DNA of 40,731 nucleotides from a bacterium (GTDB lineage Bacteria > Bacillota_I > Bacilli_A > Acholeplasmatales > JAEDCM01): assembly GCA_024694145.1 (NCBI GenBank), contig JAILKD010000085.1:1-40731 (forward strand), read 5' to 3'. Made by a program: the position numbers and the translations under genes. Of the stretch, positions 1 to 40,731 are shown one piece after another (the stretch's first letter is position 1; every line of letters begins with the position of its first letter). The notes under the pieces are model-generated. The model was not told the origin of the DNA and made no database searches. It worked only from the letters and a program-made list of their open reading frames with translations.

Positions 1-299
1 TCTTCTTTTTGAAATAGAAGTATTTTTTTAAATTCTATATCATTATTAAGCAAAATTTTTATTACTTTATTATCATATAAAAATGTTGTTTTATAGTTTT
101 TTTTCTGATAAATCTTAACATTTTGCTTATTATTTATAATGTTTTCAAGTAAAAGAGAACTAATTCTTCTTGAGACTGTAAGATTTTTTATTTTTGTTAA
201 AATTGATAAGTTTTTTCTATCAATCCATATTTTATCAGCTAAAAAGTCGTATAATAACTCAGTTTCTTCATATTTTAGTGTTATATAATCGCACTTCAT
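1..299 (-). CDS. Partial protein of unknown function, possible HTH segment
   Basis: An open minus-strand frame runs from an ATG at 299 (complement) off the left edge, about 99 codons without a stop. It starts MKCDYITLKYEETELLYDFL and is rich in Lys, Ile, Asn and Leu. A good ribosome binding site, GGAGAG, lies about 8 bases before the start. The segment around residues 30-50 (LSILTKIKNLTVSRRISSLL) could be a helix-turn-helix of the kind found in Mga/PRD-like regulators, but this is a guess from one short motif. It is divergent from the PadR operon. Only the N-terminus is visible, so no function is assigned. Confidence 0.6.
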   Translation of the reverse strand, partial: MKCDYITLKYEETELLYDFLADKIWIDRKNLSILTKIKNLTVSRRISSLLLENIINNKQNVKIYQKKNYKTTFLYDNKVIKILLNNDIEFKKILLFQKE

Positions 300-378
300 T
301 TTATCACTCTCCATTACTATATATACGTTTAAAAATCTTATTTTTCGCTAAAAAATTAAAAAAATTTAAATATTATGC

Positions 379-407
379 TTGACATAATACTATGCGAGGC
401 GTAATAT
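379..407 (+). promoter_or_regulatory. Sigma-A-type promoter of the PadR operon
   Basis: A consensus TTGACA at 379-384 is followed by a 17-base spacer and TAATAT at 402-407. This is the best -35/-10 pair in the window. The predicted transcript starts near 414, giving a leader of only about 15 bases before the padR-like ATG at 429. The spacer and -10 are covered by a palindrome. Confidence 0.85.
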
Positions 408-409
408 TA
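385..409. promoter_or_regulatory. Palindromic operator over the PadR promoter
   Basis: Left arm TAATACTATGC (385-395), centre GAG, right arm GCGTAATATTA (399-409). Nine of eleven arm positions are complementary. It covers the spacer and the -10 box, so a bound dimer would block RNA polymerase. PadR-family repressors commonly autoregulate through such AT-rich dyads; binding by the adjacent PadR protein is inferred. Confidence 0.65.
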
Positions 410-428
410 TATGTGTGGAGGTATTAAA

Positions 429-746
429 ATGAACGTACAATTAAAAAGAGGGTTAATCGATGTATGTGTATTAGCCGCGCTCAGGAGTGAAGATTCGTAC
501 GGGTATAAAATAATATCTGATCTAGACAGTGTTATAAAGCTTAGTGAATCAACGCTATATCCGGTCTTGAAACGACTTGAAGGGCAAAACTATTTAAAGA
601 CATATACAAAAGATTTTAACGGAAGACTTAGAAAGTATTATCAAATAACAGAATCTGGTAAGAAAAGAATTATTGAATTTATGGTCGAATGGGAAGAAAT
701 GGAAAGAGTATTGAACTTTATATCTCATAAGGGAGGAACGAGATAA
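429..746 (+). CDS. PadR-family transcriptional regulator
   Basis: This 105-residue protein is almost only a winged helix domain of the PadR family. It shows the family pattern LKRGLIDVCVLAALRSEDSYGYKI followed by the recognition region STLYPVLKRLEGQNYLK and the wing GRLRKYYQITESGKK. The start is placed at 429 because GGAGGT (417-422) stands 6 bases upstream; an in-frame ATG at 411 precedes that site and is unlikely to be used. The stop overlaps the start of the next gene by one base. In other Firmicutes, small PadR proteins sit in front of DUF1700 and DUF4097 genes and repress the operon; the same layout is seen here. The effector is unknown. Confidence 0.9.
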   Translation: MNVQLKRGLIDVCVLAALRSEDSYGYKIISDLDSVIKLSESTLYPVLKRLEGQNYLKTYTKDFNGRLRKYYQITESGKKRIIEFMVEWEEMERVLNFISHKGGTR

Positions 747-1339
747 TGAATAAGAAAGAGTTTATTAATGAATTAGAATCAAGAATTAGAAAATATCCTG
801 ATTATAAAGAAATAATTGATTACTATAATGAAGTAATCCAAGATAAAATTGATATGAATTATATGACTGAAGATGAAGCAGTTGCTTCACTTGGAAGTTT
901 GGATGAAATTTGTAGAAACATAGAAGAACAAAGAGCTCAAGTTAGAGATGAAGAAATCAAAGAAGTAAAGGCCTCTATTAATACTAACTCTGAAAATAAA
1001 AAGGTTGAAGAACCAAAGGAGACAACAAAAAGAGTTAGTGGCGGTAAGAGATTTGTTTATGTAATATGGACAATTGCTACTGTAATATTCTGCATAGCTT
1101 CAATTTCAGTTATGATTGCTGCTATAACATTCTTGATTAGTACAATAGTAATTATGGCTTCATCAGCAACAACACTTACAATTAGTACTTCAATGGCAAT
1201 GTTTATATTTGGAATAGGATTATTCTTATTTGGTATTTCAATTATTGGTGTACACTATTCAAAGGTATTAGTTAGATTCATATTTACTCATCGCCCTAGA
1301 TGGAATAAAAATGTAAGAAAGGGCTTAGTTGGTGAATAA
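746..1339 (+). CDS. DUF1700 (HAAS-type) membrane protein
   Basis: A 197-residue protein with an N-terminal soluble helical domain of about 65 residues typical of DUF1700/HAAS: it begins MNKKEFINELESRI, then has the PDYKEIIDYYNEVIQDK helix and an 'MTEDEAVASLGSLDEI' segment. A charged linker (about 70-105) leads to two or three hydrophobic segments between about 107 and 180, so the protein is anchored in the membrane with the N-terminal domain probably cytoplasmic. It overlaps padR by one base and is preceded by GGAGG. Proteins of this family accompany PadR regulators and DUF4097 proteins and are thought to act in envelope stress sensing; the exact function is not established. Confidence 0.85.
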   Translation: MNKKEFINELESRIRKYPDYKEIIDYYNEVIQDKIDMNYMTEDEAVASLGSLDEICRNIEEQRAQVRDEEIKEVKASINTNSENKKVEEPKETTKRVSGGKRFVYVIWTIATVIFCIASISVMIAAITFLISTIVIMASSATTLTISTSMAMFIFGIGLFLFGISIIGVHYSKVLVRFIFTHRPRWNKNVRKGLVGE

Positions 1340-1340
1340 T

Positions 1341-2213
1341 ATGGGAAAAGGAACAGGTGTAGTTTTATTTGGAATAGCCCTATCTATTGCTGGTGCAGTT
1401 ATAGCTGGTGTTAATGCAAGAGGTGCATATAATGCATTTAAAGAGATAGAGGATTCTGCGAATGTTGAAACTGGTCATATTGATCTAACTGATAATAAAA
1501 AAATAAGTGTAGAACTTGATAGTGGAACACTTAATATTCATCACTCAACAACAACTTCTTATGTAGATTATTCAGTATTAAAATATTTTACTGTAGAATA
1601 CGATAAAGAAAGTAATGAAGTTGAAATGAAAGTAAAACCTAAGTATAGAATTATTTCATGGCTTCCATTTATAGGTACATTAAATAAAAATACTTCTAAA
1701 GTTGATGTATACTTAACTGATCAAGATTATGATGCATTTTTTGATTTAAATGCCGGATCATTTAACATAAACGATGACTTTAATTTCTCTAGTTTAACTG
1801 TAGAAGTAAGTGCCGGAGAATTTAATTGTAATGGTAATTTAAATGTTAGTGGAGATACTACACTTAAGGTAAGTGCCGGAGAATTAAATTTAAATGGTAA
1901 TCTAACAGGAACAAAAAATGCACAATTAAAAGTAAGTGCCGGAGATTTAAAAGTTAAATACGTTGAAGCTGAAACTGTTAATGTAAAAATTAGTGCTGGT
2001 GATATAAATGCTAAAGTTAAATCAGATAATATTACATTTGGTATTAGCGCTGGAGACTTAGATATGGATATCGTTGGTAAAAAAGAAGATTACACTATTA
2101 ATATTAAGAAATCTGCAGGTTCATGTAATATTAAGAGTAGTGATGGTGGCAAAAAGAAATTAGACGGGAAAATAAGTGCCGGTAAAGCCACAATAGATTT
2201 TGTTGAGGAATAA
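1341..2213 (+). CDS. DUF4097-family adhesin-like protein
   Basis: This 290-residue protein has an N-terminal hydrophobic segment (about 6-27) that could be a signal anchor, followed by a repetitive beta-rich domain of the DUF4097 family. The C-terminal half is a ladder of eight (S/N)AG motifs at residues 137, 157, 178, 199, 218, 236, 258 and 279, a period close to 20 residues, as expected for a right-handed beta-solenoid. The ATG at 1341 is chosen because GGTGA (1331-1335) lies just upstream; alternative TTG/GTG codons at 1329 and 1332 lie inside the upstream gene and lack a binding site. It is the third gene of the PadR operon. Likely exported or membrane-bound; the molecular role is unknown. 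Confidence 0.85.
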   Translation: MGKGTGVVLFGIALSIAGAVIAGVNARGAYNAFKEIEDSANVETGHIDLTDNKKISVELDSGTLNIHHSTTTSYVDYSVLKYFTVEYDKESNEVEMKVKPKYRIISWLPFIGTLNKNTSKVDVYLTDQDYDAFFDLNAGSFNINDDFNFSSLTVEVSAGEFNCNGNLNVSGDTTLKVSAGELNLNGNLTGTKNAQLKVSAGDLKVKYVEAETVNVKISAGDINAKVKSDNITFGISAGDLDMDIVGKKEDYTINIKKSAGSCNIKSSDGGKKKLDGKISAGKATIDFVEE

Positions 2214-2216
2214 TAA

Positions 2217-2294
2217 ATGGTTTTAGCCATTGTATTAATCACAACAATTGTTTCGAAACATCTTAAGAAAAAGAAGAAGGAAACTATCGTTTAG
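2217..2294 (+). CDS. Possible 25-residue membrane microprotein
   Basis: A short frame starts at ATG 2217, eight bases after GAGG (2205-2208), a well-placed ribosome binding site inside the end of the DUF4097 gene. The peptide begins MVLAIVLITTIVS, a short hydrophobic stretch, then has a run of five lysines and ends ETIV. One hydrophobic helix followed by a basic tail fits a single-pass membrane microprotein with the tail in the cytoplasm. Its last codons form part of the terminator stem at 2277-2301. No family is recognised. It may be a real fourth gene of the operon or a chance frame; spacing and binding site favour the former. Confidence 0.45.
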   Translation: MVLAIVLITTIVSKHLKKKKKETIV

Positions 2295-2304
2295 TTTCCT
2301 TTTT
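2277..2304 (+). terminator. Intrinsic terminator of the PadR operon
   Basis: A perfect 10-base-pair stem, AAGGAAACTA (2277-2286) with TAGTTTCCTT (2292-2301), closes a five-base loop and is followed by a T run. It overlaps the last codons and stop of the possible microprotein. Confidence 0.85.
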
Positions 2305-2330
2305 CATTATATGAAAGCGTATCAAAATAC

Positions 2331-2359
2331 TTTACTTAGTAAACTTTATTTAGTATACT
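2331..2359 (+). promoter_or_regulatory. Promoter of the MarR/ABC exporter operon
   Basis: TTTACT (2331-2336), a 17-base spacer and TATACT (2354-2359) form a plausible sigma-A-type promoter 19 bases before the marR-like start. Both boxes lie inside palindromes, so transcription is probably controlled by a dimeric regulator. Confidence 0.65.
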
Positions 2360-2361
2360 AA
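2331..2361. promoter_or_regulatory. Twin palindromes, likely MarR operator
   Basis: TTTACTTAGTAAA (2331-2343) is symmetric about its central T and covers the -35 box. TTAGTATACTAA (2350-2361) is a perfect 12-base palindrome and covers the -10 box. Their centres are about 18-19 bases apart and they share the half-site TTAGTA. The arrangement suits two MarR-type dimers on the promoter of their own operon; binding is inferred. Confidence 0.6.
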
Positions 2362-2377
2362 TTAGGGTGGTGATTTA

Positions 2378-2776
2378 ATGAGTGACAAGAATGAAGTTAA
2401 AGATTTCTTAGATTTAATTAGATTAGCTAATCATAAGATTAATCTACCATGTTCAATCGAAGTATTTTTACTATTAGAAATCAAATATCATAAAAACATA
2501 ACGGCAAGTATAATTGCAAATAAATATCATGTTACTATTCCAGCAATCATGCATAAGCTTGATGCTTTAATTAATAACGATTATTTAATTAAGAGTGTTG
2601 ATGAATTTGACAAAAGAAAAAAGTATTATTCACTTACACCAAAAGCAAATATGCTTTTAGATGATAACAAAAAAATAATTGATGAAAAAATCAATAATTT
2701 ATTTAATTATCTAGCAAGTGATAAAGATGAATTAATAAGAATTCTAAAGAAGATTTGTGAAATGGAGGAAGTATAG
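2378..2776 (+). CDS. MarR-family transcriptional regulator
   Basis: A 132-residue winged-helix protein of MarR type. The helix-turn-helix lies around residues 45-75 (TASIIANKYHVTIPAIMHKL) and the wing around 80-95, where DEFDKRKKYYSLTPKA matches the 'D.RD.R...L.LT.KG' pattern of the family. The start at 2378 follows GGTGGTGA. The gene ends directly before the ABC transporter start, so the three genes form one operon. By analogy with MarR-linked multidrug exporters it probably represses this operon and is released by a small molecule carried by the pump; the ligand cannot be read from the sequence. Confidence 0.88.
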   Translation: MSDKNEVKDFLDLIRLANHKINLPCSIEVFLLLEIKYHKNITASIIANKYHVTIPAIMHKLDALINNDYLIKSVDEFDKRKKYYSLTPKANMLLDDNKKIIDEKINNLFNYLASDKDELIRILKKICEMEEV

Positions 2777-4531
2777 ATGTTTAAGTTTTTAAAATATTTA
2801 AAGCCTTACTGGTTTTTAGTATTATTAACAATAATATTTGTTATATTAGAAGCTCAGTTTGAACTTAAATTACCTGAATATATTAGTCAAGTAATGTATT
2901 CTGTAATGGGTTATGAAACTGATCCTGCTGGAAACAAAGTAATGGCATTAAGTTTATTAATACCTATAATGATTTTAATATCTGTTGGAGCATGTGTTAG
3001 TGCAATACTTTCTGCCTTCTTCAGTGCAAAAGCTGGTGCAGGCATGGCTCGTGATATGAGAAAGAAAGTATTTGATAAGGTTCAAGGATTTTCAATGGAA
3101 GAAATTGAACACTTCTCAACAGGTAGTTTAATCACAAGAAGTACTAATGATATTAACCAAGTACAAATGACTGTAATTATGGCACTTAAATTCTTAATAA
3201 AATGTCCAGCTATGGCCATTACCGCGATTATTAAGGTTGTTAGAATAAGCCCTACAATTAGTGGTGTAATTGGTATTGGTGTATTAGTTTTAATTGGTTC
3301 AATTATTATAATATTTGCAATAGTTATTCCACGTTTTAAAGTATTACAAAAGTGTACTGATAACTTTAATAAGATGGGTAGAGAAGAGTTAACAGGTATT
3401 AGAGTTATTAGAGCTTATAATGCAGAAGATTATGAAAAGAATAAATATGAAGAAGTAAATGATAAGAACTATAACAATATGAAAGCTATTGACTATACAA
3501 TGGGTATAGTTAATCCACTTTTAACTATTTTAATGAATGGTTTAATTGTTGTTATTATGTTAGTAGCTGCAGCATTAATTAAAGATATGAAATTTACTGA
3601 TGCAGCTAAGTTATCTGAATTCTTTGGTTATACAATGCATATTGTTATGAGTTTTATGTTCTTAACAGTTGTATTTATATTAATACCTAGAGGTGCTGTA
3701 AGTGCTAAACGTATTAATGAAGTATTAGATACAAAAACAAAAATTGTTGATAAAGATGAAACTATTAATCCTGAAAAACTAGGAACAATAGAATTTGATG
3801 ATGTTAGTTTTATGTATCCTGATGGAAGTGATTATGTTATATCTAATATAAGCTTTAAAGCAAATAAAGGTGAAACAGTTGCTTTAATAGGTTCAACAGG
3901 TTGCGGCAAATCAACAGTAGTTAATCTTATTCCTAGATTCTATGATGTAAGTAGTGGTAAAGTTTTAGTTGATGGAGTTGATGTTAGAGACTTTAGTCAA
4001 TATGAACTTAGAGATAGAATTGGTTTTATTCCACAAAAGGGTGTTTTATTTAGTGGTTCAATTAAAGAAAACATTGATTTTGCAGGGAAAAATGTTAGTG
4101 ATGAAGTAATAGAAAAAAGTGCAAAAATCGCTCAAGCTAGCGAATTTATAGAAGCTAAAGATGAAAAATATAATTATAGAATTAGCCAAGGAGGGCAAAA
4201 CGTTAGTGGTGGTCAAAAGCAAAGACTTGCAATAGCAAGAGCACTTGCTAAAGAAAGTGAAATATACATTTTTGATGATACATTTAGTGCTCTAGATTTT
4301 AAAACAGATAAAAAGTTAAGAAAAGCATTAAAAAGTGAAATGAAAGGTGCAACATGCCTAATAGTAGCACAAAGAATTGGTACTATTATGGATGCAGATA
4401 AAATAATAGTTTTAGATGAAGGTAAAATTGTTGGAATGGGTAAACATAAAGAATTATTAAAGAGTTGTGATGTTTATAAGGAAATTGCCTTATCACAATT
4501 AAGTGAGGAGGAGATCAACAATGCCGCCTAG
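2777..4531 (+). CDS. Heterodimeric ABC exporter subunit, degenerate ATP site
   Basis: A 584-residue type IV (exporter) ABC half-transporter with six hydrophobic segments in the first 320 residues and a C-terminal nucleotide-binding domain. Walker A GSTGCGKST is at about 372-380 and the signature SGGQ at 477-480. In Walker B (IFDD) the usual catalytic Glu is Asp501, and in the H-loop the usual His is Gln532 (VAQRIGTI). These losses are typical of the subunit that supplies the Walker side of the degenerate site in heterodimeric exporters such as BmrCD, LmrCD and TM287/288. The intact signature serves the partner's canonical site. GGAGGA precedes the start; the end overlaps the partner gene by 11 bases. 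The substrate is unknown, possibly drugs or toxic peptides. Confidence 0.92.
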   Translation: MFKFLKYLKPYWFLVLLTIIFVILEAQFELKLPEYISQVMYSVMGYETDPAGNKVMALSLLIPIMILISVGACVSAILSAFFSAKAGAGMARDMRKKVFDKVQGFSMEEIEHFSTGSLITRSTNDINQVQMTVIMALKFLIKCPAMAITAIIKVVRISPTISGVIGIGVLVLIGSIIIIFAIVIPRFKVLQKCTDNFNKMGREELTGIRVIRAYNAEDYEKNKYEEVNDKNYNNMKAIDYTMGIVNPLLTILMNGLIVVIMLVAAALIKDMKFTDAAKLSEFFGYTMHIVMSFMFLTVVFILIPRGAVSAKRINEVLDTKTKIVDKDETINPEKLGTIEFDDVSFMYPDGSDYVISNISFKANKGETVALIGSTGCGKSTVVNLIPRFYDVSSGKVLVDGVDVRDFSQYELRDRIGFIPQKGVLFSGSIKENIDFAGKNVSDEVIEKSAKIAQASEFIEAKDEKYNYRISQGGQNVSGGQKQRLAIARALAKESEIYIFDDTFSALDFKTDKKLRKALKSEMKGATCLIVAQRIGTIMDADKIIVLDEGKIVGMGKHKELLKSCDVYKEIALSQLSEEEINNAA

Positions 4532-6380
4532 AATGGGTAATGGAGAAAGACCTAAAAATAAGAATGTATTTAAAAATTTAGGTCATGTTTTAAAACCTTT
4601 CAAACTATATTTTATTCTAACTATTATTTGTATACTTTTATCTGTTGTAACTGCTATATTAGCTCCAAGACTTACTAGTGAGCTAACTAGTGGTGTAATC
4701 AATAATGGAGCTGTATTTATTGCAAAAAAGAATGCAGGACTTGATGTAGCATTTAATGATAGATTATCATTTAAATTATTAACATTTAATATTGATGTAA
4801 CTATATTTAATTTAGGTATGTCAATTATCATTATTTATCTTGTTGGTTTAGTATTTGGTTATTTTGCAGAAATATTCTTTGTTGTAAAAATAACTGATAA
4901 AATGGGTAAAGATATTAGAACTGATATTAATAATAAAATACATAGATTACCACTTAGCTATTTTGATAGTAATCCTTATGGTGATACTTTAAGTAGAATT
5001 ACAAATGATGTTGATACATTATGTCAAGCTTTCCAACAATCAGGTACAACTCTACTTCAAAGTTTATTCCAAATTGTTGGACTTCCTATTGTAATGTTTA
5101 TTGTTGATTGGAGATTAACATTAGTTTGCTTCATATCAATTCCAGCAAGCTTAATCATCTTAATGCTTATTATGAAGATTAGTAGAAAATACTTTATGGG
5201 TCAACAAATTAAGCTTGGTATAGTTAATGGATATATTGAAGAAATGTATGCTGGACAAACTGTTGTTAAAGCATTTAATGCTGAAGAAAGAACTAAAAAA
5301 CAATTCGGTAATCTTAATGAAGCATTATATAAAGATAACTGGAAAGCCCAGTTCTTAAGCGGTATAATGATGCCTTTAATGGTATTTGTAGCAAATATTG
5401 TTTATGCTTTAGTACTATTTGTTGGTGGAACAATTGCAAAAGGACTACCTGGTGCAGAAGGGGTTGCATTCTTATCAATAATTATCACATTTGTTATTTA
5501 TTCAAGAATGTTTAATAACCAGTTTTCACGTATAGGTCAAGTGTCTGGCCAATTACTAATGGCTGGTGCTGCAGCTGAAAGAATATTTGAATTGTTAGAT
5601 GAAAAAGAAATGACTGATGAATCTAATAAGACTTTAACTTTAAATAATGTTAAAGGTGATATTAAATTTGATCATGTAACATTTGGATATAATCCAGATA
5701 AGATAATTATTAATGATTTTAGTGCTGATATAAAGGCAGGAAGCAAGATTGCTATTGTAGGTCCTACAGGTGCTGGTAAGACTACTCTAGTTAACTTATT
5801 AATGAGATTCTATGATATAAATAGTGGTCATATTTATATTGATGGAATTGATATTAATAATGTAAAAAGAGAAGAGGTACACAAAGTATTTTCGATGGTT
5901 TTACAAGAAACTTGGTTATTCGAAGGTACAGTTAGAGACAACTTATGCTTTGGGCGTGATGATGTAGTTAGTGATGAAGAGTTAATTGAAAAGTCAACTG
6001 AAGCACATATATATCACTACATTTCAACAATGTCTAAAGGCTTTGATACAGTATTAGATGAATCAACTACTATATCACAAGGCCAAAAGCAATTATTCAC
6101 AATTGCAAGAGCAATGATTGAAAATTCACCTTTGATTATTCTTGATGAAGCAACATCTAATATTGATACTCGTACTGAAGTATTAATCCAAAAGGCTATG
6201 GATAAACTTACAAAAGGTAGAACAAGTTTTGTTATAGCACATAGACTTCAAACAATTAAAGATGCTGATTTAATTTTAGTAATGAATAAAGGTAATATTG
6301 TTGAACAAGGTAGACATGAAGAATTACTAGAAAAGAAAGGCTTCTACGCAGATTTATATTATTCACAATTTGAAGATTAA
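4521..6380 (+). CDS. Heterodimeric ABC exporter subunit, canonical ATP site
   Basis: A 619-residue ABC exporter half with an N-terminal membrane domain (about 25-335) and C-terminal ATPase. Walker A GPTGAGKTT starts at about 414, Walker B ILDE has catalytic Glu543, and the H-loop His is at 574 (IAHRLQTI). The ABC signature is altered to SQGQ (519-522) instead of SGGQ. This complements the upstream subunit: intact Walker motifs here with the intact signature there make one working site, and the altered signature here meets the degraded Walker motifs there. The start at 4521 is supported by AGGAGGAGA; an upstream in-frame GTG at 4503 precedes that site. Relatives include YheH/LmrD-type multidrug exporters. 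Confidence 0.92.
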   Translation: MPPRMGNGERPKNKNVFKNLGHVLKPFKLYFILTIICILLSVVTAILAPRLTSELTSGVINNGAVFIAKKNAGLDVAFNDRLSFKLLTFNIDVTIFNLGMSIIIIYLVGLVFGYFAEIFFVVKITDKMGKDIRTDINNKIHRLPLSYFDSNPYGDTLSRITNDVDTLCQAFQQSGTTLLQSLFQIVGLPIVMFIVDWRLTLVCFISIPASLIILMLIMKISRKYFMGQQIKLGIVNGYIEEMYAGQTVVKAFNAEERTKKQFGNLNEALYKDNWKAQFLSGIMMPLMVFVANIVYALVLFVGGTIAKGLPGAEGVAFLSIIITFVIYSRMFNNQFSRIGQVSGQLLMAGAAAERIFELLDEKEMTDESNKTLTLNNVKGDIKFDHVTFGYNPDKIIINDFSADIKAGSKIAIVGPTGAGKTTLVNLLMRFYDINSGHIYIDGIDINNVKREEVHKVFSMVLQETWLFEGTVRDNLCFGRDDVVSDEELIEKSTEAHIYHYISTMSKGFDTVLDESTTISQGQKQLFTIARAMIENSPLIILDEATSNIDTRTEVLIQKAMDKLTKGRTSFVIAHRLQTIKDADLILVMNKGNIVEQGRHEELLEKKGFYADLYYSQFED

Positions 6381-6389
6381 TATCTAAAG

Positions 6390-6414
6390 ACTCACTCGAA
6401 AGGGTGAGTTTTTA
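6390..6414 (+). terminator. Intrinsic terminator of the ABC exporter operon
   Basis: The stem ACTCACTC/GGGTGAGT (6390-6397 with 6402-6409, one wobble pair) closes a GAAA tetraloop and is followed by TTTTT. It lies 9 bases after the exporter stop codon. Confidence 0.9.
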
Positions 6415-6424
6415 TTATAGTTTT

Positions 6425-6485
6425 ATACATTTGTGGCTAAAATGTATCATAAGTCAGTGAAAAAAGTAAATTAATTGTTACTTTT
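6425..6485. promoter_or_regulatory. Two inverted repeats upstream of the cyclase operon
   Basis: A perfect 8-base inverted repeat, ATACATTT (6425-6432) and AAATGTAT (6440-6447), has a 7-base centre. A second, AAAAGTAA (6462-6469) and TTACTTTT (6478-6485), has an 8-base centre and ends 3 bases before the predicted -35 box. Neither is followed by a T run, so they look like protein binding sites and not terminators. The binding protein is unknown. Confidence 0.45.
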
Positions 6486-6488
6486 CTA

Positions 6489-6518
6489 TTGAATATATAT
6501 AAATATATATTATATAAT
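6489..6518 (+). promoter_or_regulatory. Predicted promoter of the cyclase/FecR/LRR operon
   Basis: TTGAAT (6489-6494), an 18-base spacer of alternating A and T, and TATAAT (6513-6518). The predicted start near 6525 leaves a leader of about 50 bases before the ATG at 6579. Confidence 0.6.
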
Positions 6519-6578
6519 GTAGGTGATTTTTGAAAAAATATATTTTTAAAATTAATTTTAAAAAAGGAAAAAAACGAT

Positions 6579-8408
6579 ATGAAAACAAAACTTATTAAAT
6601 TCAAATTAAAGAATTTGATATTTGCATTGATATTTATGGTGCTAGCACTAATATTATCAGCAGTATCTAAATCTTTTAAACCATTTAATGGACTTGATAA
6701 CAAACTAACAGATAGTGCATTTCAACGTAAAAGAAGTGCAGATAAAGAAATATGGATTGTTGGTATAGATGAAGAAACCATTGAAAAATATGATGCATAT
6801 AATCCAAAAGAATATAGGGAATATTTTGCAGAAATATTAAATATGTGGAATGAAAATAGCTTTACTCCTAGCGCTATAGGTTTTGATATTATATTCAATA
6901 AAACTTATGACTGTGATGAAGTTGATCTAAAATTAAAAGATGCACTTAGAAAGCATAATGTAGTTTTAGGTGTAAATGGTATGGCTAGAAATGCTGCTCC
7001 ATATGGATTGTCAAATACTATTTATGAAGGAACTAAAACTATAGGATTTGTTGATGCAGTTACTGATAGTGATGAAGCAATAAGAAGAGCATATCTAAAA
7101 GGAGATAATTATGATAGCTTAGCTTATTCACTTTATTCAATGTATCAAACAAATTCTGGAAATGAAGTTAAAGACTATAAAAATAAAAAAGCATATTACT
7201 TTAATTATTATGCTTCTCCAGAATTAAATTATACACCTGATGGTAAAGTAGCAAACGTTATGTCAGGATTTAATTATATTTCTTTAGCTGATTTAATAGA
7301 CGATGTAAAAAACGGATATAATCAAAGAATTAGAAGTAATGATGCAATTATTTTATTTGGTTCTTATGCAAGTGCAGTAGACACAGGTTTGTCAAACGAT
7401 ATATATAATTCTCCAATAGGTGAGATGTTTGGAATAGAAGTACAATGTAATGTAATTCAATCATTAATGCATGATGATTTGTACTTACCAATTAGTACTG
7501 CAGGCTATACATTAATTAACATGCTTGTTATTTTAGTAGTTGTATTATTAATGGTAAGCTTAGCATTCTATTTAGGAATTGTAGCTTTCGTATTAAGCAT
7601 TGGAATAGAATTCTTAATAATGATTATTTCACATTCAGCTGGTAAATATTATTTTATAAGCATGCCAGTATTCTTATTAGTACTTGCTTTCATAATTATG
7701 ATTACACTTCATTACTACAATGAATATATACATAAAAAAGAAGTTATAGGTACATTTAAACGTTATATTTCACCAGATGTTGCAGAACAACTTGTAGATA
7801 AAAATGAAGATGCAATGGCTTTAGGTGGTAGAAAAAGAAATGTTGCTTGTCTATTTGTAGATATTAGAGGATTTACAAAGATGAGTGAGGAATTAACTCC
7901 AGAAGAAGTTGTTGATATTTTAAATGGATACTTAGAGATGGCAACAAATCAAGTATTTAGATTTGGTGGAATGGTTGATAAATTTATTGGAGACTGTGTA
8001 ATGGCAATATTCAACGCTCCAGTAGATCTTGATGATTATATTTATAAAGCAGTATGTGCTGCATACGGAATTGTTAAAGAAGGACAAAAAATATGCGATG
8101 CAGTTATGGAAAAATATCATAAGAAGTTAGAATTTGGTGTTGGTGTTCACTATGGTGATGCTGTAATTGGTAATATTGGTAGTAAAACTAGAATGGATTT
8201 TACAGCTATAGGAGACACAGTAAATACAGCAAGTAGAATTGAAGCAAGTGCTGGTGGTAGCCAAGTATTAATTTCAAGTTATGTTTATGAAGTATTAAAG
8301 GATCGAATTAAAGTTACTGATGCAGGAGATAGAATGTTTAAAAATAAAAAAGAACCTATTAAATGTTATGAAGTAATTGAAATAGAAGGATATAAAGGGG
8401 AGGAATAG
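6579..8408 (+). CDS. CHASE2-domain membrane adenylate cyclase (class III)
   Basis: A 609-residue protein with an N-terminal membrane segment (about 13-30), an extracytoplasmic CHASE2 sensor domain (about 35-300), three closely spaced transmembrane helices (about 308-390) and a cytoplasmic class III nucleotide cyclase domain (about 415-600). Catalytic residues appear complete: metal-binding Asp428 (FVDIRGF) and Asp472 (IGDCVMAIF), adenine-selecting Lys468 and Asp540 (MDFTAIGD), and transition-state Asn549 and Arg553 (NTASRIE). The Lys/Asp pair points to ATP as substrate and cAMP as product. AAAGG upstream of 6579 is a modest ribosome binding site. Two bases separate it from the FecR gene, so they are coupled. 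CHASE2 cyclases linked to FecR domains are known elsewhere, mostly in Proteobacteria and Cyanobacteria; the ligand is unknown. Confidence 0.93.
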   Translation: MKTKLIKFKLKNLIFALIFMVLALILSAVSKSFKPFNGLDNKLTDSAFQRKRSADKEIWIVGIDEETIEKYDAYNPKEYREYFAEILNMWNENSFTPSAIGFDIIFNKTYDCDEVDLKLKDALRKHNVVLGVNGMARNAAPYGLSNTIYEGTKTIGFVDAVTDSDEAIRRAYLKGDNYDSLAYSLYSMYQTNSGNEVKDYKNKKAYYFNYYASPELNYTPDGKVANVMSGFNYISLADLIDDVKNGYNQRIRSNDAIILFGSYASAVDTGLSNDIYNSPIGEMFGIEVQCNVIQSLMHDDLYLPISTAGYTLINMLVILVVVLLMVSLAFYLGIVAFVLSIGIEFLIMIISHSAGKYYFISMPVFLLVLAFIIMITLHYYNEYIHKKEVIGTFKRYISPDVAEQLVDKNEDAMALGGRKRNVACLFVDIRGFTKMSEELTPEEVVDILNGYLEMATNQVFRFGGMVDKFIGDCVMAIFNAPVDLDDYIYKAVCAAYGIVKEGQKICDAVMEKYHKKLEFGVGVHYGDAVIGNIGSKTRMDFTAIGDTVNTASRIEASAGGSQVLISSYVYEVLKDRIKVTDAGDRMFKNKKEPIKCYEVIEIEGYKGEE

Positions 8409-8410
8409 TT

Positions 8411-11176
8411 ATGTTAAAAAAGAACCTATTTAAGAGTTTAATAACCTCTATAATTTTAGTGTTTGCTGTTATATTCTTAGTTTCATGTGGTAAAAAGAGT
8501 ACACCTACAACTAAACCAGATGATACTACCAATAACAATGGTGGAGGAAACAACAATAATCAATTCCTAAGTACTGCTAGAAGTATAAAAGTAGTACAAG
8601 TTGATGGGGGCGCAACTGTTACTGATTCAAAAACAACAACAAATTGTTTTAAGGGTATGAATCTTTATGATGGTGATACACTTACAGTAAATGCTGATTC
8701 AACTTTAGTAATTAAATTTGATGATGATAAATATGTTTATCTTGGAGAAAAAACAATAATAAACATAAAAAGTGAAGGAAAAGATAAATATAAAACAAAT
8801 GTTTATGTTACTCAAGGTGTAGTTTTAGCTGAAATTCAAAAGAAATTAGATGAGGATGAAGAATTCTTCTTATCAAGTAATAACTCAGTTATGGCTGTTC
8901 GTGGTACTATATTTGGACTTAATGTAGAAAATAAAGGAGAAAATTTAGTTCAAACATATTCAGTATATAAAGGCGTTACTGAATTATACGTATTTGATAA
9001 GCTAAATGATAAATTAATTAGCGGAAAGATTAGTGATATTTCTGATGCTAAATATGAATTAATTATTCCTAAATCTCATATTATTGATGAGACTGAAATA
9101 AATAATGCAGTTGGAGAGTGGTTAGATAAAGGTGCATCAACATTTGATGATGCAAATGATGCTAATGATAAATTAGATGAAGTAGCTATTACAGTATCTA
9201 AACCAACAAAAGCAGATTTTGAAAAGGTAATTAATGTAGTAGAAACTGATGTTAATTATTCAGATATTGAATATACTTCTAAAGGTTTCTTTGGAGAATA
9301 TGATGGAGCTGCTCATATGGTAGAAATTACTCCAACAACTGAAGGAGCAACAGTAAGCTATTCACTAGATGGAATAAATTATCAAGCAGAAAATGATTTT
9401 GAATTCTATTCACCAGGCAGCTATAGAGTTTACTACAAAATTGAATGTGAAGGTTATGATACAAAAGAAGATTTTGAAGTAATCTATATTACAAGACCTA
9501 ATATAGCTATTGAAAGTGATTATCTAGATTATGATAGTACTGCAAAAATGTCTATTCTTGACATTTCAACATTAAGTAGTACTGATTTTAATAGATTTAA
9601 TGGTGTAGCAGTAAATAAAGTATTTTCAAATCAAAAGTTCTATATTAACGGAACTGAAGTAGTAGCAAACAATATAACAGTTAATTATAGTAAATTAATT
9701 GATGGTTATATTGAGCTTGTTGATGGAATAAATACTTTAAATGTAAGTTTTGAGTTTGATACTTATACACTAAATGTTGATGTTTATTTCTTATATAGTG
9801 AGACTAGAGATGATTCTGGTTACGCAATTGGAATTTCTGATACAACAAATATTACTGAATTAAGCAATAACGTTTATAATGTTAGCCCAGATGCTACTTA
9901 TTTAACAGGTGAAGGAGTTGGAGCTTATAGATTTGAAGGTAATGGTTTATTACAAGCATTTGGTCTGGATGTTCTTGATTTAACTACAATGTATATTAAT
10001 TATCCTAAAGATGTAATTGATACTGATATAGCAAATTATGATGCAACTAGTACCAATGATAGTGGTAGTGATGTAAGATTATTAGAAGATGCTGCATATA
10101 AATTTGTAGAGATTAATTTCTTAGTATTCCCTAATGCGACTACAAAAGGATTTAATGAATCAATATTTATTCATGTTTCAAATACAATTCCTGATGTATA
10201 TCCATCGTATAGCATTAATAAAACAAGTTATGCTTATAGCCCAACTAAAAATCCAAATGGTGCTAAGATGGACTTTATTACAGTTTCAGGAGTTGAGACT
10301 GTTAAGTATTCACTTGATGGAACAAACTTCCAAGATGAGTTATATATAATTGAAGCTGGAGTTCATAAAGTTTACTATGAAATTGTGGCTAGCCCTAACT
10401 CAAATGACTTTAATGTTATAGATTATGAATTTATAAATGTTACTGTTGGAGAAGGAGAAATTACATTTGATAATAAGATGTTTATAACTAGTCCAGTTCA
10501 TATATTATCTAATGATAACGGAAATAATATTCACTGGAATGTTGGTTCAACTGAATTTGTAACATATGAAGGAAATGTTGAATCACAAGATGGAAGAGTT
10601 ATTACTTCCCTTATGGATGCTTATACTGTTTATTCAAATATGATTAAAAATTCAGTGTTCTATGATTCAATTACTAAAGAAGTGCTTGATGCAACTGTAA
10701 CAGTTACACCTAAAAAAGATAATAGTGCTAACTTCAACTACACAGTAGAAGTAGAAGGATATGATACTTTAAGTGGAACAGTTAGATTTGAAAATTCAGA
10801 ACTTGGAGAATTAAGCAACTTAAATGAAAGCCAACCTGAATCTGATTATTTCACAGTTACACTTCCAGATGATTATAGCATTAGCTTAAGTGAAATACCT
10901 CAAGCTATTCCATCAAGAATTAGTTCAACTTTGGAAAATGAATTTATAAATTATCAAACTTATTATTCAATAGATGGTGGTAAAACTTGGTCAACTGTAG
11001 CACCTAAGATTACTAATGCTGGAGAATATGATGCTTATATTTTATATTGTTTTGTAGATAATGGTAATGATGCAACAACATTAGTAGATGGAGAAATTAC
11101 AAGTATTAAACATAGTAGTTTAGCTGCTAATGGAAACTTTATTATTGATATAGAACATATCATTGTTACTGAGTAA
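8411..11176 (+). CDS. FecR-domain surface lipoprotein with Ig-like modules
   Basis: A 921-residue predicted lipoprotein: hydrophobic signal followed by lipobox LVSC with Cys26, then a Thr/Asn/Gly-rich linker. A FecR-type domain spans about 57-180 (DGDTLTVNADSTLVIKF, then VMAVRGTIFGLNV). The rest is beta-rich and includes three modules carrying YSLDG or YSIDG motifs at about residues 316, 632 and 850, each followed by a 'G.Y.VYY'-like strand, resembling YDG/MBG-type Ig-like repeats. The start follows GGGGAGGA inside the end of the cyclase gene. In characterised systems FecR domains relay surface signals; here, tightly coupled to a CHASE2 cyclase, it may modulate that sensor from the outside. 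It could also be a plain adhesin. Its length is well above typical FecR proteins. Confidence 0.8.
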   Translation: MLKKNLFKSLITSIILVFAVIFLVSCGKKSTPTTKPDDTTNNNGGGNNNNQFLSTARSIKVVQVDGGATVTDSKTTTNCFKGMNLYDGDTLTVNADSTLVIKFDDDKYVYLGEKTIINIKSEGKDKYKTNVYVTQGVVLAEIQKKLDEDEEFFLSSNNSVMAVRGTIFGLNVENKGENLVQTYSVYKGVTELYVFDKLNDKLISGKISDISDAKYELIIPKSHIIDETEINNAVGEWLDKGASTFDDANDANDKLDEVAITVSKPTKADFEKVINVVETDVNYSDIEYTSKGFFGEYDGAAHMVEITPTTEGATVSYSLDGINYQAENDFEFYSPGSYRVYYKIECEGYDTKEDFEVIYITRPNIAIESDYLDYDSTAKMSILDISTLSSTDFNRFNGVAVNKVFSNQKFYINGTEVVANNITVNYSKLIDGYIELVDGINTLNVSFEFDTYTLNVDVYFLYSETRDDSGYAIGISDTTNITELSNNVYNVSPDATYLTGEGVGAYRFEGNGLLQAFGLDVLDLTTMYINYPKDVIDTDIANYDATSTNDSGSDVRLLEDAAYKFVEINFLVFPNATTKGFNESIFIHVSNTIPDVYPSYSINKTSYAYSPTKNPNGAKMDFITVSGVETVKYSLDGTNFQDELYIIEAGVHKVYYEIVASPNSNDFNVIDYEFINVTVGEGEITFDNKMFITSPVHILSNDNGNNIHWNVGSTEFVTYEGNVESQDGRVITSLMDAYTVYSNMIKNSVFYDSITKEVLDATVTVTPKKDNSANFNYTVEVEGYDTLSGTVRFENSELGELSNLNESQPESDYFTVTLPDDYSISLSEIPQAIPSRISSTLENEFINYQTYYSIDGGKTWSTVAPKITNAGEYDAYILYCFVDNGNDATTLVDGEITSIKHSSLAANGNFIIDIEHIIVTE

Positions 11177-11187
11177 GGAGGCAAATT

Positions 11188-14100
11188 ATGAAAAAGAAAA
11201 TATTATTAACTTTAGCAATGGTTGCCACTTTTACTATGGCAGCATGTGGAAATAAAGCAATTGAACCAACTACAACAACAGATAATACAACAACTACAAA
11301 TGATGTTGTAGTAGTAGATGAACATGATAGAGGACAATTAGATAATTCTATTCCTAATATTGAATTACCAGATGTTTTATTCAATAACAATGGTAATAAT
11401 AATGAAAAACCAGATGATGTTGAACAAACATTAGATGTTTCAGATGAATCTATATCACTAGGTAATGGCGATTATGTAGAAACTAATGCTGGATCTGGTC
11501 AATCAGAAATGATTGGAAATGAAAGATTCTTAACAGCAACAGTAAATATCGGTTATGATTTTGAAGGTTGGTGGTTAGGGGATAAATTATTATCATTACA
11601 ATTACAATATAAATGTAATGAAGGTGAAAATGGTGTTGAAGCAAAATTTAGCATAAAAGAAGCATTTAAACCATTTGAATTTACTTCAGATGATGTTAAT
11701 TGTACTATTACAGGTTTAAAAGAAGATTATCCTAAAGAGTTAGTTATTCCTGAAGGAGTAACTAGTATTGCTGATAAAGCTTTTTATAAGTCTAATATAG
11801 TAGTTTTAACATTACCTTCATCCTTAAAAGAAATAGGTGATGAGGCATTTAAAAATACATTATTGAATTCATTGACTATAAATAATATAGATTTAACTTT
11901 AGGTGAAAATATCGCAGAAGAATCAAATTTATATGAAGTGTTTGTGCCTGATAAAACAGCTAATTTAGATAGTCTATGCTCTGCATTTGGAGTTGATCCA
12001 GATAGACTTTGGCTTAGAAATATTGAAGAAGGTCCAAGTGATTTAATAGTTGTTGGTGATTATTCATTCTACTACGATACTGATTATGAGGAATGGTTTT
12101 TAGATAAATATGTAGGTGATGAAAAAGATGTAGTATTACCTAGCGCTACAACAGAAATACCAAGTTATTGTGTTGGATATTATGCTTTTTCAAATTCTGA
12201 TACAGATACTGGTTTACCTATTGAATCCATAACTTTTTCAGATGCTGTAACAGGAATTGATTATGGTGCATTTTATAATTGCGATGATTTAAAAGAAGTT
12301 GTAATATCTGATAGTGTGACTTATATTGGCTCTTATGCTTTTTATGGTTGTGATTCTTTAGAAAAAGTTACAATTGGTAATAGTGTTGAAGAAATATGTA
12401 GTGATGCATTCGGATATACAAATATAAAAAATATAATTATACCTGATAGTGTTACTGATATATATGAAGATTCATTTGAATATTGTGAGAATTTGTTACA
12501 AGTTACTCTTGGAAAAAAGGTAGATAATATAAATGACGATGCATTCTATGGATGCTATAATATGAAAACATTATATAACTATTCAGAATTAGATATAGAA
12601 AAAGGAAGTTCTGATTATGGTTATGTAGGTTATTATGTAGCTAATATTATTACTAGTGAAAATGAACAAGAACTAGATGAAGACAAAAAAGATTTCATTT
12701 GGCATATTGATGAAAATACCGTAATTATTGATGCATATTTAGGAAATAGTAAGGATGTTGTAATTCCTACATTTGAATATAAAGATGATGAAGGAAAACA
12801 TTATTATGATATTGTACTAGGCAGCAATTTATTTAATGATAATAAAATACTTGAAACTATTACTTTAAATGAATATATAACTGAAATAGGATATCATACA
12901 TTCTATTCATGTAGTAATTTAAAGAGTATCAATACTCTTAATGTAGATGAAATTGGTGAAGAAGCATTCAGTTATTGCAAAAATTTAGAAATAGCAACAT
13001 TAACAAATGTAACAGAAATAGGTTATAAGGCATTTTATGATTGCGAAAAATTAACAACAGTTGTATCTCCAAAACTTGAAGAAATTGGTTCTCATGCATT
13101 CTATATATGCTATAAATTAGAATCAATTGATACAACTAATGTTTTAACAATCAGTCCTAGTACATTCTATCAATGTTATAATCTAAAAAATATTGATTTA
13201 ACAAATGTTACAAGCGTTGGCTCATACGCATTTATTGAATGTAGAAGTTTAGAAAATGCAATAATGAGTAATGTTACAAGTATTGGTTCTTATGCATTTA
13301 GTAAGTGTTATGCATTAAGAAATGTTACTTTCCCTAAGGTAACTTCTATCGAAGGATATGCATTTGAAAAATGCTATAGCATTATACAAATTACAATTCC
13401 TTCAACTATGACATCTAGTGGATTAGAAGAAAATGCATTTATATATTGCTTAAACTTAGCAGAAGTAATTAATGAATCAACTGCATTTACTATTGGTGCA
13501 ACACAAGTTGGTCCTAATTACAGCTATATTACAAATTATTCAAGACATGTAATTAATCCAAGTGATGAGAATAAAACATCTATAATTACATATGATACCG
13601 TAAATAACATGATTTATTATGAAGACCCATGGAGTTATAACAATAGAGGAAAAGTATTTGCAGGAGTTATTGATAGAACTGCTAAAAAGGTAGTAATTCC
13701 AAGTGGATTTGATACTATTATGCGTGGTTCATTATGTGGATGCAATATGGAAGAATTAGAAATTAATACTGATTCTTTCAATAAGCATTTAGGATATTAT
13801 TATGGTTTAGAAGAATCTTATAATTATTATGGTTTTGAAGGGGATTATTCTTCAAATGATCAAAGAGTTCCAAAGAGTTTAAAAGTTATAAGACTTGGTA
13901 GTGAAATGACTGCATTACCAAAGAATGCATTCTATAGATGTAATTCAATAGAAGATATATATTTTAATAGCGGTTTAGAAATTGGTGAAGATGCATTTAA
14001 AGAAATTAGCATCAAAAATGTTTATGTAGCTTTAAGTGATTGGTGCAATATGGATTTTGCTAATGATGATGCCACTCCAATAAATAAATCTAATAAGAAT

Positions 14101-17100
14101 GTTAATATTTATTTCAAAAATGGTGAAGATTATGAAGAATTAGATGTTATAGAAATTCCTGAAACTATTGCTGGAATCAATAATAAACTATTTAATTATA
14201 TGAAGATGACAAAGGTAATATTACATAGTGATATTACAATTATAGGTGAATATGCTTTCTGTGGTTGTACAAATCTAAAAGAAATAAATATTCCTGATTC
14301 TGTCACTTATATTGGGTCATATGCATTTAGCATGACAAAAATAAAGAGTATTGTTATACCTGAAAATGTTACTGAAATTAAAGATGGAACATTTGAAAAT
14401 TGTACTAACTTAATAAGTGTTACAATTAATGGAAATGTTACATTAATTGGCAATTACGCATTTAGTAATTGCAAATTGTTATATAACATTAATATTCCAA
14501 CTTCTTTAGCAAGCCTAGGAGTATATGCATTCTATAATTGTGAAAACTTAACAGCTATACTATTAAAAGAAACAAGTGTAACAACATTTGGTGAACAATT
14601 ATTTGGTGGATGTATAAACCTTGAAGAAATTACATTCCCTGCAGGATTAACTGCAATAGATACAACAACATTTGATAAGTGTGATAAATTAACATTTACT
14701 ACTTTTGATAATGGATGTTATTTTGGTACTGAAGCTAATCCATATAAGTGGTTGATAAAGGCTAGAGCAGCACAAATATTTGAATGTGTAGTTCACCCTG
14801 ATTGTGAAAAAATATATGCTGGAGCATTCAAGAGATGCGTTAATTTAAGAAAAATAGTTATTCCAGCTACATGTACTGATTATGATGGATGTTTATATGG
14901 CTTAACTAATTTACAACATATAGAATTCCCTTATACAAGTACTAATGCATTTGGACCAGCCATTTTAGGTGTAAGCAATAGTAATGTAACAAATAAATTA
15001 AAGACTATTGTAATTAATGGTGGAACAACTATTCCTGCTTCTGCATTTGCAGGATTATCACAACTTACTAAAATAACTTTAAACGCAGATATAACAACTA
15101 TTGGAGAAAATGCATTCTTAGATTGTTATAATGCAGATATCGTATTACCTGAAACAATTATGACAATTGGTAATAACGCATTTGAAAATTCAGGAATAAA
15201 AGAATATACAGTTAATACAACAGATACATCATTCAGTCTTGGAAATTATGCCTTCAAGAATTGCATTAAATTAACAAGTGTAAATTTATATAACTTAAAT
15301 AGAGGATATGGTGCTTATTACAATTATTCTGTTGGTACATTCTATGGATGTACAGCACTTACAACTGTTACTCTTCCAAATAATGGAAAATGTATCAATT
15401 CATATATGTTCTATGGATGTACATCATTAGAGAGCATAACAATGCAATCAACTATAGACCAAATTAACCCATACGCATTTATGAATTCTGGTTTAAAATC
15501 AATTACTTGGCCAAGTACAGGTGGTGTATATATTAAAGTATATAAAGGTGCATTTAGTAATACTAAGATTACAACTCTTAATATTCCAAGCCATGTATTA
15601 ATACAAAACGGAAATGATAGTTCTAATACACAAAATCCAACTGTTGGTGCATTTGAAGGATGCTTAAATTTAACAACAGTGATAATTAATTATAATATGC
15701 TTTATAACTCAACTTATGGTGGAAAATATGCATTTAGAGGATGTCGTAATCTTGAAACAGTTACTTATTCTGCAAGTGATTCAAAAATTGATGAATATAC
15801 ATTTGCAAATTGTACAAAAATAAAGAGTTTTGATTTTAGTAAGATTACTGAAATTCGTAATTATGCATTTATGAATACAGCACTTGAATCAATTACTCTT
15901 GCTAGTGGCATTGTTTTAAAAGAAAATGCATTCCTTAATAGTACAAATTTAGAAGAAGTTACATTTAATGGATCTATGTCATTTACACCTGCTTCAACAA
16001 TAAGCAGTCAAGTATATGGTGTATTTGCTGGTTGTACATCTTTAACAACAGTTAATTTAACTGCTAGTGTAGCAATTCCTAATTTTATGTTTATGAATTG
16101 TGAATCTTTAACAACTGTTAATTTTGCTAATGTAAAATCAATTGGAGATTATGCATTTAAGAATACTGGATTTATTAGTGTTACTTTACCATCAACTATT
16201 ACATCAGTTGGTAGAGAAGCATTCTGCGAATGTAAGAATCTAACAGAAGTTGATTTAGAGTGTACTGTGGATAGTTATAAAATATTTGGTGATTGTGTAT
16301 CACTAACAGATGTAACAATAGGTGAAGAAGTTACAAGCCTAGCTTCTGGATTATTCTATGGTTGTAAATCATTAGCAGAAATAGAAATACCAGAATCTGT
16401 TATATCTATTAAATCTAACGCATTAGAAGATTGTGGATTTGTTGAACTAGTAATACCTTCATCAGTTACATCTATAGGAAACTTATCATTAGCTTATAAT
16501 AAGAAGTTAGAAAAAGTAACATTTAATTGTGCATTTACTGGAGATGGTTATATTCTATATAATTGTCCAGTTTTAAAAGAAGTAGTATTTAATGGAAATA
16601 TAACTTCTGTTCCTGGATATATTTTTCAAGATGATACTAAATTAACTACAGTAACTCTTCCTGATACAGTAACAATTATATATGGTTATGCATTTGATGG
16701 ATGTAGTTCGCTTAAATCTATCAATATTCCATCAAGTCTTACAACAATTGGACCTAGCGCATTTAAGAATTGTTTATTATTAAAATCAATTATTTTACCA
16801 GAAGTTCTTGAGTCAATAGAAACTGAGGCATTTAGTGGATGCTATGGACTTATTGAAGTATATAATTTATCAACTACTTTAACAGTAACTATTGGTTCAG
16901 ATGAAAATGGTTGTGTTGCTAAATATGCAAAAGCAGTTCATACATCATTAACTGAGCCATCAGCAATTATTACTGATGAAAATGGTTATGTATTCTTATA
17001 TGATGGAGAAAAAGGATATTTAATTGGATATGTTGGTACTTCACGTTGCTTAGATTTACCTACTTCATTTACTTATAATGAAACAACTATTAGTGAATAT

Positions 17101-18054
17101 GAAATTGCTTCATATGCTTTCTATCAAAATAAAGATATTTATTCAATTAAGATTCCAGCAAGCGTAACAGCTATTGGAGAAAAAGCATTCACAGATTGTT
17201 ATCACTTAGTTGAAATTTATAACTTATCTAACTTAGATATAAAGGCAAGTAGACCTTCATTAAATTATGGAAAGAGTAATGGAGATCTTGGATATTTTGC
17301 ATATATAGTTCATACTTCATATGAAGATGAATCAGTAGTTGTATTCGAAGGCGATTACGGATTTATGTATGTTGATGGAATAGGCTATATTGTAGGTTAT
17401 CTAGGAAATAGTACAGAACTTGTATTACCTACTTCATTTACTTATAATGAAAATACAATAACAGATTTATATGTTCATGCTTACGGATTTGCAAATAGTA
17501 ATATTACTTCATTAATAGTACCTGATGGAATAGTTAAATTTGGACAATATGCTTTTGCTTATAATCATTCATTAAAGCATGTTGAGGTTTCTAATACAGT
17601 AGTTAATAATGATTATCATCCATTTTATGATGACTATAATGTAGAATATTATAAAGGTTCAGCTTATATGGCTTATTATATAGGAAATCCATATCAAAGA
17701 AGTTCTACAAGTTATTCATATAATGATAGTCTAACAACTGTTATCATTACAAGCGGTAGATCAATAAGTAGTTATGCTTTCTGTAATAATAGTTCTTTAA
17801 AAACAATAGTTATTCCTGTTTCTGTAACAAGTATAGGAACTAGTTCTGGAAATGTATTCTATAATGTTCCTCTAGAAAAGATTTTCTATGAAGGAACAAG
17901 TGAACAATTCTTTAATATTAGTGGTTTATGGGTTAACGGTAATGATACAGCTATAAGTAATGCTACAAAATATTTCTATAGTGAAGAAGCTCCTACTGAC
18001 ACAGAAAATAATTACTGGCATTATGTAGATGGAGTTATAACTATTTGGGAATAA
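11188..18054 (+). CDS. Giant BspA-like leucine-rich-repeat surface lipoprotein
   Basis: A 2288-residue protein with a lipoprotein signal (lipobox MAAC, Cys20), a Thr/Asp-rich linker to about 60, an InlB-B-repeat-like segment near 100-155 (GYDFEGWW) and then many LRR_5 (BspA/TpLRR) repeats to about 2250. Typical repeats read 'IGSYAFYGCDSLEKVTI' and 'LPSTITSVGREAFCECKNL', about 23 residues each. LRR blocks are broken by short beta modules at about 291, 500, 797, 974, 1170, 1926 and 2049. There is no LPXTG or C-terminal membrane anchor, so lipid attachment is the likely anchor. AGGAGG precedes the start, 11 bases after the FecR gene. BspA-like proteins bind host matrix proteins or other cells; in this operon it may also act as a ligand-binding partner of the cyclase. 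The last two modules share a 28-base DNA repeat. Confidence 0.9.
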   Translation: MKKKILLTLAMVATFTMAACGNKAIEPTTTTDNTTTTNDVVVVDEHDRGQLDNSIPNIELPDVLFNNNGNNNEKPDDVEQTLDVSDESISLGNGDYVETNAGSGQSEMIGNERFLTATVNIGYDFEGWWLGDKLLSLQLQYKCNEGENGVEAKFSIKEAFKPFEFTSDDVNCTITGLKEDYPKELVIPEGVTSIADKAFYKSNIVVLTLPSSLKEIGDEAFKNTLLNSLTINNIDLTLGENIAEESNLYEVFVPDKTANLDSLCSAFGVDPDRLWLRNIEEGPSDLIVVGDYSFYYDTDYEEWFLDKYVGDEKDVVLPSATTEIPSYCVGYYAFSNSDTDTGLPIESITFSDAVTGIDYGAFYNCDDLKEVVISDSVTYIGSYAFYGCDSLEKVTIGNSVEEICSDAFGYTNIKNIIIPDSVTDIYEDSFEYCENLLQVTLGKKVDNINDDAFYGCYNMKTLYNYSELDIEKGSSDYGYVGYYVANIITSENEQELDEDKKDFIWHIDENTVIIDAYLGNSKDVVIPTFEYKDDEGKHYYDIVLGSNLFNDNKILETITLNEYITEIGYHTFYSCSNLKSINTLNVDEIGEEAFSYCKNLEIATLTNVTEIGYKAFYDCEKLTTVVSPKLEEIGSHAFYICYKLESIDTTNVLTISPSTFYQCYNLKNIDLTNVTSVGSYAFIECRSLENAIMSNVTSIGSYAFSKCYALRNVTFPKVTSIEGYAFEKCYSIIQITIPSTMTSSGLEENAFIYCLNLAEVINESTAFTIGATQVGPNYSYITNYSRHVINPSDENKTSIITYDTVNNMIYYEDPWSYNNRGKVFAGVIDRTAKKVVIPSGFDTIMRGSLCGCNMEELEINTDSFNKHLGYYYGLEESYNYYGFEGDYSSNDQRVPKSLKVIRLGSEMTALPKNAFYRCNSIEDIYFNSGLEIGEDAFKEISIKNVYVALSDWCNMDFANDDATPINKSNKNVNIYFKNGEDYEELDVIEIPETIAGINNKLFNYMKMTKVILHSDITIIGEYAFCGCTNLKEINIPDSVTYIGSYAFSMTKIKSIVIPENVTEIKDGTFENCTNLISVTINGNVTLIGNYAFSNCKLLYNINIPTSLASLGVYAFYNCENLTAILLKETSVTTFGEQLFGGCINLEEITFPAGLTAIDTTTFDKCDKLTFTTFDNGCYFGTEANPYKWLIKARAAQIFECVVHPDCEKIYAGAFKRCVNLRKIVIPATCTDYDGCLYGLTNLQHIEFPYTSTNAFGPAILGVSNSNVTNKLKTIVINGGTTIPASAFAGLSQLTKITLNADITTIGENAFLDCYNADIVLPETIMTIGNNAFENSGIKEYTVNTTDTSFSLGNYAFKNCIKLTSVNLYNLNRGYGAYYNYSVGTFYGCTALTTVTLPNNGKCINSYMFYGCTSLESITMQSTIDQINPYAFMNSGLKSITWPSTGGVYIKVYKGAFSNTKITTLNIPSHVLIQNGNDSSNTQNPTVGAFEGCLNLTTVIINYNMLYNSTYGGKYAFRGCRNLETVTYSASDSKIDEYTFANCTKIKSFDFSKITEIRNYAFMNTALESITLASGIVLKENAFLNSTNLEEVTFNGSMSFTPASTISSQVYGVFAGCTSLTTVNLTASVAIPNFMFMNCESLTTVNFANVKSIGDYAFKNTGFISVTLPSTITSVGREAFCECKNLTEVDLECTVDSYKIFGDCVSLTDVTIGEEVTSLASGLFYGCKSLAEIEIPESVISIKSNALEDCGFVELVIPSSVTSIGNLSLAYNKKLEKVTFNCAFTGDGYILYNCPVLKEVVFNGNITSVPGYIFQDDTKLTTVTLPDTVTIIYGYAFDGCSSLKSINIPSSLTTIGPSAFKNCLLLKSIILPEVLESIETEAFSGCYGLIEVYNLSTTLTVTIGSDENGCVAKYAKAVHTSLTEPSAIITDENGYVFLYDGEKGYLIGYVGTSRCLDLPTSFTYNETTISEYEIASYAFYQNKDIYSIKIPASVTAIGEKAFTDCYHLVEIYNLSNLDIKASRPSLNYGKSNGDLGYFAYIVHTSYEDESVVVFEGDYGFMYVDGIGYIVGYLGNSTELVLPTSFTYNENTITDLYVHAYGFANSNITSLIVPDGIVKFGQYAFAYNHSLKHVEVSNTVVNNDYHPFYDDYNVEYYKGSAYMAYYIGNPYQRSSTSYSYNDSLTTVIITSGRSISSYAFCNNSSLKTIVIPVSVTSIGTSSGNVFYNVPLEKIFYEGTSEQFFNISGLWVNGNDTAISNATKYFYSEEAPTDTENNYWHYVDGVITIWE
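17056..17452 (+). repeat. 28-base direct repeat inside the LRR gene
   Basis: Two identical 28-base copies, starting TTACCTACTTCATTTAC, lie at 17056-17083 and 17425-17452, 369 bases (123 codons) apart. Both encode the LPTSFTYNE strand of the C-terminal 'GYLIGYVG' modules. The spacing is a whole number of codons, consistent with an in-frame duplication of one module. Confidence 0.75.
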
Positions 18055-18061
18055 AAAAAAT

Positions 18062-18090
18062 AAAAGCTCATCTTTCGGGATGAGTTTTTT
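18062..18090 (+). terminator. Intrinsic terminator of the cyclase operon
   Basis: The stem CTCATC/GATGAG (18067-18072 with 18079-18084) is extended by wobble pairs and flanking A/T pairs, has a TTCG-containing loop, and is followed by six T. It lies just after the LRR gene. Confidence 0.88.
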
Positions 18091-18110
18091 GTTTAATAAT
18101 CTATATATAA

Positions 18111-18143
18111 AAAAGATTCGGAATTATTTATCCGAATCTTTTT
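18111..18143 (-). terminator. Terminator of the XRE gene, possibly bidirectional
   Basis: A long hairpin with arms AAAGATTCGGA and TCCGAATCTTT encloses an 8-base loop. It is flanked by A and T runs on both sides, so it can act on either strand. The stop codon of the minus-strand XRE gene (18124-18126) is in the loop and its last codons form one arm. Confidence 0.8.
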
Positions 18144-18750
18144 CCATTTTACTTTGACCTTTTCTTTTTAAATAACCTAATCTAGATATCAAGAATATTA
18201 TTATTTGACCTGGTGCTCCAAGAATAAATATTAACCATATATTGTATTTCATAAATTGGAGTGCAAAGCTAGCCAACATTGACCACATTAATATTGATAG
18301 AATAATGTATCTATATTTTCTTTTACCCCAAATACAATTGAATATAAGTAGAATAGTTGAACATAGTGGAACCATCCAAACAAATAATATCCATAGATTA
18401 GTCTTCGAAATAGTAAGCATTAAGATATAAGTTAAAACAACCACTAGTATAGCTGAAAATACAGATAGCCATGTTATTATGGTCTTACTTACATTAGCCC
18501 TTTCTTTACTAATTTTATATTCTTGTGTAGCTTCCTCATGATCTTTATTTACTAAATAATCAAGAGTAACTCCATATAATTCTGCTATTTGACAAAGTAT
18601 CTCAACATCAGGTAAAGATTCTCCTCTTTCCCATTTAGAAATAGCTTTATCTGAATAATTTAATTTCTCTGCAAGCTCTAACTGTGTTAGTTTATTAACT
18701 TTTCTTAATTCTATTAAGTTTTCTGCAATAATTTGTCTAACATCTCTCAT
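18124..18750 (-). CDS. XRE-family regulator with C-terminal membrane domain
   Basis: A 208-residue protein. Residues about 7-62 form a Cro/C1-type helix-turn-helix (IAENLIELRKVNKLTQLELA, then YSDKAISKWERGESLPD). A charged linker is followed by four hydrophobic segments between about 88 and 195. Such membrane-tethered XRE regulators are common in Firmicutes; the membrane part may sense the envelope. The start at 18750 has no ribosome binding site, and a TATAAT box lies only 8 bases upstream, so the mRNA is probably leaderless. It is divergent from the acyltransferase/glycosyltransferase operon and separated from it by two palindromes, suggesting control of itself and of that operon. The last point is inference. 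Confidence 0.88.
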   Translation of the reverse strand: MRDVRQIIAENLIELRKVNKLTQLELAEKLNYSDKAISKWERGESLPDVEILCQIAELYGVTLDYLVNKDHEEATQEYKISKERANVSKTIITWLSVFSAILVVVLTYILMLTISKTNLWILFVWMVPLCSTILLIFNCIWGKRKYRYIILSILMWSMLASFALQFMKYNIWLIFILGAPGQIIIFLISRLGYLKRKGQSKMEKDSDK

Positions 18751-18758
18751 ACAGCAAA

Positions 18759-18787
18759 ATTATAGCAAAATAATGGCTTAAAATCAA
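18759..18787 (-). promoter_or_regulatory. Promoter of the XRE gene, leaderless transcript
   Basis: Read on the minus strand, TTGATT (18782-18787) is followed by a 17-base spacer and TATAAT (18759-18764). The ATG begins 9 bases after the -10 box, where transcription would normally start, so the message probably has no leader or one to three bases. Confidence 0.7.
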
Positions 18788-18790
18788 GAG

Positions 18791-18826
18791 TTCTACTATA
18801 AGTAGAAGAAAATTCTACTGGTAGAA
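18791..18826. promoter_or_regulatory. Tandem palindromes between divergent XRE and glycolipid operons
   Basis: TTCTACT-ATA-AGTAGAA (18791-18807) and TTCTAC-TG-GTAGAA (18813-18826) share the half-site TTCTAC. Their centres are about 20.5 bases apart, two helical turns, so two dimers would bind the same face. They sit next to the XRE -35 box and upstream of the plus-strand operon. The remaining 18827-18904 is AT-rich; possible -10 boxes at 18846 (TATAAT) and 18864 (TATATT) are seen, but the plus-strand promoter cannot be fixed. Confidence 0.6.
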
Positions 18827-18904
18827 AATAAAGTGTATAGTTATTTATAATAGTAGTTTATTGTATATTCTAGATAATAAAATAAAATATAAGTGGTGAG
18901 GGAT

Positions 18905-19678
18905 ATGAAGACTTTCTTTTATAGTGATGAAGTAAATGATGATTTTGCTTTTGCATATATAAAGAAGCAAAGAGAAATTAAAGACAACTATAAATACATA
19001 AACAAAAACATATTTTATTTGTTTTTAGAATTTATAGTTTATAGAATCATTATGACTTTAGTTGCATATATCACATGTTTAAAACGTCACATCAGAATTA
19101 AGAACAAGAAAATAGTAAAAAAAGAAAAGGGAAGATATTTTATATATGGAAACCATACACAAGTTCCTGGCGATGCATATATTCCAAATATAATAGGGTT
19201 CCCAAGAAAATCATTTATTGTTGTTAATCCTGATTCATTAAGTATAAAGGGTACAGCATGGTTTATAAAAATGAGTGGAGCTCTTCCAGTTCCAACTCAT
19301 ATAACAGGATTAAAGAATTTTATTGATGCAATGGATGAAAGAGTAAATAATAAGCATCCAATAGTAATTTATCCTGAGGCACATTTGTGGCCATACTATA
19401 CAAAGATTAGACCATATAAGTCTACATCTTTTAGGTATCCGATAAAACTTGATAAGCCAGCATATTGTTTTACAACAACTTATCAAAAAAGAAAATTTTC
19501 TAAAAAACCAAAGATTACAGTTTATGTTGATGGACCATTCTATTACAACAAAGAGCTAAAAGGAAAAGCTCAAGAAGTTGATTTAAGAGATAGAATTTAT
19601 GACTGTATGGTTAATCGTAGTAAAAATTCAAATTACGAATATATCAAATATTATAAAAGGGTTGATAAGAATGATTAA
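18905..19678 (+). CDS. PlsC-like acyltransferase with altered motif I
   Basis: A 257-residue protein of the lysophospholipid acyltransferase (PlsC) fold, with a hydrophobic segment near 36-58 for membrane contact. Motif I reads GNHTQVPGD: His84 and Asp90 are separated by five residues where the family has four (HX4D). Motif III reads YPEAHLW where PlsC has PEG. The same region aligns with the second acyltransferase of the operon (21708-22460) at YPE..W and K.RP.K, so the two are paralogues. ATG 18905 is chosen because GGTGA (18895-18899) stands 5 bases upstream; a GTG at 18893 is an alternative. It overlaps the GT8 gene by 8 bases. It may acylate a glycolipid precursor or have lost the classical reaction. 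Confidence 0.75.
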   Translation: MKTFFYSDEVNDDFAFAYIKKQREIKDNYKYINKNIFYLFLEFIVYRIIMTLVAYITCLKRHIRIKNKKIVKKEKGRYFIYGNHTQVPGDAYIPNIIGFPRKSFIVVNPDSLSIKGTAWFIKMSGALPVPTHITGLKNFIDAMDERVNNKHPIVIYPEAHLWPYYTKIRPYKSTSFRYPIKLDKPAYCFTTTYQKRKFSKKPKITVYVDGPFYYNKELKGKAQEVDLRDRIYDCMVNRSKNSNYEYIKYYKRVDKND

Positions 19679-20474
19679 TATTATGTACTCAGGAAATGAT
19701 AGAGTATTTAAAGGCATTCTACTTTCTGCTCTATCAATACTTGAAAATACGAGTGAAGCATTAAGCATTAATATTTTAACAATGGAAATTGATGGTTTTA
19801 AACCAATTAATAATGATATGGTTAAAATACTTGATAATGTTTTAAAACAAAAGAATAAGAATAGTTATGCGAAACTATATGATGTAACAAATATATTTAT
19901 TGAAGAAATGAAAGATTCAAAGAATTTAAATAATTTTTATACACCATATTGTCTTCTTAGACTATTTGCAGATTTACTTGATCTACCTAGTAAAATTTTA
20001 TATTTGGATACAGATACAATGGTTAATAAAGATTTATCTGAATTCTTTAACATTGATATATCTAATTATGAATTCGCTGGCGTGGTAGATAGATTAGGTA
20101 GATGGTTTATAGGACTTAATTACATAAATTCAGGTGTATTACTTTTAAACTTAGATAAGATAAGAGAAACAAAGTTATTTAGTAACACTAGAAATCTTGT
20201 TAAAAATAAGAAGATGGCTTTTCCTGATCAAAGTGCCTTAAATAAATTAAAACAATTTTATTTAAAAGTACCATCAATTTATAACAATCAAGGAAAACCT
20301 AAAAAAAATACAGTAATTAAGCATTTCTGTAAATCAATTAGATTCCTACCGTTTTATCATACAATTAATGTAAAACAGTGGGATGTAATAAATGTTCATA
20401 AGAAATTAAAAATACATATTTATGATAATTTATTTAAAAAATATGAAGAAATAATGGAGGAAAAACTATGTTAG
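19671..20474 (+). CDS. Family 8 glycosyltransferase
   Basis: A 267-residue GT-A-fold enzyme of family GT8. The N-terminus MINIMYSGNDRVFKGILLSA matches the sugar-nucleotide-binding start of the family, and the metal-binding DXD motif is D113-T-D115 (LYLDTDTMVNKDL). The segment INSGVLLLNLDKIRE is the typical central GT8 motif. The C-terminal HXXGXXKPW motif is degraded to HFCKSIRF, keeping the His. ATG 19671 overlaps the upstream gene by 8 bases; the only binding site is a weak AAAGG, which suggests translational coupling. Like LgtC/GspA relatives it probably transfers a sugar to a glycolipid or protein at the inner membrane face. Donor and acceptor are unknown. Confidence 0.88.
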   Translation: MINIMYSGNDRVFKGILLSALSILENTSEALSINILTMEIDGFKPINNDMVKILDNVLKQKNKNSYAKLYDVTNIFIEEMKDSKNLNNFYTPYCLLRLFADLLDLPSKILYLDTDTMVNKDLSEFFNIDISNYEFAGVVDRLGRWFIGLNYINSGVLLLNLDKIRETKLFSNTRNLVKNKKMAFPDQSALNKLKQFYLKVPSIYNNQGKPKKNTVIKHFCKSIRFLPFYHTINVKQWDVINVHKKLKIHIYDNLFKKYEEIMEEKLC

Positions 20475-21706
20475 CAGAAATTATGAAGGTCGCATTTTAT
20501 GTTTTTGTAGTATTTCTATTATTTTGTTTAATTAATTATATGCCAAGAATGTTCGCTTGGTTCTATGGTTTTAAAAAACAAAAGCATTTAGTTAAGAATA
20601 AAGATAATAAAATAGCAATAGTAGTACCAGCAAGAAATGAATCAATGGTTATTGGCACACTATTTGATTCAATAAAAAAACAAACTTATAAAAACTTTGA
20701 CACATTTGTAATTGTTAAAGATCCAAAAGATCAAACAATCGAAATGGCAAAAGAAATAGGTGCAATTCCACTTGTTTGTGAAAATCAAACTAAAAAAAGT
20801 GATGCCCTAGATTATGCATTAAAGAAAATAATGAAAGATGGGTCTTATGATTCAGCATTTATTATTGATGCTGATTGTTATATGGATCCTAAATGTATGG
20901 AAGAATTAAATAATGCTTTATCTAGTGGTAGACAAATTATACAAGTAAAAAAGCGTGTTAAAAACTTCTATATGAAACAAAAACATGCCAACTCTATCTG
21001 GAGTAGCTGTAATGGCTTAATATGGACAATTATTGATGATTTAGGGAATAAATATAAAAGTGCTAAAGGTATAACTAATATGCTTATTGGTACAGGTATT
21101 ATGATTAGAATGGATGTTATTAATGAACTTAATGGTTGGCCATATAATGAAACTCTAACAGAAGATATAGAGTTTATGAATGATGCAGCTATTAAGGGTT
21201 ATTCAACATTATATTATGAACATGCAATTATTTACTTAGAGGAATCTACTAGTCTAAAAGTAACTAATAAAAGAAGAACTAGATGGATGGATGGTGTAAT
21301 TAATAGTAAAAGAATTTATAATGATAGATTAAAAAATGCAAATGAAAAGGATAAATATTATGTAACAGCTCTATCACCTTGTTTCTTATTTGTTGGAACA
21401 TGCTTATTATATTCATTATTAAATTTAATATTTGGAGCAACTCTATTTATTATTGGTAATGATTTATGGACTGAATGTTTCTTATTAAGTTTAGTATCTC
21501 TAGGTGTTATTTATGTGGCATTCTTTATATTAACATTATTTATATTAATGGTAGGTCATATAAAAAGACCTTGGTATGAAAAAATATTGCTTTTATTCAT
21601 TCATCCATTATTCTATATGGGATATATTAGAATTTGTTTAAAGGTATATTTAGGATTAACATCTAATAAATGGGAAGTAATTGATAGAGTAAAATTCGAG
21701 GGATAA
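20468..21706 (+). CDS. Membrane-bound family 2 glycosyltransferase
   Basis: A 412-residue GT2 enzyme with one N-terminal transmembrane helix (about 5-27), a GT-A catalytic domain (about 45-275) and three C-terminal helices (about 295-395). The domain begins IAIVVPARNES and has D134-A-D136 (DXD) and the TED motif at 231-233. The position of the processive motif QxxRW is RxxRW here (R269, R272, W273), so Gln is replaced. The topology resembles BcsA/NdvB-like and ceramide-glucosyltransferase-like enzymes. GGAGGA precedes the ATG, which overlaps the GT8 gene by 7 bases. It probably builds or extends the sugar head of a membrane glycolipid with its neighbours. Confidence 0.87.
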   Translation: MLAEIMKVAFYVFVVFLLFCLINYMPRMFAWFYGFKKQKHLVKNKDNKIAIVVPARNESMVIGTLFDSIKKQTYKNFDTFVIVKDPKDQTIEMAKEIGAIPLVCENQTKKSDALDYALKKIMKDGSYDSAFIIDADCYMDPKCMEELNNALSSGRQIIQVKKRVKNFYMKQKHANSIWSSCNGLIWTIIDDLGNKYKSAKGITNMLIGTGIMIRMDVINELNGWPYNETLTEDIEFMNDAAIKGYSTLYYEHAIIYLEESTSLKVTNKRRTRWMDGVINSKRIYNDRLKNANEKDKYYVTALSPCFLFVGTCLLYSLLNLIFGATLFIIGNDLWTECFLLSLVSLGVIYVAFFILTLFILMVGHIKRPWYEKILLLFIHPLFYMGYIRICLKVYLGLTSNKWEVIDRVKFEG

Positions 21707-21707
21707 A

Positions 21708-22460
21708 ATGACTATAGAAGAAAAAATAAAAGAGGCTGAAAAAAACGGGACATATGATATTCATATTAATGATCCAGATTTAAGTAATTGTTATCCTGTT
21801 GATGAAAATTATAATTATTTAAGACGTGGGATAAAGACTAAACTAGGCGATTTTTTCAATAATTTATTTGTTATAAAACCATATAGTTATCACTTAAAAC
21901 ATAAATATGGTATTAAGGTAGTTGGTAGAAAAAATTTAAAAGGTATTAAAAATGCTATATTTACATCTAATCATGTGGATATATTTGACTGTTTAGTAAT
22001 TAGAAGAAGTTTAAAAAAGAAATTAAGAATTATAGCTGCACCATTTAATAATCAAAAGGGACGCTTTGGTAATTGGATGCGTAGTGGAGGTATGATGCCT
22101 TTAAGTGATAATTATGGTGGAATGAAAAAATTCAATGAGGCTGTTAAATATTATTTAGAACACAATACATCAATTCTTATTTATCCTGAAGGTTCTATGT
22201 GGCCTTTATATAAAAAGCCTAGACCACATAAAGTAGGTGCATATCATTATGCAGTTAAATATGATAAACCAATAGTTCCTTTATTTATTACTTTTGATGA
22301 GAAGAATCACTTCACATTAAATATATTAAAACCTATATATAGAAATAAAGATTTAGATAGTAATAGTCAAAAAGAAGATTTGAAAAATAGAGTAATGGAA
22401 GAGCTTATAAATCTATACGAAAAGACATATAATACTAAATATGATTTAAAAATTAATTGA
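21708..22460 (+). CDS. PlsC-family 1-acylglycerol-3-phosphate acyltransferase-like
   Basis: A 250-residue PlsC-fold acyltransferase with intact motifs: H89-X4-D94 (SNHVDIFD) as catalytic dyad and LIYPEGSMW as motif III, followed by P.VPLFITF as motif IV. It lacks a strong transmembrane helix and probably acts at the membrane surface on acyl chains of a lysophospholipid or glycolipid. The start follows GAGGG and lies one base after the GT2 stop. It is the last gene of the four-gene cassette and ends with TGA, one of the clearest uses of TGA as stop here. The true acceptor may be the glycolipid made by the two glycosyltransferases; that is inference. Confidence 0.85.
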   Translation: MTIEEKIKEAEKNGTYDIHINDPDLSNCYPVDENYNYLRRGIKTKLGDFFNNLFVIKPYSYHLKHKYGIKVVGRKNLKGIKNAIFTSNHVDIFDCLVIRRSLKKKLRIIAAPFNNQKGRFGNWMRSGGMMPLSDNYGGMKKFNEAVKYYLEHNTSILIYPEGSMWPLYKKPRPHKVGAYHYAVKYDKPIVPLFITFDEKNHFTLNILKPIYRNKDLDSNSQKEDLKNRVMEELINLYEKTYNTKYDLKIN

Positions 22461-22476
22461 AAAATAAAACAAAAAA

Positions 22477-22485
22477 TGATACAAT
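22477..22485 (+). promoter_or_regulatory. Extended -10 promoter of the TetR-like gene
   Basis: TGATACAAT (TGn plus TACAAT) lies 30 bases before the ATG at 22516 with no good -35 box. The same nine bases occur before yutD at 33278-33286. Confidence 0.55.
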
Positions 22486-22515
22486 TCGTATATAAATTAC
22501 AATTTGGAGGATCAT

Positions 22516-23050
22516 ATGAAGAAAAAAAGAATGTCTGTAAAAGATAGATTAAGCAATACAGTACTAGAATTAATGGGTGAAAAAAAATGTAGCTGATATT
22601 AAAATATCTGAATTAACTGATAGAGCAAATGTAGCTAGAGCATCATTTTATAGAAACTTTAATTCATTTGATGAAATCTTAGATTATATTGCAGAAAAAT
22701 ATGCAAAAAGTTTTAATGAACAAATTAAACCAATGATAGTTGATAAAAATTATGATGCTTGGGAAAGTGTTGTTCGTAAAGTATTAACTGCAATATACGA
22801 AAAGAAAGATAAATTTAATGATGTATTAAGTGATAATTTAAGAATTATTTATTACAAAGTACAAAAAATATTAGAAAAGAATTCTAATCATGAATGGGTA
22901 ACAGCACCACTTATTAAGTATGAACATAGAGCTAAATTATCAGCATTCTATAGCGTATGTATGGCATGGATTCAAAATGGTGCAAAAGAGTCTATTGATG
23001 AGATGACTTTATTCATGTTAGAAAAAGTTTTACAAGTTTTCAATTATTAA
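22516..23050 (+). pseudogene. TetR-family regulator with a frameshift in an A8 run
   Basis: The ATG at 22516 has an excellent GGAGG five bases upstream, but its frame ends after 26 codons at TGA 22594-22596. The first 22 residues (KKKRMSVKDRLSNTVLELMG) are the first helix of a TetR DNA-binding domain; the second and third helices (ISELTDRANVARASFYRNF) continue in the next frame to a stop at 23048-23050. The switch falls at eight consecutive A (22580-22587). Reading seven A would join both parts into one TetR protein of about 177 residues. Causes may be a real mutation, a homopolymer error, phase variation or transcriptional slippage. A GTG at 22577 could start the second part but lacks a binding site and would lose helix 1. 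Confidence 0.8.
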
Positions 23051-23080
23051 AAAAATGGCTTATTAAAGCCATTTTTTATT
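23051..23080 (+). terminator. Intrinsic terminator after the TetR-like gene
   Basis: TGGCTT (23056-23061) pairs with AAGCCA (23066-23071) around ATTA, extended by A/T pairs, and followed by a T run. It directly follows the stop codon. Confidence 0.88.
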
Positions 23081-23106
23081 TAGTTAAAAATAAATTATCG
23101 TTTTGT

Positions 23107-23135
23107 TTGCATTATATATATAATTATCTTATAAT
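23107..23135 (+). promoter_or_regulatory. Promoter of the suf operon
   Basis: TTGCAT (23107-23112), a 17-base spacer and TATAAT (23130-23135). Transcription would start about 20 bases before the sufC start. No obvious operator or riboswitch is seen in the short leader. Confidence 0.7.
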
Positions 23136-23160
23136 TATTAATCGAAGTGGAGTGATTGTG

Positions 23161-23967
23161 TTGAAAACATTAAAAATTAAGGACCTTCATGCAGGAATTG
23201 AAGGACTAGAAATCTTAAAAGGAATCAATTTAGAAATTAAAACTGGCGAAGTACACGCTATTATGGGACCTAATGGTGCAGGTAAAACTACTTTATCAAG
23301 TGCTATTATGGGTAACCCTAGATACACTATAACTAGTGGAGATATTTATCTAGATGATGAAAGATTAAATGATCTAGAAGTTGATGAACGTGCAAGACGT
23401 GGCTTATTTATAGCTATGCAATATCCATCAGAAATACCTGGCGTTACTAATTCAGATTTTATAAGAGCAGCTATTAAGCATAAAGAAAACATGCCTTTAT
23501 ATAAGTTTATAAAGGAATATGATAATGCCATTAAAGACTTAAAAATGGCAAGTGATGTACCTCATAGATATTTAAATGAGGGTTTTTCTGGTGGAGAAAA
23601 GAAGAAAAACGAAATTCTACAAATGAAGATGCTTAAACCTAATTTTGCTATTTTAGATGAAATTGATTCTGGCCTTGATGTTGATGCACTTAAAATAGTT
23701 GGTGAAAATGTAAGCTCTATGGTTAATGAAAACTTTGGATGCTTATTAATAACACATTACCAAAGATTATTAGATTATATTAAACCTGATTATGTTCATA
23801 TTTTAATTAAAGGTAAGATTGTTAAAACAGGAGGACCTGAATTAATCGAAAAGATTGATAAGGAAGGTTATGACTGGGTTAAAAAAGAACTTGGTATTAA
23901 AGATGAATATGAACCTAAAAATGTTAATATTTTAGGCACATGTGCTAATAAGGTAGAGAAGAAATAA
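23161..23967 (+). CDS. sufC: SufC, ATPase of the SUF iron-sulfur assembly complex
   Basis: A 268-residue ABC-type ATPase without membrane domain. It has Walker A GPNGAGKTT, the SufC signature FSGGEKKKNEILQM and Walker B AILDEIDSGLDVDAL, all diagnostic of SufC. It drives conformational change in the SufB-SufC-SufD scaffold on which Fe-S clusters are built in the cytoplasm. The start is TTG 23161 or GTG 23158; GGAG (23149-23152) stands 8 or 5 bases upstream respectively, and TTG is preferred on spacing. First gene of a five-gene suf operon; its stop overlaps the sufD start by one base. Confidence 0.95.
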   Translation: MKTLKIKDLHAGIEGLEILKGINLEIKTGEVHAIMGPNGAGKTTLSSAIMGNPRYTITSGDIYLDDERLNDLEVDERARRGLFIAMQYPSEIPGVTNSDFIRAAIKHKENMPLYKFIKEYDNAIKDLKMASDVPHRYLNEGFSGGEKKKNEILQMKMLKPNFAILDEIDSGLDVDALKIVGENVSSMVNENFGCLLITHYQRLLDYIKPDYVHILIKGKIVKTGGPELIEKIDKEGYDWVKKELGIKDEYEPKNVNILGTCANKVEKK

Positions 23968-24710
23968 TGGATTTAATTATTAATGAAAATAAAGAATATT
24001 TAATTCCAAGTAGTGAATCTATCAATATAATAGTTAAAAAGAACATAACAGCAACCCTAATAGAAAAGAATAATGATAATAGAGATATTAAAATTAGTTT
24101 AGAACCTAATTCAAATATTAATTATTTATCAATTGATTTAGCAAATAATTCTAATAAAGAAATAACTATGTCAAAAGATTCTAATTTAAATATGGTTATA
24201 TCTAATTTTAATGGTGGTAATAAATATTTAAAAGTAAATCTAGATGATGAAAATGCTAATCTAGATATTAAATCAATTATTATGATGAAAAATGATTTAG
24301 ATAAGGAAACTATTGAAGTATATCATAATGCTAAAAACACAAGCTCAAAAATAGAAAATTATATTACAAGTAATAACGCAAAAGTAAATATAGATGTTAT
24401 AGGAAAAATCAAGAAAGATATGTCAAACTCTAACTGCGTTCAAAAGAGTCGTGGTATTATTTTAAGTAATAATTCAACAATTAAAGTAATGCCTGTACTT
24501 TTAATTGATGAATTTGATGTATCAGCAAACCATGGATGTGCAATTGGTAAGATTGATGAAGAAGGCTTATATTATTTAATGAGTAGAGGAATAAGTAAGA
24601 AAGATGCAGAAATGCTTATTATAAAGGGATTTTTATCTCCTATACTAAATAGTTTATCTAATGAATCTATGAAAGATGAACTAATTAAATTACAGGATTC
24701 TAAATTATAA
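23967..24710 (+). CDS. sufD: SufD, SUF scaffold subunit (short form)
   Basis: A 247-residue member of the SufB/SufD family. The C-terminal part is conserved, with ANHGCAIGKIDEEGLYYLM and SRGISKKDAEMLIIKGF, the hallmark of the SufBD core. The protein is much shorter than the roughly 420 residues of Bacillus or E. coli SufD; the N-terminal helical region is essentially missing and the beta-helix shortened. It is nevertheless in the normal operon position with one-base overlaps on both sides, so it is probably functional as the SufB partner. The short form may be usual in this lineage. Confidence 0.88.
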   Translation: MDLIINENKEYLIPSSESINIIVKKNITATLIEKNNDNRDIKISLEPNSNINYLSIDLANNSNKEITMSKDSNLNMVISNFNGGNKYLKVNLDDENANLDIKSIIMMKNDLDKETIEVYHNAKNTSSKIENYITSNNAKVNIDVIGKIKKDMSNSNCVQKSRGIILSNNSTIKVMPVLLIDEFDVSANHGCAIGKIDEEGLYYLMSRGISKKDAEMLIIKGFLSPILNSLSNESMKDELIKLQDSKL

Positions 24711-25906
24711 TGACTGATTATAAAAAGTATTTTCCAATATACTCAAATAATAAAGATTTAGCCTATTTAGATAGTGCTGCATCAAGCCTAAAACCTAAAT
24801 GTGTAATTGATAAAATTGATTATTACTATAATAATATTTGTGTTAATGTTAATAGAGGAGTTTATAAATTAAGCTATGAAGCAACTGATTTATATGAAGA
24901 GAGTCGTAGAGTTGTAGCAAAATTTATAAATGCAAAAGAAGAAGAAATTGTATTTACTAGAGGTGCATCGGCATCCCTTAATCTAGTAGCTAATAGCTAT
25001 ATGGAATTTATTAATGAAGGCGATGAAATAATTACAACACTTCAAGAGCACCATTCATCATTTATGCCTTGGTTAAATGTCTGTAATAAGAAAGGTGCCA
25101 AATTAGTATATATACCACTTACTGAAGATGGTAAAGTTACTATAGAAAACTTCAAGAAAGTTTTAACTAATAAAACTAAAGTAGTAGCTATTAATCAAGT
25201 AAGTAATGTTTTAGGTTATACTAATCCAATTAAAGAAATATGTAAATTAGCTCATGAAGTAGGAGCAGTTGTAAGTGTTGATGGTGCACAAAGTGTTCCA
25301 CATATGAAAGTAGATGTAAAAGATTTAGATTGCGATTTTCTTTCATTTTCAGGCCATAAAATGTTTGGTCCATCAGGTGTAGGTGTATTATATGGAAAAT
25401 ATAATCTACTACAAAAAATGCCACCTGTTGAATTCGGTGGAGATATGGCACAAGATGTTTATGAGCACGAAATGACTTTTAAAGATGCACCATTTAAATT
25501 TGAAACAGGTACTCCTTTAATTAGTGAAGTAATAGCACTAAAGGATGCTATTGATTTCATTAATTTTATAGGTATAGATAATATTAAAAAGCGTGAACTA
25601 GAGTTAAAAGAATATGCATTAGAAAAACTTAAAGATGTTGATGGCATTGAAATATATAATAATAATTTAGATTCTAGTTTAATTACTTTTAATATAAAAG
25701 GAGTTCATCCTCATGATGCAGCAAGTATTTTTGATAAGAATAATGTATGCATTAGAGCAGGATTCCACTGTGCACAACCTATAACAAGATTCTTAGATCA
25801 AATATCAACTATTAGATGTTCATTTTATATTTATAATGACTTTAGTGATGTTGATAAGTTTGTTAAAAGCGTAATAGAAGCTAAAAATTTCTTCTTAAGC
25901 TTTTAG
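24710..25906 (+). CDS. sufS: SufS cysteine desulfurase
   Basis: A 398-residue PLP-dependent class V aminotransferase-fold enzyme of the group II (SufS) desulfurases. It takes sulfur from cysteine, releases alanine and passes the persulfide to SufU. The PLP lysine is Lys217 (FSGHKMFGPSG), the catalytic cysteine is Cys354 (RAGFHCAQP), and the QEHHSS motif near residue 120 contacts PLP. Length is normal. The ATG overlaps the sufD stop by one base; the gene is followed by GGAGG for sufU. Confidence 0.96.
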   Translation: MTDYKKYFPIYSNNKDLAYLDSAASSLKPKCVIDKIDYYYNNICVNVNRGVYKLSYEATDLYEESRRVVAKFINAKEEEIVFTRGASASLNLVANSYMEFINEGDEIITTLQEHHSSFMPWLNVCNKKGAKLVYIPLTEDGKVTIENFKKVLTNKTKVVAINQVSNVLGYTNPIKEICKLAHEVGAVVSVDGAQSVPHMKVDVKDLDCDFLSFSGHKMFGPSGVGVLYGKYNLLQKMPPVEFGGDMAQDVYEHEMTFKDAPFKFETGTPLISEVIALKDAIDFINFIGIDNIKKRELELKEYALEKLKDVDGIEIYNNNLDSSLITFNIKGVHPHDAASIFDKNNVCIRAGFHCAQPITRFLDQISTIRCSFYIYNDFSDVDKFVKSVIEAKNFFLSF

Positions 25907-25917
25907 GAGGTATTATT

Positions 25918-26343
25918 ATGAATGATTTAGAAAGTTTATATAAACAAGTAATAATGGAGCATTATAAGTATCCTCATAATAAAGGTTTACTTGATAATGA
26001 AAAATATAAAAAAGTTCATTTAAATAATCCTAGCTGTGGTGATGATATAACAGTTCAATTTATAATTGAAGATGGTATCATTAAAGATATTAAGCAAGAT
26101 GGACATGGTTGTTCAATTTGTATGTCTAGTGCAAGTGTTATGACTGATGTTATTATGGGTAAGAGTGTTGAACGTGCAAAAGAATTAATTCAAGAATTCT
26201 TGGATCTACTTACAGGTAAAGAAGTTGATGATGAAGAATTAATGGATGCACTTGTATATAAAGGGGTAGCACAATTCCCTGCAAGAATTAAATGTGCTGG
26301 TCTTTCATGGAAAGCTATTAAAAAAGGCATAGAGGAGGACTAG
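25918..26343 (+). CDS. sufU: SufU, zinc-dependent sulfurtransferase
   Basis: A 141-residue SufU/IscU-fold protein of the Gram-positive type. The zinc ligands expected from Bacillus SufU are present, one position earlier: Cys40 and Asp42 (PSCGDD), Cys65 (GHGCSIC) and Cys126 (IKCAGLSW). It carries the insertion between the second and third cysteine that distinguishes SufU from IscU, so it is a sulfur acceptor from SufS rather than the main scaffold. GGAGG lies before the start. Confidence 0.95.
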
Positions 26344-26344
26344 T

Positions 26345-27748
26345 ATGAGTAATAAAGAAATTAAAGATATTGTTGGAGAATATAAATACGGTTTTACAAC
26401 AGATACAAAATCTGTTTATGATACAGGAAAAGGTTTAAATGAAGAGGTTATTAGAAATATTTCTAAAGCAAAACATGAACCTGATTGGATGCTTGATATT
26501 AGACTTAAAGCTTATAAAAAATTCTTAGAATTATCTAATCCAAGCTGGGGTCCTGATTTAAGTGGAATTAATTTTGATGACTATACATATTATATTAAAT
26601 CAAGCGAAAAAGTAGAGAAAAGCTGGGATGAAGTACCTACAGAAATAAAAGATACTTTTGATAAATTGGGTATACCTGAGGCTGAACAAAAATACTTATC
26701 AGGCGTTTCTACTCAATTTGAAAGTGAAGTAGTTTATCACAATCAAATGAAAGAACTTGAAGAAAAAGGTGTATTATTCTGTGATACAGATAGCGCAGTT
26801 AGATTATACCCTGAAATTGTAAAAGAATATTGGGGTAAGGCGGTACCTTATACTGATAATAAATATGCAGCACTTAATACTGCAGTATGGAGTGGTGGAT
26901 CATTTATTTATATACCTAAAGGTGTAAAAATAGATAAACCTCTTCAATCATATTTTAGAATTAACTCTGAACAAATGGGTCAATTTGAGCGTACTATGAT
27001 TATAGTTGAAGACGAAGGACACCTAAATTATGTTGAAGGATGTACAGCTCCTAAATATTCAAAAGATTCACTTCATGCAGCCGTTGTTGAAATATTTGTT
27101 AAAAATAGTGCTTATTGTAGATATTCAACTATTCAAAACTGGAGTAATAATATAGTTAACCTAGTTACTAAAAGAGCGGTTGTTTTAGATAATGGACATA
27201 TGGAATGGATTGATGGAAATATTGGTAGTGGACTTAATATGAAATATCCTGCATGTATTTTAAAGGGTTATAAAGCAAAAGGAACAACTATTACAATTGC
27301 TTTTGCTGGAGCTAACCAATTCCAAGATACAGGTGCTAAGATGATTCATTTAGGTGAAAAATCGACATCAACTATTATTTCTAAATCTATTTGCTGTGGA
27401 GGCGGTAAGGTTAATTACCGTGGAACAGTTAAAATGGGTAAGGATGCAATAGGTTCAAAGAGCCATGTAGAGTGTGATACAATTATTTTAGATGATAAAT
27501 CATTTAGTGATACAATACCTACAAATGAAGTATTAAATGATGATTCATACTTAGAGCATGAAGCTAGTGTATCTAAGGTTAATGAAGAGCAATTATATTA
27601 TTTAATGAGTAGAGGCTTAACAAAAGCGGAAGCTACTGAAATGATAGTTATGGGCTTTATTGAGCCATTTGCTAAAGAACTTCCAATGGAATATGCAGTT
27701 GAATTAAATCAATTAATAAAGCTTGAAATGACTAATTCAATAGGATAA
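26345..27748 (+). CDS. sufB: SufB, SUF scaffold protein
   Basis: A 467-residue SufB, full length for the family. Conserved segments include [20 protein letters not shown], the C-terminal [18 protein letters not shown] and DTIPTNEV, and the [17 protein letters not shown] core shared with SufD. With SufC and SufD it forms the scaffold on which Fe-S clusters are assembled. GAGGA stands before the start, one base after sufU. No sufA or sufR is present in the operon; an Nfu-type carrier lies at 33583. Confidence 0.96.
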
Positions 27749-27773
27749 AACGGATTAAGTATCCGTTTTCTAT
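27747..27773 (+). terminator. Intrinsic terminator of the suf operon
   Basis: AAAACGGAT (27747-27755) pairs perfectly with ATCCGTTTT (27761-27769) around a five-base loop, followed by a T-rich tail. It overlaps the last bases of the sufB stop codon. Confidence 0.85.
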
Positions 27774-27781
27774 TTTATGTA

Positions 27782-27807
27782 AAAATAGACAATATATTAT
27801 CTATTTT
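27782..27807. promoter_or_regulatory. 26-base near-perfect palindrome upstream of glnN
   Basis: Left half AAAATAGACAATA and right half TATTATCTATTTT are complementary at 12 of 13 positions. It lies about 110 bases before the glnN -10 box and is made almost only of A and T, so it is more likely an operator than a terminator. It does not match the GlnR site TGTNAN7TNACA. The stretch between it and the promoter (27808-27889) is A- and T-tract DNA with no gene. Confidence 0.5.
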
Positions 27808-27889
27808 CTAAAATATAAGCACTTAAAGTAAAAAAAATAAGCGTTTTTTTATTTTTTGACTTCCAAGATATAGTTTATTTTTAAAAAAG

Positions 27890-27898
27890 TGTTATAAT
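27890..27898 (+). promoter_or_regulatory. Extended -10 promoter of glnN
   Basis: TGTTATAAT (TGn plus a perfect TATAAT) lies 34 bases before the glnN ATG, without a good -35 box. The same nine bases occur before the deformylase gene on the other strand. Confidence 0.65.
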
Positions 27899-27932
27899 AC
27901 TTTATGTATTATGGTTTGTGGAGGTATTAATT

Positions 27933-30026
27933 ATGCCAAATAATTTAATAGAAAACTTTGAAAAGAATGTCTTTAATGATTCTGTCATGAAAGAATATTT
28001 ATCAAATGAAGTTTATTTAAAATTAAAAATGACAATTGAAAATAGAGAAAAACTAGACTTATCAATTGCTGATGAAGTAGCTAGTGCTATGAAGAACTGG
28101 GCTATGGAAAAAGGAGCAACTCATTTTACTCACTGGTTCCAACCAATGACTGGCTTAACTGCTGAAAAGCATGATGCATTTATGTCTTTAGATAAAAATA
28201 GTAAGATGATTTTAGAATTCTCTGGAAAAGAATTAATTCAAGGAGAATCAGATGCTTCAAGTTTCCCATCAGGTGGACTACGTCAAACTTTTGAAGCTAG
28301 AGGCTATACAGCATGGGATTGTACATCTCCTGTATTCTTAAAGAGTTATTCTGAAGGAGTTACTTTATGTATTCCTACAATTTTCTGTTCATATACAGGT
28401 GAAGCTCTTGATAAGAAAACTCCACTTCTTAGGAGTATAAGTGCAATTAATAAAGAAACTATTAGAGCATTAAAAGAAGTATTTAATGAAGAATGTAAGA
28501 GTATTACTGTTTCAGTAGGCCCTGAACAAGAATATTTCTTAGTAGATAGAGCTAAATTCTTAAAAAGAGAAGATTTAATGTTTACAGGTAGAACACTTTT
28601 TGGTGCTAAATCTCCAAAGACTCAAGAAGTTGAAGCTCATTATTTTGGAACTATTAAAGAAAATGTGTTAGAGTTCATGAAAGAAGTCAATATAGAATTG
28701 TGGAAGCTAGGTGTTTATGCTAAAACACAACATAATGAAGCTGCGCCAGCACAATTTGAAATAGCTCCAATTTATGCTCCTGTTAATGTAGCTACAGATC
28801 ATAACCAATTAATAATGGAAACACTAAAAAGAGTAGCTAGACATCATAATATGGAATGCTTATTACATGAGAAACCATTTAAAGGTGTAAATGGTAGTGG
28901 TAAGCATAACAACTGGAGCTTAATTACTGATACTGGTAAGAACTTATTCTCACCAGGTAAAGCACCACATGAAAACACAGAATTCTTATTCTTCTTAACT
29001 GCAGTTATTAAAGCAGTTGATGAGAATGCATTATTACTAAGACATGCTGCAAGTAATCCAGGTAATGACTTTAGACTTGGTGCACATGAAGCTCCACCAG
29101 CAATTCTATCAATTTATCTAGGAGATCAAATTGGTGATATTGTTAGTCAAATAATTAATAGTGGTGAAGCTACAACAAGTAAAAAAGGCGATGTATTAAA
29201 TACTGGTGTAGACACTATTCCTACATTTAGAAAAGATGCTACAGATAGAAATAGAACAAGTCCATTTGCATTTACTGGTAACAAATTCGAATTTAGAATG
29301 GTTGGTTCATCTATTTCAATTGCTTGTACTAATATTATGCTTAATGGTACTGTAGCTGATGCTATTAGACAAATGACTGATGAAGTAGTTATTAATAAGA
29401 AAAATGTTAGGGATGTAATTAAAGAAACTCTAACAGCACATCAAAGAATTATATTTAATGGTAATAACTACACAGAAGAATGGAAAAAGGAAGCAAAACG
29501 TAGAGGCCTACCAAATGCTAGTAGCTTCGCAGAATCCATTAAAGCTTTAGTTGATCCACATACAATTGAAGTAATGGAAAGAAACAATATTTATCAAAAA
29601 TCAGAATTAGAAAGTCGTGCTGAAATATATTATGATAACTATGCAAAGACAATTAATATTGAAGCTAACACAATGATAGAAATGGCTTCAAAACAATATA
29701 TTCCTGCAGTTATCAAGTATATGAATAACCTAGCAAAAACTATTAACAATATGAAGCAAGCATCTAACTTGGCTGATACATCAATAATAGAAAAAATGCT
29801 AAATGATACATCAGTTTTATTACTTGAAGCTAAAGATGCACTAGAAGCTTTAAAAGAAAAGGTAGATATAGCTGAAACAAAACCACAAGGTGCTAAAAAG
29901 GCATTATATTATAGAAAAGAAGTATTTACTATTATGGGCAATTTAAGATACCCTATAGATAAACTAGAATTAATAGTAGATTCTAATATTTGGCCTGTAC
30001 CAAGTTATGGTGATTTAATGTTTTAA
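27933..30026 (+). CDS. glnN: Type III glutamine synthetase
   Basis: A 697-residue GSIII, the long form typical of Bacteroides and some Firmicutes and cyanobacteria. It makes glutamine from glutamate, ammonia and ATP in the cytoplasm and assembles as a double-ring oligomer. Visible motifs include GVNGSGKHNNWSL, NEAAPAQFEIAP and FRKDATDRNRTSPFAFTGNK, followed by KFEFRMVGSS. The length fits GSIII and excludes GSI. ATG 27933 is chosen over an in-frame GTG at 27918 because GGAGGT (27920-27925) stands 7 bases before it. It is monocistronic between terminators. A palindrome and an extended -10 promoter lie upstream; no PII gene is near. Confidence 0.95.
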   Translation: MPNNLIENFEKNVFNDSVMKEYLSNEVYLKLKMTIENREKLDLSIADEVASAMKNWAMEKGATHFTHWFQPMTGLTAEKHDAFMSLDKNSKMILEFSGKELIQGESDASSFPSGGLRQTFEARGYTAWDCTSPVFLKSYSEGVTLCIPTIFCSYTGEALDKKTPLLRSISAINKETIRALKEVFNEECKSITVSVGPEQEYFLVDRAKFLKREDLMFTGRTLFGAKSPKTQEVEAHYFGTIKENVLEFMKEVNIELWKLGVYAKTQHNEAAPAQFEIAPIYAPVNVATDHNQLIMETLKRVARHHNMECLLHEKPFKGVNGSGKHNNWSLITDTGKNLFSPGKAPHENTEFLFFLTAVIKAVDENALLLRHAASNPGNDFRLGAHEAPPAILSIYLGDQIGDIVSQIINSGEATTSKKGDVLNTGVDTIPTFRKDATDRNRTSPFAFTGNKFEFRMVGSSISIACTNIMLNGTVADAIRQMTDEVVINKKNVRDVIKETLTAHQRIIFNGNNYTEEWKKEAKRRGLPNASSFAESIKALVDPHTIEVMERNNIYQKSELESRAEIYYDNYAKTINIEANTMIEMASKQYIPAVIKYMNNLAKTINNMKQASNLADTSIIEKMLNDTSVLLLEAKDALEALKEKVDIAETKPQGAKKALYYRKEVFTIMGNLRYPIDKLELIVDSNIWPVPSYGDLMF

Positions 30027-30027
30027 G

Positions 30028-30054
30028 AATGAGGAAAATTTCCTCATTTTTTTA
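30028..30054 (+). terminator. Intrinsic terminator of glnN
   Basis: AATGAGGA (30028-30035) pairs with TCCTCATT (30041-30048) around a five-base loop, followed by a T run. Confidence 0.87.
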
Positions 30055-30078
30055 TTTAATAAATATTTATTTAATAAA
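30051..30078. repeat. Direct repeat in the leader of the PAS/GGDEF-like gene
   Basis: TTTATTTAATAAA occurs twice, at 30051-30063 and 30066-30078, 15 bases apart. Each copy is nearly palindromic. The first overlaps the T run of the glnN terminator. It may be a binding site, or low-complexity AT sequence. Confidence 0.3.
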
Positions 30079-30113
30079 AAATATTTGATAAAATTAATAT
30101 TGAGGTGGTTTAT

Positions 30114-31694
30114 ATGCATCACTTACTATATCTAATGATATGTAGTGCCGTTATTAGCTTTTTTATGGTAGGCATTATTGTTAATAATTGTATAGTAGAA
30201 AAGAGACTAAAATATAAATCTTTTTCTTTTTCTATGGTTAATATGTTTGCTTGGATTATAGGATGCTTTTTCTGTACTAAATTTGAGACAAACAATGTTT
30301 TCAGTCTAGTAGTATTTATATTATCAATTGTTGTTTATGTAGTATTTGCGATTATGCTTTATATTTTATTTGTTTCATCAATGCTAAAAACAAATCACTA
30401 CAATATGCTTATTGATACAATAAAATCAACAAGATTTAACATTTATATTATTCTAGATTCTAAAGATAAGATTAAAGAAATATCTAGTGGAATGTTATTA
30501 GAGCTTGGACTAGAATATGAAGAAGTTATCGGAAAAAAATTCTTTGATATATTTGATAAAACAACACGTATTTTAAAAGTAAATGGTGTTGAAATGAATA
30601 ATAAAGAACTTAAAGATTTCTATAAAAACTATAAACATACTGCAACTGAAGGTAAAGAAGAAAAACGTGAAATAATACTTACAAACTTTAAAAACGATAA
30701 AATTGTTTTAAATGTTGTTGAACGTCCTGTTTATGTATTCGGTCATTATAGAGGTAGAATGTGGATAGGTGAAAAGAAAACTGATGAAGTCTTACTTAAG
30801 GCTGAAAAAGAATTAAATGAAAAACGTGATGAACTTGAAGGTATACGTTATAAATTCATTGGAGCATTAGAGCTTACTCACGAAATGATGTTTTTCATAG
30901 ATATAACAGAACGTTATATTTGGTTTAATGATAATTATAAAAATGAATTAGGACTTAAAGGTAACACTATAGGTCTTGATGATTTTAGAGGTATGATGAC
31001 TGATGATGATGCCTTTAACTATAACAAAAAAATCGCTGAATTAACCCATAATAAGCCATTCTATGATATTAAGTATAGACTACTTAAAAACGATAAATAT
31101 ATATGGGTTAGTGAACGTGGTAAAAGATTATTTGATGATAAAAACTCAAGTATAATAATTGGATTTGTTGATTTTGTTAAATCAAATGAATATGAAAAAA
31201 TTGGAGTACCTGAGGTTGATAATTGCTTAAGTGAAAAAGAATTAAAAGAAGATGTTGAATACTTGTATAACAATAAAAGAACATTTGAATTATTAGCTAT
31301 TAGAATAGTTAATCTACCAGATATTAATGAGAAATATGGTAGAAGCGTTGGTAATATGGTTTTAGGTGAATATATAAAGAAGATGTTATATAGCCTAAAA
31401 ACAGAGAGCTCAAATATTTATAGAGTTACTGGTATAGATTTTATTTTAACAATTACTGATCCAAGGAAAATGCAAGTATTAGATAAGGCATTTAAGGTTG
31501 AAGCTTATCCACTTAATTTAAAGTTCAATTATGGTAGTGAGCAAATAATGATTGAAGCAAGGGCTGGTATTTCTGAATCATATAGTGATGCAAGTGATAC
31601 AACAACATTAATTAGTTGTGCTAAACGTGCGCTTAAGGTAGCATCAACTGATGGATTTACAAAGCCATGCTGCTATTATAAAGATGTTAGATAG
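30114..31694 (+). CDS. Membrane PAS protein with degenerate GGDEF domain
   Basis: A 526-residue protein: three transmembrane helices in the first 95 residues, a PAS-like domain (about 105-225), a short coiled-coil linker (about 225-250), a second PAS domain (about 250-360) and a C-terminal GGDEF-fold domain (about 375-520). The GGDEF fold is recognisable from INEKYGRSVGNMVLGEY and the end pattern AGISE...LISCAKRALKVAS. The catalytic motif is TGIDF (439-443), and the metal-binding Asp of the first strand is absent, so it should not make cyclic di-GMP. It may act as a sensor or nucleotide-binding domain. AGGTGG precedes the ATG. It overlaps the next gene by 11 bases. Confidence 0.82.
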   Translation: MHHLLYLMICSAVISFFMVGIIVNNCIVEKRLKYKSFSFSMVNMFAWIIGCFFCTKFETNNVFSLVVFILSIVVYVVFAIMLYILFVSSMLKTNHYNMLIDTIKSTRFNIYIILDSKDKIKEISSGMLLELGLEYEEVIGKKFFDIFDKTTRILKVNGVEMNNKELKDFYKNYKHTATEGKEEKREIILTNFKNDKIVLNVVERPVYVFGHYRGRMWIGEKKTDEVLLKAEKELNEKRDELEGIRYKFIGALELTHEMMFFIDITERYIWFNDNYKNELGLKGNTIGLDDFRGMMTDDDAFNYNKKIAELTHNKPFYDIKYRLLKNDKYIWVSERGKRLFDDKNSSIIIGFVDFVKSNEYEKIGVPEVDNCLSEKELKEDVEYLYNNKRTFELLAIRIVNLPDINEKYGRSVGNMVLGEYIKKMLYSLKTESSNIYRVTGIDFILTITDPRKMQVLDKAFKVEAYPLNLKFNYGSEQIMIEARAGISESYSDASDTTTLISCAKRALKVASTDGFTKPCCYYKDVR

Positions 31695-32175
31695 AAAATT
31701 TATGATTAATAAAAGGCTAGAACTTTCAAAAGATGAGGTTCTAGCCTATTCCAATAATATAGTTGAACAAATTAAGAAATTAAGCTTTTATAATAAGAAT
31801 TTACTTATAGCAAGTTTTATGCCTATAAATAATGAAATTGAAATTAAACTAGAAAATAAGATGTGCTACCCAAAAGTTGAAGGAAAGATTATGAACTTTT
31901 ATATACCAAATAGTTTTACTAAAGGTGTATACGACATTTTAGAACCAGTAGGAGAATTAGTAAATAAAAGTGATATTGATATTATCATAGTTCCTCTTTT
32001 ATATTTTGATAAATATAATAATAGAGTAGGTTATGGCGGAGGATATTATGATAGATACCTTAAAGACTATAAAGGAATAACTATTGGTGTTGCTTATGAT
32101 TTCCAAGAAGTAGATAAAATAGATGTTAAACCAACTGATGTAAAACTAAATTACATCATTAAGGGGGTTAAATAA
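31684..32175 (+). CDS. 5-formyltetrahydrofolate cyclo-ligase
   Basis: A 163-residue enzyme that converts 5-formyl-THF to 5,10-methenyl-THF with ATP. The family signature GYGGGYYDRYLKDYKG is near residues 118-133, and PLLYFDKYNNRVGYGGG gives the nucleotide-binding part. It is short compared with the usual 180-200 residues. The start is placed at 31684 so that MLDRKFMINKRLELSKDE matches the usual N-terminal helix; ATG 31702 is an alternative. There is no clear ribosome binding site and the start lies inside the upstream gene, so translation is probably coupled. One base overlaps ispDF. Confidence 0.88.
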   Translation: MLDRKFMINKRLELSKDEVLAYSNNIVEQIKKLSFYNKNLLIASFMPINNEIEIKLENKMCYPKVEGKIMNFYIPNSFTKGVYDILEPVGELVNKSDIDIIIVPLLYFDKYNNRVGYGGGYYDRYLKDYKGITIGVAYDFQEVDKIDVKPTDVKLNYIIKGVK

Positions 32176-33224
32176 TGAAAGCAGTAATATTACTTGCTGG
32201 TGGTAAAGGCGTTAGATTTAATGCTGGATACAATAAACTATTATATGAAATCAATGGTAAAAAGATATATGAATATAGCTTAGAAGCATTTAAAGATTAT
32301 AAAATATATTTTGTATCAGATGATATTAAGCCAAATGGTGTAGTACAAGTAAAAGCCGGTGCTACGCGCTTTTTAAGTGTTTATAATGCTTTACAAGTTG
32401 TAGAAGAAGATTATGTATTGATTCATGATTGTGCAAGATATAATATTAAAAAAAGTGTTATAGATAAGTGCTATACATATGACTTATTTTATGTAGGTGT
32501 TAAACCTATTGATACTATTAGATGTGGTAATAAAACATTAAATAGAGATGAACTTATAATAGCTCAAACACCTCAAGGTGGTAAAACAAAAATTCTTAAA
32601 GAAGCTTATGAACTAGCATATAAAGAAAATAAAACGAACTTTACTGATGATATAAGCGTTGTATTAAACTATTTTGATATAGAACCTAAAGTAATACTTG
32701 GAGATTATGATAATATCAAAATAACAACAAAAGAAGATTTGCCTAAAGAGTATAAAATAGGTCATTCTTTTGATGTGCATAGGTTAGTAGATAATAGACC
32801 ACTAATACTAGGTGGAATAAATATTCCATTTGAAAAAGGACTATTAGGGCACTCTGATGGTGATGCATTAATCCATGCTATAGCTGAGGCAATACTAGGT
32901 GCTCTAGTTTTAGGTGATTTAGGAAAATTATACCCTGATAATGACCCTAAAACTCTTGGAATTGATTCAAAAATAATACTAAAAGATGTATTTAATAAAA
33001 TGATTGAATCTGGTTATTTAATAAACAATATCGACTGTATGATTTATGCCGAAAAGCCTAAAATGGCGCCATATATTTTAGATATGAGGAAAGAAATTGC
33101 AAGCATTTTAAGCATTGATATTGCACTTATTAGCATTAAAGCAACAACTTATGAGTCTTTAGGTGAAATAGGGGAAGGAAAAGCAATAGCAGCTGATGCA
33201 ACTATTTTACTAGTAAAAGCATAG
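32175..33224 (+). CDS. ispDF: IspDF bifunctional enzyme of the MEP isoprenoid pathway
   Basis: A 349-residue fusion. Residues 1-193 are a compact IspD (cytidylyltransferase for 2-C-methylerythritol 4-phosphate): AVILLAGGKGVRF is the nucleotide loop, VLIHDCARY replaces the usual HDAAR, and FTDDISVV matches the TDD motif. Residues about 194-349 are IspF (cyclodiphosphate synthase): SFDVHRL has the metal-binding Asp and His, GHSDGDALIHAIAEAILGA is the second metal site, and KATTYESLG..GEG is the C-terminal motif. The fusion performs two non-consecutive steps; IspE acts between them and is not in the window. It shows that the organism uses the MEP route. A one-base overlap couples it to the folate gene. 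Confidence 0.93.
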   Translation: MKAVILLAGGKGVRFNAGYNKLLYEINGKKIYEYSLEAFKDYKIYFVSDDIKPNGVVQVKAGATRFLSVYNALQVVEEDYVLIHDCARYNIKKSVIDKCYTYDLFYVGVKPIDTIRCGNKTLNRDELIIAQTPQGGKTKILKEAYELAYKENKTNFTDDISVVLNYFDIEPKVILGDYDNIKITTKEDLPKEYKIGHSFDVHRLVDNRPLILGGINIPFEKGLLGHSDGDALIHAIAEAILGALVLGDLGKLYPDNDPKTLGIDSKIILKDVFNKMIESGYLINNIDCMIYAEKPKMAPYILDMRKEIASILSIDIALISIKATTYESLGEIGEGKAIAADATILLVKA

Positions 33225-33230
33225 TAAATT

Positions 33231-33256
33231 AGTAAAACGTTTTACTTTTATTTTTT
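33231..33256 (+). terminator. AT-rich terminator after ispDF
   Basis: AGTAAAACGTTTTACT (33231-33246) is a perfect palindrome that can form a short hairpin, followed by TTTTATTTTTT. The stem is weak but position and T tract support a terminator. Confidence 0.55.
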
Positions 33257-33277
33257 GTATAAAAAATATATTTATTA

Positions 33278-33286
33278 TGATACAAT
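33278..33286 (+). promoter_or_regulatory. Extended -10 promoter of the yutD-nfu-pgi genes
   Basis: TGATACAAT with no good -35 box. Transcription would begin near 33293, only about 12 bases before the ATG at 33305 and just before the GGTGA ribosome binding site (33295-33299). Confidence 0.6.
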
Positions 33287-33304
33287 AGGAGCGTGGTGAA
33301 TAAT

Positions 33305-33580
33305 ATGGTAGTAGAAACTAAATTTGGAACCTATGAAATAATTAAAAATGTTAAGGATGCTTTTGATATAGCTAAGTTTGAAGAACGTTATATCGAAGAA
33401 TGCTTTGATAGATTTGAAGTATTAGTTGGAGATGTTTCAAGTGGCATTCTTAGAATAAAAGGTTTTAGTGCTAATGATAAAGAAAAAGATGTTAGATTTA
33501 TTCCTGATTATTTATCTGAATCATGTGCATTTGGATGCCCATATTACATCTTGCAACGCTTAAAGAAAGGTAAGTTTTAA
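33305..33580 (+). CDS. yutD: YutD-like protein (DUF1027)
   Basis: A 91-residue protein resembling YutD of Bacillus. It has the pattern YEIIKNVKDAFDIAKFEERY followed by FDRFEVLVGDVSSGILRIKGF and a C-terminal 'CPYY.L' segment with two cysteines. The function is not established; the family is conserved in Firmicutes and, as here, is found next to nfu. ATG 33305 is preferred over GTG codons at 33293 and 33296 because GGTGA stands 5 bases before it and the predicted transcript starts near 33293. Confidence 0.8.
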   Translation: MVVETKFGTYEIIKNVKDAFDIAKFEERYIEECFDRFEVLVGDVSSGILRIKGFSANDKEKDVRFIPDYLSESCAFGCPYYILQRLKKGKF

Positions 33581-33582
33581 TT

Positions 33583-33834
33583 ATGAATACTGAAGAACAA
33601 GTAATTGATGTTATAAACAGAATAAGACCATACTTGAATAGTGATGGTGGCGATGTTGAATTTGTTAAATTTGAAAATGGCATCGTTTATGTTAAGTTAG
33701 TTGGTGCATGCGCTGGTTGTGCTATGCAAGATGCAACACTAAAAGACGGACTTGAAGCTTTATTATTAGAAGAAGTTCCAGGCGTTGTTGAAGTAGTTAA
33801 TGTTTCAGAAGAAATTTCTGATGAAAATAAATAA
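33583..33834 (+). CDS. Nfu-type iron-sulfur cluster carrier
   Basis: An 83-residue protein made only of the NifU C-terminal (Nfu) domain. The cluster-binding CXXC is Cys43 and Cys46 ([14 protein letters not shown]), preceded by [14 protein letters not shown] and followed by EEVPGVVEV. It accepts a [4Fe-4S] cluster from the SUF scaffold at its C-terminal cysteines as a dimer and delivers it to client proteins. It matches Bacillus YutI in size and in its place next to yutD. Two bases separate it from yutD. Confidence 0.93.
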
Positions 33835-33847
33835 AGGAGATAAGAAA

Positions 33848-35170
33848 ATGAAAAAAATGACTTTAGATTTAAAAAACATTTCTAAATTCGTAAGTGAAAG
33901 TGAATTTAATGCTGAATTAAAGCATGCAGAAGAAGCATTCAATGTATTAAATTCAAAAAGTGGTGCTGGTAATGATTTCTTAGGATGGTTAGACTGGCCA
34001 CTAAATTATGATAAGGAAGAATTCGAAAGAATTAAAAAAGCTGCAGAAAAGATTAGAAAACAATCACAAGTACTAATCGTTATTGGTATTGGTGGATCTT
34101 ACCTTGGAGCTAGAGCTGCTATTTCAATGTTAGAAAAAGCATTTGGAAAAGATGATCTAGAAATTGTATTCTGCGGAAATAACATTTCAAGCAAATACAC
34201 TTATGATTTAATTGAATACATCAAAGATAAAGATTTCTCTATCAATGTAATATCTAAGAGTGGTACAACTACTGAACCAGCTATTGCATTTAGAATCTTT
34301 AAGAAAATTTGTGAAGAAAGATACGGTGAAGGTGCAAAGGATAGAATCTTTGCTACAACTGATAAAGCAAGAGGAGCTTTAAAGAAACTTGCTACTGAAA
34401 AAGGTTATGAAACATTCGTAGTACCTGATGATATCGGTGGTAGATTCTCTGTAACTACAGCAGTAGGATTACTTCCAATTGCTTGTGCAGGTATTTCAAT
34501 TGATGAATTAATGAAGGGTGCTAATGATGCATATAAAGATTTCAAAGATTTCTCTAAGAATAATGATGCAGTTAGATATGCACTATCAAGATACTTATTA
34601 TACAAGAAGGGTTATAAAGTAGAAATGCTTATTAACTATGAACCAGCATTCTTCTATTTCGCTGAATGGTGGAAACAATTATTTGGTGAATCTGAAGGTA
34701 AAGATAACAAAGGTATCTTACCTACAAGTGCTAGTTTCTCTACAGACCTTCACTCACTTGGTCAATATATCCAAGAAGGTGAAAGAATGTTATTTGAAAC
34801 AGTTCTTAACTTAGAAACTCCATTAAAAGACATCACAATTGAATCTGATGATGCTAACCTTGATGGACTTAACTATTTAGCTGGTAAAACTATTAGCTAT
34901 GTAAATCATAATGCATATGTTGCTACAGTATTAGCACATGTTGATGGTGGAGTACCTAATATCGCAATTAATGTTCCTGAATTATCAGGCTACATGTTTG
35001 GATATTTATCATATTTCTTCTTCAAGTCATGCGGAATTAGCGCATACTTAATCGATGTAAATCCATTCAACCAACCAGGTGTTGAAGCATACAAGAAGAA
35101 CATGTTTGCTCTTCTAGGTAAACCTGGATATGAAGATTTAAGAAAAGAAATCGATAAGAAGTTAAAGTAA
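33848..35170 (+). CDS. pgi: Glucose-6-phosphate isomerase
   Basis: A 440-residue Pgi of the short Gram-positive type. It interconverts glucose 6-phosphate and fructose 6-phosphate. The sugar-binding motif [16 protein letters not shown] is near 138-153, and the family signatures appear as [16 protein letters not shown] and [13 protein letters not shown]. The ATG at 33848 follows AGGAG (33836-33840); an in-frame codon at 33800 would overlap nfu and is rejected. Codon use in this gene contains more C-ending codons (ATC, TTC, TAC) than its neighbours, suggesting high expression. Confidence 0.96.
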
Positions 35171-35173
35171 TAT

Positions 35174-35201
35174 AAAAAAAGCACACCAACCTGTGCTTTT
35201 T
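35174..35201 (+). terminator. Terminator after pgi, possibly leaky
   Basis: GCACA (35181-35185) pairs with TGTGC (35192-35196), extended by five A/T pairs, with a CCAACC loop. The T tract is short and is interrupted by CAAG. No promoter is visible between it and the next start codon 22 bases later, so the next gene may depend on read-through. Confidence 0.7.
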
Positions 35202-35223
35202 CAAGTTTTAGGAGGATTAATTT

Positions 35224-36627
35224 ATGGGCGGATTTTTTGGCGTAGCATCCAAAAGTGACTGTATATTTGATTTATTCTTTGGAATAGATTACCATTCACA
35301 TTTAGGAACTAAACGTGGTGGTATGGCTGTATATAGTCCAGAAACTGGTTTTAATAGACAAATTCACAATATTGAAAACTCACCATTTAGAACTAAATTC
35401 GAAAAAGAAGTTCTAACAATGAAAGGAAACTTTGGTATTGGCTGTATCTCAGATACAGAACCACAACCATTAATCGTTAGAAGTCATCATGGTACTTTTG
35501 CGATTACTACTGTTGGTAAGATTAATAATATTGATAATATTGTAGATAAAATATTCATTAAAAATCATTCACATTTCTTAGAGACTAGTAGTGGAATTAA
35601 TGCAACAGAACTTGTTGCTGCACTTATTAACCAAAAAGATAACTTAATTGAAGGTATTCGTTACGCTCAAAAAGTTATTGATGGTTCTATTACAATGCTA
35701 TTAATGAATGAAAAGGGAATCTATGCAGCGCGTGATAGATTTGGTAGAACACCACTAGTTGTAGGTAAAAAAGAAGATTCATGCTGCGTTGCATTTGAAG
35801 AATTCTCATACTTAAATTTAGGTTATAGTGATTTAAAAGAACTAGGACCTGGTGAAATAGATATAATTACACCTGATGGAGCAAAAATGCTTGCTGCTCC
35901 TGGAGATAAGATGAGAATATGTTCGTTCTTATGGGTATATTATGGATATCCATCAAGTAAATATGAAGGACAAGCTGTAGAAAAAGTTAGATATAATTGT
36001 GGTAAACATATAGCTATGCGTGATAATGTTAAGCCTGATATTGTTGCAGGTGTACCTGATTCAGGTATAGGTCATGCTATTGGTTATTCAAATGAAAGTC
36101 ATATTCCATATGCTAGACCATTTGTTAAGTATACTCCAACTTGGCCAAGAAGCTTTATGCCAACAATGCAAGAAAAGAGAAACTTAATTGCAAAAATGAA
36201 ATTAATCCCAATTCGTCAAATTATTGAAGGTAAAAATATTTTATTAATTGATGATTCTATTGTTAGAGGAACTCAAATGAGAGAAACTACAGAATATTTA
36301 TATGGTGCAGGAGCAAAAGATGTACACGTTAGAAGCGCATGTCCACCAATCCTATATGCTTGTAAATATTTAAACTTCTCACGTTCAACTTCTGATATGG
36401 ATTTAATAGCTAGACGTGTAATTGCTAAAAGAGAAGGAACTGACTCACTTGAAATCGTTAAAGAATATTTAGATCCAGATAGTGTTAAATATAATGAAAT
36501 GGTTGAAGAAATAAGAGCTCAATTAAACTTCACAACACTTAGATATAATAGAATCGATGATTTGATTGAATCTATTGGTATTGATGAATGTAAGATTTGT
36601 ACTTACTGCTTTAATGGAAAAGAATAG
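35224..36627 (+). CDS. PurF-like amidophosphoribosyltransferase lacking the catalytic Cys
   Basis: A 467-residue PurF homologue. The glutaminase domain (about 1-225) begins MGGFFGV; PurF enzymes mature to a protein that starts CGxxG, so the nucleophilic Cys is Gly here and glutamine cannot be hydrolysed in the usual way. The phosphoribosyltransferase domain keeps the PRPP loop ILLIDDSIVRGTQ (339-351). Cysteines matching the [4Fe-4S] ligands of Bacillus PurF are present: Cys233, Cys380 and the tail CxxC Cys456/Cys459. GGAGG precedes the only sensible start. No other purine gene is nearby. It may use ammonia directly, have a regulatory role, or catalyse another PRPP reaction. It is probably a paralogue and not the main PurF. 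Confidence 0.85.
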   Translation: MGGFFGVASKSDCIFDLFFGIDYHSHLGTKRGGMAVYSPETGFNRQIHNIENSPFRTKFEKEVLTMKGNFGIGCISDTEPQPLIVRSHHGTFAITTVGKINNIDNIVDKIFIKNHSHFLETSSGINATELVAALINQKDNLIEGIRYAQKVIDGSITMLLMNEKGIYAARDRFGRTPLVVGKKEDSCCVAFEEFSYLNLGYSDLKELGPGEIDIITPDGAKMLAAPGDKMRICSFLWVYYGYPSSKYEGQAVEKVRYNCGKHIAMRDNVKPDIVAGVPDSGIGHAIGYSNESHIPYARPFVKYTPTWPRSFMPTMQEKRNLIAKMKLIPIRQIIEGKNILLIDDSIVRGTQMRETTEYLYGAGAKDVHVRSACPPILYACKYLNFSRSTSDMDLIARRVIAKREGTDSLEIVKEYLDPDSVKYNEMVEEIRAQLNFTTLRYNRIDDLIESIGIDECKICTYCFNGKE

Positions 36628-36654
36628 ACTAGAATTTATTTCTAGTCTTTTTTT
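36626..36654 (+). terminator. Intrinsic terminator after the PurF-like gene
   Basis: AGACTAGAA (36626-36634) pairs perfectly with TTCTAGTCT (36640-36648) around a five-base loop, followed by a T run. Confidence 0.88.
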
Positions 36655-36663
36655 ATATTATTA

Positions 36664-36672
36664 TGATAAAAT
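36664..36672 (+). promoter_or_regulatory. Extended -10 promoter of the SpoU-methyltransferase operon
   Basis: TGATAAAAT stands 19 bases before the ATG at 36692, directly after the preceding terminator and with no -35 box. The predicted transcript starts at or next to the GGAG ribosome binding site. Confidence 0.5.
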
Positions 36673-36691
36673 AGTATATGGAGTGATAGTT

Positions 36692-37390
36692 ATGATTAAT
36701 TCTTTGCAAAATGAAAAAATAAAGAATTATGCTAAACTAAATGAGAAAAAATATAGAGATGAATCTAATCTATTTATTATTGAAGGAGCTCATTTAGTAG
36801 AAGAAGCTAAAAATAATGGTATTATTAAAGAAGTACTTACAACTAATCCTAATATAGAAGGAACACTTGTAAGTGAAGAAGTTATGAAAAAACTTACTAA
36901 TCAAAAATCAGTTGTTGAAGTATGTGCAATATGCACTAAATTAAATAATCATGAAATAACTGATAAAGTACTTATACTTGATAATATTCAAGATCCTGGA
37001 AATATAGGAACTTTAATTAGAAGTGCAGTATCATTTAATTTTAATACTATTGTTATGGAAAATTGCGCTGATATTTATTCATCAAAAGTATTACGTGCTA
37101 CACAAGGAGCAATATTTAAATTAAATATCATAAATGCCAAAATAGATAACTTTATAACATCACTAAATGGCTATAAAATATACGGCACATCACTTAAAAA
37201 TGGAGTAGGCTTAAAAACAATAGAAAAATCCCCTAAATTAGCCGTTATACTAGGTAATGAGGGTAACGGAGTAAGAAATGAATTATTAGATATGACAGAT
37301 AAAAATATATTTATTGAAATAACTAATATGGAAAGCTTAAATGTTGGTGTTGCTGGTGGTATAATTATGTATGAACTAGGAGGTAAATAA
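36692..37390 (+). CDS. SpoU/TrmH-family RNA 2'-O-methyltransferase
   Basis: A 232-residue SPOUT-fold methyltransferase using S-adenosylmethionine. The N-terminal substrate-binding part starts MINSLQNEKIKNYAKLNEKK and has FIIEGAHLVEEA. The catalytic domain has motif 1 LDNIQDPGNIGTLIRSA with the conserved Asn and Arg, motif 2 LAVILGNEGNGVRNE and motif 3 IEITNMESLNVGVAGGI. It resembles YsgA/RlmB-type enzymes that modify ribosomal RNA, but the target nucleotide cannot be read. The start at 36692 follows GGAG by 8 bases; two bases separate it from the aminopeptidase gene. Confidence 0.92.
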   Translation: MINSLQNEKIKNYAKLNEKKYRDESNLFIIEGAHLVEEAKNNGIIKEVLTTNPNIEGTLVSEEVMKKLTNQKSVVEVCAICTKLNNHEITDKVLILDNIQDPGNIGTLIRSAVSFNFNTIVMENCADIYSSKVLRATQGAIFKLNIINAKIDNFITSLNGYKIYGTSLKNGVGLKTIEKSPKLAVILGNEGNGVRNELLDMTDKNIFIEITNMESLNVGVAGGIIMYELGGK

Positions 37391-37392
37391 TT

Positions 37393-38748
37393 ATGTTTAA
37401 AACAAATGTATATAAAGATGCAAGTGATAAAAAGATTAAAGAAATATTTGATTTTGCTGAAGGCTATAAAACTTTTTTAGGAAAAGCTAAAATAGAGCGC
37501 CAAGCTGTAAAAGAGGCTGTTAAGCTTGCTGAAGCAAAAGGATATAAGAATATTGATGATGTTAAAGAAATTAAAGTAGGCGATAAATTATATAAAGTTA
37601 ATAAAGCAAAAAGCATTGTTTTGTTTAAAATAGGTAGTAAGCCTCTAACTGATGGACTTAGAATTTTAGGCGCTCATATTGACTCACCACGCTTAGATTT
37701 AAAACCACAACCACTTTATGAAGATAAAGGCTTTGTTTTACTTGATACACACTATTATGGCGGAATTAAAAAATATCAATGGGTAACAACACCTCTATCT
37801 ATAATTGGTGTTATTGTTAAAAAAAGCGGTGAAGTAATAGATGTTAATATTGGAGAAAATGAAAATGATCCAGTTTTTGGAATTGGAGATTTATTAATTC
37901 ATTTAGCATCTAATCAAATGGATAAAACAGCTAGTAAGGTAATAGAAGGAGAAGCACTTGATTTAACATTCTCATCAATGCAAACTAAAGATAAAAAACC
38001 TAAAGAATATATATTAGATTTATTAAAAGAAAAATATGACATAACTGAAGAAGACTTTGTTTCTGCAGAACTAGAAGTAGTACCACAAATGAAGCCTCGT
38101 GATTATGGCTTTGATAGATCAATGATAGCTGGATATGGTCATGATGATAAAGTATGTGCATACCCTTCATTAATGGCTTTATTAGATAGTCCTAATTTAG
38201 AATACACATCTTGTGTAATCTTAACTGATAAAGAAGAAATAGGTTCTGTTGGAGCAACAGGAGCTCATTCATATTTCTTTGAAAATAGCGTAGCTGAGCT
38301 ATTAAACAAGATGAATGATAATAATTATTATTCACTAAAAAAGACTTTAGAAAATTCTAAAATGTTATCAAGCGATGTAACAGGAGCAATTGATCCACTA
38401 TATAGTTCTGCAAGTGATTCTAATAATGCATCTAACTTAAACTATGGTATTGCATTTGAAAAATATACAGGCTCTCGTGGTAAAAGTGGAGCAAGTGATG
38501 CAACAGCTGAATATGTAGCATATATTAGAAAAGTAATGGATGAAAATAATATATATTATCAATTTGGTGAACTTGGAAAAGTTGACCAAGGTGGTGGAGG
38601 AACTATTGCATACATTTTAGCTAAATATAATATGGATGTAATAGATGCAGGAGTACCAGTTTTAAATATGCATGCACCTATGGAAATAATTGCTAAAGCA
38701 GACCTTTATGAAGCTTATCTAGCTTATAAAGCATTCTTAAAATATTAA
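37393..38748 (+). CDS. M18-family zinc aminopeptidase
   Basis: A 451-residue cytoplasmic metallopeptidase of family M18 (aspartyl aminopeptidase/clostridial aminopeptidase I). Metal ligands expected from the family are visible: His95 and Asp97 (GAHIDSPRLDLK), the GYGHDDKVCAYPSL segment with the bridging Asp, and LTDKEEIGSVGATGAHS with the catalytic Glu pair. The C-terminal LNMHAPMEIIAKADLYE carries the last His ligand. It removes N-terminal residues from peptides, probably for nutrition. The start follows AGGAGGT, and the gene is the middle one of a three-gene operon. Confidence 0.93.
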   Translation: MFKTNVYKDASDKKIKEIFDFAEGYKTFLGKAKIERQAVKEAVKLAEAKGYKNIDDVKEIKVGDKLYKVNKAKSIVLFKIGSKPLTDGLRILGAHIDSPRLDLKPQPLYEDKGFVLLDTHYYGGIKKYQWVTTPLSIIGVIVKKSGEVIDVNIGENENDPVFGIGDLLIHLASNQMDKTASKVIEGEALDLTFSSMQTKDKKPKEYILDLLKEKYDITEEDFVSAELEVVPQMKPRDYGFDRSMIAGYGHDDKVCAYPSLMALLDSPNLEYTSCVILTDKEEIGSVGATGAHSYFFENSVAELLNKMNDNNYYSLKKTLENSKMLSSDVTGAIDPLYSSASDSNNASNLNYGIAFEKYTGSRGKSGASDATAEYVAYIRKVMDENNIYYQFGELGKVDQGGGGTIAYILAKYNMDVIDAGVPVLNMHAPMEIIAKADLYEAYLAYKAFLKY

Positions 38749-38764
38749 TAAAGGAGATGAAAGC

Positions 38765-40063
38765 ATGACTAAAAGAAAAAATAGAATTATACTAATTAGT
38801 ATATCGGCCATTGCTTTCATCTTTTTAATTGCCATTTTATGCATTTGTTTTATTAAAAAGAATAAATCATATAAGTATAACGGAGAAATTTATGAAGATT
38901 CATATGATTATAAGGATGACTACGGGTATCTTTATTTAAAAGAAACAAATCCAACCTTAACAAAATTATATGAAGATTTATATTTAGAAATGGTAGACTT
39001 TTCTCATAAAGATATAGATGTAAGAGAAAATGATTGTTATTATATTTTTTATAAAGAAGATATTAATAATAAAACATTGACACATGATGATTTGTGGCAA
39101 GTTTATGCTTATATAAATATTGAAAACCCACAGTTTTACTGGGTTGATGAAGTTCTTGATGAAGATGGTTTATATTGTATAGGTATAAATAGTTCATATA
39201 TTAAAAGTAAGGATAGAAAAAAATATAATAAAAAAATAGAAGAAGGACTAAAAACTGTTGATAATCTTGTTAAAGATACTAGCGATGAGTTTGATAAGAT
39301 AAAAACAATATATGACTTTATTGTAGATAATATGTCTTATGCAAATAAAGATATGGATAAAGTATGGGCACATAATATTATTGGTTTCTTTGATAGAAAC
39401 GAAGGAGTATGTGAGACATACGCTAAGATGTTTAAATTGTTATGTGATAGATATAATATAGGTAATATCCCAGTTGTAAGTGATAATCATATTTGGAATT
39501 TAGCTTTATATGAAAACCAGTGGTATGTATTTGATTTAACATGGGATGAGGGGTCATATTTTTACTTTGGAAAAACAGAAAAAATATATGAATTAGATTC
39601 ATCTGATAGAGATTCACATGAATATGCCGCATATTTATATTCACTACCAGAAAATATGGCAACTACGTCATTATCTTTTGGTTTAATAGAACTAAAAGAT
39701 AGTGGAAATACTATTGCTTCATCACATAGTATGGATCATATATTTAGCAAATTTAATAATGGAAAATATGAAATAGTTTTAAATAACATTAAAGATGGAG
39801 GTTTAACTAATTTTTACATTAGTTCTATAGATTCTAAATATGATACATTAACTATTAGTTATACCCAAAATAAAAAAGAAAAGGGAATAGTTAATATTGA
39901 AGATGATATTCACGTAGCTAAAGATTTAACTACTAAGAATATTTATTTTACTTCAATCAAAAGTAAAAAAGTATTATTAAACGATTCAACATTGTATATA
40001 AAAAATGTTTCTTCAAGTGGCTTAGTAACATTTGAAGGCGGTAATGTTGTTCCTATAGAATAA
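38765..40063 (+). CDS. Membrane-anchored transglutaminase-like protein
   Basis: A 432-residue protein with a positively charged start and one transmembrane segment (about 8-30), so the bulk is predicted outside the cell. A transglutaminase-like domain spans about 170-270 with the triad Cys216 (EGVCETYAKMF), His242 (DNHIWNLAL) and Asp257 (WYVFDLTWDEG). The region before it is acidic and Tyr-rich; the region after it (about 300-432) is beta-rich without a recognised fold. Such domains may be cysteine peptidases or cross-link or cleave cell-wall peptides; the substrate is unknown. AAAGGAGAT lies before the start, 16 bases after the aminopeptidase stop. Confidence 0.83.
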   Translation: MTKRKNRIILISISAIAFIFLIAILCICFIKKNKSYKYNGEIYEDSYDYKDDYGYLYLKETNPTLTKLYEDLYLEMVDFSHKDIDVRENDCYYIFYKEDINNKTLTHDDLWQVYAYINIENPQFYWVDEVLDEDGLYCIGINSSYIKSKDRKKYNKKIEEGLKTVDNLVKDTSDEFDKIKTIYDFIVDNMSYANKDMDKVWAHNIIGFFDRNEGVCETYAKMFKLLCDRYNIGNIPVVSDNHIWNLALYENQWYVFDLTWDEGSYFYFGKTEKIYELDSSDRDSHEYAAYLYSLPENMATTSLSFGLIELKDSGNTIASSHSMDHIFSKFNNGKYEIVLNNIKDGGLTNFYISSIDSKYDTLTISYTQNKKEKGIVNIEDDIHVAKDLTTKNIYFTSIKSKKVLLNDSTLYIKNVSSSGLVTFEGGNVVPIE

Positions 40064-40068
40064 AAAAC

Positions 40069-40103
40069 AACCCAGAAGATTATTTTTCTTCTGGGTTTTC
40101 TTT
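40069..40103. terminator. Bidirectional terminator between convergent genes
   Basis: AACCCAGAAGA (40069-40079) pairs perfectly with TCTTCTGGGTT (40087-40097), an 11-base-pair stem with a 7-base loop and T-rich tails on both strands. The def stop codon (40080-40082) is in the loop. Confidence 0.88.
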
Positions 40104-40667
40104 TTCTTCAGCCTCTTCCATAACAGGTTTACAATCAGGAAGCTTGTTATACATTTTATCTACATAAAGTATTCCTTCTAAGTGATCATATTCATGTTGG
40201 AATACAATTGCAATATATCCTTCTAATTTCATTCTAATTCTTTCAAAAACTTGTCTTTTATAATTCCACTGAAGTGCTTCAAATTTAATCCACTTATATC
40301 TTGGAGTAAGTCCATCAGTAGGTCTAGTTACACTAATGCATCCTTCTCCACCATTTAGATAAACTTTTTCTTCACTATGTTCTAAGATTTTAGGATTAAC
40401 TAGAGGAAGTACAAATAGTTTTTCATTTTCATCATAACAAACAATAGCAAACATTCTTTTTAAAACACCAATTTGAGGAGCAGCTAGTCCAACAGCTGGT
40501 CTTAAATTGTATTTTTTTACCATGTCTTCATCTTGTGAATTAACAACAAATTCAAGTAAGCTTCTTAGTGTTTCAGCATCCTCATCACTCATAGGAAGCT
40601 CTACAGGCTTACAAACTTCATGAAGTCTTTTGTCTCCTTCATATACGATATCTTTCATTAAAATCAT
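40080..40667 (-). CDS. def: Peptide deformylase
   Basis: A 195-residue deformylase that removes the N-formyl group from nascent proteins. The three family motifs are GLAAPQIG (about residues 59-66), EGCISV with the metal-binding Cys, and QHEYDH with two His ligands and the catalytic Glu. Length and the insertion before motif 2 fit the type 2 enzymes of Gram-positive bacteria. The tail is rich in Glu and Lys. The start is placed at 40667 because GGTGA lies 5 bases before it; an ATG at 40682 precedes that site. It is convergent with the transglutaminase-like gene. Confidence 0.95.
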   Translation of the reverse strand: MILMKDIVYEGDKRLHEVCKPVELPMSDEDAETLRSLLEFVVNSQDEDMVKKYNLRPAVGLAAPQIGVLKRMFAIVCYDENEKLFVLPLVNPKILEHSEEKVYLNGGEGCISVTRPTDGLTPRYKWIKFEALQWNYKRQVFERIRMKLEGYIAIVFQHEYDHLEGILYVDKMYNKLPDCKPVMEEAEEKENPEEK

Positions 40668-40684
40668 ACTAATCACCAACATTA

Positions 40685-40693
40685 ATTATAACA
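40685..40693 (-). promoter_or_regulatory. Extended -10 promoter of def
   Basis: On the minus strand the sequence reads TGTTATAAT, an extended -10 box without a clear -35. The transcript would start near 40678, next to the GGTGA ribosome binding site, giving a leader of only about 10 bases. Confidence 0.6.
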
Positions 40694-40731
40694 TATTTAA
40701 AGCAATAATAAAAACATTATAATAAGTTAAT

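Follow-up and report, generated by a model that had tools for sequence, protein, structure and literature searches.

A CHASE2 adenylyl cyclase encoded with a two-part FecR lipoprotein and a giant leucine-rich repeat lipoprotein: a possible exchangeable surface-to-cAMP signalling device in wall-less bacteria

The three genes and their products

The window analysed here (the whole stretch of 40,731 nucleotides of contig JAILKD010000085.1) belongs to a MAG-like genome of 1.57 Mb in 101 contigs. It contains three genes that encode a CHASE2 adenylyl cyclase, a FecR lipoprotein and an LRR_5 lipoprotein, all on the + strand and separated by gaps of 2 and 11 bases; the coordinates of the open reading frames confirm the array described in a first-pass annotation of the same DNA.

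A terminator-like hairpin (6385..6414, + strand) closes the ABC-transporter operon that lies upstream. It is followed by a candidate promoter, TTGAAT-18-TATAAT (6489..6518, +), identified by its match to the consensus only (10 of 12 positions). The region holds fewer promoter-like sites than shuffled sequences (85 versus 111), so that this match is no evidence by itself: the promoter claimed earlier is present as a consensus match, but not above shuffled expectation. The terminator that had been claimed after the trio is better defined. A clear hairpin with a T-run stands immediately 3' of the LRR gene (18062..18089, +), similar hairpins are found 3' of the LRR gene in most orthologous loci, and a second terminator-like hairpin (18110..18143, +) overlaps the 3' end of a convergent HTH gene. 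The hairpin scan detects no terminator-like site at either junction inside the trio. The Shine–Dalgarno sequence of the LRR gene coincides in part with the stop codon of fecR (TAAGGAGG) or adjoins it, here and in most orthologs, which is what is expected of coupled genes of a single operon. Further downstream (18893-21706), open reading frames resemble, by eye, an acyltransferase and glycosyltransferases, and may form a glycolipid cluster.

The first gene (6579..8408, +) encodes a class III adenylyl cyclase of 609 amino acids, identified from the open reading frame, Pfam and an alignment of catalytic residues. The CHASE2 sensor domain (residues 24-323, 6648..7547, +; Pfam CHASE2 3.7e-33) is followed by the cyclase catalytic domain (residues 418-598, 7830..8372, +; Pfam Guanylate_cyc 3e-25). 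In class III cyclases, two Asp residues bind the metals, a Lys/Thr pair selects the base, and an Asn and an Arg stabilize the transition state. All six residues (D428, K468, D472, T542, N549 and R553) are present when the protein is aligned to CyaB/CyaC (3r5g and 1wc0), and they are invariant in the set A1. The enzyme is thus of the CyaB/CyaC type, with Thr at the base-selecting position, and since the three pairs are all kept, the cytoplasmic catalytic domain is likely to synthesize cAMP.

The predicted topology consists of one N-terminal transmembrane (TM) helix, the CHASE2 domain on the outside, hydrophobic helices at about 307-353 and 362-393, and then the cytoplasmic cyclase; the helices are taken partly from a low-confidence model and the TM-like segments from the sequence. 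This arrangement, in which the sensor is flanked by an N-terminal TM helix and by a membrane segment preceding the output domain, is that of CHASE2 receptors, and it agrees with the outward-facing CHASE2 proposed earlier. With a mean pLDDT of 54, the AlphaFold model of the cyclase is too weak for a fold search.

The second gene (8411..11176, +) encodes a FecR-domain protein of 921 amino acids (Pfam FecR 8.3e-08), which starts with a signal helix and the lipobox LVSC at Cys26, as the first-pass annotation had it. A lipobox is found in 4 of 9 orthologs; the five others have an N-terminal TM helix instead, and it is therefore anchoring rather than the lipid that is kept. The protein is a lipoprotein in the window, but a lipid anchor is not essential in the family. 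The conserved FecR domain (residues 56-205, 8576..9025, +; 69% mean identity among nine orthologs) precedes a variable beta-sandwich tail (approximately residues 260-921, 9188..11173, +), which shares the phylogeny of the LRR gene. The structure model (pLDDT 75) matches only strings of Ig, FN3 and cadherin domains with low TM-scores, so the modelled shape is that of beads on a string, with no specific relative. We rejected a FecIRA-type anti-sigma role, considering that the protein has a lipoprotein or TM anchor at its N-terminus and no Pfam anti-sigma domain; no sigma-factor gene lies between the genes of the trio or adjoins them in the window.

The third gene (11188..18054, +) encodes a giant BspA-type lipoprotein of 2288 amino acids, with a Pfam LRR_5 match (3e-282) in 18 stretches. 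The proposed lipobox at Cys20 stands: it reads MAAC, which a strict lipobox pattern misses because M is at position -3, and the Cys is invariant in nine orthologs, most of which have LASC, LVSC or LVAC. The tandem LRR_5 repeats and the export signal make the product a BspA-type LRR surface protein. LRR_5 matches are abundant in these genomes (30-69 per genome).

Conservation of the trio and related operons

Records named Acholeplasmatales, Bacillales and Anaeroplasma contain the trio, and several of them come from goat or rumen samples; the genomes compared are mostly MAGs, but the trio is also present in the isolate Anaeroplasma bactoclasticum ATCC 27112, which NCBI places in the Mollicutes. 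The PF00905 transpeptidase is absent from all eight genomes searched, versus 10 of 14 control genomes that have it, which fits organisms that have no peptidoglycan wall. From a host that is single-membrane and wall-less, we infer that both lipoproteins are exposed directly at the cell surface.

CHASE2 occurs in 13 of the 160 genomes of the order, in two types of cyclase. The window-type cyclases form one clade (support 100/100), and the order cyclase, FecR, LRR is kept in the nine complete loci of this clade, with -8 to 22 and 6 to 13 bases between the genes; no window-type cyclase was found alone or with unrelated neighbours, a result in favour of the first-pass reading. The flanks largely differ: among 69 flanking open reading frames, seven families recur, most of them in two loci. 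Two incomplete loci add to this picture. In G145, the end of one contig carries LRR followed by the cyclase, and the end of another carries FecR followed by LRR; these pieces may be a single rearranged cluster broken within repeats. G141 contributes a single truncated gene of the window type, at the end of a contig. Over the order, FecR is found in 12 of the 13 genomes with CHASE2 versus 4 of the 147 others (Fisher 6e-14, kinship ignored). Only two genera, both of one order, have the trio, and the nine loci therefore represent few independent events.

The paralogous clade of CHASE2 cyclases is encoded with FecR, in the absence of LRR. The second CHASE2 cyclase of the window genome (G000:C41; L006, L029) belongs to an operon that codes successively for a TPR protein (a weak match), the cyclase, a TIM protein, an HD/GAF protein, a small membrane protein and two FecR proteins. 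In G147 and G420, the order is cyclase, TIM, HD, FecR, also with no LRR gene. TIM and HD genes stand upstream of the trio in G129 and G128 (HD/GAF directly upstream in G129, nearby in G128), and link the two types of cyclase. Outside the order, CHASE2 is found in only two genomes of a class-wide sample of 395, G420 and G432; in the latter, the cyclase is followed by HD up to the contig end. No LRR gene is seen in the stretches fetched from these two genomes. The HD protein of the paralogous operon may act on c-di-GMP or on cAMP, since every genome with a cyclase (G000 and 13 relatives) has 5-30 GGDEF matches. This repertoire of c-di-GMP proteins is unexpectedly rich for wall-less Mollicutes.

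Two FecR genes that are not accompanied by a cyclase, L117 (G000:C88) and L119 (G001:C77), are followed by the gene of a giant lipoprotein with InlB-type repeats and DUF6273. It seems that giant surface lipoproteins are general partners of FecR.

A candidate effector of cAMP is encoded elsewhere in the window genome (G000:C94:3387-7494, L031), in an operon that codes for an RCK channel-like protein, a PKA-R-like cNMP-binding protein and a fusion of lipase-like and D-Ala-D-Ala-ligase parts. The cNMP-binding protein is stand-alone and has 160 residues; the ligase fusion is alongside in most loci. Its best PDB relatives include the regulatory domains of PKA and PKG. The channel is related to CASTOR and MthK and has an unusual filter-like motif, GNDY. 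Close relatives of the cNMP-binding protein (57-85% identity) are found in 9 of 14 cyclase genomes and in none of 146 others. These nine genomes all have a strong cyclase match, and the phosphate-binding cassette (G83 E84 M85 A86; K92 R93 S94 A95 T96) is kept in all nine proteins. In A. bactoclasticum and G145, a TIM gene typical of the paralogous cyclase operon adjoins the channel/cNMP operon. The cNMP-binding protein is missing from five genomes that have the trio, and G053, which is 98% complete and has the trio, contains no PF00027 protein at all, so that this protein cannot be the effector everywhere, and another one may take that role. The cNMP-binding protein is thus a possible cAMP effector in part of the lineage only.

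A FecR tail that follows the LRR protein

The mean identities among the nine loci are 69% for the FecR domain and 66% for CHASE2, versus 42% for the FecR tail and 38% for the LRR protein. The distances of the tail and of the LRR protein correlate (rho 0.79, permutation p 0.001), and neither correlates with those of the cyclase or of the FecR domain in these loci. The trees of the tail and of the LRR protein agree on nearly every well-supported branch. Both reject the sister pairs of the cyclase tree, G053 with G128 and G130 with G143 (AU p 1e-5 or far lower), and conversely the cyclase rejects the LRR pairs (AU p 0.009). In G053 the switch point can be located: identity to G128 is high through the cyclase and the FecR domain and then drops at about residue 226 of FecR, and from this point on identity to G146 goes up, reaching 72-100% per window of comparison. 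The mosaic of G053 could be an assembly chimera; G130 gives a second discordance. The same genome, G053, has a second FecR-LRR pair directly behind the first (cyclase-FecR-LRR-FecR-LRR, with a single cyclase).

The shared trees, the discordance of the cyclase and the switch point in G053 suggest that tail and LRR protein move as one cassette; as judged from the sequences, they resemble a sensor cassette that can be exchanged on a constant core of FecR domain, CHASE2 and cyclase. The FecR protein has two parts, a FecR domain conserved like CHASE2 and an Ig-like tail that is on the tree of the LRR protein. In functional terms, it is simplest to suppose that the FecR domain works with CHASE2, and the tail with the LRR protein. 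The relay position that the first-pass annotation gave to FecR fits these observations, in that the protein looks like the middle element. The tail and the LRR gene are contiguous on the DNA, so that a purely recombinational reading is possible: shared ancestry follows from the exchange of any contiguous stretch of DNA, and is no proof of contact alone.

A putative modular receptor cyclase

We argue that the trio is most likely one exchangeable device that signals from the outside to the inside. In the mechanism that we propose, and that we hold to be probable with some reserve, the trio makes up a receptor adenylyl cyclase built of modules, in a bacterium that has no wall. Held at the outside of the single membrane, the giant LRR lipoprotein would bind a ligand, probably a protein or a cell surface; the host or cell ligand of the first-pass annotation is conjectural. 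The long tail of FecR would touch or match the LRR protein, as their shared phylogeny suggests, and the constant FecR domain would touch CHASE2, in view of their conserved pairing and of the CHASE2/FecR clusters described elsewhere. CHASE2 would then alter the synthesis of cAMP by the cytoplasmic class III domain, whose catalytic residues are in place. The half that consists of the tail and the LRR protein would be replaceable between strains, so that a single cyclase core could receive new sensors. In a subset of organisms, cAMP would probably act on the small PKA-R-like protein encoded beside the RCK channel. The more specific proposal, in which a plug-in FecR-tail/LRR cassette is swapped between species and cAMP gates a split RCK-channel/PKA-R-like protein in part of the lineage, is one that we put forward tentatively, as rather doubtful.

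It may be that FecR and the cyclase are the sensor, for instance of envelope or ion stress as in Campylobacterota, and that the LRR protein is a co-expressed adhesin, an output or a cargo. The paralogous operons of G000, G147 and G420, which have no LRR gene, are consistent with this hypothesis, and so are genes that precede the trio in L009, L025 and L026 and by eye resemble genes for ion transport. However, the LRR gene follows FecR in every complete locus, it is the FecR tail and not the cyclase that shares its phylogeny, and the FecR-LRR pair duplicates together, whereas a mere cargo does not need a matched FecR tail; we regard this explanation as unlikely. Another hypothesis is that the conserved 5' part (the cyclase and the FecR domain) is the homology used for shuffling surface antigens, with no link to signalling. 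The position of the breakpoint, inside fecR and just past the well-conserved stretch, and the large number of LRR_5 matches per genome would fit such a process; yet it would sometimes split the tail from the LRR gene, which the agreement between their trees argues against, and a cyclase that looks active heads the operon in every complete locus. This makes recombination of antigen genes quite improbable. Last, LRR_5 proteins are so common in these genomes that three unrelated genes might be neighbours by chance, but the order and the tight spacing kept in 9 of 9 complete loci despite largely different flanks lead us to reject this idea, which has next to no probability.

The first-pass annotation noted that CHASE2 and FecR domains occur together in other phyla, and the pairing of a CHASE2 cyclase with FecR is already known: a cluster of CHASE2-adenylyl cyclase, phosphodiesterase, FecR and TPR proteins has been described as a signalling cluster in Campylobacterota (PMC9239204). 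The window operon is similar in that its CHASE2 cyclase is encoded with an exported FecR-domain protein, but it has neither the TPR nor the phosphodiesterase gene; the C41 paralog, with its TPR and HD-type genes, resembles that cluster. The giant LRR lipoprotein, the single-membrane, wall-less host and the exchangeable FecR-tail/LRR half are all unlike that cluster. In the BiofilmReg operon of Burkholderia (PMC5192318), which codes for a response regulator, a LysM-FecR protein and a CHASE2 histidine kinase, an exported FecR-domain protein is also encoded beside a CHASE2 receptor; there, on the contrary, the output is a histidine kinase with its response regulator rather than cAMP, and there is no LRR protein. 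In Sinorhizobium meliloti, NsrA passes an outside protein signal to the CHASE2 cyclases CyaD1, CyaD2 and CyaK, which raises cAMP (PMC13001267, PMC5498481). The proposed device would resemble this system, in which a separate surface protein feeds a CHASE2 cyclase, but NsrA is an outer-membrane beta-barrel, the effector is the CRP-family regulator Clr, and no FecR-LRR pair is described. As to the LRR protein itself, its LRR_5 repeats, export signal and lipobox are those of BspA-type surface proteins, and what sets it apart is its genetic link with FecR and a receptor cyclase. In the literature that we searched, no paper describes an LRR partner, mentions receptor cyclases in Mollicutes or reports that a FecR tail is exchanged together with a receptor. 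The novelty therefore lies in the giant LRR protein, in the occurrence in Mollicutes and in the FecR architecture with its constant core and apparently exchangeable sensor.

The signal of CHASE2 and the role of its FecR partners are open questions in the field. The division of FecR into a constant and an exchanged part gives a testable rule, according to which the FecR domain faces CHASE2 and the tail is turned to the surface receptor. The observations also suggest surface-driven cAMP signalling in Mollicutes, of which we found no description in the literature searched. The operon is carried by the cultured A. bactoclasticum ATCC 27112, which makes this idea open to experiment.
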